In this document: positions 1 to 64,000 of the stretch, piece by piece
Numbering within the stretch: the first letter of the stretch is position 1
Layout of the letters: each line of letters starts with the position of its first letter
DNA from: Archangium violaceum
GTDB lineage: Bacteria > Myxococcota > Myxococcia > Myxococcales > Myxococcaceae
Length of the DNA: 64,000 nucleotides
Reading direction: 5' to 3'
NCBI RefSeq assembly: GCF_016887565.1
Contig: NZ_CP069396.1
Span: forward strand, 12,072,001 to 12,136,000
Program-made: the position numbers and the translations under genes
Notes under the pieces: model-generated
Seen by the model: only the letters and a program-made list of their open reading frames with translations
Told to the model about the DNA's origin: nothing
Database searches by the model: none

Positions 1-1419
1 CACCGCATGCTGCGAGACGCGCTGAAGGCGGACACCCCGGCGCCCCTCCGCCGAGCCCTGCACCGGGCCGCGCTCCACGCCCTCCTGGCCGGAGGAGACG
101 TGACACCCGAGTCCCCCGACATCCCCGCCCCCCGGCTGCTGCGACTGGCCGAGCACGCCGCCGCCTGCGGAGAGCATGGCACCGCGAGCCGGGCCTTCCT
201 CTCCCTCGGAGAGCGCGCTCGGGCCGCCCACCGGGACGTGGAGGCGGAGCGGGCCTACAGCGCCGCGCTCGCGCACCTCCCGGAGTCCCACCCGCTGCGC
301 GAGCGGGCCCTCGGAGGACGAGGCCGCGTGCGCAGCCGCACCCAGCGCTTCAGCGAGGCCATCGAGGACCTCGCCGCGGCGCGAGCGCTCGCGGATGCGC
401 GGGGAGACGACGCGGCGGTGGTGGACCTGCTGCTCGTGGAGGCGACGCTGCACGACTGGCTGGAACGGCCGGAGGACTCCCAGCGCGCCGCCGAGCAGGC
501 CTTCCTGCGGGAGGAGCGGCTCGCGGATGCGCGGCTTCGGCTGCGGTGCGCGCTGGCCCGGGGCCGGCACCATGCGCGCGAGGGCCGGTGGCGGGAGGCC
601 GTGGACGTGCTCGCCCCCGCCGTCGCCGAGGCGGAGCGGCTGGACGACTTCGAGTCGGAGGCCATCGGCCGGCTGGTGCTCGGCGTGGCTCTCGCGTTCC
701 TGCTGCGGGTGGACGAGTCGGCCGCGTGCTTCGAGGAGACCCTCACCCGGAGCCGGGCGCGGGGAGACCTGCTGCACCTGGGCACGGCACACCTCAACCG
801 CCTGCAGCTGTGGCTGAGACTCCAGTCCGTGGAGCCGGCGCTGGTGGACCTGCGGGAGGCCGTGCGGGTGGCGCGCGAGCTGGGCCACGTGCAGCTGGAG
901 CGGTGGGCCTCCTACAACCTCGCGGAGGTGTACCACTGGAGTGGCCGGAGCCCGGAGGCACTGCCCTACGCACGGCGAGCGCTGGCGCTCGGGGAGCGCT
1001 TCTTCGGAGACGCGCGGGTGGCACTGGACGCGGTGCTCGTCGCCCGTGTCGCCGCCGTGCTGGGCGAGTCCACCCTGGCGCACGAGAGCCTCGCCTGGGT
1101 GGAGCACCGCGTCCCCGCCGGGCAGCTGGGTCCCATGATGCGCGTGCACATGGAGCTCACCCGGAAGCTCCTGGCCCGAGCCGATCATCCCCCCGTCCCG
1201 GAAGAGGAACTCGCCGCCTGGCAGGAGCTCATCGACGCGTCCGCGCCAGTCGCCACGGACGACGAGGCGCTGGAGGTCCTGCATCACGCCATCGAAGCGG
1301 CCCTGGCGTCCGGCCAGTCCACCCGGGCGAGGGCGTGGTGGGACGAGGCGTGGAAGCGGTCCGCCGGTGCCCTCCACTGGAAGCCCCGGCTGTCCACGCT
1401 GGAGTCCCGGCTCGGCTGA
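1..1419 (+). CDS. C-terminal part of a TPR-rich signalling protein (5' end outside window)
   Basis: The frame is open to the left edge, and the first ATG (base 7) lies inside what reads as continuous protein, so this is probably the C-terminal end of a larger protein. The visible 470 residues are almost entirely amphipathic helices rich in Ala, Arg, Leu and Glu, in the register of tetratricopeptide repeats. An opening segment with HRAALHALLAG followed by RLAEHAAACGEHGTASRAFL resembles the region after the ATPase part of large myxobacterial kinase/AAA/TPR regulators (PknK or MalT-like). That parentage is inference, because no kinase or ATPase motif is in view. It ends about 155 bases before the next gene on the same strand. 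Confidence 0.7.
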   Translation, partial: HRMLRDALKADTPAPLRRALHRAALHALLAGGDVTPESPDIPAPRLLRLAEHAAACGEHGTASRAFLSLGERARAAHRDVEAERAYSAALAHLPESHPLRERALGGRGRVRSRTQRFSEAIEDLAAARALADARGDDAAVVDLLLVEATLHDWLERPEDSQRAAEQAFLREERLADARLRLRCALARGRHHAREGRWREAVDVLAPAVAEAERLDDFESEAIGRLVLGVALAFLLRVDESAACFEETLTRSRARGDLLHLGTAHLNRLQLWLRLQSVEPALVDLREAVRVARELGHVQLERWASYNLAEVYHWSGRSPEALPYARRALALGERFFGDARVALDAVLVARVAAVLGESTLAHESLAWVEHRVPAGQLGPMMRVHMELTRKLLARADHPPVPEEELAAWQELIDASAPVATDDEALEVLHHAIEAALASGQSTRARAWWDEAWKRSAGALHWKPRLSTLESRLG

Positions 1420-1432
1420 GCCCGGCGTGTGC

Positions 1433-1484
1433 CCTGGCCGTCCACACCGGGGAGGGCCTGTAACCTGGCGGTCCACACCCCGGA
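1433..1484. repeat. Pair of 21-bp direct repeats in an intergenic region
   Basis: Two 21-bp copies, at 1433-1453 and 1464-1484, match at 18 of 21 positions and share the core GTCCACACC. They start 31 bp apart, about three helical turns. They sit between the TPR gene and the secreted protein gene at 1575, where an operator would be expected. Function is not known. Confidence 0.4.
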
Positions 1485-1574
1485 CGCGCGCCGGAGACAC
1501 TCCCGGGAGAGGGCGCGGGAAACTCCTGGAAGGCCCGGAAGTTGCTGAGGGCCTCGGGTATGAGGAGAGCATCG

Positions 1575-2972
1575 ATGCACGACCTGATGACGACCCGGTT
1601 CCTCCACCGCCTGCTGCTGGCGATGGCCCTGATGGGGCTCACCTGGGCGGGCGAGGCGGGAGCCACGCGCTGGGGCAACGGCCTGAACACCTGGGATTTG
1701 CGCTTCAACGCGCTCTCGGCCAACCCGGAGGCCAACGCCAGGATGGTGCAGGCACCGCTGCGCGCCGACATCTATGCGCTGTGGACGGGAGACAGCGTGC
1801 TGAGGGATCAGCTCGAGGACTCCAGCGCCCGCGCGTTCATGCAGTACGTGGTGGCGTGCGCGCTCGAGCCGTCACAGACCCTGTCGTGGACCGACCGGGC
1901 GGGCAGATACTACAAGTGGAAGGGCGAGCTCGGGCTGTGTCCCGCCTGGGCCTCGGGCGCGGCCTCCGAGCAGTGCCAGCGCTGGGTGTCTGCCTGCGTC
2001 CTGGCGCGCAACAACGCGTGGGGCTACCGGGTGCTGTTCTCGGCGCGAGGGGACCTCGGGTATGCCCCCGCCGTCTTCACGCCCCAACCCACGGTGAACA
2101 CCGATGCCTACCAGCGCCTCACCCACCAGCCCGTCGCGAGCACCCTCGGCTGCGGCACGCAGCAGTACGGGGTGAACCGCGCCTGCGGCTTCCAGCTCGC
2201 CAAGGTGGGCCGCTGCACCGTGGGACAGCGCGTGCACCTGGGCGGTGGCGGCACTCCGTGGGACTACGCCTGCCCCGGCCCGACGCTCGGCAAGATGGTC
2301 TCCGGGGACATGGTGTTCCGGGTGTGCGAGGGGCTCGGCGCGTGTGATGGGAGCGCGGCGCTGGCCCAGTCGGAGGGGAGCTGCGGTGGCATCCTGCCCG
2401 CGGTGAGCTTCACCTGCCCCGCGAGCGCGACCTTCAGCGTGCTCACGGCGCCCTACTCCAGCACGGCCTGGGGCGAGGTGGACATCCAGGCCTGGTACGC
2501 GACCTATGCCGCGCCCGAGACGAGCGTGTTCCCCGTCCGGGAGGGCGCCTTCTGGGGCACCATCTTTGGCCCGGGCGCGGTGGCCTCCGGGGTCAAGGTC
2601 TACGTGGATGGGAGCGGAATCACCCACGGCAAGCAGCCGCCTCCGGTGCCGGGCTCCATCTACCCGAGGATGTATGCCTGCCAGGGACCTGGCTGGAGCG
2701 ACACCCAGGCCTACGCCACCGCCCGGCTCTGCACGCTGCCGGGGCAGAACTGCGTGGCCCAACCCCTCGGCCGCTGCGACGCCACGCTGCCGAAGAACCC
2801 CGAGGTGCTCCGCTGCCAGACGAACAACGCCACCGGCTACGGCGACTACGGCCAGTGCGTGGGCGCCGATGGGATGGTGGGCTCGGAGGTCATCACGCCC
2901 TGGCTCAACCAGCCCTGCGACGTGGTGGGAGAGGGCTCCGCCTGCAAGACCCTGAGTGGCGTCCCCCAGTAG
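1575..2972 (+). CDS. Exported protein of unknown function
   Basis: The start at ATG 1575 is preferred over upstream in-frame codons (1542, 1560) because GAGGAG lies about six bases before it and a clean signal peptide follows: a basic start (MTTRFLHR), a hydrophobic core LLLAMALMGL and an Ala-rich cleavage region ending near GEAGA. The mature protein is about 440 residues, rich in Trp, Tyr, Gly and paired cysteines, as expected for a disulphide-bonded periplasmic or secreted protein. I recognise no catalytic motif or named family. The kinase gene follows after 9 bases on the same strand, so co-transcription is likely. Confidence 0.75.
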   Translation: MHDLMTTRFLHRLLLAMALMGLTWAGEAGATRWGNGLNTWDLRFNALSANPEANARMVQAPLRADIYALWTGDSVLRDQLEDSSARAFMQYVVACALEPSQTLSWTDRAGRYYKWKGELGLCPAWASGAASEQCQRWVSACVLARNNAWGYRVLFSARGDLGYAPAVFTPQPTVNTDAYQRLTHQPVASTLGCGTQQYGVNRACGFQLAKVGRCTVGQRVHLGGGGTPWDYACPGPTLGKMVSGDMVFRVCEGLGACDGSAALAQSEGSCGGILPAVSFTCPASATFSVLTAPYSSTAWGEVDIQAWYATYAAPETSVFPVREGAFWGTIFGPGAVASGVKVYVDGSGITHGKQPPPVPGSIYPRMYACQGPGWSDTQAYATARLCTLPGQNCVAQPLGRCDATLPKNPEVLRCQTNNATGYGDYGQCVGADGMVGSEVITPWLNQPCDVVGEGSACKTLSGVPQ

Positions 2973-2981
2973 AGTCGCCGC

Positions 2982-4349
2982 ATGACGCACGACCCACCCG
3001 CCCCCGGAGGCAGCACGCCGCGCCCGCTCTATGGCGAGGAGCTCGCGCCGGGTGCGCGCGTGGGGGGATTCCTCGTCGAGGAGGTGCGGCACCGGGGCGT
3101 GGTGGCGGTGCTCTACCGGGCGCGAGACGAGCGGAGCGGCGCGTCCGTGGCGCTCAAGGTGATGAGGCCGCAGTACGCCTCGTCCGAGAACGCGCTGCGC
3201 CGCTTCGAGCAGGAGTGCCGGACGCTGGAGCAGCTCGCCCATCCGCACATCGTCCGGGTGCTGGAGTCGGGCGAGCTGCGCGATGGCCGGCCCTGGCTGG
3301 CGATGGAGTGGTTGGAGGGCAGGGACCTGGAGGCGGAGCTGGCCGCGCGAGGCCCCTTCCCACCCCGCGAGGCGCTCCGGGTGCTGGAGCCGGTGGCCGC
3401 CGCGCTGGGCGCCGCGCACGCGCTCGGCATCGTCCACCGGGACATCAAGGCGCAGAACGTGATGGTGCGTCCGGGGGCGGGAGGAGCGCCGCACGTGACG
3501 CTGGTGGACTTCGGCATCGCCAAGCTGTTGGACCCGGGCCACCGGAGCCTCGCGCTGACGAGCACCGGGGTGACGGTGGGCACGCCGGTGGCGATGGCGC
3601 CCGAGCAGATTCTCGGAGCCCCGGTGGACGCGCGCACGGACCTGTACGGGCTCGGGGTGCTGCTCCACCAGCTGCTCACCGGCCGGCTCCCCTTCAGCGC
3701 TGGCAGTCAGGCCGAGCTGGAGGAGCTGCACCTGCACGCGCCACCGCCCTCGCCCTCGCACCTCGCCCCGGTGCCCACGGCGCTGGACGCGGTGGTGAAG
3801 CGCTGCCTCGCCAAGCGCCCCGAGGACCGCTACCCGGACACGGCGGCGCTGATGGAGGACCTGCGCCGCGCGCTCGAACCCTCGGCGGGGCCGGGGGGCC
3901 GGACACGGGGCCTGGGCCTCTACCTGTGCGCCCGTCCCGAGGCCGGCGAGGACGCGGACGACGACGCGCTCGATGCGCTGGACCGGGTGCTGGACGCCGC
4001 GCGGGAGGGACTGTCCCGGTGCGGGCTGGCCCTCATGGTGGAGGGAGCGGACTTCCTGCTGGCCGCCACGCCCCTGCCCCCGGACGCGAGTGCCTCGCGG
4101 GCACGGCGGCGCGAGGTGCTGGAGGCGCTCGACGCGCTCTGGCCGGAGTTGGAGCGGCACGTGGCCGGCGCGGGCATCCACCTCGAGGCCACGCTGCACC
4201 TGGCCGAGGCGGTGGTGGAACCGGACGCGTCCGGCGCGCCGCGCGTGGTGGACGGGCCGCTGCTGCGCGAGAGCGGCTGGACGCGGGGCGCCGGACGGCC
4301 CGGCGTCTTCGTCCCCCCCGAGGTGCTGGAGGGACTCACCACTCGATGA
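2982..4349 (+). CDS. Eukaryote-like Ser/Thr protein kinase with extra C-terminal domain
   Basis: Residues 28-290 form a Hanks-type kinase: VALKV with the ATP-site Lys at 59, HRDIKAQN with catalytic Asp 154, DFGIA with Asp 176, and an APE-like MAPEQ in the activation segment. The glycine loop is weak (VRHRGVVAV), lacking the usual GxGxxG. There is no obvious membrane segment, so it is probably cytoplasmic. Residues about 305-455 form a second domain; phrases such as LYLCARPE, GADFLLAATP and GVFVPPEVLEGL recall a degenerate class III nucleotide-cyclase-type domain, but the metal aspartates are not obvious and this is inference. The 3' end overlaps the convergent DUF2378 gene by 14 bases. Confidence 0.9.
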   Translation: MTHDPPAPGGSTPRPLYGEELAPGARVGGFLVEEVRHRGVVAVLYRARDERSGASVALKVMRPQYASSENALRRFEQECRTLEQLAHPHIVRVLESGELRDGRPWLAMEWLEGRDLEAELAARGPFPPREALRVLEPVAAALGAAHALGIVHRDIKAQNVMVRPGAGGAPHVTLVDFGIAKLLDPGHRSLALTSTGVTVGTPVAMAPEQILGAPVDARTDLYGLGVLLHQLLTGRLPFSAGSQAELEELHLHAPPPSPSHLAPVPTALDAVVKRCLAKRPEDRYPDTAALMEDLRRALEPSAGPGGRTRGLGLYLCARPEAGEDADDDALDALDRVLDAAREGLSRCGLALMVEGADFLLAATPLPPDASASRARRREVLEALDALWPELERHVAGAGIHLEATLHLAEAVVEPDASGAPRVVDGPLLRESGWTRGAGRPGVFVPPEVLEGLTTR

Positions 4350-4923
4350 GGTACTCGGCCTCGTCGAGGCCGAGCTTCTTGACCTCCACACGTCCGGGGC
4401 AGCCCACGGCCCGGAGCGCCTCCTCCAACAAGCCCTGGTGGAACTCCACGGGCTGCATGTCGCCGCGGAAGTGCAGGCGCACGCGGCGCTCGCCCAGCGC
4501 GGTGTACTCCCGCTGGCCGTAGCTCACCGCGGTGCCGTAGGCGGTGGGCGAGCTGGACAGGAGCCGCTTGGGGTCTCCCTTTCCGATGATGTTGGTGAGC
4601 GTCTTGCCCACGCTGGACTGGAAGAATCCGCCGATCGCCGCCGCGCCACAGGCTCGGATGGCGTCATCGATGGACCCGTAGCGCGGAGAGAGCAGCTCGC
4701 CCGCGCCGTAGAGCACCTTGAGGAAGTCGCGGACCGGATAGGAGAAGAAGTCCACCAGGGGCTTCTTCGCGATGGTGGCGCGCAGCTCCGTCGACGTCTT
4801 TTCTCCGAGATGCTGGGCCACCAGCTTGAAGACGGCGTTGAAGATGAGACCGCGGACGGTGGCGCCCTCGGGGGCGGCCCCCATCCGCTGCTCGAGTTCC
4901 TGGACGACGGCGGGAGAAGGCAT
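4336..4923 (-). CDS. DUF2378 (TIGR02265) family protein
   Basis: A 195-residue soluble protein matching the myxobacterial paralogous family DUF2378/TIGR02265. The recognisable stretches are VRGLIFNAVFKLV near residue 23, RDFLKVLYGAGELLSPRYGS in the middle, and FRGDMQPVEFHQGLLEEAL followed by VEVKKLGLDEAEYLIEW at the C-terminus. The molecular role of this family is not established. There is no signal peptide or membrane segment. Its last codons overlap the convergent kinase gene, and the hairpin at 4354-4374 lies within its coding sequence. Upstream, 72 bases separate it from the divergent methyltransferase-like gene. Confidence 0.85.
   Translation of the reverse strand: MPSPAVVQELEQRMGAAPEGATVRGLIFNAVFKLVAQHLGEKTSTELRATIAKKPLVDFFSYPVRDFLKVLYGAGELLSPRYGSIDDAIRACGAAAIGGFFQSSVGKTLTNIIGKGDPKRLLSSSPTAYGTAVSYGQREYTALGERRVRLHFRGDMQPVEFHQGLLEEALRAVGCPGRVEVKKLGLDEAEYLIEW
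4354..4374. terminator. 9-bp perfect hairpin just after the kinase stop
   Basis: CTCGGCCTC (4354-4362) pairs perfectly with GAGGCCGAG (4366-4374) around a 3-base loop. It begins five bases after the kinase stop codon and inside the 3' coding end of the convergent DUF2378 gene. No T-tract follows, so intrinsic termination is only a suggestion. Confidence 0.4.
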
Positions 4924-4995
4924 GGGGGAGGAATTTTGACACAACCTGGGAATCAAGGGTCCCCCCCTTGGGGCCGCTCCTGCATCCACGGTAGG

Positions 4996-6036
4996 GTGGA
5001 GGTGAAGGACTCGACCGGGTACATCCTCTTGAATCCGCTCCCCCTCCGCCGTTCTCCCTCCGAGTCTCCCCCCTCCTTCGAGGCCGCGCTCTCCCACCTG
5101 GTGTCCTGGTTGGAGGCGCTGGAAAATTCCGAGCGCATCAGACTCGCCCCCCACGAGTCGGACACGCTCCAGCTCGAGGAGCTCCTGCATGCCGTGTGGT
5201 GGGCGGGGGGGAAGCCCGGGGCACCGGGCCTGGCGCGCGCCTCGCCGGAGCAGGCCCGCTTCCGCGCCGAGGCCGGGCCGCGCTTCTGGAAGAGCGCGGT
5301 GCTGCGGCGCTGCTGGGAGAAGCCTCGCGGCTACGCGGGAGACTTCCTGATGATGGAGTCGCTCTACCGGCACACGCCCGCCGGGGAGACGCCCTTCGAG
5401 CGGTGGATGGATGCCTGGGCGCTGGAGCTGCCGGGCTTCCAGGCGGTGCGCAACCGCCGGGACATCCTGAGCGCGCTGCTGCGAGAGGAGCACGCGCGAG
5501 GGGCGCGCCGGGTGATGAACGTGGCCTCGGGCTCGGCGCCGGAGCTGTCCGCGGTGGCGCGAGAGGTCTCCTTCGAGCGGGTGACGTTGCTGGACCAGGA
5601 CCAGGGCGCGCTGGACGCGGCGCTGGCCAGCTTCACGCGGGCGGGCGCGCTGCCGGCCACGCGGCACGAGGCGCTGCGGCTGTGGTGCGGCTCGGTGCTG
5701 GAGCTGCTGCGCAACCGCAGCGAGCTGGCGCCGGGCACGCAGGACTTCATCTACTCCATCGGGCTCTACGACTACCTCACGGAGCGCTTCGCCCGGGGCC
5801 TCACCACGAAGCTGTGGAACGGGATTGCGCCGGGCGGGCTGCTGGTGCTGGGCAACTTCAACGGGCACAACCCGATGCACCACTTCACCGAGAGCGCGCT
5901 GGACTGGTACCTCATCTACCGCGACCCCGAGGACATGCTGCGGTTGGTGGAGGGGCTGCCCGGGGTGGAGCGCGCGGAGGTGCGGACCGAGGACACCGGC
6001 TGCCTGCACCTGCTGGTGGCGCGCAAGGCCGGGTAG
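4996..6036 (+). CDS. SAM-dependent methyltransferase-like protein (PhcB-like)
   Basis: About 335-346 residues. The segment KPRGYAGDFLMMESLYRHTP is characteristic of a proteobacterial methyltransferase group that includes PhcB-type enzymes. It is followed by a Rossmann-type methyltransferase core: NVASGSAPEL (SAM glycine loop), TLLDQDQGALDAA (acidic end of strand 2), DFIYSIGLYDYL and GGLLVLGNFN. The substrate cannot be deduced. The start is uncertain: in-frame GTG codons occur at 4996 and 5002 and a TTG at 5029, none with a well-spaced ribosome site, and a TAGGGT -10-like element at 4992-4997 would favour a later start. It is divergent from the DUF2378 gene and ends 6 bases before the convergent PilZ gene. 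Confidence 0.75.
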   Translation: MEVKDSTGYILLNPLPLRRSPSESPPSFEAALSHLVSWLEALENSERIRLAPHESDTLQLEELLHAVWWAGGKPGAPGLARASPEQARFRAEAGPRFWKSAVLRRCWEKPRGYAGDFLMMESLYRHTPAGETPFERWMDAWALELPGFQAVRNRRDILSALLREEHARGARRVMNVASGSAPELSAVAREVSFERVTLLDQDQGALDAALASFTRAGALPATRHEALRLWCGSVLELLRNRSELAPGTQDFIYSIGLYDYLTERFARGLTTKLWNGIAPGGLLVLGNFNGHNPMHHFTESALDWYLIYRDPEDMLRLVEGLPGVERAEVRTEDTGCLHLLVARKAG

Positions 6037-6042
6037 CGGCGC

Positions 6043-6393
6043 TCAGAAGAGCTGCTCGGGGTCCTCATGGGGCCCCGGGTCCTGGCCGGCGAGCTCCACC
6101 AGGGGCGCGTCGTCGATGAGGTAGGGCTCGAAGTCGGCGGCGACGGCGAACCACGGGCCCACCGGGCGGGTGCGCACCACGCTGAAGGTCTGCGGGGAGC
6201 GTCCGAGCCAGGGCAGGTGGACCTCGACGCGCTCGCCGGGCCGCATCGCCACGGGCGTGACGAAGAGACAGCCGGAGCGGGAGATGTTGAAGATCTCCGC
6301 CGCCACCTCCGCGTCTCCGCGGAGGAACTGGATGCGCAGACGCACGCGGTGACGGGGGTAACGACGGCGCTCGGGACCGCTCAGGATGCTCAC
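6043..6393 (-). CDS. PilZ domain protein
   Basis: A 116-residue single-domain PilZ protein, a family that often binds cyclic-di-GMP. The RxxxR motif is in ERRRYPRHRVRL (residues 8-19) and the second motif reads NISRSGCLF (about 37-45), fitting the (D/N)xSxxG consensus. The rest is beta-strand rich (RVEVHLPWLG, FSVVRTRPVG). It is probably a cytoplasmic adaptor. It lies downstream of the FHA/sigma54 activator on the same strand with 73 bases between them, and a TAGGCT hexamer at 6426-6431 could be its own -10 element. Confidence 0.85.
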   Translation of the reverse strand: MSILSGPERRRYPRHRVRLRIQFLRGDAEVAAEIFNISRSGCLFVTPVAMRPGERVEVHLPWLGRSPQTFSVVRTRPVGPWFAVAADFEPYLIDDAPLVELAGQDPGPHEDPEQLF

Positions 6394-6466
6394 GACGACT
6401 CCCCTGGCTGCGAACTTCCCCCAGCAGCCTAGCCAACCTCGGGGCGGGTGTCGCCCCCTGCCCGGC

Positions 6467-7846
<1,380 letters not shown>

Positions 7847-7987
7847 CGCCGGAAAGGTAGCACGGGCCCTCGCGTGCGAGCGGCCGGGCCCTCGGGTTCC
7901 ATGCTGGCCCTTCTGCCCGAGGTGCAAGCCGACAGCGGGATGGGACGTGGCGGCGCGTGACTAGCTTTGGGTGCGAGGAGGAGTGGC

Positions 7988-9085
7988 ATGGAACGTTCGA
8001 CCCGACGCATCCTCACGGGGGTGGGAGTGGGGCTTCCACTCATGGCCCTGGGCGCCCGGCTGTGGAGCAGCCAGGGCACCACGCCGCCCATCCAGGAGGG
8101 ACGGGGCGGAGGCCTGTCCGACGGCATCGCGTCGCTGGAGCCGGTGCGACTTGGGGGAGTGGACCAGTGGCTGTTGATGCGCGGGCGGAGCATCCACAAC
8201 CCGCTGCTGCTCTTCCTGTCGGGAGGCCCTGGGGGCTCGGAGATGGCCTGGGTGCGCCACTTCAACGCGGAGCTGGAGGAGCACTTCGTGGTGGTGCAGT
8301 GGGACCAGCGCGGCGCGGCCAAATCATACGCCGCGTTGAAGGACCGGGACGCGCTCACGCTGGACCAGTTCGTCTCGGACGCGAGCGAGCTGCTCGAGCT
8401 GCTGACCACCCGCTTCTCGCAGGACAAGGTGTTCCTCGTGGGCCACTCGTGGGGGAGCATCCTGGGGGTGCTGCTGGCCCAGCGCCGTCCCGAGCGAATC
8501 CACGCCTACGTGGGTACGGGCCAGCAGGTGAACTTCCTGGAGAACGACACCGTCAGCCACCTGCGCGCATACGAGCTGGCGATGAGGTACGACGACAACC
8601 AGGCGCTCGCGAAGCTGGCGAGCATCGGTCCGCCGCCCTACACGGGCCCGGACATGGCGAAGCGGTACATGACGCTCATGTCGCTCGCGAGTCGGCATGC
8701 GGGCCGCCGGAGCATCGTACCCGAGCTGCTCTCCTCCATCCTGAAGGCGCCCGAGTACTCACTGAGGGACAAGGTGCACCTGTTCCTGGGGCTGAGGGAC
8801 ACATTCCCACTGGTGTACCCGCAGCTGGCGGGGCTGGACCTGGCGGCGCAAGTGCCGAGACTGGAGGTGCCGGTCTGGTTCCTGCTTGGGCGAGAGGACT
8901 ACGTGACGCCGTCGGAGATCGCCGCGCGCTACCTGGAGCAGATGGAGGCACCGAGCAAGACGCTCATCTGGTTCGAGCACTCGGGACACACGCCGCAGTT
9001 CGAGGAGCCTGAGAAGTTCAACCGGGTGCTCATCCAGCAGGTGCAAGCGATGGCCGAGACGAGGTCCGAGGTCCTACTCCACTAA
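7988..9085 (+). CDS. Alpha/beta hydrolase, proline-iminopeptidase-like (S33 type)
   Basis: 365 residues from ATG 7988, with GAGGAGGAG at 7975-7983 as a strong ribosome site. The N-terminus (RRILTGVGVGLPLMALGA) is hydrophobic and may be a signal anchor. The catalytic domain shows LFLSGGPGG (oxyanion-hole loop, SGGPGG instead of the usual HGGPG), VVQWDQRGAAKS, the nucleophile elbow GHSWGS, the acid in LLGREDYVTP and the base in FEHSGHTPQFEEP. These match alpha/beta hydrolases of the prolyl aminopeptidase group, although the true substrate may not be a peptide. A TAGCTT -10-like element lies at 7962-7967. It is divergent from the FHA regulator. Confidence 0.88.
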   Translation: MERSTRRILTGVGVGLPLMALGARLWSSQGTTPPIQEGRGGGLSDGIASLEPVRLGGVDQWLLMRGRSIHNPLLLFLSGGPGGSEMAWVRHFNAELEEHFVVVQWDQRGAAKSYAALKDRDALTLDQFVSDASELLELLTTRFSQDKVFLVGHSWGSILGVLLAQRRPERIHAYVGTGQQVNFLENDTVSHLRAYELAMRYDDNQALAKLASIGPPPYTGPDMAKRYMTLMSLASRHAGRRSIVPELLSSILKAPEYSLRDKVHLFLGLRDTFPLVYPQLAGLDLAAQVPRLEVPVWFLLGREDYVTPSEIAARYLEQMEAPSKTLIWFEHSGHTPQFEEPEKFNRVLIQQVQAMAETRSEVLLH

Positions 9086-9133
9086 GTCATACACCCGGAG
9101 AGCTTGAACCCAACTCCGAGGTCCCGTGGATGT

Positions 9134-9170
9134 CCCCTCTCCCTCTGGGAGAGGGCTAGGGTGAGGGTAT
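9134..9170 (+). repeat. REP-like intergenic palindrome, copy 1
   Basis: The element runs CCCTCTCCCTCTGGGAGAGGG and then GGGTGAGGGTAT. The first part folds as CCCTCTCCC / GGGAGAGGG. Closely related copies lie at 42240-42275 (same orientation) and 49038-49072 (inverted), with a variant at 39943-39970. This copy overlaps the last codons and stop of the endonuclease V gene and separates it from the convergent hydrolase, so it may also end transcription. Confidence 0.7.
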
Positions 9171-9851
9171 AGGGTCCCCCAAGCGTCGCACCTCGTTCAC
9201 CAACCTGTGAGCGAACCGTGTGGTCTCCGGCTCGCGATAGCGCGGAGACACGCGCAGCACGAGCTCGACGGCGGTGGGCAGGTCCATCAGGTGGCCGGGA
9301 GACACGTAAACAGGCAGCACGCCCTTGCGAGTACGAACCGCCATGCCCACCACCTCGCCCTGGTGGACGATCTCCGCCAGGGAACCGCGCTCCTGGCCGA
9401 GCGGCCCATGCTGGCCCACCAGCAGGGACTTGGCACATCCAATGGAGGGCACACCGAACAACATGCCTCCGTGACACGCGAGGCCGAGACGCCGGGGGTG
9501 GGCCGTGCCCTGCCCGTCGAAGATGAGCACATCCGGCCGCACCTCCAACTGGCGCCAGACCTCCACGAGCACGGGCAGCTCGCGGAAGGACAGCAGCCCG
9601 GGCACATAGGGAAAACCCAGCTTCACCGAGGCACTGGCCTGGGCCACGGGCTTCAACGTGCCCGCGTCCAGCACCACGATGCCGCCATAGGCCATCTTGG
9701 CGCCGCGGCTCATGGAGATGTCCGCGCCGGCCACGCGCTCCACCTTCAGTCCTCTGGGCGGACGCAACACCAGACGCTCACGCAGCTCGCGCTGGAGCGC
9801 CACGGCCTGCTTGGGTGTCAGGTCCCATCCATGCAGGGGCACGTACTCCAT
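9156..9851 (-). CDS. nfi: Endonuclease V (deoxyinosine 3' endonuclease)
   Basis: 231 residues, the usual length. It cleaves DNA one phosphodiester 3' of deoxyinosine and other deaminated bases. Family motifs are complete: VAGADIS with metal Asp 44, PYVPGLLSFRE with Glu 91, IFDGQGTAHPRRLGLACH with Asp 112, and late GVLPVYVSPGH. AGGAG lies five bases before ATG 9851 and overlaps the region of the preceding gene's stop, so translation is probably coupled to the DUF2381 gene. The C-terminal residues GDPIPSP and the stop are encoded by, or next to, the palindromic repeat at 9134-9170, which suggests the element reset the natural 3' end. Confidence 0.95.
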   Translation of the reverse strand: MEYVPLHGWDLTPKQAVALQRELRERLVLRPPRGLKVERVAGADISMSRGAKMAYGGIVVLDAGTLKPVAQASASVKLGFPYVPGLLSFRELPVLVEVWRQLEVRPDVLIFDGQGTAHPRRLGLACHGGMLFGVPSIGCAKSLLVGQHGPLGQERGSLAEIVHQGEVVGMAVRTRKGVLPVYVSPGHLMDLPTAVELVLRVSPRYREPETTRFAHRLVNEVRRLGDPIPSP

Positions 9852-9859
9852 GGGCGCTC

Positions 9860-10756
9860 CTAGGGAATGGTGACTCCGGGGATGGTGAGCTGGCGGGGAC
9901 CCGCCTCCTTCAACCAGAGCGAGTAGTTGCCGGAGGGCGCGTCATCGGCGTTCTCGACCTCCACGACGATCTGCTGTTTGCCATTGCCGGCGATGGCCTC
10001 GCCCTGCCAGAAGCGCAGGCCCTTCACCTTCTCGCCCCGAGCGTTCATCAAGGAGGCCTCGACGGCCATCCAGGGCTCCGGGCCCGAGTTGGCCACCCAG
10101 ACCTCCAGGGCGACACTGGTATCGGAGCGATAGCCAGCGCCCTTGACCAGGGAGAGCCCGTCCACGGAGCGACCATCGACCTCGGGCCGGAACATGCGCG
10201 CCTGGACACCGGTCATCGAGATGGTTCCGTTGACGATGGCGCCTCGCAGGCCCTTGAGGACCTGGCGCTCGGCGCGCAGCCGCTCGAGCTCCTCCAGGAG
10301 CTGCCGGGACCGGGCGCGCTCCTGGGCCACCTCCTGCTGGTAGGACTCGCGGGTGCGCGTGTCACGGTACACCTCCACCTGCCGGGTCGCCCGCGCCTGA
10401 TGGGCCACCAGGACGAAGGGGATGACGTCCGGGGCGGCTCCGTTCGCGAAACGCACCGTCAGCCGCAGGCGCTCCCCGGGAGCCATGTCACGCGGAGGAA
10501 CGAAGCCGATACCGTTGCGGCCCCGCATCACCTCGAGGAAGCGCGTCTCGTCCTCCAGCTCCACGACGATGGGAGCATCGAAGAGCAACCCGGTCATGAG
10601 CCCCGGGCTGACACACACCTCGCGCGCCGCCTCGGGAGTCGCGGCCAGCTCGATGCGCCGCACGTCCTCGCAGAGGGCGTTCTCGGAGGGACCCCGGGTG
10701 GGAGAGGCGCCCAGGAAGACCAGGCTCACGAGGGCCACGGTGGAGGATGGGAGCAT
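9860..10756 (-). CDS. DUF2381 (TIGR02268) family exported protein
   Basis: 298 residues from ATG 10756, where a signal peptide begins (MLPSSTVALVSLVFLGASP). The body fits the Myxococcus paralogous family DUF2381: an early stretch ending in CVSPGLMTGLLFDAPI, then FLEVMRGRNGIGFVPPRDM and GERLRLTVRFANGAAPDVIPF, a coiled-coil-like Glu/Arg-rich centre (YQQEVAQERARSRQLLEEL) and a beta-rich C-terminus. Function is unknown. Members of this family often sit beside Ser/Thr kinase genes, and here it follows a membrane-bound kinase by 26 bases, so a shared envelope-signalling role is plausible but unproven. Confidence 0.82.
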   Translation of the reverse strand: MLPSSTVALVSLVFLGASPTRGPSENALCEDVRRIELAATPEAAREVCVSPGLMTGLLFDAPIVVELEDETRFLEVMRGRNGIGFVPPRDMAPGERLRLTVRFANGAAPDVIPFVLVAHQARATRQVEVYRDTRTRESYQQEVAQERARSRQLLEELERLRAERQVLKGLRGAIVNGTISMTGVQARMFRPEVDGRSVDGLSLVKGAGYRSDTSVALEVWVANSGPEPWMAVEASLMNARGEKVKGLRFWQGEAIAGNGKQQIVVEVENADDAPSGNYSLWLKEAGPRQLTIPGVTIP

Positions 10757-10782
10757 GGATGACGGTCTCCAGGGCGAGCCAG

Positions 10783-12495
10783 TCAGTACTTGTACATGGA
10801 GTTGGGGAGGGGAATCAGATCGAAGACGGTGGCGATGAGCACCCGGTCGCGCGTGCTCTTGGAATCCATCGGGACCCCGCGCTCGCCATAGCGGCTGAGC
10901 TCCAGACAGATGGGGAGGGTCTCTCCACTGGGGAGCCGCATCTCGGTGAAGCGGCCATACACCTGGTTCTTGCCGAAGACGAGCCGCCCGGACATGGCCG
11001 TCCCGCTGGGGATGTCGCCCCAACCGGGGAGCGGAATGATGGAGAAGTCGCCCTCGCGCACGGGCATGACCGAGTGGACGTCGTTGGAGAGGAGGATGGG
11101 GGGCTGAGGCCCCTTCTTCATCTTGAAGCGCTCATAGGTCTCCCGGACGCCGGGTGGACAGTCCGCCTGGGTCGGCAGCTGGGGAGTGGTCGCGCACGCC
11201 GAGCAGGCAACGGCGGTGGCCGCGACCAGACCGCGCAGGGGCTTCGACTTCGTCATCTCGGGTTCCTCGCTGGACGTCGCACGGGCGACGGGCGCGGGGA
11301 TGGATGACTCGGGAGGTGCCGCGCCGGCGCCAACGTCTCCCGTCACCTGGGGAGGCGCCAATTCCTGGCGGGAGCCAGCCTTTTGAGACGGGAGGGGGTC
11401 AGCCGACTCTACACGTTGGGTGGTGGACGATGCCCGCGAGGGTCGCCACCCCTTCACGGCGAGGAGGGAGAGCGCTCCGGCCGCCACGAGCGCCGCGAGC
11501 AGCGCGAGTCCGGCCCCCCACCTCCGAGGGGTACGCCAGGGGCGCTCGCGAACCGGCGGAGCCTGTTTCACGGGCCGCGAGTCACCGGGGAACAGCGGGG
11601 TGCGCCAGGAGTCGTCGGCCCGGGACAGCTCCGCCTCCAGGGCGGTGGCGAGCGCCCCGGCATCCGGGAACCGAGCCTCGGGCGCCTTCTCCAGCATGCG
11701 CAGACACAGGTCGCTCAGGGCGCGAGGGACTCGCGAGTTGAGCGCGTGGGGCGCCGCCGGAGTCTCCTGGAGGATGGCGCGGATCATCCCCGGTTCGAGC
11801 CGCTCGCCGAAGGGCAGCCTGCGCGTCAGGAGCGCGTAGGTGGCGACCCCGAGCGCCCACAGGTCGTCCGAGGGCCCGGCGGGATAGGGCTCGGAGCTGT
11901 CGCTCTCGCGGACGAAGCGCCAGGCCTCGGGGCTGCGGTACTCGGGAGTCCCGGGGGGGAGCACGGCGGTGAGACGAGGGGCGCCCGCGTAGCCGGCCGC
12001 GCCGAAGTCCACCAGCACGGGTTGCCCATCCGCCTCGCGCACGAGGACGTTGGCCTCCTTGATATCCCGGTGCACCACACCCGAGGCATGCACGGCGGCC
12101 AGGGCGCTCGCGAGGGGCAACAGCACCTGGCGCACCAGACCGAGGGCGGAGGGGTTCTCCTCGAGGGCCCAGACGTCCAGGGGACGGCCCTCGACGAGCT
12201 CCAGGACGAGCACCAGGAAGCGCGGGGCGTCGTCCGGCCAGAGGCTGTAGCCGTGGAGGCCCACCACATGGGGGTGGCGGACCTTGCGCAGGGAGTCCAC
12301 CTCGCGCTCGCCGCGGACATCCAGGGGAAGCAGCTTGAGGGCGAAGGCCCGTCCGCCCCGGCTGGCGCGGAGGACGGCACCGAAGCTGCCGGAGGCGAGC
12401 CGCGCCTCGACGGTGAAGCCCGCCACCTGGGCACCGGGAGTACAGTCCAACCCGGGTGGCCCCCAGGCCCCTCCGGCGCTCTCGTTCTCGCGCAT
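10783..12495 (-). CDS. Membrane Ser/Thr protein kinase with a C-terminal lipoprotein-like region
   Basis: 570 residues from ATG 12495 (GGAGG eight bases upstream; ATG 12516 is an alternative without a ribosome site). Kinase domain about 25-295: LASGSFGAVLRAS glycine loop, Lys 54, HRDIKEANV with Asp 144, VDFGAAG with Asp 163, and activation segment GTPEYRSPEA. A single membrane segment (about 327-347) would place the rest outside the cytoplasm. After a Pro/Ser/Ala-rich linker, residues 414-434 look like a second, internal lipoprotein signal (MTKSKPLRG, then VAATAVACSAC), followed by a 137-residue tail. The internal ATG at 11256 has GAGGA seven bases before it, so a separate lipoprotein may also be made. 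Confidence 0.9.
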   Translation of the reverse strand: MRENESAGGAWGPPGLDCTPGAQVAGFTVEARLASGSFGAVLRASRGGRAFALKLLPLDVRGEREVDSLRKVRHPHVVGLHGYSLWPDDAPRFLVLVLELVEGRPLDVWALEENPSALGLVRQVLLPLASALAAVHASGVVHRDIKEANVLVREADGQPVLVDFGAAGYAGAPRLTAVLPPGTPEYRSPEAWRFVRESDSSEPYPAGPSDDLWALGVATYALLTRRLPFGERLEPGMIRAILQETPAAPHALNSRVPRALSDLCLRMLEKAPEARFPDAGALATALEAELSRADDSWRTPLFPGDSRPVKQAPPVRERPWRTPRRWGAGLALLAALVAAGALSLLAVKGWRPSRASSTTQRVESADPLPSQKAGSRQELAPPQVTGDVGAGAAPPESSIPAPVARATSSEEPEMTKSKPLRGLVAATAVACSACATTPQLPTQADCPPGVRETYERFKMKKGPQPPILLSNDVHSVMPVREGDFSIIPLPGWGDIPSGTAMSGRLVFGKNQVYGRFTEMRLPSGETLPICLELSRYGERGVPMDSKSTRDRVLIATVFDLIPLPNSMYKY

Positions 12496-12588
12496 CCCAC
12501 CGACCTCCGAAGACATCGGAGGCTACCAGACCCACTCCGCGAGTAGCCCCGGCTTCTCCAGGTTCCGGTCCGGAAGCGGAAGGAGTCC

Positions 12589-13947
12589 TCAATGGGCCTG
12601 TGCGCGCGCGAGTCGCTGAGCCACGCGGAAGAGCTGGGTGCAGGAGTAGTCGAGGGGAGCGCCGCGCTCCTGGAAGGCATGGCGGGCGCGCAGGAAGGGA
12701 AGCCAGGCCCTGTCCCCCACCACCACCGCCGATTCCTCCAGCTTTCGACGAGGCACCCAGCGGCCCCCCAGGGAGTGCACCAGATGCATGCCCAGCAAAG
12801 CCCCTAGCGGGGGGATGAGCAGTTCCTCATCCCCATACGTCGGCCCCTCTTCAGGCGTGGGCCGCCCACCCCGGCCAGAGCGCCACAGGTAGTAATCCAA
12901 CCGCGGTAGCGCATCCACCGAGCCCTCCTCCAGAGCCGGAACCTGCTTGTGGAGCATCAAGATGAGCCGCTTGAGGAAGACGCCCTCGTAGATGTCGACC
13001 TCCCGCTGCACGTCATCGACATCGGACGCTGGAACATCAGCGGCGGGCAGCCACTCGGTGACGGGAGGTGGGCGGTAGCTGTTGAAGCGCTCGACGTTCC
13101 GTCGCTGCTCGGGCAAGCCCAGTGCCTCCACCTTCAACCAGAGGATGTCGGCCACATCCTCGTCGAACTCGACGGGGATGGGAGTGAAGACGAGCGAGCG
13201 CTGACGCAGGGTAGCGAGCGTCTCCTCCAGCTTCAGCTCGGGGCGCAGGTGCACCAGGGCACGGGCCTGGGCGACACGGGCCTCCTCGGAATCGAAGTCC
13301 GCGGGAGTGTGACGGGAGAGCCACATCACGGCACCACCGGGCAACTGCTCCACGTGAACGGAGGGCACGGACATCAGGCGCTCACGGCCGAGCTCCTCCA
13401 CCATGCGTGGGCCGTACACGTTGAGCCAGTAGGCCTCGTACACCCGCTTCGGTTGGCGCGTACTCGTCCGGTGCGGGTCGCTCCCCAGGAAGAAGTCGGT
13501 GTAGCTGTGGGCCAGTCCGTAGGAGATGGGGAAGCGCTGGGCGAAGGAACGCACCAGGGACACGAAGCGGTGGGCGTACTCTTCGCGCTGTCCCTCTTCA
13601 CGAACGATGGAGAAGGGTTTGAGCGTCAACTCGAGGGAGAAGCGGGTGTCCTCGGAGCCCTGGTCGGGAAAGCTGAGTCCAAGGTGTATGTCCGGTGGCA
13701 GGTAGCGAGAAAAACCGATCCTCGTGCTGGCACCGTACCTGAACTCGTTGAGCCGCTTGTGCAGCATCTGGCGCGAATACTTCAGGTACCGCGACAGATA
13801 CACGCGACCCGGCCGCAGAGCCGCATCAAGGGACTCGACGAAGTCCAACACCTCGTCCAGCCCATCATGCTCCCGTTCCAGGGGATTGATGGGGGAGTAC
13901 AGCTGCAAGGTGAAGTCATCCGCTTTGTTCCAGTCATTGTGGTGCAT
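12589..13947 (-). CDS. DUF3396-like immunity candidate for the upstream lipoprotein toxin
   Basis: 452 residues from ATG 13947, overlapping the end of the upstream toxin-like gene by 14 bases, so translation is likely coupled. The middle (about 100-260) resembles DUF3396/type VI immunity family proteins: SFAQRFPISYGLAHSYTDFF, then VYEAYWLNVYGPRMVEEL and VHVEQLPGGAVMWLSRHTP. The C-terminal 130 residues are an extra domain with a region reading LLGMHLVHSLGGRWVPRRKL. There is no signal peptide, as expected for an immunity protein that neutralises an incoming toxin in the cytoplasm. Family placement is from recall of motif style, and the pairing is inferred from the overlap. Confidence 0.65.
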   Translation of the reverse strand: MHHNDWNKADDFTLQLYSPINPLEREHDGLDEVLDFVESLDAALRPGRVYLSRYLKYSRQMLHKRLNEFRYGASTRIGFSRYLPPDIHLGLSFPDQGSEDTRFSLELTLKPFSIVREEGQREEYAHRFVSLVRSFAQRFPISYGLAHSYTDFFLGSDPHRTSTRQPKRVYEAYWLNVYGPRMVEELGRERLMSVPSVHVEQLPGGAVMWLSRHTPADFDSEEARVAQARALVHLRPELKLEETLATLRQRSLVFTPIPVEFDEDVADILWLKVEALGLPEQRRNVERFNSYRPPPVTEWLPAADVPASDVDDVQREVDIYEGVFLKRLILMLHKQVPALEEGSVDALPRLDYYLWRSGRGGRPTPEEGPTYGDEELLIPPLGALLGMHLVHSLGGRWVPRRKLEESAVVVGDRAWLPFLRARHAFQERGAPLDYSCTQLFRVAQRLARAQAH

Positions 13948-15289
13948 GGAAGTGGAGCTCGACGTTGAGATCCTCTGCTTTGCGAATGAGTTTGACCTTG
14001 AGCCCAGGCGCCATTTCCGCCCCATCGTAAACGAGGTGGACACGTGAGACGTTAACCTTGCGCCCAAAGAGAGGGTGCCCGGGTCTTCGCACCTCCACCG
14101 TGCCACCATACTTCGTCAACGCTTCCCGTGCGTCAGCCGCGAGGTGCGCGTCGATCACATCTTCGCTCATGGACTTGAAGTCGCGCTTCTTGTTGCTGAA
14201 GGAGTGGACGGAGGGCGTCTGGCCAGGGCGCAGGGAGGCCTCGTCCACGACGAACTGGTCCACATAGGTGAGCGAGACACGGCCCTCGTGCGCCAATCCC
14301 ACGTTCTCCATCACCAGGGGCTGCTCGAGACCTCGCAGCCAGTGTCTCTGTCCCCTCGCGAGTCCCGCATCCTGTCTGAGAACCCGCGCCACGCTCCCCT
14401 GAAACGCCAGCGCCTCCTGGAACCGGCCACGAAAGGCGTTGTAGCCATCCCACTTCAGCGGCGGCTTCACCGGGGGGGCGTCGGGAGGCCATTGCCGGGC
14501 CCCCGAGAGTTCCTCGTAGCGCCGCTCCCAATACGCCACATAGTCCACCCACCTGCTCTCGGTAACGGACACTCCAGATGGAGGCTGGTGCACCGAGGGC
14601 CGGTAACGGGCAAGTGCCTCCAATTGCGCCGGGAGACGCGCGCCGGATTCCAGCGCCTCGGCCTCGGTGAAGCGAGCCTCCAGTGCCGCCGCATCCTCCA
14701 GCGACAACCCGCGCCCTACCCCACCCGCCAGCGTCCGCACCTCCGCCCCGGCCGCCTTCGCCTCCGCCACCTCCAACACACTCCCCACGAGCAGCACGCT
14801 CAGGGCGGCGTTGAGCACGGCGTTCTCCACGCCCTTGCGCCGGGCCTCCCGCTCGAAGCTGCGCGCCAGCACGTGCCGGAGCCGCGTGCCCCCCGCCTCA
14901 TGCGAGGGAATCAGCTCCTCGAGGAACGCCCATCGCACCGTGCACGTGGGCAGCGAGGGACACACCAGACCCAGCGCCTGCTCCGCCAGCTTCTCGCCGC
15001 CAGCGGCGACCTGCGCCTCCAGCTGGCCGAAGAGCACCCGGGCCCGCGCGTCGCCCCGCTGCGCGTCCGCATACACCCGCTCCAGGTGCTCGGAGCGGTG
15101 CACCAGCAACACGTCGGAGTATCTGCCCGTCAACCGTCCCGCGGCGTCGCAATACAGGGCGTAGTCGAACGCAGGCGCCACGTCCTCCCGCCACACCTCG
15201 GGCGGCGCGGCGCCATCCTCACCGCAACTGCTGCCACCCAGGACGAGGCTCAGCACCACCCATGCGACAACCCGCGGCCAATGACCCAT
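13934..15289 (-). CDS. SitA-like polymorphic toxin lipoprotein (candidate)
   Basis: 451 residues. The N-terminus is a lipoprotein-type signal (basic start, VVAWVVLSLVL core, Cys 22 in LGGSSCGED; the lipobox is imperfect). A hydrophobic stretch lies at 157-176 (VLNAALSVLLVGSVLEVAEA), followed by an Ala/Glu helical region. The C-terminal domain (about 290-451) contains SLTYVDQFVVDEA (Asp 344), HSFSNKKRDF (Lys 367/368) and EVRRPGHPLFGRKVNVSRVH, perhaps a PD-(D/E)XK-like nuclease. Architecture and neighbourhood match the myxobacterial Sit toxins (TIGR02269-type lipoproteins, transferred by outer-membrane exchange), where an immunity gene follows directly, as here. Toxin activity is inferred. Confidence 0.65.
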   Translation of the reverse strand: MGHWPRVVAWVVLSLVLGGSSCGEDGAAPPEVWREDVAPAFDYALYCDAAGRLTGRYSDVLLVHRSEHLERVYADAQRGDARARVLFGQLEAQVAAGGEKLAEQALGLVCPSLPTCTVRWAFLEELIPSHEAGGTRLRHVLARSFEREARRKGVENAVLNAALSVLLVGSVLEVAEAKAAGAEVRTLAGGVGRGLSLEDAAALEARFTEAEALESGARLPAQLEALARYRPSVHQPPSGVSVTESRWVDYVAYWERRYEELSGARQWPPDAPPVKPPLKWDGYNAFRGRFQEALAFQGSVARVLRQDAGLARGQRHWLRGLEQPLVMENVGLAHEGRVSLTYVDQFVVDEASLRPGQTPSVHSFSNKKRDFKSMSEDVIDAHLAADAREALTKYGGTVEVRRPGHPLFGRKVNVSRVHLVYDGAEMAPGLKVKLIRKAEDLNVELHFHAPQ

Positions 15290-15336
15290 GGTCCGAGAGT
15301 CTTCCCGGGACGAACGGACCGGGCAATGTCCCCCTG

Positions 15337-15372
15337 CTCGGGCTCCAGACGGGGCATGGCCCCGAGCCCGAG
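15337..15372. promoter_or_regulatory. Large imperfect palindrome in a divergent promoter region
   Basis: CTCGGGCTC (15337-15345) pairs with GAGCCCGAG (15364-15372), and inside it GGGGC (15351-15355) pairs with GCCCC (15359-15363). It lies between the divergent toxin-like lipoprotein gene and the molybdopterin oxidoreductase gene, about 48 bases upstream of the former. It could be an operator or an attenuating hairpin for either gene. Confidence 0.45.
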
Positions 15373-15470
15373 AGCCACGAAGAGAGCCTGATGGTCACAT
15401 ACCGGAAGAGGTAGACTCTGGAGGCCCGGCAGCCGCGGCCCCCTCTCCGCGCCCGGGTCAGGAGGAAGCC

Positions 15471-17825
<2,355 letters not shown>

Positions 17826-17835
17826 CACCCGGGAC

Positions 17836-19056
17836 TCAGGCGGCCTCCCGCTCCGGCTCCGGAGACGGGAGCGCGCGCGAGCGGCTCGCGAGGAAATGCG
17901 CGACCCAGGCCAGCGCGGCGACAGTGGCCAGCACGGCGCCCATGGGGGTCGCGGTGCCATTGTAGAGGGCGCTCACGGCCCAGGAGGCGGAAGCGGCGAT
18001 CGCGTACTGGAGCGCGCCGAGCACCGCGGAGGCGAGCCCCGCGCGGCTGGCGTGCTTCTCGAGCGCGAGCGCCGTGGCGTTGGGCATGACGAGCCCCAGC
18101 GTCGAGACGAAGAAGAACAGCGCGGCGGCCATGCCCCACAGGCCGAAGGCACCGCTCCACGCGACCAGCAGCACGCACGAGGCCGCGACAACGGACAGGA
18201 CCAGGGCCCAGCGCAGGATGCGCTGGGGCGGGTGGGTCACCAGCAGCCTGCGGTTGAGCTGTGACAGGGAGACCAGGCCCAACGCGTTGGTGCCGAAGAA
18301 CCAGCCGAAGTGCTGCGGCGAGACGCCATGCAGCGTGATGAAGACGAACGACGCGCCCGAGATGTAGGCGAACATGCCGGCCTGGATGAAGGCGCAGGCG
18401 AGCGCCGGGCCCAGGAAGTCGGCCGCTCCGAGCAGCGCGGCCATCTCCGAGGCCATCGTCCGGGGACCCGAGCGGGGTGGCGCCGTCTCGGGCAGCACCT
18501 TCACCACGGCGGCGAGCGCCAGCGTCCCCACGATGGCCAGCGCGGCGAAGATGGCGCGCCACCCCAGCAACCGCAGAACAAAACCGCCGAAGAGGGGCGC
18601 GAGGATGGGCGCCACGCCCATCACGAGCACGAGCCGCGACATCGTCCGCGCGGCCTCGACACCGGACCACAGGTCCCTCACCACCGCGCGAGACACCACG
18701 ATGGCCACCGCGCCCCCGAGCGCCTGCACGAAGCGCATCGCCACGAGCACCGCCGTCCCGGGAGCGATGGCGCAGCCCAGCGAGCCCAGCACGTACAGGG
18801 CGATTCCCACCCGGAGGGGACGCGTGCGGCCGAACCGGTCGATGAGCGGGCCGGTGGTGAACTGGCCGATCGCGAGTCCGGCGAAGAACGAGGCGAGCGT
18901 GAGTTGGACGGCCGCCGGGGTCGACTGGAACTCCGTCCCGATGCTCGGAAGCGCGGGCAGGTACATGTCGATGGACAGCGGAGCGAACGCCGTCAGGGCT
19001 CCCAGCAGCAGCTCGAGCGCGAGCGTGCCGGAAGGCTTCCGGGTGGGAGCGGTCAT
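17836..19056 (-). CDS. Bcr/CflA family multidrug efflux MFS transporter
   Basis: 406 residues with twelve hydrophobic segments. The N-terminal region (LTAFAPLSIDMYLPALPSIG, then TLASFFAGLAIGQFTTGPLI and DRFGRTRPLRVG, the MFS loop 2-3 signature) is diagnostic of Bcr/CflA drug:H+ antiporters, and VAMRFVQALGGAVAIVVSRA follows in the expected place. It would export hydrophobic drugs across the inner membrane. ATG 19056 is favoured over ATG 19065 because AGGA then sits eight bases upstream. It follows the PP2C gene by 11 bases on the same strand. The 3' end is 10 bases from the convergent oxidoreductase gene. Confidence 0.93.
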   Translation of the reverse strand: MTAPTRKPSGTLALELLLGALTAFAPLSIDMYLPALPSIGTEFQSTPAAVQLTLASFFAGLAIGQFTTGPLIDRFGRTRPLRVGIALYVLGSLGCAIAPGTAVLVAMRFVQALGGAVAIVVSRAVVRDLWSGVEAARTMSRLVLVMGVAPILAPLFGGFVLRLLGWRAIFAALAIVGTLALAAVVKVLPETAPPRSGPRTMASEMAALLGAADFLGPALACAFIQAGMFAYISGASFVFITLHGVSPQHFGWFFGTNALGLVSLSQLNRRLLVTHPPQRILRWALVLSVVAASCVLLVAWSGAFGLWGMAAALFFFVSTLGLVMPNATALALEKHASRAGLASAVLGALQYAIAASASWAVSALYNGTATPMGAVLATVAALAWVAHFLASRSRALPSPEPEREAA

Positions 19057-19067
19057 GGGCCCCATTC

Positions 19068-19814
19068 CTACAATATCCGGACCACGATGCCCGTGATGTT
19101 GTCGGTGCCCCCACGGTTGTAGGCCTCCGCGACGAGCCGCTCGGCCATCTCCTGGGCCGAGCCCCCCTGCTCCAGCAAGGGCACCATGACGGCTGGCGGC
19201 ACCGGCTCGTACAGCCCATCACTGCAGAGGACCAGCACGTCCCCGGCCTGCAAGGAGACGTGCTTGCACTCGATCTCGACGCTGGCCTCCATGCCCACCG
19301 CGCCCGTCAGGGAGTTGCGGTGCATGGCGGCGAAGGGGTTCTTCGTGTCCAGCCCCGCCTCCTCCATCTCCGCGAGCACCGTGTGGTCCCGCGTCAACCG
19401 CCGCAGCACCCCGCCCCGCACCAGGAAGGTCCGGCTGTCGCCGAGGTTGCAGACGACGGCCTCCCCGTCCCTGAGCAGCACCGCGGTGATGGTCGAGGCC
19501 ATCATCGACAGCTTGCCACTCTGCTGCGCGCGCACCTCCTGGTGGGCCTGGCGCACGGCCTGGACGATGAGGCTCTCGGGTCCATTGGCCGGCTCGCCCT
19601 CCGACGGCGTGCCGGGCACCTGCTGGCCCTGCTGGGCGGACAGGAAATCGGCCACCGTGCGTAGCACCAGCTGGCTGGCCACCTCTCCGCCCTCATGCCC
19701 GCCCAGACCATCCGCGACCGCGAAGAGTCCCAGGTCGGACCGCTGGCAGTAGGAGTCCTCGTTGTTCGGCCTGCGGCCCACGTGTGTGGCCGCGCCGCTG
19801 TCGGTTCGAGACAT
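19068..19814 (-). CDS. PP2C-type Ser/Thr protein phosphatase
   Basis: About 248 residues from ATG 19814; upstream in-frame ATGs at 19877 and 19847 would add a short leader, and none has a good ribosome site. Family motifs appear in order: HVGRRPNNEDS, FAVADGLGGHEGGEVAS (metal-binding DGxGGH), VCNLGDSRTFLVRGG, LTRDHTV, VLVLCSDGLYE and the terminal GGTDNITGIVV. It is a soluble metal-dependent phosphatase that would reverse phosphorylation by the many Hanks kinases in this genome. It has no partner kinase next to it; the downstream gene is an efflux pump. Confidence 0.93.
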   Translation of the reverse strand: MSRTDSGAATHVGRRPNNEDSYCQRSDLGLFAVADGLGGHEGGEVASQLVLRTVADFLSAQQGQQVPGTPSEGEPANGPESLIVQAVRQAHQEVRAQQSGKLSMMASTITAVLLRDGEAVVCNLGDSRTFLVRGGVLRRLTRDHTVLAEMEEAGLDTKNPFAAMHRNSLTGAVGMEASVEIECKHVSLQAGDVLVLCSDGLYEPVPPAVMVPLLEQGGSAQEMAERLVAEAYNRGGTDNITGIVVRIL

Positions 19815-19960
19815 GGCGGACCCCGGAGGTGTCGAGGCAAACATGCGCATCGCGCCGCCAGTCTCGATCCGCGACATCACCGAGCCAAGGAGATAACGCC
19901 TCCCCGGCCTCCCGCTCCCCGGGCACGGAAGCATTGCCGCGCCCGGGTGCCCTCACGCCA

Positions 19961-21655
19961 TCACGGCGCCGGCGCGACCGAGGGCTTCTGCGCGGGCTTC
20001 TGCTCCGGCTTGGGCTCTGGCTTCGCCTCGGGCTTCTTCTCGGCGGGGATCATCAGGCGCGTGCCCGTGTCCTGGACGATGTGCCGGTACCACGACTCCG
20101 GGTACTTGGGATGGGTCACCTTGCCCGTCTCCTCCCGGACGTTGCCGTCGATGTACTTCACGAGCAGCTGCTCTCCCAGCTGGCGCCAGCGGGCGTGGAC
20201 CTTGTCTCCCTGCTGCGTCGAGTACTCGGTGAGGTAGGTGCGCGCCTGCTCGGGCGTGCTCTTGTACAGCTCCATCGCGTTCTTCTCGATGTCGGCCTGG
20301 TCCGCGAGGAACTGGCCCTCCAGCTCGCCCTGCGCCTTCTGGACGTCGACGATCATGTCGCTCCAGCGCGAGTAGGCCTGGTTGGACACCCAGTTGAACA
20401 CCCAGAAGGACGAGTCCCAGGAGAACTGGCCGCGGTTGGCCACGCCCGTGGCCAGGTTCTTCGGGGTGCGGCGGATGCCCGCGTACATGGGCGTGTACAC
20501 GGTGGTGAAGGTGTCATCCACGCCGAACCAGAGCAGGCCGCCGATGGGGTCCGGCATCCACGCGCGCATCTGCGCCACGAAGGAGAAGCCCGTCTGCTGC
20601 GTGGAGATGGCGCGCTCGTGGAGGTACTTCTTGCCGTCCACCTCCCACGACATCGGGCGCCAGCGGTAGGGCACGGCATAGGGCCCCGCGCCCACGTCCT
20701 TCGTCATGTCCAGCGGGGTGCCCTCGAAGTGGTCGCGCATGAGCGTCATCACGTCCTGCACGGCCAGCTTGCGGTCCGGCTTCACCCAGAGCGGCATGCG
20801 CTTGTCCAGCGACGAGCCGTCCACGTACTCCACGCCCAGCCCGAGCGACGGCGCCGCGCGGCGGAAGATGCTCCACACGCGCGCCTCGCACGCGCGCGCG
20901 GAGTCGAAGTCGAGCGGGTGGTAGGTGTCCGCGAAGCTGAAGTCCTTGTCCGCGCCGGTGAACCAGCCCTTCTCGCGCGCGAAGGAGATGACGTCGGGCG
21001 AGTAGAGGGCGTTCTCCGGGTCCTTGAGCGGGAACTGACGGATGCGCGCTTGGTTGGCGTGCGCGGAGATGTACCCGTCCGGCAGCCGGCGGGCCACCCA
21101 CACCGCGCCCTTCTTCCCCTCGCCCTTGCCGATCATCTCGAGGATCCACGCCTCCTTGGGGTCACCGATGGAGAACGACTCGCCGGTGGAGGCATAGCCG
21201 TACTCGGCGACCAGGTCGGTCATGACCTTGATGGCCTCGCGGGCCGTCTTGGCGCGCTCCAGGGCGATGTAGATGAGCGAGCCGTAGTCGATGATGCCGG
21301 CGGGGGCGGACAGCTCCTTGCGGCCGGTGAAGGTGGACTCGCTGATGGAGAGCTGGTGCTCGTTCATGTTCCCCACCACCGAGTAGGTGACGGGGGCCTC
21401 CTTGATGCGGCCCAGGAACTTGCCCGTGTCCCACTCGATGATGTCGCGCATGGCGCCAGCGGCGTGGCGGCGCGCGGGGGTGAAGTACAGCTCCCCGTAC
21501 AGCTCGTGCGAGTCCGCCGAGTAGGTGATGAGCGTGGAGCCGTCCGACGAGGCGCCCTTGGTGACCAGCATGCTGGTGCAGGCGAGCGCGGCGGGGGCGG
21601 CCAGGCCCGCCGAGACGGCCAGGGCCGGGAGGAACTTCGAGAGGGGTCGGATCAT
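19961..21655 (-). CDS. C69 family dipeptidase (exported)
   Basis: 564 residues from ATG 21655. A signal peptide (FLPALAVSAGLAAPAALA) ends directly before Cys 26 in ALACTSMLVTKGASSDGS; in this N-terminal-nucleophile family the mature Cys is the catalytic residue. Also recognisable are YGYASTGESFSIGDPKEAWI, YISAHANQARIRQFP and LLWFGVDDTFTTVYTPMYAG. A Lys/Pro/Glu-rich tail (about 540-564) is probably disordered. It would hydrolyse dipeptides in the periplasm or outside the cell, which suits a predatory, protein-degrading lifestyle. TAGCAT on this strand (21664-21669) is only eight bases from the start, suggesting a very short leader. Confidence 0.92.
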   Translation of the reverse strand: MIRPLSKFLPALAVSAGLAAPAALACTSMLVTKGASSDGSTLITYSADSHELYGELYFTPARRHAAGAMRDIIEWDTGKFLGRIKEAPVTYSVVGNMNEHQLSISESTFTGRKELSAPAGIIDYGSLIYIALERAKTAREAIKVMTDLVAEYGYASTGESFSIGDPKEAWILEMIGKGEGKKGAVWVARRLPDGYISAHANQARIRQFPLKDPENALYSPDVISFAREKGWFTGADKDFSFADTYHPLDFDSARACEARVWSIFRRAAPSLGLGVEYVDGSSLDKRMPLWVKPDRKLAVQDVMTLMRDHFEGTPLDMTKDVGAGPYAVPYRWRPMSWEVDGKKYLHERAISTQQTGFSFVAQMRAWMPDPIGGLLWFGVDDTFTTVYTPMYAGIRRTPKNLATGVANRGQFSWDSSFWVFNWVSNQAYSRWSDMIVDVQKAQGELEGQFLADQADIEKNAMELYKSTPEQARTYLTEYSTQQGDKVHARWRQLGEQLLVKYIDGNVREETGKVTHPKYPESWYRHIVQDTGTRLMIPAEKKPEAKPEPKPEQKPAQKPSVAPAP

Positions 21656-21773
21656 GGCGGCGGATGCTACCAAGGGCCCTCGCGGATGCACCCTTCCCGA
21701 ACACGTGTCTCACGCCCAGCGGGCAGGGGAGCGGGCGTCAGGTGCCAGAAGGCGGCCCCGGCCTAGCTTGTAG

Positions 21774-23861
<2,088 letters not shown>

Positions 23862-23864
<3 letters not shown>

Positions 23865-23894
23865 GCACCGGCCCCTCGATTCGGGACCGGCTCA
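23862..23894. terminator. Bidirectional hairpin containing both stop codons (ligA / unknown gene)
   Basis: TGAGC (23862-23866) pairs with GCTCA (23890-23894), and inner CGG/CCG and CCC/GGG pairs extend the stem. The TGA of ligA is in the left arm and the TGA of the convergent minus-strand gene is in the right arm. No T-tract is present on either strand. Confidence 0.5.
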
Positions 23895-24353
23895 GCCCAT
23901 GCTTCGCTGGGGGTTCAACCCGAAGTGCTCCCGGACGCGCTGAGCGGCATCGAGGAGCCCCGCCTCGGCGAAGCGCGCCGACGACCAGGCCGCGGCGTCC
24001 TGCACCGAGCGCGCCGCGTAGTACGGCATGCCACCCTGGACGAAGTGTTGGATGACGCTCAGCGTCAACCGCACGAGGGGAGAGGTGATGACCAGAGCAC
24101 TGCCGAGCTTGTACTGCCGCATGAGCGGCGTGCGCGCCTTGAACCAGTCGATCTGCCGCTGGCGCTGCTCGTTCGTGAGCACGTGGAGGCGCACCGCGTC
24201 GTAGATGATGACGTGCTTCTCCTGCCGGTCCAGCTGGGACTGCCGGACGGCGAGGTAGTCCTCGAACTGCCGGTCCGACGGCGTACCCGACATCCGCACG
24301 ACGATCAGCGGCCACAAGGACTCGTCGATGGTGATGTGGCTGGCCGACTTCAT
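23892..24353 (-). CDS. Unknown cytoplasmic protein, possibly SpoIIAA/STAS-like
   Basis: 153 residues from ATG 24353, which follows CAGGGG closely. Alternating strands and helices (WPLIVVRMSG, KHVIIYDAVRLHVLT, SALVITSPLVRLTLS) recall SpoIIAA/STAS-like folds often found in myxobacteria, but no definite signature residue is visible and I do not assign a function. No signal peptide or membrane segment. It is convergent with ligA and 56 bases downstream of the HAD-like gene on the same strand. Confidence 0.65.
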   Translation of the reverse strand: MKSASHITIDESLWPLIVVRMSGTPSDRQFEDYLAVRQSQLDRQEKHVIIYDAVRLHVLTNEQRQRQIDWFKARTPLMRQYKLGSALVITSPLVRLTLSVIQHFVQGGMPYYAARSVQDAAAWSSARFAEAGLLDAAQRVREHFGLNPQRSMG

Positions 24354-24409
24354 CCCCTGAAGCCTGACCGCGAAACCAGGAACGAGCAAGGCACCCCCCT
24401 CGCCCGCCC

Positions 24410-24754
24410 TCAGCCCCGCCGGGTGCGAAGTATGTCCTCCAACCGCATGGAGCCACAGGCGGCCGGGTGGATCTCCGACACTCCCCAGTCCTCCAGGCCC
24501 TGGCTGTCGATGAGCACCTGGGGCTTGGGCAGGAAGGCCCGGAAGCAGTCCTCCAGGCCCAGCTCCGCCGCCACCTTCCGGGCGTGCTCGGCGCCGTGGT
24601 GGCTCCACAGGTACAGGCCCGCCCCCCGCTGCGCGAGCTCACGCACCCGGAGCACCATCCGCTCGTGGGAGACGCGCTTGTCGAGGGTGCCCGGCACCAA
24701 CGTATCCTCGGCATCGAGGTAGATGGCCGTGGAGGGAACGACGGGAGAGGTCAT
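24410..24754 (-). CDS. Small HAD-like protein with incomplete active site
   Basis: 114 residues from ATG 24754. The opening [15 protein letters not shown] resembles HAD motif I (DxDxT/V) but reads D-A-E-D, so the second Asp is replaced by Glu. [20 protein letters not shown] looks like motif II with following helix, and [12 protein letters not shown] resembles the motif III/IV region. The length is that of a cap-less, minimal HAD protein. With the altered nucleophile pair it may bind rather than hydrolyse phosphate, or act in a non-canonical way. It is divergent from the fumarase gene, 228 bases away. Confidence 0.6.
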
Positions 24755-24982
24755 GGCGGCCAGAGGATGGCACCCCCGGAGAGGCTGTCCAGCGCATCGC
24801 CCCCGGCCGCTCCCCGGGCATCCGGGCGGCTCCCCCTCCCACCGCTCTCCGGTCGCATGAGGGCAGGTTGTCGGCGTGTTTCCGGGAAGTTTCCCCGGCC
24901 GGGCGGCTCACGGCTGACAACCGGGGCCAAATGGGGACAGGCTCCCCGGTCCAGGTCCAGAAAAACGTTGGAGAAGGCCACG

Positions 24983-26611
<1,629 letters not shown>

Positions 26612-26614
<3 letters not shown>

Positions 26615-26635
26615 GCGCCCCGGTGGTGGGGCTCA
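26612..26635. terminator. Bidirectional hairpin containing both stop codons (fumarase / unknown gene)
   Basis: TGAGC (26612-26616) pairs with GCTCA (26631-26635), and CCC/GGG inside extends the stem with a bulged G. The fumarase TGA and the convergent gene's TGA are in opposite arms, as in the hairpin after ligA. Confidence 0.5.
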
Positions 26636-27028
26636 GTGCTTGAGCCCCGCCACGTGCGTGGTGGTGGGCAGGTTCTCCAGCCCGTGGGCGAGCTGGAAGG
26701 TGTAGCGCACGCGGGGCGCCGACTTGAGGCCCCCCATCACCTTGAAGAGGAAGTAGCCGCGCTCCACGTTGTCCGGGTCCGGCGTCACCTGCACCTGGAG
26801 CAGGTCCGTGGTGTCGAGCACCATCTCCCCCACCAGCCGCTTGCCCAGGATGAGTTGCACCACGGGCGTGCCGTTCTCCTCCGAGAAGAGCACCCAGTGG
26901 AGCGCCTCGGCGTCGTAGAGCCAGGAATCCTCGGTCCCGATGCTGAGGATGCAGTTGGTGTGGTCCAGGATCCAGTCCCAGAAGCGCTCGAAGGGGAGTG
27001 TTGCCCCCGTCTCTGTCTCAATCGCCAT
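26633..27028 (-). CDS. Conserved-looking small protein of unknown function
   Basis: 131 residues from ATG 27028. It is acidic and soluble, with TLPFERFWDWILDHTNCIL near the N-terminus, a strand-rich centre (VVQLILGKRLVGEMVLDTTD) and YFLFKVMGGLKSAPRVRYTF towards the end. Codon use is that of its neighbours, so it is probably a real gene. No family is recognised. It sits 50 bases downstream of a hybrid histidine kinase on the same strand and could be the last member of that transcription unit. Confidence 0.65.
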   Translation of the reverse strand: MAIETETGATLPFERFWDWILDHTNCILSIGTEDSWLYDAEALHWVLFSEENGTPVVQLILGKRLVGEMVLDTTDLLQVQVTPDPDNVERGYFLFKVMGGLKSAPRVRYTFQLAHGLENLPTTTHVAGLKH

Positions 27029-27078
27029 GCCCCCCACATAGCGCAGGTCGGGGGTCCATGGGGATGACGGATGGGCGG

Positions 27079-28989
27079 CTACCCGGGCAGTCGCTCCAGC
27101 AGCTGCTCCAGCTCGTCCGGCTTCACGGGCTTCACCATGTGCAGATTGAAGCCCGCCTCCGTCGCCTGCGTCCGGTGCTCGCCGCTGTAGCCCGTCAGCG
27201 CCACCAGGAAGACGTCGCCGCCACCCTCGCTCTCGCGGATCTTCCGCGCCACCTGGAAGCCATCCATCCCCGGCAGCCCCAGGTCCACCAGCGCGACATG
27301 CGGCCTCAGCGAGGGGAAGAGCGCCACGCCCTTGAAGCCGTCCTCCGCCACCTGCACCTCGTGCCCCCACATCTCCAGCAACTCCCGGAGCACCTCGCGC
27401 GTGTCCTCGTTGTCCTCCACCAGCAACACCCGCCGCGACGAGGGCTCCTCGGGGTTCGCCGTCCTCACCTCGGGCTCGGGCGCGGCCACCACCTGCTCCG
27501 CTCCCAGCGGCAGGCGCACCACGAACTCACTGCCCCGGCCCTCGCCCTCGCTGTGCACCGACACCTCGCCGCCGTGCAGCTGCACCAGCCGCCGCACCAG
27601 CGTCAGTCCGATGCCCAGTCCACCCCGGGACCTGTCCAGCTGCTGCTGCGCCTGGACGAAGAGCTCGAAGACGCGCGCCATCAGCTCCGGGCTCATGCCG
27701 ATGCCCGTGTCGCGCACGCGCAGCACCGCCTCGCGCCCCTGAGCGCCCCGCTCCACCGTCACCCCGATGAAGACGTGGCCTCCGGGCTCGGTGTACTTCC
27801 TCGCGTTGTCCAGCAGGTTGGAGACCACCTGCTCCAGCCGCGTGGCATCCCCGTTCAGCCACAGGCTCTCCGAGGCGGTGGGCAGCGCCACCTCCAGCCC
27901 CAGCTCCTTCTCCTCGAAGGCCCGCCGGCGCGCCTCCACGCTGTGATGCACCACCTGCCGCAGGTCCACCGGCGCCCGCCGCAGCTCGATGTGGCCCCGG
28001 TTGAAGCGCGACACGTCCAGCAGGTCGTCCACCATCCGCGCCATGTGCTGGCTCTGCCGCACCATCACCCGCATCGCCTTGGACTCGGCGCCCTCCAGCT
28101 GCGTGGCCTCCGCCAGGTGCAGTGCGTTGACGATGGCCGCCAGGGGGTTGCGCAGCTCGTGCGCCAGCATCGCCAGGAACTCGTCCTTGCGCCGATCCGC
28201 CTCCGCCAGGTCCGCCGCCCGCTGCCGCAGCGCGTCCTCCAGCTCGCGGCGGGGAGTGATGTCCGTGAGGACGCGCACCGCCCCCACCACCGTGCCCTCC
28301 TCTCCCTCCACCGGGTTGGCCGCCACGCGGAACCAGCGCGTCCCCAGACACGCCTCCGTCTCCTCGCGGCATGTGAGCAGCCCCCCACAGCTCGGGGGCA
28401 GCTCCGCCTCGGAGTCAGCCGCGGCCCGCATCAGCGCGTCGAAGGGATGCCCCAGCACCTGTCCCTCGGGCAGTCCCAGCAGTGCCACGAAGGCCCGATT
28501 GGCGCGCATCACCCGCCCCCTGGGGTCCAACAGGCACACCCCGTCCCCCAGCGAGTCGAAGGTCGTCTTCCACTGCAGCGCCGCCGCGCGCGCGTCCTCC
28601 TCCGCCCGGCGCATGCGCAGCAGCGAGCGCACCGTGGCCAGCAGCTCCGCCGAGTCCACCGGCTGCGTCAGGTAGCCGTCCGCGCCGCTCTCCAACCCCT
28701 CCACCTTGTTCTCGGTGCGGATGTAGTTGGCCGACAGGTGCAGCACCGCCATGCCCGCCGTGCGCGGGTCCGCCTTCAGCCGCCGGCACACCTCGATGCC
28801 GTTGAGGTCCGGCAGCTTCACGTCGAGGATGACCAGGTCCGGCCGCGACTCGAGCGACAGCCGCAGCGCCTCCGCGCCGGTGCCTCCCTCCAATACCTGG
28901 AAGCCCGCCGCCCGCAGCATGCGCGTGACGGCATAGCGGTTGGCCTCGTTGTCGTTGATGTTGAGGAGGATGGATTCCCTATGAGACAC
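27079..28989 (-). CDS. Hybrid histidine kinase (REC-PAS-HisKA-HATPase-REC)
   Basis: 636 residues, no membrane segment. An N-terminal receiver domain (LLNINDNEANRYAVTRMLRA, phospho-Asp in LVILDVKLP, about residue 56) is followed by a PAS domain (about 135-245: FDSLGDGVCLLDPRGRVMRA). The dimerisation domain carries the phospho-His in FLAMLAHELRNPLAAI, the ATPase has N-box LLDNARKYTEPGG, DTGIGMS and GGLGIGLTLV, and a C-terminal receiver has RVLLVEDNEDTREVL and Asp in ALVDLGLPGMDG. A receiver at both ends implies input from another kinase and an internal relay. It lies 44 bases after the histidine kinase that ends the Rsb-like operon. Confidence 0.93.
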   Translation of the reverse strand: MSHRESILLNINDNEANRYAVTRMLRAAGFQVLEGGTGAEALRLSLESRPDLVILDVKLPDLNGIEVCRRLKADPRTAGMAVLHLSANYIRTENKVEGLESGADGYLTQPVDSAELLATVRSLLRMRRAEEDARAAALQWKTTFDSLGDGVCLLDPRGRVMRANRAFVALLGLPEGQVLGHPFDALMRAAADSEAELPPSCGGLLTCREETEACLGTRWFRVAANPVEGEEGTVVGAVRVLTDITPRRELEDALRQRAADLAEADRRKDEFLAMLAHELRNPLAAIVNALHLAEATQLEGAESKAMRVMVRQSQHMARMVDDLLDVSRFNRGHIELRRAPVDLRQVVHHSVEARRRAFEEKELGLEVALPTASESLWLNGDATRLEQVVSNLLDNARKYTEPGGHVFIGVTVERGAQGREAVLRVRDTGIGMSPELMARVFELFVQAQQQLDRSRGGLGIGLTLVRRLVQLHGGEVSVHSEGEGRGSEFVVRLPLGAEQVVAAPEPEVRTANPEEPSSRRVLLVEDNEDTREVLRELLEMWGHEVQVAEDGFKGVALFPSLRPHVALVDLGLPGMDGFQVARKIRESEGGGDVFLVALTGYSGEHRTQATEAGFNLHMVKPVKPDELEQLLERLPG

Positions 28990-29033
28990 GCGGCGGTCCC
29001 CTCAAAGGCTCGGTCAGCTGGGATGGAAGAACC

Positions 29034-30797
29034 TCAGGGTTGGCGTCCCGAGCTGGACAGCGCCCGTTGGATGAGCTCGAGCGCCACCTCCCGGGTGAGC
29101 CCACTCTTGGAGAGGATGCCCACGACATGGGGAAGGAGACGCCCGCGCTCCTGCTCGGTCAACGAGCGGCTGGTATGGATGATGACGGGAATCTGCCGGG
29201 TGGCGGGCTCGCGCCGGAGCGCCTCGAGCACCTCGAAACCGTCCATCCCTGGGAGCGACATGTCCAGGAGGATGGCGGCGGGCCGCACCTCATTGGCCAG
29301 ACGCAGCCCCTCCGGACCCGTCGCGGCCTCGTGGAACTGGAGCGAGGCCTCCACCAGCAGTCGCTGGAGCAGGTAGCGGGCGACCTCGTCGTCGTCGATG
29401 ATGAGAACCGTACGGGCATGCGTGGAATCACGCTCCAACGTCTGGGAGGAGCCCTCCTCTTCCCCCGTGGTCTTCTGACGCTGGGTGTAGTCGCGAGACA
29501 CCGCCGCGTGGAAGGTGCTGCCCTGGCCCGGCTGGCTGTCGACGGTGAGCGAGCCGCCCAGCAGCTCCGCCAGCCGCCGTGACAGCGGCAGGCCCAGGCC
29601 CGTGCCCTTGACCCCCTGCTGGTGGGGGCCCTCCACCTGCACGAACTCCTCGAAGATGCGCTCCTGGTCCTCTGGGGCGATGCCCACCCCCGTGTCCCGC
29701 ACGGAGAACACCACCGTGTCGTTGGGGCCGGAAGCCACCGAGACCCGCACCTCGCCCCGCGGGGTGAACTTGAGCGCGTTGGAGACGAGGTTGCGCAATA
29801 TCTGCGACAGCTTGCGCTCGTCGGTGTGCAGCTCCGGCAGGCCCTGCGGCTCCTCGAAGAGGAGCGAGACGCCCTCGTGCACGCGCAGCGGCCGGAGCAT
29901 CCCGCGCAGCGCGCCGAACAGCTCCGCCACGGAGAAGCGCGTGGGCAGCACCTCCACCCGGCCGGACTCTATCTTCGCCAGGTCGAGCAGGTCGTCGATG
30001 AGCTCCTGCAGCGCCTCGCCGGACTTGCGGATGAAGAGGACCTGCTTCTCCTGCTCCATGTTGAGCGGCCCATCGATGCGGTCCAGCATCAGCCGCGACA
30101 GGTTGAGCACGGAGCTGATGGGCGTGCGCAGCTCGTGGCTGACGTTGGAGATGAAACGCGTCTTCATGTCCGAGGCCCGGCGCAGCGCCTCGGCCTTCTC
30201 CTCCAGCTCGGCGTAGAGGGCCACCACGCCGCGGTTGGTCTCCTCCAGCTCGCGGTTGAGCCGGTCCACCTCGGCCTTGCGCGCCTGCAACTCCTCCAGG
30301 ATGCGCAGCAGGTCCGCGTTCTGTTTCTGCAGCTCGTCCGTGGCGCTGGAGCGCCGCTGTCGCTCCAGCTCGGCCCGGAGCGCCAGCACGGCCTGGGGAG
30401 CCGGCGTGGTGCGCGGAAGGTTCTGGGCCATCTCCAGTACGAACTGGCCCTCCCCATCCGGCCGCAGGGCCATCCGGTCCATCAGCCGCTGCGCGGGAGC
30501 GAGCGCGGGCCCCGGCCGGAGCGTGTCCGGCGTCCTGCCCATGACGAGTCCCTCGTTCAACGCCGAGGCCCTCACCCGCACGAGGAGGGAGGGCACCGGC
30601 ACCTCCTCCAGGAGGAACTCGATGTGTCCGTTGGAGTGGGAGGCGGCGAGCCGTGCCACCTCGGAGATGGCGGTGGCGATGCGCACCTGGTCCTGGCCGT
30701 CGAAGCCCAGGGCCTGGGCGATGTGCCGCCCACGCTGCCGGGTGTTCACCACGTCCTGTCCGGTGCGCAGCTCGGCCTGGAAGAGAGAGGAGCTCAA
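29034..30797 (-). CDS. Hybrid histidine kinase with N-terminal RsbT/GHKL-like remnant
   Basis: 587 residues. The first 130 residues (GFDGQDQVRIATAISEVARL, HIEFLLEE) resemble the start of an anti-sigma-factor-type ATPase domain without its ATP-binding boxes. A coiled coil (about 150-225) leads to HisKA with phospho-His in FISNVSHELRTPISS, an ATPase (NLVSNALKFTPRG, DTGVGIAPED, GTGLGLPLSR) and a C-terminal receiver (TVLIIDDDEVARYLL, Asp in LLDMSLPGMDG). Its ATG overlaps the stop of the SpoIIE-type phosphatase gene by four bases, so it belongs to the Rsb-like operon and probably links that partner-switching module to phosphorelay signalling. Confidence 0.92.
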   Translation of the reverse strand: MSSSLFQAELRTGQDVVNTRQRGRHIAQALGFDGQDQVRIATAISEVARLAASHSNGHIEFLLEEVPVPSLLVRVRASALNEGLVMGRTPDTLRPGPALAPAQRLMDRMALRPDGEGQFVLEMAQNLPRTTPAPQAVLALRAELERQRRSSATDELQKQNADLLRILEELQARKAEVDRLNRELEETNRGVVALYAELEEKAEALRRASDMKTRFISNVSHELRTPISSVLNLSRLMLDRIDGPLNMEQEKQVLFIRKSGEALQELIDDLLDLAKIESGRVEVLPTRFSVAELFGALRGMLRPLRVHEGVSLLFEEPQGLPELHTDERKLSQILRNLVSNALKFTPRGEVRVSVASGPNDTVVFSVRDTGVGIAPEDQERIFEEFVQVEGPHQQGVKGTGLGLPLSRRLAELLGGSLTVDSQPGQGSTFHAAVSRDYTQRQKTTGEEEGSSQTLERDSTHARTVLIIDDDEVARYLLQRLLVEASLQFHEAATGPEGLRLANEVRPAAILLDMSLPGMDGFEVLEALRREPATRQIPVIIHTSRSLTEQERGRLLPHVVGILSKSGLTREVALELIQRALSSSGRQP

Positions 30798-31804
30798 CGC
30801 GAGCCTCCCCCGGAAGCCTCGCGCGCCACCAGCACGGTCGCGTCATCGCGACCCCGGGCGAAGTCCCGGTAGAGCACCCCGGCCACCAGACTGGGGTGAC
30901 GGGAGAGCAGCCCGGGGTAGCCGTCCAACCGCCACTGGGTGGCCAGTCCGTCCGAGCACATCACCAGGGAAGCCCCTGGGCTCCAGGTGTAGCTGAACTG
31001 CTGCATGCGGTGCGACTGGTGGCCCAGCGTCCCATTCATGGAAACCATCCTCTGGATGCCGCCCGGCGACACCACGGCCGCGGAGATGTTGCCCACCCCG
31101 GTGAAGTCGAGCCGTGCCCCGTCCAGCGCGGCGATGGCCACCGCCGCGCCCCGGGTGCTGTGCAGCTCCTGGTGCATGCCCCGCAGCAGCTCCACCAGCT
31201 CGTTGGGACCCTGCTCCAGGAAGGACACCACCGCCGCGCGCGAGGCCCGTGCCGCCTCGGGCCCATGGCCCAGACCATCCGACACGAGGAAGAGGAAACG
31301 GCCGTCCTTGCGGTCCACCGCCCAGGAGTCCCCGCACACCTCCTCGCCCACCTTCGGCACGCACACCACGCCCACCTCCATGCCGGAGGCCGGAGGAGGC
31401 TTGCCCGCCCACAGCTGGGCCAGCACCGCCGTGCCCACGCCGGGCACGGAGTGGATGTCGAAGACGGAGGCCATCCGCCGCATGGCGCCCAGTCCCGCGC
31501 CTCCGGTCCCGGCGGTGGAGTAGCCATCCCGCAGGCAGCGATCCACGTCCGCCATGCCCGGCCCCTTGTCCAGCGCGAGCATCTCCACGCCCACATGGGG
31601 GCCCGAGTGGAGCGTACGCAAGAGGATCAGCCCCTCGCGCGCGTGGGCGACCAGGTTCTTGGCGGCCTCGCTCACCACGATGGCGACCTTGCCCTGGGTC
31701 TCCTCGTCGAAGCCCAGGCGAGCGGCCAGCGCGGAGGCCGTCCGGCGCGCGTGGCCCGCCTGACTGCTCTCCGTGACTGCGATCGCCGTGGAGCTCACTT
31801 CCAT
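30794..31804 (-). CDS. RsbT-like ATPase fused to SpoIIE/RsbX-type phosphatase
   Basis: 336 residues from ATG 31804, overlapping the RsbT-like gene by 10 bases. The N-terminal third is an anti-sigma-type ATPase (KVAIVVSEAAKNLVAHAREG, LALDKGPGMADVDRCL, GAGLGAMRRM). The rest is a PP2C/SpoIIE phosphatase (GEEVCGDSWAV, FLFLVSDGLGHGPEAARASR, LDFTGVGNISAAVV, LVMCSDGLATQW, GRDDATVLVAR). In stressosome systems RsbX dephosphorylates RsbR/RsbS and resets the switch, which is the expected role here. Fusion to a kinase-like ATPase domain would let one protein both sense and reset. Confidence 0.9.
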   Translation of the reverse strand: MEVSSTAIAVTESSQAGHARRTASALAARLGFDEETQGKVAIVVSEAAKNLVAHAREGLILLRTLHSGPHVGVEMLALDKGPGMADVDRCLRDGYSTAGTGGAGLGAMRRMASVFDIHSVPGVGTAVLAQLWAGKPPPASGMEVGVVCVPKVGEEVCGDSWAVDRKDGRFLFLVSDGLGHGPEAARASRAAVVSFLEQGPNELVELLRGMHQELHSTRGAAVAIAALDGARLDFTGVGNISAAVVSPGGIQRMVSMNGTLGHQSHRMQQFSYTWSPGASLVMCSDGLATQWRLDGYPGLLSRHPSLVAGVLYRDFARGRDDATVLVAREASGGGSR

Positions 31805-32199
31805 CTCGTCACCGTGACCCGGGTTCCCTCCCCTACTTTGGAGACGATGTCGAACTCGTTCACCAGACGCCGAGCGCCCCCCAGCCCGAGCCCCATGCCA
31901 CCGCCCGAGGTGTACCCGTCGCGCAGCGCCAGCTCGATATCGGGAATGCCAGGGCCCCGGTCCTCGAAGGACAGGCGCAGCCCCTTGCGGAGTCCCTCCT
32001 GGACGACCTGAAGGGTCACCTCTCCGCCATTGCCATAGTCGAGGGTATTGCGCGCCAGCTCGCTGGCGGCGGTCACCATCTTCGTCTGCTCCACGAGACT
32101 GAACTTGAGCTCGGCCGACCACGTGCGCACCGCCTGGCGCACGAGCACCAGGTCCTGCGACGAGCGGATGGGCATCACCTCAGTCCTCAAGACTTGCAT
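31795..32199 (-). CDS. RsbT-like serine kinase / anti-sigma regulatory factor
   Basis: 134 residues, a single GHKL ATPase domain of the RsbT/RsbW type: N-box MVTAASELARNTLDYGNGG, DRGPGIPDIELALRDGYTS, then GGMGLGLGGARRLVNEFDI. In Bacillus, RsbT phosphorylates RsbS and RsbR in the stressosome and, once released, activates a downstream phosphatase. Start ATG 32199 lies inside the end of the RsbS-like gene (20-base overlap), a strong sign of coupled expression with fixed stoichiometry. No alternative sigma factor gene is in the window, so the output may be the histidine kinases downstream. Confidence 0.93.
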   Translation of the reverse strand: MQVLRTEVMPIRSSQDLVLVRQAVRTWSAELKFSLVEQTKMVTAASELARNTLDYGNGGEVTLQVVQEGLRKGLRLSFEDRGPGIPDIELALRDGYTSGGGMGLGLGGARRLVNEFDIVSKVGEGTRVTVTRWK

Positions 32200-32581
32200 C
32201 CGGGACCTCGGGCACGGCGTCGTCGGCTTCGATGGAAGCCTGTAGCAAGGCCATGCCCTTCTCGACGTTGAGCGCGGTGCGGATGCCCGGCAGGGACATG
32301 CCCAGCTCCACCAGGGTGATGGCCACCGCTGGCTGCATGCCCACCACCACCGTCTGCGCGTCCAGCACGCGCGACATGGTGGCGATGTTGCCCAGGATGC
32401 GGCCGATGAAGGAGTCCACGACCTCCAATGAGGAGATGTCGATGAGCACCCCGCGGGCGCCGGAATCGACGATTCTCGCGGTCAGGTCATCCTGCAGCGT
32501 CACCGCGAGCTGGTCATGCATGTCCACCTGGATGGTGACCAGCAGGACCTTGCCCATGCGGAGGATGGGAATGCGCTCCAT
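32180..32581 (-). CDS. RsbS-like STAS domain protein (stressosome antagonist)
   Basis: 133 residues, one STAS domain. IPILRMGKVLLVTIQVDMHD, DISSLEVVDSFIGRIL and VVGMQPAVAITLVELGM match RsbS, and Ser 57 in VVDSFIGRIL corresponds to the phosphorylated Ser 59 of Bacillus RsbS. It would form the stressosome core with RsbR and hold RsbT until phosphorylated. It starts 9 bases after the RsbR-like gene and overlaps the RsbT-like gene. The C-terminal 15 residues are an acidic tail (ADDAVPEVPDASLED). Confidence 0.93.
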   Translation of the reverse strand: MERIPILRMGKVLLVTIQVDMHDQLAVTLQDDLTARIVDSGARGVLIDISSLEVVDSFIGRILGNIATMSRVLDAQTVVVGMQPAVAITLVELGMSLPGIRTALNVEKGMALLQASIEADDAVPEVPDASLED

Positions 32582-32590
32582 GCGGGCACC

Positions 32591-33460
32591 CTAGACCTTG
32601 CCCGGCGCGCGCGGACCCTGGCTGCCGAGGCTCTGATTGAGACGCTTGAGGGCCCAGCTGAAGGCCCCGGCCAGGCTGGACTTGGTCACCACGCCGGCGA
32701 GGTCCACGCCCAGGTGGACGATGGTCTGGGCGATTTGAGGCCGGATGCCGCTGATGACACACTCGGCGCCCATGAGGCGGGTGGCGGTCACCGTCTTGAT
32801 GAGGTGCTGGGCGGTGAGGGTGTCCACCGTGGGCACGCCGGTGATGTCGATGATGGCGATCTCCGCGCCCGTCTCCACGATGCGCTGCAGCAGCGTCTCC
32901 ATCACCGTCTGGGTGCGCCCGCTGTCCAGCGTGCCGATGAGCGGCAGGGCGACGATGCGGTCCCACATCTGCACCACGGGGGTGGACAGCTCCAGCATCT
33001 CCTGCTGCTGGCGGACGATGACCTCCTCGCGCGTGCGCTGGTGCACCTCGGTGGTGAACAGGCCCAGCTTGTCCAGCAGGACGGTGGCGCTCCACATCGC
33101 GTCGGCCACCGCCTCCGGCTGGCTGGCGAGCTCGCGGCGCAGCCGGTCGAACAGGGGCTGCTTGAGGCTGAAGATGAAGGTGGCCGTCTCGGACGGGGAG
33201 AAGCCCTGGAGGCTGCGCGAGCGTGACAGCCGCTCCAGCATGTCCCGCACGGACGCGAACCCGGAGCTGTTGATGTCGGTGAGATTGCCCTGCTCGGTCG
33301 CCTGAGTCAGCAGCCGGAGGAACTCGGCGCACTGCTCCCGCAGCTCGCCCTCCTTCAGCAGCGCGTCACGGCGTATCCCACTGGACGTCATGGCCGCGAA
33401 CCACTCGGCGATCAGCTCGGACGGGTATTTCTTGAGAATCTCGTGGATACGAGTGGTCAA
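32591..33460 (-). CDS. RsbR-type stressosome sensor (RsbRD N-domain + STAS)
   Basis: 289 residues using a TTG start at 33460, chosen because a perfect AGGAGG lies six bases upstream; a GTG at 33526 would add 22 residues without such a site. The N-terminal half (ILKKYPSELIAEWFAAM, ELREQCAEFLRLLTQAT) matches the RsbRD-type sensory domain. A linker helix leads to a C-terminal STAS domain: VVQMWDRIVALPLIGTLDS, IIDITGVPTVDTLTAQHLIK and ISGIRPQIAQTIVHLGVDL, with the phosphorylatable Thr region (TVDT) in place. It is the first gene of the rsbR-rsbS-rsbT-phosphatase-kinase operon and would collect the stress signal. Confidence 0.92.
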   Translation of the reverse strand: MTTRIHEILKKYPSELIAEWFAAMTSSGIRRDALLKEGELREQCAEFLRLLTQATEQGNLTDINSSGFASVRDMLERLSRSRSLQGFSPSETATFIFSLKQPLFDRLRRELASQPEAVADAMWSATVLLDKLGLFTTEVHQRTREEVIVRQQQEMLELSTPVVQMWDRIVALPLIGTLDSGRTQTVMETLLQRIVETGAEIAIIDITGVPTVDTLTAQHLIKTVTATRLMGAECVISGIRPQIAQTIVHLGVDLAGVVTKSSLAGAFSWALKRLNQSLGSQGPRAPGKV

Positions 33461-33588
33461 CGAATGCCTCCTGGAGACCGCGTGTAACACACGAGAGCCG
33501 GTGGTGACTGGAGCGAAAAATGCCACCCAGCCGGGGCCTCACTTCAGTGTTCAATCGGAGATAGCCACTGGGACGACGGCGAAATTCC

Positions 33589-33609
33589 CCGAGGGTGTAG
33601 CCCCCTCGG
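33589..33609. promoter_or_regulatory. 7-bp hairpin in the intergenic region upstream of the Rsb operon
   Basis: CCGAGGG (33589-33595) pairs with CCCTCGG (33603-33609) across a 7-base loop. It lies in the 229-base gap before rsbR, into which the preceding minus-strand kinase gene (ending at 33690) would also be transcribed. It may therefore be that gene's terminator or part of the Rsb leader. I see no clear sigma70 or sigma54 promoter in the rest of the gap. Confidence 0.35.
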
Positions 33610-33689
33610 AAACAGCCCTCGCTAACGGACCGGAGAAGCGCAGCTGAACCGCGAGGAAGGGGGGCCGTTGGATACGACCCCCGCTCACA

Positions 33690-35096
33690 TCACCTCAGCA
33701 GCCACATGGCCAGGAAGCCCGCGGCGAGCGCGACGAGGAACAGACCGGCGGCGAGGCCCCATGTCCGGGGCGTACCGCCAACGCTGGTCGGCGCGGGCGC
33801 CTCGTCCTCGCCGCCCTCCTCGATGGCGTGCATCAGCCCGGACTTCCCATCCCGCCCCGCCACCACGACCTCACCGGTGACATCCACGTCGAAGGCCACC
33901 CGCACCTCGCGTGAGGTCGCCGGCGTCTGGGTCCGAGCCTCGGCGGAAGCCGGTGTGCGCGGCCGGGAATCCTCCACCAGCTCCACCTCGGCGGAGGGCA
34001 CGAAGTCCGCGGGCGCGTCGAGCGCCCGGTGTTCGAAGGCCAGCGCGGTGGGGGGCGCGAAGGTCGGCAGCTCCTTCTCGGAGAGCGGATGCTGGAGCGA
34101 GGGATTGGCGCGCAACAGCTCCGCGAGCACCTCGTCCTCCACCGCTTTCTCCTTGGTGAAGGCCTCGCCCATCAGCCGCGCCAGGTCCGCGTCGTCCACA
34201 CCGGGCGCGTACTTCTCCCGCAGGGCGCGCAGCGCCTCGGCGAACGCCGCCGCATCCGGGAAGCGGGCATCGGGCTCGGCGGACAGGGCCTTCAACACCA
34301 CCGCATCCACCTCCGGGGGCAGCCCCTGGCTGTACTGTCCCGGCGGCTCCCACTTGGGGTAGGCCGCGCGCTTCCAGCGCTCGACGACATCGCCCTTCTG
34401 CGGCAGCGGGCGCCAGGCGAGCAGTTCCCAGAGCACCACGCCCGTGGCGTACACGTCGGCCCGCCGGTCCACGAGCTTCTTGCGCGCCTGCTCCGGCGCC
34501 ATGTACGCGATGCTGCCCATCACCACGCTGGGCGCCGTCTGCGCCTCCTTGAGCGTGGACTGGGCGGCGCCGAAGTCGATGATTTTGACCTCGCCCGCGT
34601 AGGAGATGCACACGTTGGCGGGCGACAGGTCGCGGTGCACCAGGTGCAACGGCTGCCCGTGCTCGTCCGTCACGTCATGCGCGTGGGCCAGGCCCTGACA
34701 CATCCGCTCGCCAATGAGCAGCACCAGGCCCAGGGGCAGCACCCGGCCCTGCTTGCGCAGCCGCCACGCGAGCCGGTTGAGCGTCTTGCCCTGCACGTAT
34801 TCCATGGCGAGGTAGAGCTCTCCAGCCACCTCGCCCATGGCCCACACGCGGGCGATGTTGGGATGGGACAGGCGCACCACCACGCGCGCCTCGTCCCGGA
34901 AGCGGGCGAGGAACTGGGGGTTGCCCGCCAGGGCGCGCAGCACCTTCTTCACCACGCAGGCGCGCCCCTGCCCCTCCTCGCGCGCCAGGAACACCTCTCC
35001 CATTCCCCCGTACCCGATGCGCCGCACCAGGGTGTAGGGGCCGAAGGGAATGGACTCCGGGCGCGCGAGCGCCTCTTGTTCAGGCGCCTTGTCCAA
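33690..35096 (-). CDS. Membrane-anchored Ser/Thr protein kinase
   Basis: About 468 residues if the TTG at 35096 is used; there is no ATG or GTG between the end of hemL and the kinase domain, so TTG inside the hemL 3' end (17-base overlap) is the likeliest start. The kinase domain begins almost at once: IPFGPYTLVRRIGYGGMGEV, VVKKVL, HLVHRDLSPANV, IIDFGAAQ, GSIAYMAPEQARKK. A long acidic and Pro/Ala-rich linker follows, and one membrane segment closes the protein (TWGLAAGLFLVALAAGFLAMWLL), so the kinase faces the cytoplasm with a short outer tail. The HRDLSPAN form of the catalytic loop is common in myxobacterial kinases. Confidence 0.9.
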   Translation of the reverse strand: MDKAPEQEALARPESIPFGPYTLVRRIGYGGMGEVFLAREEGQGRACVVKKVLRALAGNPQFLARFRDEARVVVRLSHPNIARVWAMGEVAGELYLAMEYVQGKTLNRLAWRLRKQGRVLPLGLVLLIGERMCQGLAHAHDVTDEHGQPLHLVHRDLSPANVCISYAGEVKIIDFGAAQSTLKEAQTAPSVVMGSIAYMAPEQARKKLVDRRADVYATGVVLWELLAWRPLPQKGDVVERWKRAAYPKWEPPGQYSQGLPPEVDAVVLKALSAEPDARFPDAAAFAEALRALREKYAPGVDDADLARLMGEAFTKEKAVEDEVLAELLRANPSLQHPLSEKELPTFAPPTALAFEHRALDAPADFVPSAEVELVEDSRPRTPASAEARTQTPATSREVRVAFDVDVTGEVVVAGRDGKSGLMHAIEEGGEDEAPAPTSVGGTPRTWGLAAGLFLVALAAGFLAMWLLR

Positions 35097-36375
35097 GCGC
35101 GCGGAACGCCTTGCGGGCCGCCCGGAGGATGTGTGCCACCTCGGGCTCGTTGATGGACAGCGACAGGAAGGCCGCCTCGAACTGGCTGGGCGGCAGGTAC
35201 ACGCCCTCCTCCAGCATCTGGTGGAAGAAGCGGCTGTAGCGCGCCGTGTCGGCCTTCTTGGCGCTCGCGTAGTCGTACACCGGCCCTTCGGTGAAGAAGA
35301 CGGTGAACATGCTGCCCACGCGGTTGATGGTGACGGGGATCTTCGCCTCCTCCGCCTCCGCGCGCAGACCGGCCTCGATTTCGCGGCCGACGAAGTCCAG
35401 GCGCTCGTACACGCCCGGCGCGCGCAGCGCCTGGAGGCTCGCGATGCCCGCGGCCACCGCCACCGGATTCCCCGACAGGGTGCCCGACTGGTACACGGGG
35501 CCCTCGGGAGCGATCTTGGACATGATGTCGCGGCGCCCGCCGTAGGCCGCCAGCGGCATGCCACCACCAATCACCTTGCCGAAGGTGCTCAGGTCCGGAC
35601 GCAGGCCGTAGACCTCCTGTGCACCGCCGCGCGCCAGCCGGAAGCCCGTCATCACCTCGTCGAGCACGAAGAGCACCCCGTGCGCGCGGCACAGCGCCTG
35701 GAGGCCCTGGAGGTAGCCCTCCTCGGGGATGAGCACGCCCATGTTGCCCACCACGGGCTCGATGATGGCGCAGGCGATGTCCTTGGCGCGCTGGGCGAAG
35801 AGCCGCTCCACGGCGCCGAGGTCGTTGTACGGGGCGGTCAGCGTGAGGCTGGCCACCTCCTTGGGCACGCCCGGCGAGTCCGGCAGACCCAGCGTCTCCA
35901 CGCCGCTGCCCGCCTTCACCAGGAAGGGGTCACCCGCGCCGTGGAAGCAGCCCTCGAACTTGAGGATGTAGTCGCGGCCGGTGAAGCCGCGCGCCAGCCG
36001 GATGGCGGCCACGGTGGCCTCGGTGCCGCTGGAGACCAGGCGCACCTTCTCCACGCTGGGCACGGTGGCGCAGATGAGCTCGGCGAACTGCACCTCGAGG
36101 TCCGTGGGCGCGCCGAAGGTGGTGCCGCGCCGCGCCGCCTCGGTGACGGCCGCGACGATGGGCGGGTAGGCATGGCCGAGGATGAGCGGACCCCAGCTCC
36201 CCACCAGGTCCACGTACCGGTTGTCGTCCACGTCCGTCAGCCACGCGCCCGCGCCCTCCTTGAAGAAGACGGGTTCACCGCCGACACCACGGAAGGCACG
36301 CACCGGGGAGTTCACTCCACCCGGGATGCGCTCCTGCGCGCGGGAGAAGAGGGCCTTGCTCTGCGAGTGGTTCAT
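35080..36375 (-). CDS. hemL: Glutamate-1-semialdehyde 2,1-aminomutase
   Basis: 431 residues, normal length. It converts glutamate-1-semialdehyde to 5-aminolevulinate in the C5 route of haem synthesis, using pyridoxal phosphate. Markers: ERIPGGVNSPVRAF at the N-terminus, VDLVGSWGPLILGH, RLVSSGTEATVAAIRLARG, EPVVGNMG, FVLDEVMTGFR, and STFGKVIGGGMPLAAYGG, where Lys 267 is the PLP lysine. ATG 36375 is preceded by GGAG at six bases. A kinase gene overlaps its 3' end, an unusual partner for a haem gene; co-expression may be incidental. Other haem genes are not in the window. Confidence 0.96.
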   Translation of the reverse strand: MNHSQSKALFSRAQERIPGGVNSPVRAFRGVGGEPVFFKEGAGAWLTDVDDNRYVDLVGSWGPLILGHAYPPIVAAVTEAARRGTTFGAPTDLEVQFAELICATVPSVEKVRLVSSGTEATVAAIRLARGFTGRDYILKFEGCFHGAGDPFLVKAGSGVETLGLPDSPGVPKEVASLTLTAPYNDLGAVERLFAQRAKDIACAIIEPVVGNMGVLIPEEGYLQGLQALCRAHGVLFVLDEVMTGFRLARGGAQEVYGLRPDLSTFGKVIGGGMPLAAYGGRRDIMSKIAPEGPVYQSGTLSGNPVAVAAGIASLQALRAPGVYERLDFVGREIEAGLRAEAEEAKIPVTINRVGSMFTVFFTEGPVYDYASAKKADTARYSRFFHQMLEEGVYLPPSQFEAAFLSLSINEPEVAHILRAARKAFRALGQGA

Positions 36376-36578
36376 GAGGGCTCCATAGCACGCGGCGTGT
36401 GCGCCCAGCGGCGACACTCTTGCGTCATCGGCTGGCCGCTTGTTTCCCGCCATGCATTCGTCTACACCGCGCCGCCAGTTACAGGTTTTACCGTTTATCT
36501 GCGGGTGGGAGAACTTTCCACGGCGTCTGGTTTATACCGCTCCCGTGCCCGGATGCCTATACGGGGGAGCGGAGAGAG

Positions 36579-37649
36579 ATGTCGAACGCCTCGCGAGGAG
36601 CTTGGTCTCCCAATCGAGTCCGGCACGGGCGCCTCGCCGCCGCGCTACTGGCCACGCTCGGAGCCACCGCCGCCTTCGCGGTGGATGAGCGGCCCATCGC
36701 CGAGCCACGCCTCGCGAGGCTCACGTGCCACCCGGGTTATTTGAAGCGGGAGGCGCCGTACGGGCTCGAGGGAGTGCACGCCGCCATCCGCCAGGCGCTG
36801 GAGAGCGGAGACCTGGCCGCGCAGCGCTTCCTGGAGGAGCGGCTCGCCGAGGTCATCGGAGAGGACGTCCGCGCCGCGCTCCAGGGAATCGAATGGGCCC
36901 AGAGCGCGCGGGAGCCCGAGCTGTCGCTCTACCTGCGCGCGGTGCGCGAGACAGAAGCGGTGAGAGCCCCCGCGGTGGTGGACCGGCTCGCCCGCATGGC
37001 GGAGACGCATCCGGATCCCGACCACCAGGCCAGCGCGCTGATGGCGCTGGAGACGCAGCACCGCTTCGAGCCGGCCCTGTTGGAGCGCCTGACCACGCTG
37101 GCCAGGAGGGACACGCTCGCCAGGGGAGTGGTCATGAACGCGGTGCGCGCCATCGGCCGGGTGATGGACAACGACTTCCAGCGCACCGGCGAGCTCGAGC
37201 CGTACCTGGGCAGGCTGCTGGAGGTGGCGCTCGACTCCAGAGAGCCGGATGTGCGGAGCCTCGCCCTGGAGATGGGCACCTACCCGGGCGCTCGAATCGA
37301 GGGGAAGTCGCTCCAAGGGATGGCGAGGTTCCTGACCGAGGACCCCGCCCCCGGCGTGCGCGAGATGGCCGCGCTGGTGATGTCCTCGGGGCGTGACACC
37401 CAGGCGGTGCTGGACGCCTTCCGCGAGAGCTTCCCCCGTGAGAAGAACGAGTGCGTGCGCTGGGCCCTGGTGCGCTTCGCGATGCGCGCCGGAGGTGCCC
37501 AGGCCCTGCCGCTGTTGAAGGACTTCGCGCGGCAGGACGCGCGCTTCCAGCGGGACTACGTCGACTTCAAGGGCCTGTACGACGCGGGCCAGGTCGACTT
37601 CGACCGGGTCTTCCCGCTCAAGGCCATCCGCCACAGGTGCGAGGGCTAG
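36579..37649 (+). CDS. Exported HEAT-repeat-like protein
   Basis: 356 residues from ATG 36579, with GGAGAGAG directly before it. A signal peptide (RLAAALLATLGATAAFA) precedes a mature protein made of antiparallel helical pairs with regularly spaced Ala/Leu/Asp-Arg, such as DHQASALMALETQHRFEPAL and DVRSLALEMGTYPGARI, the look of HEAT or Armadillo-type repeats. It would act in the periplasm as a binding scaffold; no catalytic motif is seen. The next gene, of the same style, starts three bases after its stop, so the two are an operon. The 203-base gap upstream includes an AT-richer patch (36478-36538) that may hold the promoter. Confidence 0.8.
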   Translation: MSNASRGAWSPNRVRHGRLAAALLATLGATAAFAVDERPIAEPRLARLTCHPGYLKREAPYGLEGVHAAIRQALESGDLAAQRFLEERLAEVIGEDVRAALQGIEWAQSAREPELSLYLRAVRETEAVRAPAVVDRLARMAETHPDPDHQASALMALETQHRFEPALLERLTTLARRDTLARGVVMNAVRAIGRVMDNDFQRTGELEPYLGRLLEVALDSREPDVRSLALEMGTYPGARIEGKSLQGMARFLTEDPAPGVREMAALVMSSGRDTQAVLDAFRESFPREKNECVRWALVRFAMRAGGAQALPLLKDFARQDARFQRDYVDFKGLYDAGQVDFDRVFPLKAIRHRCEG

Positions 37650-37652
37650 GCG

Positions 37653-38795
37653 ATGAGCACGGGAGCGAGGAAGACGTGGCTGAGTGCCGGAGCGGTGCTG
37701 CTCGCCGCGCTCGTGGGCCTGTGGCTGTGGCGCTCGGGCACGAGGAGCGAGACCCCGGCCGGGACACCGGACACCACGGCCTCGCGAGATACCGCGAGCG
37801 CGGGCGAGGGGCGGACACCGACGGCACCGGCGCCGGTCTCCGAGGAAAAGAGCCTCCCGCCCGAGGGCCTCCTGCAACCAGGGCCGTGCGCACTGGACTC
37901 CCTGGTGGAGGAGTACCGGCAGGGCAAGGCGTCACCGGCGTACCGCCGCTATGTGGTGGAGCAGCTGCGCGGCATCCTGGAGAAACAGCCACCGGAGCAG
38001 CTGTGGGCGAAGGTGGAGGTGGAACAGGACCCCGAGGTGCTGGAGGCACTGTCGGCCCTCTGGGTGACGCGTTTCAACCTGACGGGTGAGCGGGGGGTGC
38101 TGGAGCGGGTGGTGGACAAGGCCGCGCGCGAGTCGGACCCGAGGCGCCGGGCGGTGATGGTGCGCTCGCTGAGGGCCACTGGGGAGCCGGCCAGCGAGGT
38201 GCTGGCCAGGGGAGAGTCCACGCGCCATGCCTATCGCGATTGGGTGAAGGACGCGGCGCCCGAGGTGCGCGAGGCGGTGGTGGGGAACCTGAGGGACGAG
38301 GCCGGGCGCAACTTCGGACGATTCCAGGGAGTGGCGGAGGAGGCGGTAGCGCTCGCGAGGGAGGCGAGCGACCCCGGGACGGCGGCGGGGCTGTTGGGGG
38401 CCTCGTCCATCGAGGCGGCGCGAACGCCCGCGGTGGACTCCGTGCGAGAGCTGTTCCAGAGCGCCGAGCACGCGGAGGTACGCGCGGCGGCGGCGAAGGC
38501 ACTGGGAACGGTATCGGCGGAAGAAGCCGAGCGGACGATGCGAGCACTGACCGGGCGCTTCGCCACGGAGCCCGCGCGCGAGGTGCGAAGCGCCATCCTG
38601 GAGAGCATCGCGCGACTGGGCCTCTCGAATGCCGAGCCGGTGCTGCGGAAGCTGAAGGGCGTGAACGGGGAGATGGACGAAGAGATCGACACCTGGCTCA
38701 CGCTGTTGTCCTCACGACCGCAGACATGGAACCTGCTGCTGCGCGACAAGGAGACACGGGAGCACCAGCGGAGGCTTCACCCTCTCAGCCAATAG
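37653..38795 (+). CDS. Membrane-anchored HEAT-repeat-like protein
   Basis: 380 residues. An N-terminal membrane anchor (TWLSAGAVLLAALVGLWLW) is followed by a Thr/Pro/Ala-rich linker (about 30-75) and then helical repeats: DPRRRAVMVRSLRATGEPAS, APEVREAVVGNLRDEAG, EVRAAAAKALGTVSAEEA and EVRSAILESIARLGLSNAEP. These look like HEAT/PBS-lyase-type repeats. It would be tethered to the inner membrane and face the periplasm. Its partner is the exported HEAT-like protein three bases upstream; a physical complex is a fair guess. Its last 19 bases overlap the convergent SMI1/KNR4 gene. Confidence 0.8.
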   Translation: MSTGARKTWLSAGAVLLAALVGLWLWRSGTRSETPAGTPDTTASRDTASAGEGRTPTAPAPVSEEKSLPPEGLLQPGPCALDSLVEEYRQGKASPAYRRYVVEQLRGILEKQPPEQLWAKVEVEQDPEVLEALSALWVTRFNLTGERGVLERVVDKAARESDPRRRAVMVRSLRATGEPASEVLARGESTRHAYRDWVKDAAPEVREAVVGNLRDEAGRNFGRFQGVAEEAVALAREASDPGTAAGLLGASSIEAARTPAVDSVRELFQSAEHAEVRAAAAKALGTVSAEEAERTMRALTGRFATEPAREVRSAILESIARLGLSNAEPVLRKLKGVNGEMDEEIDTWLTLLSSRPQTWNLLLRDKETREHQRRLHPLSQ

Positions 38796-39256
38796 CCTGG
38801 AGCACGGGCTCGTAGCGCCCCCTCCAGGAACTCCGAGAAGGAGCCAGCGAACTGTCGGCAATACTCCAGGTTCGGCCACGTCTCGTGGTCACCGTCGATG
38901 ATGGGGTAACGCCCATGCGCCTGCCGGCTCACGTCGATCAAGACGTAGTTGCCATCCTGCACATCGCAGATGGCATACAGGGAGGCCGGCCCGCGTGAAT
39001 CCTCGTCTCTGCCGCGAATGGCCACGCGCGCCCGGATGATCTCGGACAAGGGCAGCATCCGGTAGGGGCAGTCTGGCAGTGGCTTGATCAACTCCGCGCC
39101 GTTGCAATGCAGGTAGAAGGCACGCAGGTCCGGGTCCAGAGTCCACCCCATGCGCCGCTCGAACGCCTCGAGCTGCTCGAGGGTGGCAGGCGGATACGGA
39201 AAGTGGTCACGGGAGACCTCATCGAGGAGGTCGCGCATGGGCGTTGGCATCGTCAT
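38777..39256 (-). CDS. SMI1/KNR4 (SUKH) family immunity candidate
   Basis: 159 residues from ATG 39256, which shares one base with the stop of the upstream lipoprotein toxin gene (TGATG arrangement), so translation is coupled. SUKH features: a start motif YPPATLEQLEAFERRMGWTL, then DLRAFYLHCNGAELIKP (the L..FY...NG signature), and LYAICDVQDGNYVLIDVSR with GRYPIIDGDHETWP. The SUKH superfamily is a major immunity family for bacterial toxins, especially nucleases. It has no signal peptide, so it would protect the cytoplasm from the paired toxin. The 3' end overlaps the convergent HEAT-like gene. Confidence 0.82.
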   Translation of the reverse strand: MTMPTPMRDLLDEVSRDHFPYPPATLEQLEAFERRMGWTLDPDLRAFYLHCNGAELIKPLPDCPYRMLPLSEIIRARVAIRGRDEDSRGPASLYAICDVQDGNYVLIDVSRQAHGRYPIIDGDHETWPNLEYCRQFAGSFSEFLEGALRARAPGYWLRG

Positions 39257-39939
39257 CAGTCGCTGTAGGGCAGATCGACTCCCACCGAATTCCAGGGCGC
39301 GCTCCCCTCGTAACACCTGGGGTACTCCTCGTTGTAGACCCCATGGATGTCGGGCTGCGCGGGCATGACGTTTCCGAGATCCGTCGGATTGCCTCCATGC
39401 CAGAGGTCTCGCATGTGATGTCCCGGCCAGTGGGTGTTTCCGCTCTTGGGCCACTCTCCATAGATATCGGCGAACTTCCGGCGAAGGCCCTCCCGCGCGT
39501 TCTCCCACTGCTTGCGCAAGGGCTCCTTGTCCGCCGGTTTCAACGTGGGGAAGTCGCAACAGCAGTGGAAGAGGGCATAGCGACTTCCGGCTTCGAGCGG
39601 CATGACGGCCCCCCGCCAGTCGTACTTGATATCGGCCAGCCACATGCAGCCCATGAGCCTACGGCCCTGCTCAGCGCATTCCTCCCGACAAGACGCCATC
39701 CACCGCCTGTTGCACTGCCAGGGGCCATAGTAGAAGGTCGCCTTCAACGCACTCGCGGAGGAATACTCCTTCCATGGTCCCTCCCATTTTCCAGGCGCTG
39801 CTCTGGCCCCAGGGGACGGGGTCACATTGTTCGGGTGGGTGATGTCGCGCGTCTCGGACAGGTAATTCGTCACACACCCGCTCGAGGCCCCCCACAACAC
39901 CACCGGCACGATGACCTGCCGGAAGACATGAGAAGTCAT
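39256..39939 (-). CDS. Lipoprotein toxin candidate with GHH/HNH-type nuclease signature
   Basis: 227 residues from ATG 39939. A signal peptide ends in a lipobox-like WGASSGC (Cys 22), predicting a lipoprotein. A cysteine-rich middle (Cys 76, 84, 88, 98, 126-128) precedes a C-terminal domain with HWPGHHMRDLWHGGNP (His 174/175, Asp 178, His 181), NVMPAQPDIHGVY (His 199) and YPRCYEG. The GHH...DL.HGG.P...N..P...H pattern resembles HNH/ENDO VII-type toxin domains. With a SUKH gene directly after it, this is a polymorphic toxin/immunity pair; the lipoprotein form matches Sit toxins transferred by outer-membrane exchange (SitA6-like in my judgement). Confidence 0.72.
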   Translation of the reverse strand: MTSHVFRQVIVPVVLWGASSGCVTNYLSETRDITHPNNVTPSPGARAAPGKWEGPWKEYSSASALKATFYYGPWQCNRRWMASCREECAEQGRRLMGCMWLADIKYDWRGAVMPLEAGSRYALFHCCCDFPTLKPADKEPLRKQWENAREGLRRKFADIYGEWPKSGNTHWPGHHMRDLWHGGNPTDLGNVMPAQPDIHGVYNEEYPRCYEGSAPWNSVGVDLPYSD

Positions 39940-39942
39940 CGG

Positions 39943-39970
39943 CTCACCCCAGGAAGAGAGTTGGGGTGAG
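39943..39970. promoter_or_regulatory. Inverted repeat over the toxin gene's ribosome-binding site
   Basis: CTCACCCCA (39943-39951) pairs perfectly with TGGGGTGAG (39962-39970). On the minus strand the arm nearer the toxin ATG (39939) contains the purine-rich GGGGTGAG, the only plausible ribosome site. Folding would hide it, which suggests translational control. The right arm with the following GATATC also resembles the GGGGTGAGGGTATC end of the REP-like element at 42240-42275. Confidence 0.5.
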
Positions 39971-40008
39971 GATATCGCCACTCCACGGTCCGCCCCGAGG
40001 TCCCAACC

Positions 40009-40938
40009 ATGCTCCGTCTCACCCAGCGCCGGAAACTCACCCTGCGGTCCCCCGAGACGCCGGGCGGTGCGGCCCACGTATCCGCCGCGAGTGGCCTCGT
40101 GCGCGTTGGCAACTGGCTCCACGTCGTCGCGGACGACTCGCTCTTCCTGGCCACCTTTCCCCGGGAGGGGGAAGAGCCGGGACAGCTCTCGCGCCTCTTC
40201 CCGGGCGAGTTGCCGCTGGAGCCCAGGACCCGCAAGGCGCTCAAGCCGGACCTGGAGGCGCTCTGCCTGCTGGGGAGCCTCGATGGCGCGCCGCACGGGG
40301 CGCTGCTGGCGGTGCCCTCGGGGAGCACGTCGGTGCGGATGAAGGGCGCGCTGGTGCCGCTGGCGGCGGACGGGAGCATCGGCGGTCCGGCGCGCGAGGT
40401 GGACTTCACCAGCGTCTACGCCCAGCTCACCCGCGAGCTGGGCCCGCTCAACGTGGAGGGCGCGGCGGTGGCGGGCGCGCGCCTGCGCCTGCTCAACCGT
40501 GGCAACGGAGACCAGGGCACGGACGCGGTGGTTGACTTGGACGCGGGCCGGGTGCTGCGCACGCTCGGGGCCGGCGAGCCCCTACAACCCGACGTGGTAC
40601 GCACCGTGCGCCGCTGGGAGCTGGGCCGCGCGGGCACCGTGCGCCTGTCCTTCACGGACGCCTCGCCACTGCCGGACGGCCGCCTCGTCTTCACCGCCGC
40701 CGCCGAGGACACCCGCGATGCCTACGCGGATGGCACGGTGATGGGCTCGGCGGTGGGCGTGCTGGCGCCCGATGGCACGCCGCAGTTCCTCGATGGCGTG
40801 GATGCGAAGGTGAAGCTGGAGGGCGTGGACGCGCGGGTGGAGCAGGGCCGCATCCACCTGCTGCTCGTGGCGGACGCGGACGATCCCCACGTGGCCGCGC
40901 CCCTCTTCGAGACCGTACTGGAAGGCGTTCCGGGCTGA
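40009..40938 (+). CDS. Conserved hypothetical protein, beta-propeller-like
   Basis: 309 residues from ATG 40009. Almost all strands and turns, with repeated blade-like units (VRVGNWLHVVADDSLFLATF, GAPHGALLAVPSGSTSVRMK, LPDGRLVFTAAAEDTRDAYA), suggesting a small beta-propeller or sandwich. There is no signal peptide. I believe it corresponds to a DUF family (DUF6929-like) but cannot confirm this. It is divergent from the toxin gene, about 70 bases away, and does not look like a member of that module. Confidence 0.7.
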   Translation: MLRLTQRRKLTLRSPETPGGAAHVSAASGLVRVGNWLHVVADDSLFLATFPREGEEPGQLSRLFPGELPLEPRTRKALKPDLEALCLLGSLDGAPHGALLAVPSGSTSVRMKGALVPLAADGSIGGPAREVDFTSVYAQLTRELGPLNVEGAAVAGARLRLLNRGNGDQGTDAVVDLDAGRVLRTLGAGEPLQPDVVRTVRRWELGRAGTVRLSFTDASPLPDGRLVFTAAAEDTRDAYADGTVMGSAVGVLAPDGTPQFLDGVDAKVKLEGVDARVEQGRIHLLLVADADDPHVAAPLFETVLEGVPG

Positions 40939-40954
40939 ACGCCGGGGCGTCTCA
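40936..40954. terminator. Compact bidirectional hairpin containing both stop codons
   Basis: ACGCC (40939-40943) pairs with GGCGT (40946-40950). The flanking TGA (40936-40938) and TCA (40952-40954) are the stop codons of the two convergent genes and can extend the stem past one bulged C. Confidence 0.4.
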
Positions 40955-41899
40955 GTCGCCGTGGTCGCGAGCGGCTTCCTCGGCCGAGCCGCCGACGGCC
41001 TCCACCGAGGAGCGGGGCGTTCCCGCGGGAGCCCGGCTCTTGTGGTCGAAGGCCGACGTGTGGCTGACCTCGGTCGCCGTCGCGGCGATGCGGCGGCGGG
41101 CCCGGGCGATGGAGTCCTGCACCATGGCCGGCTCCGGGTGGTTCTTGAGGGCCTGGACCCAGGTCTCGATGGCCTTCTCGTTGTCGCCCGCCTCGGCCTT
41201 CAGCTTGCCCATCTCGAAGGTGGCGTGCGGGGAGAGCTCCGAGTCCGGGAAGCGGGCGATGAGGTCCGCGTACGTGCGCGAGGCCTCCTGGCGGTAGCGC
41301 TGCACCTCGGGGGTGCCGGGCTGGGACTGCACCGCCTGCATGTGCAACGCCTGGGCCTGCAGGAAGAGCGAGTCGTCCACGAAGGCGCTGGTGGCGAAGC
41401 GCTCGGCCAGCTTGCGCGACTCCAGCGCGCACTGCTGGTAGTCCTGCAGCTCGAAGTACAGCTTGGCCACCTGGTAGTGCAGCTCGGCGCCCTGGGGCGG
41501 GTTGCGCGCCAGCGCCGCGGTGAGCTGGTCGATGGCGCCGCGCAAATCCCGGAAGTACACGCGCAGCAGCTCGGCGAGCACCACGCGGGCCTCCAGCGCC
41601 TCGGGAGACTCGGGGCACTGGACGATGAGCTCCTTGTAGACGCTCACCGCCTCCTTCACCTTGCGCATCTCGAGCCAGTAGACGTCCGCGGCGCCCTTGA
41701 GGGCACGGGCCTTGATGACCTGGGCCTGGGCGGAGTCGTCGATGCGCAGGGCATCTAGCGCCTTGCGGTACTCCACGAGGGCCTCGTCGGGGCGCTTCTC
41801 GAAGATGGCATCGCGAGCGCGCTGCATGTGGTCGGTGGCGCTCGGCCGGGAGCAGCCGGTGGCGAGCGAGAGGGCCAGGAGCAGCGTCAGGCGTCGCAC
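40952..41899 (-). CDS. TPR-containing lipoprotein
   Basis: 315 residues from GTG 41899; the codon shares a base with the preceding gene's stop (TAGTG), and it begins a compact lipoprotein signal (RRLTLLLALSLATGC, Cys 15). The mature protein is a string of tetratricopeptide-like repeats: ARDAIFEKRPDEALVEYRKA, AVSVYKELIVQCPESPEALE, LHYQVAKLYFELQDYQQCAL and ATFEMGKLKAEAGDNEKAIE. The general plan recalls outer-membrane TPR lipoproteins of the BamD/YbgF kind, but no specific identity is claimed. The C-terminal 35 residues are disordered. It ends an eight-gene minus-strand run beginning with two lspA genes. Confidence 0.85.
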   Translation of the reverse strand: MRRLTLLLALSLATGCSRPSATDHMQRARDAIFEKRPDEALVEYRKALDALRIDDSAQAQVIKARALKGAADVYWLEMRKVKEAVSVYKELIVQCPESPEALEARVVLAELLRVYFRDLRGAIDQLTAALARNPPQGAELHYQVAKLYFELQDYQQCALESRKLAERFATSAFVDDSLFLQAQALHMQAVQSQPGTPEVQRYRQEASRTYADLIARFPDSELSPHATFEMGKLKAEAGDNEKAIETWVQALKNHPEPAMVQDSIARARRRIAATATEVSHTSAFDHKSRAPAGTPRSSVEAVGGSAEEAARDHGD

Positions 41900-42159
41900 T
41901 AGCAGGTCTCCGGGATGATGCGGACACATTGGGTGTCCTGGCAGCGGATGCACTCCTCGAAGGAGGAGGTGTCGGTGACGCACAGCGACACGCGAGAGGA
42001 GCGAGGACAGTCCTCGGAGGCGGTGCAGCGGTAGACGTCGCCCTGGGCGTCCATCACGCGCACCACCTGCGGCGAGGCGCAGGCCTCGTCGGAGGGAGTA
42101 TCGCAGCCGAAGAGCCCGGCCGCGGCGGCAAGGACGAGTGCTCCAATCCGGGTTCTCAC
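41899..42159 (-). CDS. Small cysteine-rich lipoprotein
   Basis: 86 residues from GTG 42159. Signal peptide RTRIGALVLAAAAGLFGC with the lipid-modified Cys at the end, followed by a 66-residue mature domain with seven further cysteines (among them DEACASP, YRCTASEDC, SLCVT, ECIRCQDTQC and the final Cys), so likely a disulphide-stapled fold. No family recognised. Its stop overlaps the start of the TPR lipoprotein gene by one base, indicating coupled translation. Confidence 0.75.
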   Translation of the reverse strand: MRTRIGALVLAAAAGLFGCDTPSDEACASPQVVRVMDAQGDVYRCTASEDCPRSSRVSLCVTDTSSFEECIRCQDTQCVRIIPETC

Positions 42160-42239
42160 GGGGCGAAAGTTGTAGCCGGATTTGGTGGCGGCGTCACGGA
42201 AGCACGAGGCCGCCCGCCCGCTCTCCCGGGTTTCGAGCA

Positions 42240-42275
42240 CCCTCTCCCTCTGGGAGAGGGCCGGGGTGAGGGTAT
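42240..42275 (+). repeat. REP-like intergenic palindrome, copy 2
   Basis: Same element as at 9134-9170: a CCCTCTCCC / GGGAGAGGG stem followed by GGGGTGAGGGTAT. It lies between two minus-strand lipoprotein genes, nine bases past the stop of the upstream one, so it may attenuate transcription within that run. Confidence 0.7.
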
Positions 42276-42283
42276 CTCCGCGA

Positions 42284-42670
42284 CTAGTTGCTCAACCGCT
42301 CCTGCTTGGCCGAGGTGAGCACGGCGGACTCCACGGAGGCCATGCGCCGGCGCTTGTATTGCTCGCGAGCCTTGCGCTCCTGGTGCTCCAGATTGCGCGC
42401 GATGCCCATCAGGTGCTCATCCGCCACGCGGCACTGGATGGCCGACACCTGCTGGTGCCGCTCACCCAATTCCTGCCACAGGTGCATCTTGGACTGATTG
42501 CCCAGCAGACGCGTCTCCACCTCGTCGAGCGCCGCGTCCATGCGCTTCTCCTCGGCCAGGTCCTCCGCGAGACGCGCCTCCGCGTCCTCCGGGGGAGCCG
42601 CGCACCCGCTCGCCAGCCACAGCGCCACCGCCGCCAGCCCGAGCCACCTGCGCCGCGTCCCACCTGCCAT
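42284..42670 (-). CDS. Lipoprotein with coiled-coil helix
   Basis: 128 residues. Signal peptide with lipobox WLASGCAAPP (Cys 23). The mature part is nearly all charged helix: ARLAEDLAEEKRMDAALDEV and NLEHQERKAREQYKRRRMAS, likely a coiled coil or helical bundle. Size and composition recall small periplasm-facing outer-membrane lipoproteins, but no family is recognised. It is transcribed in line with the lspA/lgt run, 179 bases after the KdsC-like gene. Confidence 0.75.
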   Translation of the reverse strand: MAGGTRRRWLGLAAVALWLASGCAAPPEDAEARLAEDLAEEKRMDAALDEVETRLLGNQSKMHLWQELGERHQQVSAIQCRVADEHLMGIARNLEHQERKAREQYKRRRMASVESAVLTSAKQERLSN

Positions 42671-42849
42671 CGCCCACCTCGAGGTCCAGTGCGTTTGCCT
42701 GCCTACATCCGCGAGCCCCGGTCGGGTCCTCGCGCGTGGCGCAAACTAGGGAGCACCTCCCCACCGGACAACCTCCCCCCCGCGGGACTTCGACGTCACC
42801 TCCCGGGGCGGATTCCAGGACCGGACATCCGGCCCGCCCTCCGGGACGC

Positions 42850-43359
42850 TCAGGGCGCCTGCCGATGACGCAGAATGAACTCACACACCTCGCGCGCCGC
42901 GCCGAAACCCGCCGGCCGCTGCGCCACATAGTGCACTTGCGAACGCACCTCGTCCGGGGACTCGGGGGGCGCGGCCGAGAACCCCACCGCCTTGAGCAGC
43001 GGCAGGTCTACCAGTTCATCCCCCATGTACCCACACCGGTCCGCCGTCACCTTCAAGAGCTCCAGCAGCTTCTCGAAGTGGGCCACCTTGTCCTGGCTGC
43101 CGAAGTGCACGTGCTTGAGGCCCAGCGACTGCATGCGCATCTGCGCCGAGAGGCTGTCGCCGCCGGAGATGGCCGCCACCTCCAGCCCCGCCTCCTGCAG
43201 CCGCTTGATGCCCATGCCGTCGCGCACGCTGTACATCTGCGTCCAGCCGGAGTTGGGCACCCAGAAGATGCGCCCGTCGGTGAGGGTGCCGTCGATGTCG
43301 AAAATCATCACCGACAGGCGGCTCACCCTCGACTTGAGCGACTCCAGGTCCTGGTTCAT
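42850..43359 (-). CDS. kdsC: KdsC-like HAD phosphatase
   Basis: 169 residues, the size of KDO-8-phosphate phosphatase, which makes KDO for lipopolysaccharide. HAD motifs: MIFDIDGTLTDG (nucleophile Asp and acid Asp), AISGGDS (motif II), the Lys in GSQDKVAHFEKLLEL (motif III) and YMGDELVDLPLLKAVG (motif IV, GDExVDLPL). The cap-less layout and HFGSQDK are typical of the KdsC tetrameric family. Other members act on related sugar phosphates, so the substrate is inferred. It starts 11 bases after the Ala/Pro-rich gene upstream. Confidence 0.88.
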   Translation of the reverse strand: MNQDLESLKSRVSRLSVMIFDIDGTLTDGRIFWVPNSGWTQMYSVRDGMGIKRLQEAGLEVAAISGGDSLSAQMRMQSLGLKHVHFGSQDKVAHFEKLLELLKVTADRCGYMGDELVDLPLLKAVGFSAAPPESPDEVRSQVHYVAQRPAGFGAAREVCEFILRHRQAP

Positions 43360-43370
43360 CCGCGCACGCC

Positions 43371-44402
43371 CTACTTGGGAACGGCCTTGAGCACGGCCTT
43401 GCCGTCCTTGATGACGACCTTGAACTCCACCGACTTGGCGCCGTGCTGCTTCATCAGCTCCGGCACCTGCTTGCGCAGCGAGGCGGCGATGGAGTCGTAG
43501 CTCATCTTCGAGGTGTCCTCCTTGTTGTTGCGCTTGGCGGCGACATAGGCGTTGTAGACGGACTTCAGCTTGTCGTCGGACAGGTCGCTCGAGGCACTGG
43601 CGGAGGGAGGACGGAGCGCGGCGGCGGGGCGCGCCGCCTGGGGCGTCCCCGGACGCGCGGCGGGAGGACGGGCCCCCACGGGCGCCACGGGCGGAATCAC
43701 CGGCGCCACGGGCGGAATCACCGGCGCCACCGACGGCACCAGCGGCGCCACCGAGGGAATCGACGGCAGGGGCGAGCCCCGGGCCGGCGTCCCCATCACG
43801 GGCGCCACGGGCGGGACCAGCGGCGCCACCGACGGCACCAGCGGCGCCACCGACGGCACACCGCCCCGGAAGGGCACGGGCTCCACCGATGGCACGGACG
43901 ACGGCTTCTCCTCGTCCACGTCGAAGTCGGAGTCGGGCAGCTGCGTCGCCCCGGTGCCGCGAGCGGTCGGCTTCTTCTCGACGCGGCGCTTCGCCTTGGC
44001 GACGTCCCGCTTGTACGTGCCGTTCTCGATCTCCTGCAGCGTGCGCGTCCAGAGCCGCTCGTAGCTCATGAACTTGCTGTGGATGGCCTGCACGCGGAAC
44101 TTCGCGCCCGTGTTACGCACGAAGCTGCTCTTGAGCCTCTCCACGCGCTTCTTCAGGTCCTCGTGCACCCGTGTGGGCGGGGTGCGATCGATTCCCATGA
44201 AGTAGTGCTCGTAGGTCACCTTCAGGGCCGCCAGCTCGGCCTCGATGGCGTCACACTCCTGGAGGGCCACCTCGCTGCCCGATTTGGTGGGCATACCGGA
44301 CTTCGTATCCCCATCGTTCGCGGCCAGCCTGGCGGACGACTTCGTCGAAGCTCCGGGCTTCGCGACCTGGTTCTTCGTGGACGACTTGGGCTCGTACGGC
44401 AT
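43371..44402 (-). CDS. Ala/Pro-repeat protein (MXAN_5187-like)
   Basis: 343 residues, soluble. An N-terminal Lys/Ser/Thr-rich tail leads to a helical domain (about 45-145: CDAIEAELAALKVTYEHYFM and RTPPTRVHEDLKKRVERLKS). A low-complexity centre (about 170-265) repeats PSVAPLVP, PPVAPVI and similar units, and a C-terminal domain (about 285-343) has LKSVYNAYVAAKRNNKEDTS and VEFKVVIKDGKAVLKAV. I recall a myxobacterial family named MXAN_5187 C-terminal domain with this form. Function unknown. It lies between lgt and the KdsC-like gene with short gaps, so it is co-transcribed with lipoprotein maturation genes. Confidence 0.78.
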   Translation of the reverse strand: MPYEPKSSTKNQVAKPGASTKSSARLAANDGDTKSGMPTKSGSEVALQECDAIEAELAALKVTYEHYFMGIDRTPPTRVHEDLKKRVERLKSSFVRNTGAKFRVQAIHSKFMSYERLWTRTLQEIENGTYKRDVAKAKRRVEKKPTARGTGATQLPDSDFDVDEEKPSSVPSVEPVPFRGGVPSVAPLVPSVAPLVPPVAPVMGTPARGSPLPSIPSVAPLVPSVAPVIPPVAPVIPPVAPVGARPPAARPGTPQAARPAAALRPPSASASSDLSDDKLKSVYNAYVAAKRNNKEDTSKMSYDSIAASLRKQVPELMKQHGAKSVEFKVVIKDGKAVLKAVPK

Positions 44403-44444
44403 GGGCGTCCCAGAGTGTCCCCAAGACGGGCCCGCTTATCAACC

Positions 44445-45761
44445 TCAGGCGGGGCTCGGTGTCGGCCCGACGCCAGCCGCCTCGCCTGCCCGGCGAATCC
44501 GTCGGTACAGCAAAGTCGCACCAAAGGTGAACATGCACAGGGAGATGAACTGGCTGGTGGAGATGTTGTACCAGGCCTCCAGGGGCACCGCGTCCGCCAG
44601 CGACCGGGCCCCCAGGGACTCGAGCAGGCCGTGCAGGGTGCCGCGCTCGGTGTCGCCGCGGAACAGCTCCACCGTGGTGCGCAGCACCGCGTAGCACATG
44701 AGCCACAGGGCGAAAATCTGGCCGTGGAAGCGGCGGAAGCGGCGCGCGTACAGCAGCGCCAGGAAGAGCACCATCTGGCCGAGCGACTCGTAGATTTGCG
44801 TGGGGTGCACCGGCAGGGTGGTGCCGTGCTGGGCCACCCACTCGGAGATGCGCACGGCGCCGGGGGCCGCCTGGTGGAGGATCTGCCCGGTGGCCTCCAC
44901 CACGTAGCGCGAGTCCTGCGCCTGCGACTGGAAGGCCAGGCTGGAGGTGCCGGTGAGCTGCCCGAAGAGATCCCTGGCCACCCCGGAACCCGGGAAGTGG
45001 GCCGCCAGGCGGGTCCCCGCCGCGGTGACGTCACCCCAGCAGCACCCGGCGGAGAAGCACCCCAGGCGCCCCAGGCACTGGCCCAGCGACACGGTGGGGA
45101 TGGCCAGGTCCGCCAGCCGCAGGAAGTCCATGCCGTTCTTGCGCGCGAAGTAGAAGGCCGCCAGCCCCGCGCCGATGAGGCCGCCGTAGAACACCAGCCC
45201 GCCGCCCAGCGAGAACACCTGCGACCAGTCGCGCGAGTAGTCCTTCCAGTTGACGAGCACGAAGAGGACGCGGCTGCCCACCAGGCCCCCCACCAGCACG
45301 TAGAAGGCCAGGTCCATCAACGCCTCGCGCTTGCGAGGGCCCTCGACGTCCACCCACTGGCCACCGCCCTGGCCGTCCGACACCCACTCCAGCTTGCGCC
45401 ACTCGTCCTGAGCCAGCCGCGCGGCCACGGCCGCCGCGGTCATGAAGCCGGTGGCCAGCAGGACGCCGTAGGTGTGCACGGGCAGCCCCTCGCCCTGGCC
45501 CCCCGGGATGGCGTCCGCGGGCAGCGCGTACTTCAGGCCGAACCACGCCAGGGCCCCGCCGATGGCGCCATAGACGAGCGCGCGCAGCAGCCGCTCCTGC
45601 GGCGTGGGAGGAGGAGGCTTCTCGCCCTTGGCCCTGGGAGTGCCCTCGGCACCGCTCCAGCCGTTGTAGGCGATGTACGCCACCACGCCGAGCGCCAGGG
45701 CGTACAGGAACAGCTGGGACCAGAAGGAGGTGAAGGTGAAGTGGACGAGGACGGGGAGCAT
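44445..45761 (-). CDS. lgt: Prolipoprotein diacylglyceryl transferase (long form)
   Basis: 438 residues against the usual 260-300. It transfers diacylglycerol to the lipobox Cys of prolipoproteins in the inner membrane. Multiple membrane segments carry Lgt motifs: VHTYGVLLATGFM, the signature LGRLGCFSAGCCWGD (the GRxGCF variant rather than GRxGNF), HPTQIYESLGQM, and the late LRTTVELFRGD. The extra length is an N-terminal extension (about 1-90) with an additional membrane segment and a Pro/Lys-rich loop, plus an insertion before HPTQ. Directly downstream of two lspA genes, it completes the first two steps of lipoprotein maturation. Confidence 0.92.
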   Translation of the reverse strand: MLPVLVHFTFTSFWSQLFLYALALGVVAYIAYNGWSGAEGTPRAKGEKPPPPTPQERLLRALVYGAIGGALAWFGLKYALPADAIPGGQGEGLPVHTYGVLLATGFMTAAAVAARLAQDEWRKLEWVSDGQGGGQWVDVEGPRKREALMDLAFYVLVGGLVGSRVLFVLVNWKDYSRDWSQVFSLGGGLVFYGGLIGAGLAAFYFARKNGMDFLRLADLAIPTVSLGQCLGRLGCFSAGCCWGDVTAAGTRLAAHFPGSGVARDLFGQLTGTSSLAFQSQAQDSRYVVEATGQILHQAAPGAVRISEWVAQHGTTLPVHPTQIYESLGQMVLFLALLYARRFRRFHGQIFALWLMCYAVLRTTVELFRGDTERGTLHGLLESLGARSLADAVPLEAWYNISTSQFISLCMFTFGATLLYRRIRRAGEAAGVGPTPSPA

Positions 45762-45792
45762 GAACAGGAGACCTTACGGGCGCGAGGCCGTG

Positions 45793-45803
45793 CAGGTTAC
45801 CTG
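45793..45803. promoter_or_regulatory. Short perfect palindrome upstream of lgt
   Basis: CAGGT-T-ACCTG lies 31 bases before the lgt start codon in the 114-base gap between lspA and lgt. It could be an operator half-site pair. Support is positional only. Confidence 0.25.
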
Positions 45804-45830
45804 TTCACGGCGAACTCTTGGAGTAGGGAG

Positions 45831-45854
45831 TGGCGACCCGGGGCCGGATCGCCA
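45831..45854. terminator. 6-bp hairpin between lspA and lgt
   Basis: TGGCGA (45831-45836) pairs with TCGCCA (45849-45854) around a GC-rich 12-base loop, 22 bases after the lspA stop on the minus strand. It is possibly an attenuator separating lspA from lgt expression. Confidence 0.3.
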
Positions 45855-45875
45855 GCACGGGGAGCGGCCCGCCCG

Positions 45876-46493
45876 TCAGGAACGGACCTGGGCGGACTTC
45901 TCCTCCGCCGGCTTGTCCTTGCGCACGAAGGCATCCACCAGGAGCAGCCCCACGCCCACGACGATGGCCGAGTCGGCCACGTTGAAGGAGGGCCAGGCCG
46001 CCTTGTCGTACCAGTGGGCCTCGAGAAAATCGATGACGAAGGCCCGGGCGATCCGGTCGATGTAGTTGCCGATGGCTCCGCCCAGCACCAGGGGCAGGCC
46101 CCACAGGGCCCAGCGCTCCTGGGGATTCGTCCCGCTCAGCTGGCTGAAGTACCAGGAGATGAGCACCACCGCGCCGATGCTCACCACGTGGAAGAGGGGC
46201 CCGCGCACGTTGGGCGGCAGAGTCCGGAAGAGGCCCCAGGCCGCGCCCGGGTTCTCCGCGTAGCGCAGACGGAAGAAGGACGGGGAGACCTCGATGTGGC
46301 GCTTGGACCGGTAGTGCAGTCCGTCGAAGCCCTGGGGCGGGGGCTCGCCATACATCGCCGACAGGCGCTCACCGAGCGTGGGCCTGTCATCGAAGCGGGT
46401 GGTGAGCTCGCGGACGACGAGGTACTTCGTCCACTGGTCGAGGACGATGACGCCGAGCGCCACCGTCAGCAGGAGGAGGTATTTGCGGGGCAC
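45876..46493 (-). CDS. lspA: Signal peptidase II, tandem copy A
   Basis: 205 residues, longer than the usual 160-170 because of an insertion after the first membrane helix (about 30-70: a loop with TLGERLSAMYGEPPPQGFDG). Catalytic motifs are complete: VIVLDQWTKYLVV in helix 1, NPGAAWGLF, GGAIGNYIDRIARAFVIDF (first Asp) and FNVADSAIVVGVGLLL (second Asp). It cleaves signal peptides of diacylated prolipoproteins. The neighbouring gene, nine bases upstream, is a diverged second copy. Multiple lspA paralogues are known in Myxococcus, where they relate to resistance to the LspA inhibitor antibiotic TA (myxovirescin). Confidence 0.94.
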   Translation of the reverse strand: MPRKYLLLLTVALGVIVLDQWTKYLVVRELTTRFDDRPTLGERLSAMYGEPPPQGFDGLHYRSKRHIEVSPSFFRLRYAENPGAAWGLFRTLPPNVRGPLFHVVSIGAVVLISWYFSQLSGTNPQERWALWGLPLVLGGAIGNYIDRIARAFVIDFLEAHWYDKAAWPSFNVADSAIVVGVGLLLVDAFVRKDKPAEEKSAQVRS

Positions 46494-46502
46494 GGGTGCG
46501 GC

Positions 46503-47123
46503 TTATACCACCTGCCCCCCCGGCGTCACGGATTCCACGGGCCCGCGTGCCCGGAAGGAGTCCAGGAGCAACAGGCCCACGCCCACGCAGATGGCCGCGT
46601 CGGCCACGTTGAAGGTGGGCCAGCGCATGCCGGGCTGGTTGCGCCAGTGCCAGTCGATGAAGTCGATGACGTAGCCGCGCAGCAACCGGTCCACGAAGTT
46701 GCCCAGCGCCCCTCCGGTGACGAGCGCCAGCGCCCAGCGCACCGACTTCTGCTCCGGGGTGAGCCGCACGTACATGAAGAGGATGAAGCCGAGCGCCACC
46801 AGGCTCACCACGTGGAAGAAGGGCCGGCGCACGGACTCGGGCAGGTTGGCGAACATGCCCCAGGCGGCGCCCGGGTTCTCCACGTAGCGGAAGTGCCAGT
46901 AGTCCTCGATGAAGCGGTAGGGGCGGGTGGACCGCCGGTACGCGCCCTCCACGGGCGGGTCGTTGTCCAGGTTCTGCTCGGTGAAGAAGCCCTCCACCCG
47001 AGCCAGGCCCATCCGTCCATCCAGCGCCTCCGTCAGGTGGGCGACGGCCAGATATTTGGTCACCTGGTCGGCGGCGAGGGTGGCGAGGCCCACGAGGATC
47101 AGGACGCGGAAGCGATGCACCAT
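46503..47123 (-). CDS. lspA: Signal peptidase II, tandem copy B
   Basis: 206 residues from ATG 47123. Helix 1 TLAADQVTKYLAVAHL, an insertion loop different from copy A (LDNDPPVEGAYRRSTRPYRF), then NPGAAWGMF, GGALGNFVDRLLRGYVIDFI with the first catalytic Asp and FNVADAAICVGVGLLLLDSF with the second. Both copies keep the catalytic pair, so both should be active. The loops differ strongly while the cores are alike, which suggests diverged substrate preference or inhibitor sensitivity rather than a recent duplication. It is the first gene of the minus-strand lipoprotein-maturation run. Confidence 0.94.
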   Translation of the reverse strand: MVHRFRVLILVGLATLAADQVTKYLAVAHLTEALDGRMGLARVEGFFTEQNLDNDPPVEGAYRRSTRPYRFIEDYWHFRYVENPGAAWGMFANLPESVRRPFFHVVSLVALGFILFMYVRLTPEQKSVRWALALVTGGALGNFVDRLLRGYVIDFIDWHWRNQPGMRWPTFNVADAAICVGVGLLLLDSFRARGPVESVTPGGQVV

Positions 47124-47225
47124 GAGACCCGCAGGTCTACCTTGCTGACTGGGAGGCTGACAACACGGCCCGGAATACGACCGGGCTGCCAAGCGGTTGA
47201 CTCGCGGCACACCTCGAAGTGGGGC

Positions 47226-47609
47226 ATGGTGGGGATGATGGGGACTGTTGAGCCACCTGTGACGCCGACGCCGAATCCGAACGAGACTCCCGCCACCACC
47301 GCCGTGACGAAGACCAAGCCGACCCTGATGGAGCGGCTCCAGGACTTCATCACCCGCTACGGCATGCTGGCCATCGTGGTGCACTACGCCATCTTCGGCC
47401 TGTGCCTGGCGGGCTTCGCGCTGCTCATCCGCGCGGGCTTCAATGTCACCGGGGCCGCCGGGGCCGCGGGCACCTTCGCGGGCGCCTATGCCGCCTGCCA
47501 GGTCATCAAGATTCCGCGCTTCGCCGCCACGTTCGCCCTCACGCCGCTCATCGACCGGCTCATCCGCCGGCTGCGCAACAAGGGCCCGGCCGAGCCGCCC
47601 CGCTCCTGA
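47226..47609 (+). CDS. DUF1279 (FAM210-like) membrane protein
   Basis: 127 residues from ATG 47226 (ATG 47235 is possible). A Pro/Thr/Asn-rich N-terminus of 30 residues precedes the DUF1279 hallmark LQDFITRYGMLAIVVHYAIF followed by GLCLAGFALLIRAGF, and a second hydrophobic helix (AGTFAGAYAACQVIKIPRFA). C-terminal Arg/Lys-rich tail. Probably an inner-membrane hairpin protein; the molecular role of the family in bacteria is unknown. It is divergent from the lspA run and precedes the Mut7-C gene by four bases. Confidence 0.82.
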   Translation: MVGMMGTVEPPVTPTPNPNETPATTAVTKTKPTLMERLQDFITRYGMLAIVVHYAIFGLCLAGFALLIRAGFNVTGAAGAAGTFAGAYAACQVIKIPRFAATFALTPLIDRLIRRLRNKGPAEPPRS

Positions 47610-47613
47610 AGTC

Positions 47614-48363
47614 ATGAAGCAGGTGACGGTCCGGTTCTACGGCTCGCTCAACGACTTCCTGGCCCCCGAGCGCCGTGGCGTCGGGTTCCTCCACACCCTG
47701 GCCGGGCCGTGTTCGGTGAAGGACCTCATCGAGTCGCTCGGCCCGCCCCACCCCGAGGTGGACGTGGTGCTCGTGGATGGCGAGGCCGTGGACTTCTCCC
47801 ACCGCGTCGAGCCCGGCCAGCGCCTGGCCGTGTACCCCGTGTTCTCCGCCATCGACGTGGCGCCGCTCGTGCGCGTGGGGCCCCCTGCCCTCCCCGAGCC
47901 GCGCTTCCTGCTCGACGTGGGTCTCGGCCGGCTCGCGGGCCTGCTGCGCATGCTCGGGTTCGACACCCTGTGGCGCAACGACTACGCCGATGACGTGCTC
48001 GCCCGTGTGTCCCGGGACGAGCAGCGCATCCTGCTCACGCGGGACATCGGTGTGCTCAAGCGCTCCGAGGTGGTTCACGGGTACTTCCCCCGCGAGACGG
48101 ACCCCTCCCAGCAGCTCGTGGAGGTGGTGCGGCGCTTCCGGCTCACCGCGAGCATGCGTCCGTTCACGCGGTGCCTCGCCTGCAATGGCGCGCTCTCCGA
48201 GGCCTCTCACGCGGAGGTCCAGGGCCGAGTACCGGAGCGCGTGCACGCCTCGTTCACCCGCTTCCAGCAGTGCCCCGAGTGCAAGCGCGTGTTCTGGGCC
48301 GGCTCGCACCACGCTCGCATGCAGGTCATCATCGACAAGCTGCGCGAGCTGGAAGGACAGTAG
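47614..48363 (+). CDS. Ubiquitin-like + Mut7-C RNase domain protein
   Basis: 249 residues. The first 85 residues are an MoaD/ThiS-type ubiquitin-like domain often fused to Mut7-C (VTVRFYGSLNDFLAPERRGV, VDVVLVDGEAVDFSHRVEPG). The rest is the Mut7-C PIN-fold domain: EPRFLLDVGLGRLAGLLRML (acidic Asp), RILLTRDIGVLKR (second acidic site), and a zinc ribbon with CLACNGAL and CPECKRVFW. Predicted to be a metal-dependent RNase, possibly linked to RNA surveillance; this is from family knowledge, as no bacterial member has a settled role that I know of. It follows the DUF1279 gene by four bases. Confidence 0.9.
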   Translation: MKQVTVRFYGSLNDFLAPERRGVGFLHTLAGPCSVKDLIESLGPPHPEVDVVLVDGEAVDFSHRVEPGQRLAVYPVFSAIDVAPLVRVGPPALPEPRFLLDVGLGRLAGLLRMLGFDTLWRNDYADDVLARVSRDEQRILLTRDIGVLKRSEVVHGYFPRETDPSQQLVEVVRRFRLTASMRPFTRCLACNGALSEASHAEVQGRVPERVHASFTRFQQCPECKRVFWAGSHHARMQVIIDKLRELEGQ

Positions 48364-48419
48364 GCGTCCTCGGGAGGCGGGCTTCTCGGAGGCTGGCGCC
48401 CGCGCGATCCGGCACAATC

Positions 48420-48575
48420 CTATACGGAGTCCTCCTGGGAGAATTGTGACACTCCCAGGACGGAGAGCCAGGGCACCTCCGGCTGGAACGACAAGCAGAG
48501 AATGCCCGAGCGCTCGTGGGGATGAATCGTGCCCGGCTCCAGGTGGATGACCACTCCTCTCGAATGAGAAGCCAT
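48420..48575 (-). CDS. Possible 51-residue small protein or gene remnant
   Basis: A short open frame from ATG 48575 in a 232-base gap. It reads MASHSRGVVIHLEPGTIHPH, then ERSGILCLSFQPEVPW, and ends QFSQEDSV. Third codon positions are GC-rich like real genes here, and the strand-like composition is protein-like, but the ribosome site (GAGGCGAG) is only moderate and there is no recognisable family. It could be a degenerate remnant. Nothing else is seen in this gap. Confidence 0.3.
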   Translation of the reverse strand: MASHSRGVVIHLEPGTIHPHERSGILCLSFQPEVPWLSVLGVSQFSQEDSV

Positions 48576-48595
48576 CGCTCGCCTCGGAGTTTCCT

Positions 48596-49024
48596 ATGTC
48601 ACTCCCTCACCTATTGTCCCCCTTCGTCCTCGTCCTATTCGTCCTGACCTCGGCCTGCGCGACCACCAGCGCCGTCCAGCTCGGCGCACTCGCGGATCAA
48701 CCGCGTCCGGCCGTCGAGCCGGAGAAGGTCGCCGTCTACCGCACGGCAGATCAGGTGCCCGGCAAGTACGAGGAGATCGCCCTGCTCGACTCGAGGAGCG
48801 CTCCGTTGGTCACGGGCATGGGGACCATGTTCAATTCGATGCGCAAGAAGGCCGGGAAGCTGGGCGCCAATGCCATCATCCTCGATGCCATGAGCGAGCC
48901 AGACACCACCGGCCTGTTGCTCGGAAACCTCTCCGGCGGCATGGAGCGCAAGGGAAAGGCCGTCGCCATCTACGTCTTCCCCAAGAAGTCCTCTTCCAAG
49001 AAATCCGCTTCGGCACAGAAGTGA
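48596..49024 (+). CDS. Small lipoprotein of unknown function
   Basis: 142 residues from ATG 48596. Signal peptide with lipobox VLTSAC (Cys 21). The mature domain reads KVAVYRTADQVPGKYEEIAL, then MFNSMRKKAGKLGANAIIL and a strand GKAVAIYVF, ending in a Lys/Ser-rich tail. The pattern YEEIALL...MRKKAGKLGANAII resembles the small alpha/beta lipoproteins of the DUF4156/RcsF-like type. Its 3' end is followed directly by an inverted copy of the REP-like palindrome before the convergent ileS. Confidence 0.75.
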   Translation: MSLPHLLSPFVLVLFVLTSACATTSAVQLGALADQPRPAVEPEKVAVYRTADQVPGKYEEIALLDSRSAPLVTGMGTMFNSMRKKAGKLGANAIILDAMSEPDTTGLLLGNLSGGMERKGKAVAIYVFPKKSSSKKSASAQK

Positions 49025-49037
49025 CCACGGGGTGAAG

Positions 49038-49072
49038 ACCCTCACCCCGTCCCTCTCCCAGAGGGAGAGGGG
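49038..49072 (-). repeat. REP-like intergenic palindrome, copy 3 (inverted)
   Basis: ACCCTCACCCCG followed by CCCTCTCCC A GAGGGAGAGGG: the same element as at 9134-9170 and 42240-42275 in opposite orientation. It fills most of the 75-base convergent gap between a lipoprotein gene and ileS, consistent with a bidirectional terminator role. Confidence 0.7.
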
Positions 49073-49099
49073 TTGTTGGTCGTGGTTGTTGTTGGGACC

Positions 49100-51991
49100 T
49101 CAGCTCAGCGCTTCCTGGCACTTGGCGCAGACTTCCGCGCCAGACTCGACCTTCTCCGAGTACGTCCAGCAGCGCGGGCACTTCGCTCCCTTCGCCGGCA
49201 ACACCTCCGCCTTCACTTCCTCGCCCAGCACCTGCGCCACATTCAACGCCTGCGCCTTCTCCCCCGCCCCGTCCGCCAGCTCCACCTGGCTCACGATCAG
49301 CAGCCCCGGCAGCTCCGCCTCGTTCGCCTTCAGGAACTCCCGCGCCTTGCCGCTCGCGCTCAGCACCACCCGCGCTTCCAGCGACGCGCCGATCATCTTG
49401 TCCCGCCGCGCCGCCTCCAGCAGCCCCTGCACCGCACTCCGCACCGCGAAGAGCTTCTCGTAACGCTCCGCCAGCGCCGCGTCCGTCTTCACCGCCGGCT
49501 CCGGGAAGTCCGTCAGGTACACGCTCTCCGCCTTCTTCCCCGGCAGGTACTGCCACGCCTCCTCCGCCGTGAAGCTCATCACCGGCGCCAGCAGTTGCAG
49601 CAGCACCGTCGCTACCTCGTGCAGCACCGTCTGCGCGCTCCGCCTCGCGTGACCCGTCGCCTTCGTCGTGTACAGCCGGTCCTTCAGGATGTCGAAGTAC
49701 ACCGCCGACAGGTCTCCCGCGCAGAAGTCCACCACCGTCGCGTACACCAGGTGGAACTCGTACGCCTCGTACGCCTTCTTCACCCGCGCCACCACCTCCG
49801 CCAACCGGCCCCTCGCCCACGTGTCCAGCGTCAGCAGCTCACCCGCCGGCACCGCGTCCTTCGCCGGATCGAAGTCGTACAGGTTGCTCAGTGCATACCG
49901 GATGGTGTTGCGGATCTTCCGGTAGCCCTCGCTCAGGCCCTTGAGGATCTGGTCCGACAGCCGCACGTCGTTGCGGTAGTCGCTCGAGGCCACCCACAGC
50001 CGCAGCACCTCGGCTCCGTACTGCTGGATGATCTTCTCCGGCGCCACCACGTTGCCCCGGCTCTTCGACATCTTCTCGCCCGCGCCGTCCACCACGAAGC
50101 CGTGCGTCAGGCAGGCCTTGTACGGCGATACGTCCCGCGTCCCCACCGACACCAGGATGGATGAGTGGAACCAGCCCCGGTGCTGATCACTCCCCTCCAG
50201 GAACAGGTCCGCCGGAATCCGCTGCCGCCGCTCCGACACCGCGCTGAACGCGCACGCCGAGTCGAACCACACGTCCAGGATGTCCGTCTCGCGGCGGAAC
50301 TCCGTCTTGCCGCACTTCTGGCACGTGTAGCCCGCGGGGAGGAACTCCTTCACCGGCGTGCGGTACCACACGCCCGCGCCCTCCTTCTCCACCGCCGCCG
50401 CCACCTTCTCCATCAGCTCCGCGGAGATGACCGACTCCTCGCACCCCTCGCAGTACGCGATGGGGATGGGCACGCCCCACGTCCTCTGCCGGCTGATGCA
50501 CCAGTCCGGCCGCGTCTCCAGCATGCCCCGGATCCGGCTGTGCCCCCACGACGGCACCCACTGCACCCGGTCCACCTCGTCCAGCACCTGCTGCCGGAAC
50601 GTCTTCTCGCCCTTGAGCGGCTTGTCCAGCGGGATGAACCACTGGTACGTCGCGCTGAGGATGACAGGGTTGTGGCACCGCCAGCAGTGCGGATAGCTGT
50701 GCTCGACCTTGTCCGACTTGTCGTTGAGCAGCGCGCCCTTCTCGACCAGCGCGTCGATGACGACCGGGTTGGCCTCGAAGACCTTCTTGCCCGCCAGCCA
50801 CCCGCCCACGCTCTCGTCGTAGCGGCCGTCCTGGCGCACCGGGTTGTAGATGTCGAGCCCGTACTTCAGGCCCACCTCGTAGTCCTCCTGGCCGTGCCCC
50901 GGCGCCGTGTGCACCAGGCCCGTACCGGCCTCCAGCGTCACGTGCTCGCCCAGCAGAATCCTTCCCTGACGCTCGTAGAAGACGTGCCGGTAGGTGCAGC
51001 CCTCCAGCTCGTCACCGCGCGCGTAGGCGAGGATGCGCTCCGGCTCCACCAGCGCGGCCGCCGACACCTCTTCGCCGGCCACCTTCACGTTCTTCACCGC
51101 CAGCTCGTCCGCCTTCACCTCGGCCAGCACCTTGGACAGCAGGTCCTTCGCCACGCAGATGACGCGCTCGCCGAGCGCGTAGAACACGTACTCGTACTCC
51201 GCGTTCACCGCGATGGCCAGGTTGGCCGGCAGCGTCCACGGCGTCGTGGTCCAGATGACGAACGAGACGTTCTTCCCCTTCAGCGCCGGCACCCGCTCGG
51301 CCACCTCGGGGCCCGCCGGGAAGGCCACGTACACCGACGGGCTCGCGTGGTCCTCGTACTCCACCTCGGCCTCGGCCAGCGCCGTCTGGTCCGTCAGGCA
51401 GAAGTACACCGGCTTCTTGCGCCGGTAGAGCATGCCCCGCTTCGCGAACGTGGCCAGCTCGCGGATCTCCTGCGCCTCGTAGGGGAAGTCGAGCGTGCGG
51501 TACGGGTGCTCCCAGTCCCCGAGGATGCCCAGGCGCTTGAACTCGGTGCGCTGGATGTCGATGAACTCCAGCGCGTACGCGCGGCACTGCTCCAGGAAGG
51601 CCTCCCGGTCCAGCGTCCGCTTGTCGATCTTCTTGTCCTTGAGCCGCTTCTCCACCGCCTGTTCGATCGGCAGACCGTGGGTATCCCAGCCCGGGATGTA
51701 GTCGCACCGGCGGCCCGCCAGGTTGCGGTACTTCACGACGATGTCCTTGAGGACCTTGTTGAGCGCGTGGCCCGCGTGGATGTGCCCGTTGGCGTAGGGC
51801 GGCCCATCCGTCAGGACGAAGGGCTCGGCCTGCGTGCGCCGCTCGAGAATCTTCCCCCAGATGCCCCGCTCCGCCCACCAGCCGAGCATCCTCGGCTCCA
51901 GCTGGGCCAGGTTCCCCTTCATGGGGAAGTCCGTCTTGGGGAGATTGACCGAGTCCTTGTAATCCTTCGGGGGTGCACCGGCGTCGCTCAT
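49100..51991 (-). CDS. ileS: Isoleucyl-tRNA synthetase
   Basis: 963 residues from ATG 51991 (a GTG at 52009 is possible). It charges tRNA-Ile with isoleucine and edits valine. Class I motifs: PPYANGHIHAGHALNKVLKD (HxGH) and EKMSKSRGNVVAPE (KMSKS). The editing domain contains VIWTTTPWTLPANLAI, the centre has RGWFHSSILVS, and a C-terminal zinc ribbon reads CPRCWTYSEK and CAKCQEAL. Bacterial-type IleS1 in layout. GGAGG lies two bases before the start, closer than ideal. A hairpin (52057-52076) separates it from the Cys-rich gene upstream, so it probably has its own promoter. Confidence 0.97.
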   Translation of the reverse strand: MSDAGAPPKDYKDSVNLPKTDFPMKGNLAQLEPRMLGWWAERGIWGKILERRTQAEPFVLTDGPPYANGHIHAGHALNKVLKDIVVKYRNLAGRRCDYIPGWDTHGLPIEQAVEKRLKDKKIDKRTLDREAFLEQCRAYALEFIDIQRTEFKRLGILGDWEHPYRTLDFPYEAQEIRELATFAKRGMLYRRKKPVYFCLTDQTALAEAEVEYEDHASPSVYVAFPAGPEVAERVPALKGKNVSFVIWTTTPWTLPANLAIAVNAEYEYVFYALGERVICVAKDLLSKVLAEVKADELAVKNVKVAGEEVSAAALVEPERILAYARGDELEGCTYRHVFYERQGRILLGEHVTLEAGTGLVHTAPGHGQEDYEVGLKYGLDIYNPVRQDGRYDESVGGWLAGKKVFEANPVVIDALVEKGALLNDKSDKVEHSYPHCWRCHNPVILSATYQWFIPLDKPLKGEKTFRQQVLDEVDRVQWVPSWGHSRIRGMLETRPDWCISRQRTWGVPIPIAYCEGCEESVISAELMEKVAAAVEKEGAGVWYRTPVKEFLPAGYTCQKCGKTEFRRETDILDVWFDSACAFSAVSERRQRIPADLFLEGSDQHRGWFHSSILVSVGTRDVSPYKACLTHGFVVDGAGEKMSKSRGNVVAPEKIIQQYGAEVLRLWVASSDYRNDVRLSDQILKGLSEGYRKIRNTIRYALSNLYDFDPAKDAVPAGELLTLDTWARGRLAEVVARVKKAYEAYEFHLVYATVVDFCAGDLSAVYFDILKDRLYTTKATGHARRSAQTVLHEVATVLLQLLAPVMSFTAEEAWQYLPGKKAESVYLTDFPEPAVKTDAALAERYEKLFAVRSAVQGLLEAARRDKMIGASLEARVVLSASGKAREFLKANEAELPGLLIVSQVELADGAGEKAQALNVAQVLGEEVKAEVLPAKGAKCPRCWTYSEKVESGAEVCAKCQEALS

Positions 51992-52056
51992 GACCTCCGG
52001 CCGTAACACGAGGCCCGGAGTGCTTCAACCGCATCCCCCTCCGGCCGAGCCCTCCC

Positions 52057-52076
52057 CTCCCCCGAAGCAGGGGGAG
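52057..52076 (-). terminator. 7-bp hairpin between the CX3C gene and ileS
   Basis: CTCCCCC (52057-52063) pairs with GGGGGAG (52070-52076) across a 6-base loop, seven bases after the stop of the minus-strand CX3C gene. It is a likely end of the TadE/G operon. Confidence 0.45.
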
Positions 52077-52082
52077 CGGCCC

Positions 52083-52415
52083 CTAATACTTCGACCGGTT
52101 GTTCTGCCCCTGCTGCTTCCGGTGCTTGTTCCGCTGCGGCTTCTCCTTGGGGCAGTCCTTGCTGCACGCGTTGAACTTCTCCTCGAAGTGCTCGGAGCAG
52201 CGCCGCGAGCAGTTCTCGAAGCCGCCCTTGTTGCTCTCGGGGTTCGGGCACTTCGCCACGCACTGCTGCATCGTCCCGGAGGCCTTCTCGGTGCAGGCCG
52301 CCTCGCACGTGTTGGCCTTCTTCGGGGTGCCCGCCGCGCTCGCCGGCAGCGCCAGCAGCGCTCCGCCCAGCACCAACACGCCCCAGGCCCTTCCCAGTCG
52401 CGTCATCGTCCGCAT
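52083..52415 (-). CDS. Exported protein with two CX3C-X10-CX3C units
   Basis: 110 residues from ATG 52415 (GAGGGG six bases upstream). Signal peptide with core WGVLVLGGALLALPASA. The mature domain holds eight cysteines in four CX3C motifs: CEAAC, ten residues, CVAKC, twelve residues, CSRRC, ten residues, CSKDC. This is an exact repeat of a CX3C-X10-CX3C unit, the spacing expected of a helical hairpin stapled by two disulphides, similar in principle to eukaryotic twin-CX3C proteins. A Lys/Gln/Asn-rich tail follows. No known bacterial family recognised. It lies ten bases after the serine-hydrolase lipoprotein gene and is probably last in the TadE/G operon. Confidence 0.78.
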   Translation of the reverse strand: MRTMTRLGRAWGVLVLGGALLALPASAAGTPKKANTCEAACTEKASGTMQQCVAKCPNPESNKGGFENCSRRCSEHFEEKFNACSKDCPKEKPQRNKHRKQQGQNNRSKY

Positions 52416-52425
52416 GTGTCGCCCC

Positions 52426-53400
52426 TCAATCGCAGTCCTTCGGTACGGGGGCCGACTCTGGCAGGCCGAACGAGGCCGGTTCGAGCACGCCCGCCACGTC
52501 ATGGCAGGAGAGCGTCGCATCGCGGGAGACGGTCCGGTACAGCACGCACGAGGCGCGCTCGATGAAGGGCGCCTGGCGCCGCCAGTAGTCCCCGCCACGG
52601 CGGGCCAGCAGCGCCACGGCGTAGCGGTCTCCACCGGGCACCTGCACCACCCCCACCTCGGTGAGCGTGTTGTACACGGCGTCGTCCGAGCAGCAGCCGG
52701 GTGGCAGCCACCCCGCCTTGTGCATCAGCGTGACGCGCGCGGGCTCCGGCAGCAGCGCCCCCATCCACCCGCCGCATCCGGTGCGCGGGGTGAGCGTCAT
52801 CCACTGCCGCAGCGCCTCCGTCTCCGCCCCACCCAGCAGCTCGCCCCGGTCCCACCGCGAGAGCACCTCCACCACGTCCCGGGCGGTGAAGTAGTTGTCC
52901 CCGCCCATCTCCCGCGGCGAGTTGGTCGCCTGGCGCGGCTTGCCGTACCGCCACCGGGTGAGCGCGGTGTGCCTCAGCCCCAGCTCGCGGTACCAGTCGT
53001 TGACGGCGTCCGGACCGATCAGGTCGATGACCTCGCCCGAGGCCTCGTTGTCCGATGTGCGGAAGATGGGCCCGGCATGGGGAGCCACCTTGTCGGTGCC
53101 CACGCGCGCGAGCGCCGCCGCCACCCAGAGCACCTTCGCCGCGCTGGCCGAGACGTGGGGTACCTCGTCCGCCACGCCCGCGTACTCGCCCGTGCGGAGG
53201 TTGCGCACGGCGATGGCCACGTCCGTTCCGGGAGACAGCAGGGGAGCCTCGGCGGCCAGCCGCGCCACCGCCTCCTGGAGCGTCGCGGGCAGCGCGGGAG
53301 CCACCTTCACGGGCTCGGGACGGGCCTCGCGCGCCACGCATCCCGGCACGGCGAGCAATCCCAGGGCCACGCACGCACCGAGCACCGGACCGCGTGTCAT
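52426..53400 (-). CDS. Beta-lactamase-fold serine hydrolase lipoprotein
   Basis: 324 residues. Lipoprotein signal with LLAVPGCVARE (Cys 21). The catalytic domain has the active-site SxxK as SAAK in VSASAAKVLW, the SxN motif as SDN in FRTSDNEASG, and the third motif as KAG (LMHKAGWLP) in place of KTG. The fold is that of class A beta-lactamases and related D-Ala-D-Ala peptidases. It could act on cell-wall peptides or be a binding protein; beta-lactam hydrolysis should not be assumed. Its ATG overlaps the previous stop by four bases, placing it firmly in the TadE/G operon. Confidence 0.85.
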   Translation of the reverse strand: MTRGPVLGACVALGLLAVPGCVAREARPEPVKVAPALPATLQEAVARLAAEAPLLSPGTDVAIAVRNLRTGEYAGVADEVPHVSASAAKVLWVAAALARVGTDKVAPHAGPIFRTSDNEASGEVIDLIGPDAVNDWYRELGLRHTALTRWRYGKPRQATNSPREMGGDNYFTARDVVEVLSRWDRGELLGGAETEALRQWMTLTPRTGCGGWMGALLPEPARVTLMHKAGWLPPGCCSDDAVYNTLTEVGVVQVPGGDRYAVALLARRGGDYWRRQAPFIERASCVLYRTVSRDATLSCHDVAGVLEPASFGLPESAPVPKDCD

Positions 53401-54104
53401 TCGGTGAGGTCCTCGTCATCGCGGGCGAGGTGCCCACCCAGCACGACCACCGACAGCTGGCCCTTCTCCAGGGGACGGGCCAGCACCACCACCCGCTCGC
53501 TGCCCTTGCGGTAGGTGCCCGGGCGCTTCTCCTCCCAACCGGCGGCCTTCATGGCATCGCGGTAGAAGGCGGCGAGCTGCTCGGCCGTGGCGGTGATGAC
53601 GTACGAGAGCGAGCGTCCGGCCTCGACGTCGCTGGTGACGAGCTGCGAGGCTCCCGGATACACGGGCGCGAAGGTGTTGTCGGCCGAGGGATTGCGGATC
53701 TGCCCCACGTTGGCGGTGCCCAGCAGCACGCGCGTCGTCTTCCCATCCGGGTTGACCCGCAGGAACACGGTGTACGTGAGGTCCCGGTTCACATCCAGCG
53801 CCGTCAGGGACATGGCCCCGTGGACGACCACCTGGTGTGAGGGCGGGGGGATGTAGAACCCCTGCTCCTTGAACTGCGCGGCGAAGTGGCGGAACAGGTC
53901 CGTCGGCTTCCACGAGGACGTCACCGCGTGCAGCTTCATGGGGATGCCGAGCGCCACCTGCACGCCCTCCACCTCCACCTGCGACACCATCCCCGGCACG
54001 TCCCACTCGAAGCGCTTCTTCTTCTCCGGCTCCGCCGCGCTGGCCGGCAGGAGCGCTCCGAGCACGAGCGCCACCACCAGCCCCGCCCTCACAACCCCAA
54101 CCAT
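53397..54104 (-). CDS. Exported protein of unknown function in the TadE/G operon
   Basis: 235 residues. Signal peptide RAGLVVALVLGALLPASA. The mature protein has two similar halves: KPTDLFRHFAAQFKEQGFYI with following strands (VVVHGAMSLTALD, LTYTVFLRVNPDGKTTRVLL), and TAEQLAAFYRDAMKAAGWEE with following strands (RVVVLARP, QLSVVVLGGH). Each looks like a helix followed by a sheet, which may be an internal duplication. No known family recognised. It overlaps the TadE-like gene upstream by 16 bases and the hydrolase gene downstream by four. Confidence 0.75.
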   Translation of the reverse strand: MVGVVRAGLVVALVLGALLPASAAEPEKKKRFEWDVPGMVSQVEVEGVQVALGIPMKLHAVTSSWKPTDLFRHFAAQFKEQGFYIPPPSHQVVVHGAMSLTALDVNRDLTYTVFLRVNPDGKTTRVLLGTANVGQIRNPSADNTFAPVYPGASQLVTSDVEAGRSLSYVITATAEQLAAFYRDAMKAAGWEEKRPGTYRKGSERVVVLARPLEKGQLSVVVLGGHLARDDEDLTE

Positions 54105-55006
54105 CTGTTACCCCGGTCCTTGTACTTGGAGTTGCGGCTCCCGGTGCGCACGTTGGTCATCCAGTCATTGGGACCGCTGTCGCCATCCCGGAACTCGGGG
54201 TCCGGCTTGCCGCTCTGGTAGCTCATCCAGAAGGTGCCATCGAGGCTGCCGGGCGCCGCGTTCACGATGGCCATCGCCATGGCCTGGCCGGCGCCCATGC
54301 CCGAGGCACCCGTCTGGCCGTACACGTTGCGCACCAGGCCCGAGAAGGCATCGTTGCCCCCGCTGTGGAGCAGGTGGTCCGTGCTCTCCGCGCCCCCGGA
54401 CAGCCCCCAGTCATCCAGCATGATGGCGACCCGGCCCTGGCTGCAGTCGCCACCCGAGGCCATTCCCATGGCGCAGAAGGTGAACCACCCCAGGTTCGGG
54501 TAGTTCTTCACCTTGAAGAAGCCCTCGCCGCCCTGGTCCAGGAAGGACTTGGGGAAGTTGACGACCCGCAGCTGCGCGCTCCCGTGGCAGGCCATGCCCC
54601 CGCTGCCGCCCGGGTAGGCCTGGTAGTTGTTCTGGGACATGTTCGCCACCTGGTCCGACTCACAGGTGACGTTCAGGCCCCTGGCCTCGGTGAACACCAG
54701 CTTCACCGTGCTGTCGCCGCTCTTCTTGGACTCGCGCCCATCGAAGCTTGCGAAGCGGCCCGTCGCATCGGAGCCCGCGCTGTTGATGGCCTGCTCGCGG
54801 GGCGAGTAGTCATTGGGATGCTGGTGCATCCGCTTCGCCGTGGTGTCCCACAGCGCGTTGGCGGCCGCCTCGTGCACCTTGGGCGCCAGGTAGCCCAGCT
54901 CCGCCAGGTGGATGCCCCACACCAGGATGGAGACGAAGACGATCAACCCGAGCGCCGTCTCGACGAGCGACTGTCCGCGCGGCGCGCGGCGGGGGAGCTT
55001 GCTCAT
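54089..55006 (-). CDS. TadE-like protein with large exported domain
   Basis: 305 residues from ATG 55006. The N-terminus is a TadE/pseudopilin-type anchor: basic PRRAPRGQSLVETALGLIVF (with the Glu after the cleavage-type Gly-Gln-Ser) and a hydrophobic helix VSILVWGIHLAELGYL. The long mature domain is rich in Gly, Asn, Ser and Asp with several cysteines and aromatic residues, unlike short TadE proteins. It probably sits in the inner membrane with a periplasmic domain, or is assembled in a pilus-like structure. Its ATG overlaps the stop of the TadG-like gene (ATGA). Confidence 0.82.
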   Translation of the reverse strand: MSKLPRRAPRGQSLVETALGLIVFVSILVWGIHLAELGYLAPKVHEAAANALWDTTAKRMHQHPNDYSPREQAINSAGSDATGRFASFDGRESKKSGDSTVKLVFTEARGLNVTCESDQVANMSQNNYQAYPGGSGGMACHGSAQLRVVNFPKSFLDQGGEGFFKVKNYPNLGWFTFCAMGMASGGDCSQGRVAIMLDDWGLSGGAESTDHLLHSGGNDAFSGLVRNVYGQTGASGMGAGQAMAMAIVNAAPGSLDGTFWMSYQSGKPDPEFRDGDSGPNDWMTNVRTGSRNSKYKDRGNRWLGL

Positions 55007-56583
55007 TGCCAGCCTCCGAACTTCGCGTCGTGGAGCGCCTGATAGGTCTGCTTCGCCACGTCCAGCCCGGCGTTCTCGAGCGTCTTGGCGATGTCGCCCT
55101 CGCGGCCCTTGCCCTGCGCGTCGATGTCCGGCGCCACCAGCGTGGCGCGCCAGAAGGGATTCATGAAGTTGGGCGGCTCGGCCCAGTCCCCGCTGCGGTG
55201 GTAGTAGGCCAGCCCCGTGGCCAGGGTGGCCTGCTTGCGGATGTCGTACTTGCCTCCGTCCGTGCTCAGCCCCCGGTTGTCGAAGCGGCTCGTGCGGTTG
55301 GGGGAGAAGCTGAAGTTGAAGTGACGGATCCACGGCGCCGCCGTCTTCAGGTCCTTGGTCGGCTTGCTGTAGTCGCGCGTGATGAGCGAGTACAGCTTGG
55401 GCTGGCCCTGGAGGTCGTCCTTGTTGGACAGCTTGTTCTCGTTGTAGTCGTAGACGATGGGCCAGTTGCCGCCGGCGATGTCGCCGATGAGCGAGTGGGT
55501 GGTGTCGTTCTGGTTCTGGCACGTGCCACCACTCCACGTGTGCCTGTCGGCGTTGCTGCTGAGGTTGGCCAACACGTTGGCCTGCACCGACCCCGTCCCG
55601 AAGACGGGGCAGCTCGCCATCAGACCCGCCCAGCTCACGTCGCCATGGTCGTCCGACTGGGCCGCGCCCGGGTTGCCCTCCGCGCCGTGCAGGGGTCCAT
55701 CGAACTGGTCGGACCGGTACGCGGCACCGTCGCCACCGTAGACCGCGGCGCCGGTGAATCCCGCGAAGACGACATTGAGCCGGGCGGTGATCATCCCCGC
55801 ACCGCCCGCGCGGCCCGTGGTGAAGGCATCGCCGCGGCTGCCCATGTAGATTTCGTACTGGTGGTCGATGCTGTTGCCGCCCTGGGGATTGCTGCTCGGC
55901 ATCGGATCGCACACGGCCCCGGAGCTGCAGTTCTTGGAGATCTCCCGCAGGTTGATATTGCTGCCCTCCTCGGGCGCTTCCAGGGTCCAGATGCTCGAGC
56001 CCTGGGCCTTCTCCACGATGGTCCTCGCCAGGTTCTGGCTGCGGATGAGCCCGTCGAGGGTGTCGTAGTTGGCGGCGAAATCATTCTGGTACATCGCCGC
56101 CTGGAGACCATTGAGGCCCCGCACCTGTGCCGAAGCGGCCCGGTCGACCCCGTCCCACACATTCTGGACGCGCTGGATCTCCTGGTTGAGCTTCTGCATC
56201 CACTGGGTCATCTTGATTTGCGCGGGAGGGATGCGGTACGGCGGCTGACACAGGGCCAGCTCCGCCTGCATCAGCGGGTACACGGTGCTCCTGAGCACAT
56301 TGAGCGAACCGCGGTAGGCCGAGGCCCAGCTGATGTAGGCCTGCGTGGCGGTCTGCGCCACCAGCAGACTCCACTCGGTGCGGTTCATCACGGCGATCAC
56401 ATTGAAGGTGCGGGCAGTGGCCACGGCGTCCGAGTAGGCGGCCGCATCCGCGAGCGTCTGCAGCTCCATCTTCTCGCGCACGCGCAGGCCCATGGAGACG
56501 GTGAGCAGCACCATCAACGCGAGCAGCATCAAGGTGAGCGAGAAGAGCACCAGCGACTGGCCACGGGAGCGACGGGTCTTCAT
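55003..56583 (-). CDS. TadG-like pilus assembly protein
   Basis: 526 residues. The N-terminal anchor reads RRSRGQSLVLFSLTLMLLA with a hydrophobic helix to about residue 32, followed by VREKMELQTLADAAAYSDAV, the Ala-rich helix typical of TadG and related Flp-pilus assembly proteins (ELQNAADAAALA type). The rest is a large Asn/Gly/Ser-rich periplasmic domain with scattered cysteines. No von Willebrand A motif (DxSxS) is obvious, so it is TadG-like rather than a full TadG. It follows the first TadE-like gene by seven bases. No TadA ATPase, TadB/C platform or CpaC secretin gene is in the window. Confidence 0.85.
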   Translation of the reverse strand: MKTRRSRGQSLVLFSLTLMLLALMVLLTVSMGLRVREKMELQTLADAAAYSDAVATARTFNVIAVMNRTEWSLLVAQTATQAYISWASAYRGSLNVLRSTVYPLMQAELALCQPPYRIPPAQIKMTQWMQKLNQEIQRVQNVWDGVDRAASAQVRGLNGLQAAMYQNDFAANYDTLDGLIRSQNLARTIVEKAQGSSIWTLEAPEEGSNINLREISKNCSSGAVCDPMPSSNPQGGNSIDHQYEIYMGSRGDAFTTGRAGGAGMITARLNVVFAGFTGAAVYGGDGAAYRSDQFDGPLHGAEGNPGAAQSDDHGDVSWAGLMASCPVFGTGSVQANVLANLSSNADRHTWSGGTCQNQNDTTHSLIGDIAGGNWPIVYDYNENKLSNKDDLQGQPKLYSLITRDYSKPTKDLKTAAPWIRHFNFSFSPNRTSRFDNRGLSTDGGKYDIRKQATLATGLAYYHRSGDWAEPPNFMNPFWRATLVAPDIDAQGKGREGDIAKTLENAGLDVAKQTYQALHDAKFGGWQ

Positions 56584-56590
56584 GGCGTCC

Positions 56591-57337
56591 TCAGTTGGGT
56601 GCGCAGTTCTGCTGCGAGAAGTTCTCCGGCTTGGCCGGAGTCATCATCCGCATGGTGTAGCTGGCCGTGATGGGGAAGACGTAGCTGCCCTTGCCCGGCG
56701 CGGTCCTGCTCGAATAGGCGTTGCGGATGAGCGACTCCATCTTCCCCGGCCCGTTCTCCCAGTTGGCGTCCTTGTCCGCCAGGATGAGCGGGTTGGCGCT
56801 GTGCAGCTCCGCGATGGCGAAGTGGGCGCGGAACATCCGCGTCAGCACCCAGTCCGCGAACGGGATGCGCAGCGGGTACCAGAAGACCATGCGCACCTCG
56901 AGCCGCCTCGGCTCCCCGCCCTGATCGAAGGTGTCCTCCTCCGACGCGGTGACGTTGGTGGGGCTCTCGCGCAGCAGCCACACCACCTCGCCCGAGAAGG
57001 GCATGCTCTTGGAGCCGCCCGACAGCTGGCCGTCGTAGCGGTTGTCCTTGAAGCGCTCGTAGGCCTCCGCGAGCCGCTCCGGGCTGTCCGTGCGCGCGAA
57101 GGTGGGCAGCAGCGCTCCGATGGCCGCGTCCATCATCCGCTTGCACTCGCCGTGGCTCACGCTGCCGGCGCGCGTGGCGCGGAACACCGCGTACTCCGTC
57201 ATGATGCGCGCCTGCAACAGCAGGAAGAGCTGCAGCGTGCCCAGGATGAGGAAGATCACCAGCGGAAGCGTCAACGCCGCTTCCACGGATGCCTGGCCGG
57301 ACTGACGCCCCCGAATCGGGGTCTCCTGGGAACTCAT
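56591..57337 (-). CDS. TadE-like protein
   Basis: 248 residues from ATG 57337 (an upstream ATG at 57382 would add 15 residues; neither has a clear ribosome site). The TadE signature RQSGQASVEAALTLPLVIFL, with Glu at the +5-type position and a hydrophobic helix to about residue 45, is followed by a beta-rich periplasmic domain with VVWLLRESPTNVTASEEDTF and VFWYPLRIPFADWVLTRMF. In Tad systems TadE helps build or act as a minor component of the Flp pilus. First gene of the operon, 100 bases downstream of the FHA activator. Confidence 0.87.
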   Translation of the reverse strand: MSSQETPIRGRQSGQASVEAALTLPLVIFLILGTLQLFLLLQARIMTEYAVFRATRAGSVSHGECKRMMDAAIGALLPTFARTDSPERLAEAYERFKDNRYDGQLSGGSKSMPFSGEVVWLLRESPTNVTASEEDTFDQGGEPRRLEVRMVFWYPLRIPFADWVLTRMFRAHFAIAELHSANPLILADKDANWENGPGKMESLIRNAYSSRTAPGKGSYVFPITASYTMRMMTPAKPENFSQQNCAPN

Positions 57338-57437
57338 ACCTTGTGGTTGTTCCACTCCACCCGGTGCTTTCCCATCCGTCAACTGGACGGTCCCCGCCTG
57401 CCTGGACGCTCTCCTGTGCGAAAGATGACGCGGCGCA

Positions 57438-58892
57438 TCAGCGCGGCTTCATGCCCTTGGCATCCAGCTGGTACTTCTTCACCAGACGTTCAATCGACTT
57501 GCGGTGCAGGCCGCTCTCCCGGGCGGCGCGGGACAGGTTGCCCTCGCAGCGGGTGAGGACGCTGGTGATGTACTCGCGCTCGAAGTTCTCCAGCAGCTGC
57601 TCCTTGGCGTCCTTGAAGGTGAGGTGCTCGTTGAAGGGCAGCGGCCCCTCGCGCGCCTGGCCCCGCACGCGGGGCGGCAGGTGCTCGGGCAGCACCTCCT
57701 CTCCGTCACTGAAGGCCAGCACGTGGGAGAGCACGTTCACCAGCTCGCGCACGTTGCCCGGCCACGCATAGGCCATCAGCAGCGACAGGGCCTCGGGGGA
57801 GATGTGCTTGCGGCCATGGCGCGCCACCACCTCCGGCTCGGCCAGCGCCCGCTTGAGGATGAGCGGAATGTCCTCGCGGCGCTGGCACAGCGGCGGCAGC
57901 TGGATGTTGATGACGGACAGGCGGAAGAAGAGGTCCTCGCGGAAGTTGCCCGCGGCAATCTCCTTCACCAGGTCCCGGTTGGTGGCGGCGATCACGCGGC
58001 AGTCCACCTCCATGACGTCGTTGCCGCCCACGCGCCGCACCTCGCGGTTCTCCAGCACGCGCAGCAGCTTGGGCTGCAGGTCCAGCCGCAGCTCACCCAG
58101 CTCGTCCAGGAAGATGGTGCCCCCGTGCGCCCGCTCGAAGGCGCCCGGCCGCGCCGTCATCGCCCCCGTGAACGCCCCCTTCTCGTGGCCGAACAGCTCG
58201 CTCTCGATGAGGTTGGGCGGAATGGCGCCGCAGTCCAGCACCACCATCGGCCCCTTCTTCCGGCCGCTCAGCTCGTGGATGGCCTGCGCCACCAGCTCCT
58301 TCCCCGTCCCCGTCTCTCCATTGATGATGACGGACACGTCCATGGGGGCGATCTTCTTGATGAGGGCGAAGATCTGCCGCATCTGCACGCTCTGTCCCAC
58401 CATCCCACACAGCTCGCCCTCGCGGTCCGGTTCGACCGTCACCTCCTCGTCGATGGGGGAGAAGGCCAGGGTGGAGGTGCCGGCGCGAATCTGCGAGTTG
58501 GCGGAGAGGTAGGCGCGCTCGATGCGCCGGCCATCCAGGAAGGTGCCGTTGGTGGAGTTGAGGTCCACCAGCAGCCAGCCCCGCTCGGTGTTGATGATCT
58601 CGAAGTGGTGGCGGCTGGCCGTCCGGTCCTCGGCGAGCACCAGGTCATTGGTGGGGTGGGCCCCGCAGCGCAGACGTTCCTTGTCGGACACCAGGGACTT
58701 GCCCTCGTCGGGGCCCGCCGACACCTGCAGCCGGCACTTGCGCAGCTTGAGCGTGGTGCGCGGCGACTCCAGGACCAGCACCTCGGTCCCGGAGCCGGCT
58801 CCGCTGTCCGCCGGAGCGACGACGGAGTCGAGACCGTTCTCTCCCGGGTTGGTGAGGATGTCGTCCGGGTGCGGTTCGTTAGCGCTCATCAT
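57438..58892 (-). CDS. FHA-domain sigma54-dependent transcriptional activator
   Basis: 484 residues from the tandem ATGATG at 58887-58892; no clear ribosome site. After a 50-residue acidic leader, an FHA domain (about 60-160: LRCGAHPTNDLVLAEDRTAS, RHHFEIIN, LNSTNGTFLDGRRI) precedes the sigma54 AAA+ domain ([47 protein letters not shown]) and a Fis-type HTH (GNLSRAARESGLHRKSIERL). It keeps the GAFTGA loop, so it should activate sigma54 promoters in response to phosphorylated partners. It lies directly upstream of the TadE/G operon in the same direction and is the obvious candidate regulator, though I cannot find a convincing -24/-12 site in the 100-base gap. Confidence 0.93.
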   Translation of the reverse strand: MMSANEPHPDDILTNPGENGLDSVVAPADSGAGSGTEVLVLESPRTTLKLRKCRLQVSAGPDEGKSLVSDKERLRCGAHPTNDLVLAEDRTASRHHFEIINTERGWLLVDLNSTNGTFLDGRRIERAYLSANSQIRAGTSTLAFSPIDEEVTVEPDREGELCGMVGQSVQMRQIFALIKKIAPMDVSVIINGETGTGKELVAQAIHELSGRKKGPMVVLDCGAIPPNLIESELFGHEKGAFTGAMTARPGAFERAHGGTIFLDELGELRLDLQPKLLRVLENREVRRVGGNDVMEVDCRVIAATNRDLVKEIAAGNFREDLFFRLSVINIQLPPLCQRREDIPLILKRALAEPEVVARHGRKHISPEALSLLMAYAWPGNVRELVNVLSHVLAFSDGEEVLPEHLPPRVRGQAREGPLPFNEHLTFKDAKEQLLENFEREYITSVLTRCEGNLSRAARESGLHRKSIERLVKKYQLDAKGMKPR

Positions 58893-58960
58893 TATGGTGA
58901 TTGTAGCAAACACTGGTGACGCCACCCGCGTCCGCCCGTGGTAGGCTCACGCCCCTCCAC

Positions 58961-60001
58961 ATGCCCACCAAGAAGGTCTCGACCAAGAAGGCGGCCGGCA
59001 AGGTGCGCCCGAAGGCCCCGGCGCACGCGGTCGAACCGCCTCCCCCCGCCCTCCCGACCTCGCCGGCCCCGCGCCGCGCACGAGCGAAGAAGACGGTGGT
59101 CATCCTCTCGCGCAAGCGCTCCCTGTACTCCACGAGCCGGCTGGTGGAGGCCGTCAAGCAGCGCGGGCACCGGCCCCTGGTACTGGACACGCTGCGCTGC
59201 ACCATGGTGCTCGCCCCGGGCAGCCCGCGGATGCTCTACCGCGGGGTGGAAGTCAAAGGCGTGGACGTGGTGATTCCGCGCATCGGCGCCTCCATCACCG
59301 GATACGGCCTGGCCGTGGTGAACCACTTCGAGATGATGGGCGTGCCGGTGCTCAACGGCGCCACGGCCATCTCCCACAGCCGGGACAAGCTGCGCGCCCT
59401 CCAGTTGCTGTGCCGCGGCGGGCTGGACGTGCCCCGGACGGTGATGGCGCACGACCGCAGCAACGTCCGCAAGCTCGTGGAGGAGGTAGGTGGGCTGCCC
59501 CTCATCATCAAGCTGCTGCGCGGCACCCAGGGCGTGGGGGTGATGATCGCCCACACGCTCCAGGAGGTGCAGACCATCCTCAACACCTTCTGGGACCTGG
59601 GGCAGGAGGTGGTGCTCCAGGAGTTCGTGGCGGAGAGCAAGGGGCGCGACGTGCGCGCCCTGGTGGTGGGCGACAAGGTGGTGGGGGCCATGCAGCGGCG
59701 GGCCAAGAAGGGCGAGTTCCGCTCCAACATCCACCGCGGCGGCGAGGGCCACCCGGTGGAGCTGCCCGCCTCCTATATCGATGTGGCGGTGCGCGCCGCG
59801 CGCCTGCTCGGTCTGCAGATAGCGGGCGTGGACATGCTCGAGGGCCGGGCCGGTCCCCGGCTGATGGAGCTCAACTCCAGTCCGGGCTTCGAGGGCCTGG
59901 AGCGGGCGACGAAGCAGGACATCGCCGGGGCCATCCTCGACCATGCGCTCGCCCTGGCCGAGGCGCGCGCGGCCGCGGCGAACCCCTTGCTGGTGGTGTG
60001 A
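58961..60001 (+). CDS. RimK-like ATP-grasp ligase
   Basis: 346 residues from ATG 58961. A Lys/Ala/Pro-rich, probably disordered tail (1-44) precedes a RimK-type core: VILSRKRSLYSTSRLVEAVK, VDVVIPRIGASITGYGLAVV, NGATAISHSRDKLRALQLLC, PLIIKLLRGTQGVGVMIAH (ATP-binding Lys and Gly loop), VLQEFVAESKGRDVRALVVG, RRAKKGEFRSNIHRGG and IAGVDMLEGRAGPRLMELNS. RimK adds glutamates to ribosomal protein S6; relatives ligate amino acids to other acceptors, so the substrate here is open. The basic tail is not found in E. coli RimK. TAGGCT at 58942-58947 may be its -10 element. Confidence 0.9.
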   Translation: MPTKKVSTKKAAGKVRPKAPAHAVEPPPPALPTSPAPRRARAKKTVVILSRKRSLYSTSRLVEAVKQRGHRPLVLDTLRCTMVLAPGSPRMLYRGVEVKGVDVVIPRIGASITGYGLAVVNHFEMMGVPVLNGATAISHSRDKLRALQLLCRGGLDVPRTVMAHDRSNVRKLVEEVGGLPLIIKLLRGTQGVGVMIAHTLQEVQTILNTFWDLGQEVVLQEFVAESKGRDVRALVVGDKVVGAMQRRAKKGEFRSNIHRGGEGHPVELPASYIDVAVRAARLLGLQIAGVDMLEGRAGPRLMELNSSPGFEGLERATKQDIAGAILDHALALAEARAAAANPLLVV

Positions 60002-60132
60002 CGCGCGGCTCGTGGAGCAGGCGGGCGGACGAGCCACTTGCTCGGCCCTCGTGGGAATGGGCTCGATTCCAAAATGTCGGAGGGGATTGGCAGTGGGAGT
60101 GCGGCCTTCGTAATCTGTGCGCGCTCGCACTC

Positions 60133-60804
60133 ATGAAGCCCCTGCCCAAGCCACTGCAGATCACCGTCTACCAGGATGTGTTGTGCGCCTGGTGCTATCT
60201 GGCCGACCTGCGGCTGGAATCCCTCAAACAGGAGTTTGGAGACATCCTCCGCTGGCGCGTGCGTCCGTACCCGCTGCGCCTCCACGACAAGCGTCCCACG
60301 GAGAAGGAGTTGAGAGGGCTGACGGAGGAGGTGCGCCGGGCCCAGCAGGAGCCGGAGCCGGTGGCCAGGCTGCTGACGACGGAGCTGTGGCAGGGCGGAG
60401 ACGCCCCGCGCACCAGCGTCCCGGCCCTGGCGGCGCTGGAGGCGGCGCGGCTGCAGGGCCCGACGGCGAGGGCGTACCTCGCGCGCGCCATGCAGCGCGC
60501 GGCGCTGGAGCAGGGCGTGAACGTGACGCGCACGGACGTCATCTTCGAGCTGGCCAGCCGCGTGGGCCTGAACATGGGCCCCTTCTCGGCGGCGTACCAC
60601 TCGGAGGACACGCGCAAGCTCATCCTCGACGAGCACCAGCTCGCGGCCAGCCGTGGCGTGCGCGGGGTGCCCACCATCGTCATCGGCGGCCGGTGGATGG
60701 TGTGCGGCCTGCGCGACGCGGCCGAGTACCGCGAGCACATCCTCACCTGCATCGGCAAGCTGAACGCGCCGCGCTCGGGCTCGTCCGAGCGCATGGTGCA
60801 CTGA
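60133..60804 (+). CDS. DsbA-family oxidoreductase (FrnE/HCCA isomerase-like)
   Basis: 223 residues from ATG 60133, no signal peptide, so cytoplasmic. Thioredoxin-fold start ITVYQDVLCAWCYLADLRLE with a CAWC motif (Cys 18 and Cys 21), a helical insertion (about 55-150), and the closing cis-Pro loop GVRGVPTIVIGGRWMVCG. This is the layout of FrnE-type dithiol oxidoreductases and 2-hydroxychromene-2-carboxylate isomerases; the CxxC motif favours redox activity. Its stop codon is in the arm of a 9-bp hairpin shared with the convergent gene. Confidence 0.88.
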   Translation: MKPLPKPLQITVYQDVLCAWCYLADLRLESLKQEFGDILRWRVRPYPLRLHDKRPTEKELRGLTEEVRRAQQEPEPVARLLTTELWQGGDAPRTSVPALAALEAARLQGPTARAYLARAMQRAALEQGVNVTRTDVIFELASRVGLNMGPFSAAYHSEDTRKLILDEHQLAASRGVRGVPTIVIGGRWMVCGLRDAAEYREHILTCIGKLNAPRSGSSERMVH

Positions 60805-60846
60805 GGGCCGCCGCGCCGCGGCCCCCTGCTCCGGGTACGGCCCTCA
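60802..60846. terminator. 9-bp perfect hairpin containing both stop codons
   Basis: TGAGGGCCG (60802-60810) pairs perfectly with CGGCCCTCA (60838-60846). The TGA of the DsbA-like gene starts the left arm and the TGA of the convergent membrane protein gene ends the right arm. It is the clearest of the stop-codon hairpins in the window. Confidence 0.6.
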
Positions 60847-61830
60847 GCGGGGCCGTGCCTCGAGCTCCGAGCCCCTGCGCAGCGCGAGGTAGAGGCCTCC
60901 CACGAGGAGCTGGCCCAGCGCGAGGCCCGGGATGAGGCCCACGCAGCAGGCCAGCAGGCCCGCCATGGCCAGCAGGCCCCCGACGAAGGCCACGCCGAGC
61001 ACCGACAGCCGCTCGCCGCGCGCCAGCGCGTAGCAGTCGCGCAGGGCCTGCACCGGGGAGACGTCCTCGTCGAAGGTGAGCACCCCCTGGAGCAGGTAGA
61101 GCGGCAGGCCGAAGTAGAGGCCGGGGATGAGCGTGAGGACCCCCGCTCCGAAGAAGACGCCCAGGGCGGCCGGCACGTCCACGTCCGTCGAGCGGAACAC
61201 CTCGCCCCCGACGATGCTCTCCACGGAGTAGCCCATCGCCACCAGTCCCACGAACGACAGGACGGCGAAGAGGAGCAGCAGGGGGAGGAGCACCGTCACG
61301 ATCCCGAGGAGCGTCGCCACCACGTAGCGCCCCGCCTTGTGGAACTGGGAGAAGAGCCGGGCGATGTCGGCGCTCCCTCCCTCGAGGACATCGAACACCA
61401 CCCGCAGCATCCCCATCCCGATCACCCCCTGCGCCACCTGCAAGAAGACGCCGGAGAAAGCGGATGAGAGGAGGAGCAAGAAGGCGTCCTCCGGGCCCAC
61501 GAGCACCTCCGCGAGCTTGCCGAGGAGGTTGGCCACCACGCTCAGGACCGTGGCCACCAGCATCGCCACCGACAGCATCACCCACTCGCGCTTGAAGGCC
61601 GCGAAGCAGTAGTCCCAGAGGGCACTGAAGTTCCAGGTGTCCCGCCACAGGGGAAAGGCCGAGTGCCCGGCGCGCTCGCGGCAACTGGGGCAGAACCGCT
61701 GGGCCCCGCGCTCGCCGCACACGTCGCACATGAAGTTGCCGCACCGCTCGCAGGTGCCCGAGGCACTCAGCGCCGGGTGGAGCGCGCAGTGCGCCCCCAC
61801 CTCCCCGCTCCCGGAATCCATCACGGCCAT
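60844..61830 (-). CDS. Zinc-ribbon membrane protein of unknown function
   Basis: 328 residues from ATG 61830, with GGGAGG nine bases upstream. The N-terminus is a B-box-like zinc-binding module: CALHPALSASGTCERCGNFM followed by CDVCGERGAQRFCPSCRE. Then come five or six hydrophobic segments (about 75-310), including VMLSVAMLVATVLSVVANLL, LLGIVTVLLPLLLLFAVLSF and GLLAMAGLLACCVGLIPGLA. The central domain resembles the glycerophosphodiester-phosphodiesterase-associated or DUF975-type membrane domain, but I do not assign it. Fusion of a cytosolic zinc ribbon to such a domain is frequent in myxobacteria. Convergent with the DsbA-like gene. Confidence 0.8.
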   Translation of the reverse strand: MAVMDSGSGEVGAHCALHPALSASGTCERCGNFMCDVCGERGAQRFCPSCRERAGHSAFPLWRDTWNFSALWDYCFAAFKREWVMLSVAMLVATVLSVVANLLGKLAEVLVGPEDAFLLLLSSAFSGVFLQVAQGVIGMGMLRVVFDVLEGGSADIARLFSQFHKAGRYVVATLLGIVTVLLPLLLLFAVLSFVGLVAMGYSVESIVGGEVFRSTDVDVPAALGVFFGAGVLTLIPGLYFGLPLYLLQGVLTFDEDVSPVQALRDCYALARGERLSVLGVAFVGGLLAMAGLLACCVGLIPGLALGQLLVGGLYLALRRGSELEARPR

Positions 61831-62072
61831 CGTTTCCGACCTCCCGCGGAGCCCCGGGGCCGGAAGGGCCACCTGGGAGCGCCGCGCCCCACCTCCCTCC
61901 TTACCAGGGGGGAGCGGACCCGGAGGAGCCCTCCGAAAGAGACGCACACCCCGTGAGGAGGGGGGCCCTGGAAACAGGGGGGTGAATTTTCCGACAGCCC
62001 GCCCGTCTGCTTGGAAGTCATCGCCGTGATGAAATGGGCAGACCGGCCCTCCGCCGGCCCCGGAGAACCTCC

Positions 62073-63266
62073 ATGCGTCGCCTTCTCGTCCTCACCGTAC
62101 CTGCCGCCCTGATGATGGGAACGGGCTGTGTCGCCCACTACCACCAGCCGGGCTACTACTCGTCGTCGTCCTCCACGACCTACGAGTACCGCTACTCCGG
62201 CGCCCACCCCGACCCGTACGGCGAGTGGTGCACCGAGAACTACTCCCACGTCCACGGCTACGCGCCCTCGGACGTGAATACCTACACCTACTCGGACAAC
62301 GTGTACGTGTACCGGGGCCCCCGAGTGGTCTGGTACATGGACTACCACCCGGTCTCGGGCGGCAGCGTCTGCTACATGCACGGGCGCCACAGCCACGACT
62401 ACTTCCCGCACTCGTACTCGGGCTCCACGTACCGCTGGGACAACGGGCGCTCGGGGTACGTCTACAACAACTACCGGCCGCCTCCTCCGCCCCCGTCGTG
62501 GAACGGCAACTCGCACGACGCCTCGCCCGTGTACGGCGGCCGTCCGGGAGGGGGCTACTCGAATCCTCCGCCTCCTCCGCCCTCCTCGGGCGGTTGGGGC
62601 AACTCCAACCAGAACCCGCCTCCTCCGCCGGGAACGAGCTACGGCTCGCGGCCCCCGACGAGCAGCGGCAACTCCGGTGGCTGGGGCAGCCCGCCGCCTC
62701 CGCCTCCCACGGGTAACTCCGGCGGCGGCTGGGGCAACCGGCCTCCCCCCTCGAACGGCGGGGGCACCACGCCTCCGCCGCCTCCCCCGGGTAACTCCGG
62801 CGGTGGCTGGGGCAACCGGCCTCCTCCCTCCAACGGTGGTGGAAACAACGGCGGTGGCCATCCTCCGCCCAACAACGGCGGCAACCACGGGGGTGGCGGG
62901 GGTAACGGCAATGGTGGTGGCAATGGCGGTGGCCACGGCAACGGGGGTGGCAACGGCGGTGGCCACGGCAACGGCGGTGGCCACGGCGGTGGCTGGGGCA
63001 ACGGCAACGGCGGTGGCCATGGCGGTGGCAACGGGGGTGGCAACAGCCATGGCGGCGGCAATGGCAACGGCGGTGGCTGGGGTAACAATGGCGGCGGAAA
63101 CAGCGGTGGCGGCAATCCTCCGCCCAACCCCGGTGGTGGCGGTGGCGGTGGCGGTGGCTGGGGTAACGGCAACGGGGGTGGCAACGGCAATGGCGGCGGC
63201 AACGGGGGTGGCAACGGCAATGGCGGCGGCAACGGGGGTGGCTGGGGCCGCGGGGGTCGCCGCTAG
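62073..63266 (+). CDS. Gly/Asn/Pro-rich lipoprotein
   Basis: 397 residues from ATG 62073 (GGAG eight bases upstream). Lipoprotein signal RRLLVLTVPAALMMGTGC (Cys 19). A Tyr/Ser/His-rich domain with a few cysteines (about 20-140: GEWCTENYSHVHGYAPSDVN, GGSVCYMHGRHSHDYFPHSY) precedes Pro-rich stretches (PPPPPPSW, NPPPPPG) alternating with NSGGGWGNRPPPSNGG units, and a long GGGNGNGGG / GGGHGNGG tail ending in Gly-Arg-Arg. Likely anchored in the outer membrane with a flexible, possibly surface-exposed or aggregating tail. Upstream 242 bases hold only short hairpins. Confidence 0.82.
   Translation: MRRLLVLTVPAALMMGTGCVAHYHQPGYYSSSSSTTYEYRYSGAHPDPYGEWCTENYSHVHGYAPSDVNTYTYSDNVYVYRGPRVVWYMDYHPVSGGSVCYMHGRHSHDYFPHSYSGSTYRWDNGRSGYVYNNYRPPPPPPSWNGNSHDASPVYGGRPGGGYSNPPPPPPSSGGWGNSNQNPPPPPGTSYGSRPPTSSGNSGGWGSPPPPPPTGNSGGGWGNRPPPSNGGGTTPPPPPPGNSGGGWGNRPPPSNGGGNNGGGHPPPNNGGNHGGGGGNGNGGGNGGGHGNGGGNGGGHGNGGGHGGGWGNGNGGGHGGGNGGGNSHGGGNGNGGGWGNNGGGNSGGGNPPPNPGGGGGGGGGWGNGNGGGNGNGGGNGGGNGNGGGNGGGWGRGGRR
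62860..63255 (+). repeat. Low-complexity tandem repeat encoding Gly/Asn/His tail
   Basis: Degenerate tandem repeats of GGCAACGGGGGTGGC and GGCCACGGCAACGGCGGT type in steps of 3-15 bases. Some blocks are nearly identical (for example around 63170-63240), so length variation between strains by slippage or recombination is likely. Confidence 0.75.
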
Positions 63267-63292
63267 GACCTGAAGTCCAGCAGTCCGTGATT

Positions 63293-63337
63293 CGAGGGCC
63301 GCTCCCTTCCTCTCCGCGAGGTGGGGGGCGGCCCTCG
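63293..63337 (+). terminator. Strong hairpin after the Gly-rich lipoprotein gene
   Basis: CGAGGGCCGC (63293-63302) pairs perfectly with GCGGCCCTCG (63328-63337), and inner pairs (63303-63306 with 63324-63327) extend it to about 14 bp. It begins 26 bases past the stop codon. GC-rich, with no T-tract. Confidence 0.5.
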
Positions 63338-63450
63338 GTACTTTCCACCTGTGAGCACTCGGGACGTGGGGATTGCGTCACCCAGGGGACGTCTACGGCC
63401 CGAGGGTGGATTGCCACCACGCGGGAGCGTGAAGACCTTGGCGCGCAGTC

Positions 63451-64000
63451 ATGATGCGTCCGAGTCACTTCCTCTGCTGCGCTCTCCTTGGCCTCGCCCC
63501 GGTGGCCTGTGGCCCTGGCACTTCCGCGGATCAGGATCCCGCCGTCGACCGCAGTGACAGCAAGACGGTGGATCTCGACCACCTGACCATCACCGTCGCC
63601 GGTCGCGCCGAGGTCTTCCCCGAGGCCGCTCGCCTGCTCGAGGCCCGGGGTCAACCCGTCCCCACGCTCGACGGCGTCGCCCTCACCATCGAGGAGCCGC
63701 TGCGCATCGGGGTGAACGACGCGGACTCCGTCTTCGGCCGGGGCTCCGTTGGCACCGAGGGCGGTTTCGCCGTGCCCGACGTGCCCGTGCGCGACATCAA
63801 CCTGAGCCTCGCCACCAGCCTCGAGCCCGAGGGCTTCGTGCGCAGCTCCACCGTCGTCTTCGACACCGTCTTCACGCGCACTCGGCCGCGCACCGACATC
63901 ATCGGGGCACGCGCCTGGGCCCTGCCCAACACCTTCCACGACACCCTCACCCAGGCCGTGGGCGAGTCGTGGATCCGCGCGCACACCGAGGACCGCGCTC
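63451..64000 (+). CDS. Lipoprotein of unknown function, 3' end outside window
   Basis: An open frame from ATG 63451 (or ATG 63454) that runs off the right edge; 183 codons are visible. Lipoprotein signal SHFLCCALLGLAPVACGPG (Cys about 20). The mature part starts with an Asp/Ser-rich linker (ADQDPAVDRSDSKTVDLDHL), then strand-rich sequence with ITVAGRAEVFPEAARLLEAR, GVALTIEEPLRIGVND, GGFAVPDVPVRDINLSLATS and FVRSSTVVFDTVFTRTRP. The arrangement recalls carboxypeptidase-regulatory or transthyretin-like beta-sandwich domains of myxobacterial lipoproteins; no function is assigned. Confidence 0.72.
   Translation, partial: MMRPSHFLCCALLGLAPVACGPGTSADQDPAVDRSDSKTVDLDHLTITVAGRAEVFPEAARLLEARGQPVPTLDGVALTIEEPLRIGVNDADSVFGRGSVGTEGGFAVPDVPVRDINLSLATSLEPEGFVRSSTVVFDTVFTRTRPRTDIIGARAWALPNTFHDTLTQAVGESWIRAHTEDRA

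Follow-up and report, generated by a model that had tools for sequence, protein, structure and literature searches.

A stressosome gene block whose histidine kinase carries a degenerate RsbT domain, a candidate stressosome-to-phosphorelay cassette

The window, a stretch of 64,000 nucleotides, belongs to a 13.2 Mb Archangium-type genome. Its minus strand carries rsbR, rsbS, rsbT, a gene fusing an RsbT domain to a phosphatase, and two hybrid kinase genes, HK1 and HK2, arranged as a single operon-like block:

32591..33526, minus strand: RsbR, with an RsbRD_N sensor domain (Pfam, 1.4e-29) and a STAS domain (3.7e-14)
32180..32581, minus strand: RsbS, a single STAS domain with phospho-site Ser57 and Asp23, matching RsbS structures (E 1.6e-32)
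31795..32199, minus strand: RsbT switch kinase, HATPase_c (1.9e-13) and HATPase_c_2, ATP site intact
30794..31804, minus strand: RsbT domain fused to an RsbX-like PP2C phosphatase (RsbT-SpoIIE), ATG start, HATPase_c_2 (1.6e-11) and SpoIIE (6.3e-10)
29034..30797, minus strand: HK1, with a pseudo-RsbT domain, a helical linker, HisKA, HATPase_c and REC (Pfam)
30408..30797, minus strand: pseudo-RsbT domain of HK1, residues 1-130 (alignments, AlphaFold, RsbW/SpoIIAB fold matches)
30738..30740, minus strand: codon of HK1 Arg20, counterpart of SpoIIAB Arg20 and, by offset, of RsbW Arg23
30660..30662, minus strand: codon of HK1 Glu46, counterpart of SpoIIAB Glu46 and, by offset, of RsbW Glu49
30126..30344, minus strand: continuous helix of HK1, residues 152-224, from the pseudo-RsbT domain into HisKA (AlphaFold)
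27079..28989, minus strand: HK2 hybrid kinase, REC-PAS-HisKA-HATPase-REC (Pfam)

By their ORF coordinates, rsbS and rsbT overlap by 20 bases, rsbT and the fusion by 10, and the fusion and HK1 by 4. Gaps of 9 and 44 bases separate rsbR from rsbS and HK1 from HK2, respectively. The RsbR start is probably near 33463, as suggested by the extent of the match in relatives. The original prediction described this block as overlapping or nearly touching genes, with the RST genes tied to hybrid kinases and neither a sigma factor nor an RsbU-type target present. The coordinates and Pfam scan bear out the contiguous block. The scan of the eight locus proteins revealed no rsbV, rsbW or sigma factor. In a genome-wide profile search, no RsbU_N exceeded the cut-off (best E 0.39), a control search exceeding it in 1 of 14 genomes. 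A sigma-factor output from this neighbourhood was rejected on the same eight-protein scan. The other partner-switch module of the genome (L084, 10.23 Mb) has an isoamylase and an epimerase-like gene as neighbours, and a scan of ten proteins there revealed no sigma factor either. A distant sigma target is possible, the sigma scan having covered these eight and ten proteins.

The block was compared with 80 loci from nine phyla, picked by RsbS likeness. They are the top 80 among at least 525 RsbS relatives, not a representative sample of all stressosomes, and the cassette counts outside Myxococcota rest on them. An HK1 RsbT domain was found in 77 of the 80 and is followed by a kinase core in 75, L090 and L105 being cut before the core. 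In the remaining three (L109, L113 and L128), the contigs end ahead of the domain. The six genes keep the same order in 71 of the 80 loci, and such an identical order in nine phyla indicates that the arrangement exceeds chance. No HK2 lies nearby in L098 and L116. In L116 and L129, the phosphatase fusion and HK1 are jointly inverted onto the other strand, still beside RST. Among Myxococcota, at least 17 RsbT-HK fusions were found, each of the 17 with an RsbS match at a distance of about 1.4-1.5 kb. They come from a search, with up to 21 candidates scored per genome, that gave at least 19 matches in frames of at least 600 aa, the others being one phosphatase fusion (G126) and one match to the kinase core only (G109). 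Two Myxococcota RST loci (L171 and L172) contain the phosphatase fusion and have no RsbT-HK within about 9 kb. This cross-phylum order had been missed by the original prediction, which was made from one sequence only.

RsbR matches the solved RsbR with an E of 1.5e-30. Its Thr205-type site is Thr in all 80 aligned loci and its Thr171-type site is Ser in the 79 rows with a letter (80 aligned); we assume two phospho-sites, with Ser standing for Thr at the Thr171-type position. In RsbS, Asp23 and Ser57 are present in 81 of 81, Ser57 lying within one of two patterns by which the loci were selected. Free RsbT matches SpoIIAB in the solved-structure search (E 3e-05) and keeps the N-box Asn and the G1 Asp in 92 of 92 copies. 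With an RsbS phospho-Ser, a C-terminal STAS domain and two putative phospho-sites in RsbR, and the N and G1 boxes of RsbT, the genes are predicted to encode an RST stressosome module.

Among solved structures, the phosphatase half of the fusion is closest to 3zt9 (2.8e-20), which we take to be from Moorella, and RsbX (3w40) is also matched (2.4e-11). Six motif positions are invariant in 76 of 76 sequences. Its PP2C domain has the metal-binding Asp residues and is close to RsbX, which predicts an RsbX-type phosphatase, but one fused to an RsbT domain.

The N-terminal part of HK1 is less easily recognized. Even at a cut-off of E 1, Pfam assigns nothing, RsbU_N included, to residues 1-135. A sequence search of solved structures with the worn domain alone gave nothing useful (best E 0.48), and its identity was revealed only through relatives and a fold model. 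Six relatives (L047-L052) have an intact domain at the same place in HK1, 37-44% identical to the free RsbT of the window (E 3e-19 to 6e-27). The AlphaFold model, built from a 57-row alignment that included intact relatives, has a mean pLDDT of 89.2. Its best solved match is RsbW (Z 13.1, rmsd 1.9 over 103), and SpoIIAB is also matched. HK1 residues 1-130 are a degenerate RsbT copy that has retained the RsbW/SpoIIAB (GHKL anti-sigma-type) fold, and the worn GHKL-like start ascribed to HK1 by the original prediction is real. The free, phosphatase-fused and HK-fused RsbT copies form three groups in the RsbT tree (SH-aLRT 99, 91 and 97; 35 loci).

In the window and nine close relatives, the HK1 domain has Leu in place of the N-box Asn, has lost the G1 Asp and G2, and the ATP lid is deleted. 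Lacking the N-box Asn, the G1 Asp, the lid and the G2 glycines, the window copy is not predicted to be an active GHKL kinase. Without residues for ATP use, it would act purely as a docking domain, and docking is probably the only role of this kinase-like domain in HK1. Over all loci, the ATP site is lost in 30 of 87 HK-fused copies, as compared with 0 of 92 free and 0 of 88 phosphatase-fused copies, the site being intact in all 88 of the latter. This scoring covers 87 of 88 HK rows, L090 being omitted because it has too little of the domain. L116 and L129, whose HK copies lie on the opposite strand, were left out of it, and L164, with Glu at the G1 Asp position, was scored intact. L041, L050 and L051 were dropped before the domain alignment as presumed duplicates of the genomes L089, L147 and L163. 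On the HK-core tree, the ATP-site state changes five times, four of the changes being forced by strongly supported branches, a count that cannot separate gain from loss. This tree and the RsbT tree are quick searches with several long branches. The HK-core tree left out L038, L046 and L048, in which the H-box pattern was unmatched, as well as L090 and L105, which are cut; L048 nevertheless has HisKA by Pfam.

Repeated loss of the ATP site could indicate that the worn domain is a vestige and that HK1 and HK2 work independently of the adjacent stressosome genes. Its dN/dS is 0.26-0.59 (five pairs) versus 0.08-0.12 for RsbT, which also fits slow decay; the clearly intact phosphatase half nonetheless gives 0.28-0.40. 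In addition, the dN/dS of the worn domain is below 1 and the domain was retained after each loss. In each of the 77 loci with a contig long enough to include HK1, RsbT-HK adjoins RST, and in L116 and L129 it has changed strand together with the phosphatase fusion. The residues argue in the same direction, Arg20 and Glu46 being kept in 30 of 30 worn rows. We regard a vestige as the least probable of the explanations considered.

Among the 130 columns of the RsbT-type domain, only Arg20 and Glu46 are invariant across all 267 copies, and no RsbT column was used in picking loci. Both residues are aligned with their SpoIIAB namesakes, Arg20 in the alignment of window RsbT with SpoIIAB and Glu46 in a further SpoIIAB alignment. 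The step from SpoIIAB to RsbW Arg23 and Glu49 relies on an offset of +3 at the start of the structural alignment and on the equal spacing of 26. In the nucleotide-free crystal form described in PMC7340262, RsbW Arg23 and Glu49 hydrogen-bond Asp23 and the phospho-site Ser56 of RsbV. By analogy, HK1 Arg20 may pair with RsbS Asp23, RsbS having been aligned with SpoIIAA but not with RsbV. PMC9237128 describes the corresponding Glu45 of Listeria RsbT as a potential catalytic base. Because Glu46 is also the expected catalytic base, docking cannot be concluded from its conservation, and this holds most of all for the 57 intact copies.

The worn domain never loses the counterparts of the STAS-contact residues, and RsbS or RsbR is therefore a likelier partner than RsbT. 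The original prediction had suggested HK1 as a direct partner of the switch. Comparison, rather than experiment, supports this well, with the likelier partner shifting from RsbT to RsbS/RsbR. An RsbT partner would mean that the HK1 domain pairs with free RsbT as a beta1/alpha1 heterodimer and that RsbT released by the stressosome activates HK1, as with RsbU. The RsbW dimer forms via alpha1 and beta1 (PMC7340262), and both elements are present in the HK1 model. RsbT activates RsbU by ordering linker helices (PMC12143880), and in HK1 an unbroken helix leads into HisKA. On the other hand, both universally invariant residues are STAS-contact counterparts, and RsbU_N, the known RsbT-binding module, is absent. 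Each of these observations is compatible with an RsbT pair all the same, and we hold such pairing to be unlikely but worth keeping in mind.

It has also been proposed, for stressosome-linked kinases without RsbU_N, that phosphorylation is transient (PMC9237108); here, RsbT would phosphorylate HK1 or its pseudo-RsbT domain with no stable docking. That proposal addressed kinases without a detected docking domain, whereas HK1 has a docking-type domain. Furthermore, the only invariant positions of the worn domain (30 rows) are Arg20, Glu46, Phe61, Ala102 and Leu105, with no Ser or Thr among them. This route appears distinctly improbable.

Beyond the worn domain, the kinase core of HK1 keeps its His, Asn, Asp and Gly in the 74 rows with letters (76 aligned). 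With the HisKA His, the N, G1 and G2 boxes of HATPase and the REC Asp all present, HK1 is predicted to be a hybrid histidine kinase. Eight of the 11 invariant columns of alignment A2 fall within the helix 152-224. HK2 is a candidate for the next relay step. Its first receiver (REC1) has the Asp in 71 of 71 sequences. Of the 69 rows that have a residue at the position of the usual lysine, none has Lys (34 have Gln, 24 Glu and 11 another residue; two more rows have gaps), so that a plain relay through HK2 is not assured. Downstream of HK2, a same-strand ORF lies within 400 bases in 16 of the 29 loci with enough flank. Ten of these 16 ORFs, chosen by length only, were scanned and belong to unrelated families, with one TetR regulator. 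A conserved response regulator after HK2 was considered as the final target and rejected, as no receiver-output protein was present in the ten.

The genes, their homology, their order across phyla, the two invariant residues and the recurrent ATP-site loss confined to the HK copy come from sequence and comparison. For the mechanism, we infer docking, the direction of regulation and transfer from HK1 to HK2. We favour, with a probability of about 0.6, a self-contained stressosome-to-phosphorelay cassette in which the RsbT docking fold is used three times and HK1 is held on RsbS/RsbR, then released or re-set. Free RsbT would be the switch kinase. The RsbT-phosphatase fusion would bring the resetting enzyme onto the STAS proteins, and the RsbT-HK fusion would carry the output enzyme to the same STAS surface. 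At rest, the RsbT domain would hold HK1 on RsbS/RsbR. When RsbR senses a signal, free RsbT would phosphorylate the STAS proteins and HK1 would be released or re-set. The change would travel via the continuous helix to the HisKA core and from there to receiver domains, with the first receiver of HK2 as the probable recipient. Finally, the fused phosphatase would return the system to its start.

Several known systems resemble parts of this cassette. With the Bacillus and Listeria RsbRST-sigma B pathway, it shares RsbR, RsbS and RsbT, their conserved phospho-sites and a phosphatase of the RsbX type. In contrast, RsbU_N is missing from the genome, rsbV, rsbW and a sigma factor from the scanned proteins, the outputs are histidine kinases and the RsbX-like phosphatase carries a fused RsbT domain. 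Output of stressosomes into two-component kinases is reportedly also treated in the 2005 review by Pane-Farre. It is already published (PMC9237108, PMC12143880), and the view of the original prediction that phosphorelay output is the unusual point is not supported. Vibrio-type RSTX modules, with two-component or c-di-GMP output, likewise combine RST and an RsbX-like phosphatase followed by kinase and receiver genes, but their RsbX is single-domain and their RsbR globin-coupled (PMC9237108). Their downstream proteins, as described there, carry RsbU_N or have none detected, whereas here both the phosphatase and HK1 bear RsbT domains; Vibrio D1 may hide such a domain. RsbU_N-histidine kinases encoded beside rsbT (PMC12143880) share with HK1 an N-terminal stressosome-linked module, but RsbU_N binds RsbT whereas the HK1 module is itself RsbT-like. 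One such kinase with RsbU_N, in contrast to HK1, occurs in a genome of the window's family (L053). The Moorella thermoacetica stressosome also has a non-sigma output, although there it is the GGDEF diguanylate cyclase MtG, with an RsbU N-terminal domain (PMC12143880).

We found no description of the RsbT-HK fusion, its repeated decay or the spread of the cassette in the open-access literature searched, most subscription papers lying outside this search. The balance tips slightly towards a cross-phylum stressosome class not described before. Its kinase, phosphatase and HK output would dock on one STAS surface via three paralogous RsbT domains, and the output copy would be a pure docking pseudo-kinase in several lineages. 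The HK would be sequestered directly, without an RsbU or sigma pathway.

The cassette bears on the output route of Gram-negative stressosomes. According to PMC9237108, no RsbU_N is detected in the majority of the downstream signalling proteins considered, and a test of RsbT against the downstream two-component protein has no positive result. The cassette offers a candidate answer, an RsbT domain built into the kinase, and names HK1 and RsbS residues for mutation. Judging by its order across nine phyla, this signalling device may be common in cyanobacteria, Burkholderiaceae, Acidobacteriota, Gemmatimonadota and myxobacteria.

The genome is a single contig of 13.2 Mb, and the window (12.07-12.14 Mb) carries a stressosome module and two hybrid kinases in one minus-strand block:

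33526 down to 27079, minus strand: RsbR, RsbS, RsbT, RsbT-SpoIIE fusion, HK1 and HK2 (gene calls and Pfam)
30794-31804, minus strand: RsbT-SpoIIE (RsbT-phosphatase) fusion
29034-30797, minus strand: HK1, hybrid histidine kinase
27079-28989, minus strand: HK2, REC-PAS-HisKA-HATPase-REC hybrid kinase

Neighboring genes overlap by 20, 10 and 4 bases or are separated by 9 and 44 bases. RsbR is composed of RsbRD_N and STAS domains (Pfam), and RsbS and RsbR match solved stressosome proteins with E-values of 1.6e-32 and 1.5e-30, respectively. The nearest solved structures to the phosphatase half of the fusion are 3zt9, a Moorella protein deposited as SpoIIE, and RsbX. Because of this proximity, we assign it to the RsbX type and not to the RsbU type. 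The predicted block of stressosome and hybrid kinase genes is real and conserved, and its gene order recurs in relatives. A 130-residue ORF stretch (26633-27025, minus strand) lies 53 bases past HK2. It accompanies the cassette in 5 of 9 close relatives (L039, L043-L046) and has no Pfam or NCBIfam match.

Genome contigs were searched with a profile from a 13-row RsbS alignment, and the best 80 of at least 525 relatives were kept. These 80 loci belong to nine phyla: Cyanobacteriota (32), Pseudomonadota (25), Gemmatimonadota (7), Acidobacteriota (7), Myxococcota (3), Rokuibacteriota (2), Planctomycetota (2), Thermodesulfobacteriota (1) and Chloroflexota (1); many are metagenome-assembled, and phyla with a single locus may be misbinned. 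The full six-gene order is found in 71 of these best 80 (69 by script, plus L147 and L163, where HK2 sits within a longer frame). The contig of L103 starts at the block and carries its last five genes. Contig ends truncate L090, L105, L109, L113 and L128. Two loci have genes flipped to the opposite strand: in L116 those for the fusion and HK1, in L129 these two plus one for an HK2-like protein. HK2 was not seen near the block in L098 and L116. Of the same best 80, 77 have the RsbT domain of HK1 and the other three lie on contigs that stop short of it; the HK1 kinase core is visible in 75. In 75 loci, the fusion and HK1 share the strand of RsbS. The distance from the end of rsbT to the start of the fusion match is at most 150 bases in 68 of them, and that from the fusion's end to the start of the HK1 match is equally short in 69. 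The widest spacing between rsbT and the fusion among these 75, about 1.6 kb, is observed in Brasilonema (L094, 8781-10405).

Among 195 Myxococcota genomes, at least 16 strong RsbT-kinase fusions (frames of at least 600 residues) lie about 1.4-1.5 kb from RsbS. A seventeenth, in G017, has the order rsbR-rsbS-rsbT-fusion-kinase. Two loci, L171 (G126) and L172 (G098), have rsbR, rsbS, rsbT and the RsbT-phosphatase fusion and no RsbT-kinase within about 9 kb. Thus, the kinase part is not obligatory everywhere. The window's own genome also contains a second partner-switch module (L084, 10.231-10.235 Mb), with a SpoIIE phosphatase, an RsbW-like kinase and two STAS proteins, interleaved with isoamylase and epimerase-like genes.

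Even with E-values of up to 1 allowed, Pfam recognised nothing in residues 1-135 of HK1, and there was no useful match among solved-structure sequences. Like the window, nine close relatives (L038-L046) have Leu in place of the N-box Asn and have lost the G1 Asp, the lid and the G2 glycines. At this position, the kinases of six remoter relatives (L047-L052) have an RsbT domain that is intact and shares 37-44% identity with the free RsbT of the window (E 3e-19 to 6e-27). A mixed alignment of this N-terminal domain has 33 members, and Pfam identifies HATPase_c_2 in 31. For the window's domain, AlphaFold gave a model with a mean pLDDT of 89.2, from a 57-row alignment that includes intact relatives. 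Its best fold match is RsbW (Z 13.1, rmsd 1.9 over 103 residues), followed by UsfX and SpoIIAB. Residues 152-224 are modeled as one unbroken helix into HisKA (211-279, Pfam). The RsbW match and the intact domains of the remoter relatives bear out the original prediction that HK1 begins with a worn GHKL-like domain.

In a tree of 35 loci, obtained by a quick search on few columns with five extra rows added, free, phosphatase-fused and kinase-fused RsbT each form one group (SH-aLRT 99, 91 and 97). This grouping suggests that all three copies are ancient and have been passed on as a set. The ATP site (N-box Asn and G1 Asp) is intact in all free (92/92) and phosphatase-fused (88/88) copies and lost in 30 of 87 kinase-fused ones. 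Ten of these 30 come from the window's family (its own genus and another), 16 from Caballeronia, Paraburkholderia and Burkholderia, 2 from Gemmatimonadaceae, and 1 each from Desulfomonile and Massilia. On a tree of the kinase core (RsbT columns excluded; 55 intact and 28 worn rows, 83 in all), five changes of ATP-site state are needed, four of them forced by strongly supported branches. Since free and phosphatase-fused copies are all intact, we read these changes as losses. The sister of the worn group that includes the window is an intact relative, L047. The worn domain is retained after loss of the ATP site: its dN/dS is 0.26-0.59 in five pairs, where RsbT has 0.08-0.12 and the phosphatase half, which is intact, 0.28-0.40.

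Only R20 and E46 (HK1 numbering), of 130 columns, are invariant in all 267 RsbT-type rows. Sequence alignments pair R20 with SpoIIAB Arg20 (through RsbT) and E46 with SpoIIAB Glu46. A +3 structural-alignment offset and equal spacing suggest that they correspond to RsbW Arg23 and Glu49. In RsbV-RsbW crystals, as described in PMC7340262, these residues form hydrogen bonds with RsbV Asp23 and with Ser56, the phospho-site. The same paper describes a hexagonal form without ADP, in which the nucleotide loop is not visible; a nucleotide-free GHKL domain can therefore bind a STAS protein. RsbS Asp23, a candidate counterpart of RsbV Asp23, and Ser57, which lies inside a pattern used in picking loci, are present in 81/81 sequences. 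In intact copies, catalysis may also account for the conservation of E46. Most simply, the three enzymes would have a docking fold in common and use it on a common surface. Of the mechanisms considered for the RsbT domain of HK1, docking has the best support, with a probability of about 0.6.

HK1 kinase-core residues are intact in all 74 rows with letters (76 aligned). The Asp of the HK1 receiver occurs in 47 of 76 rows, the rest being gaps, as against 71/71 for the first-receiver Asp of HK2; this favours HK2 as the probable next step after HK1. The first HK2 receiver lacks the usual Lys in every one of the 69 rows with a residue at that position (Gln 34, Glu 24, others 11; 2 of 71 are gaps), which counts against a plain relay. 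A scan of ten loci revealed no shared downstream gene.

PMC9237108 already describes rsbR-rsbS-rsbT modules with kinase or receiver output, and states that RsbU_N was not detected in the majority of the downstream proteins considered there. Histidine kinases that carry RsbU_N and are encoded next to rsbT are treated in PMC12143880. We found no description in the open-access literature searched of RsbT-domain histidine kinases, their pseudo-kinase decay or the six-gene order. One genome of the window's own family has an RsbU_N-type stressosome kinase, whereas HK1 carries an RsbT-type domain. That locus (L053 in G103, 3170-7989) contains rsbR, rsbS, rsbT, a stand-alone RsbX-like phosphatase and an RsbU_N-PAS-HisKA-HATPase-REC kinase. 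Both docking solutions thus occur within one bacterial family. The cassette is real, conserved and more interesting than on first reading, and is a variant of known stressosome-kinase systems.
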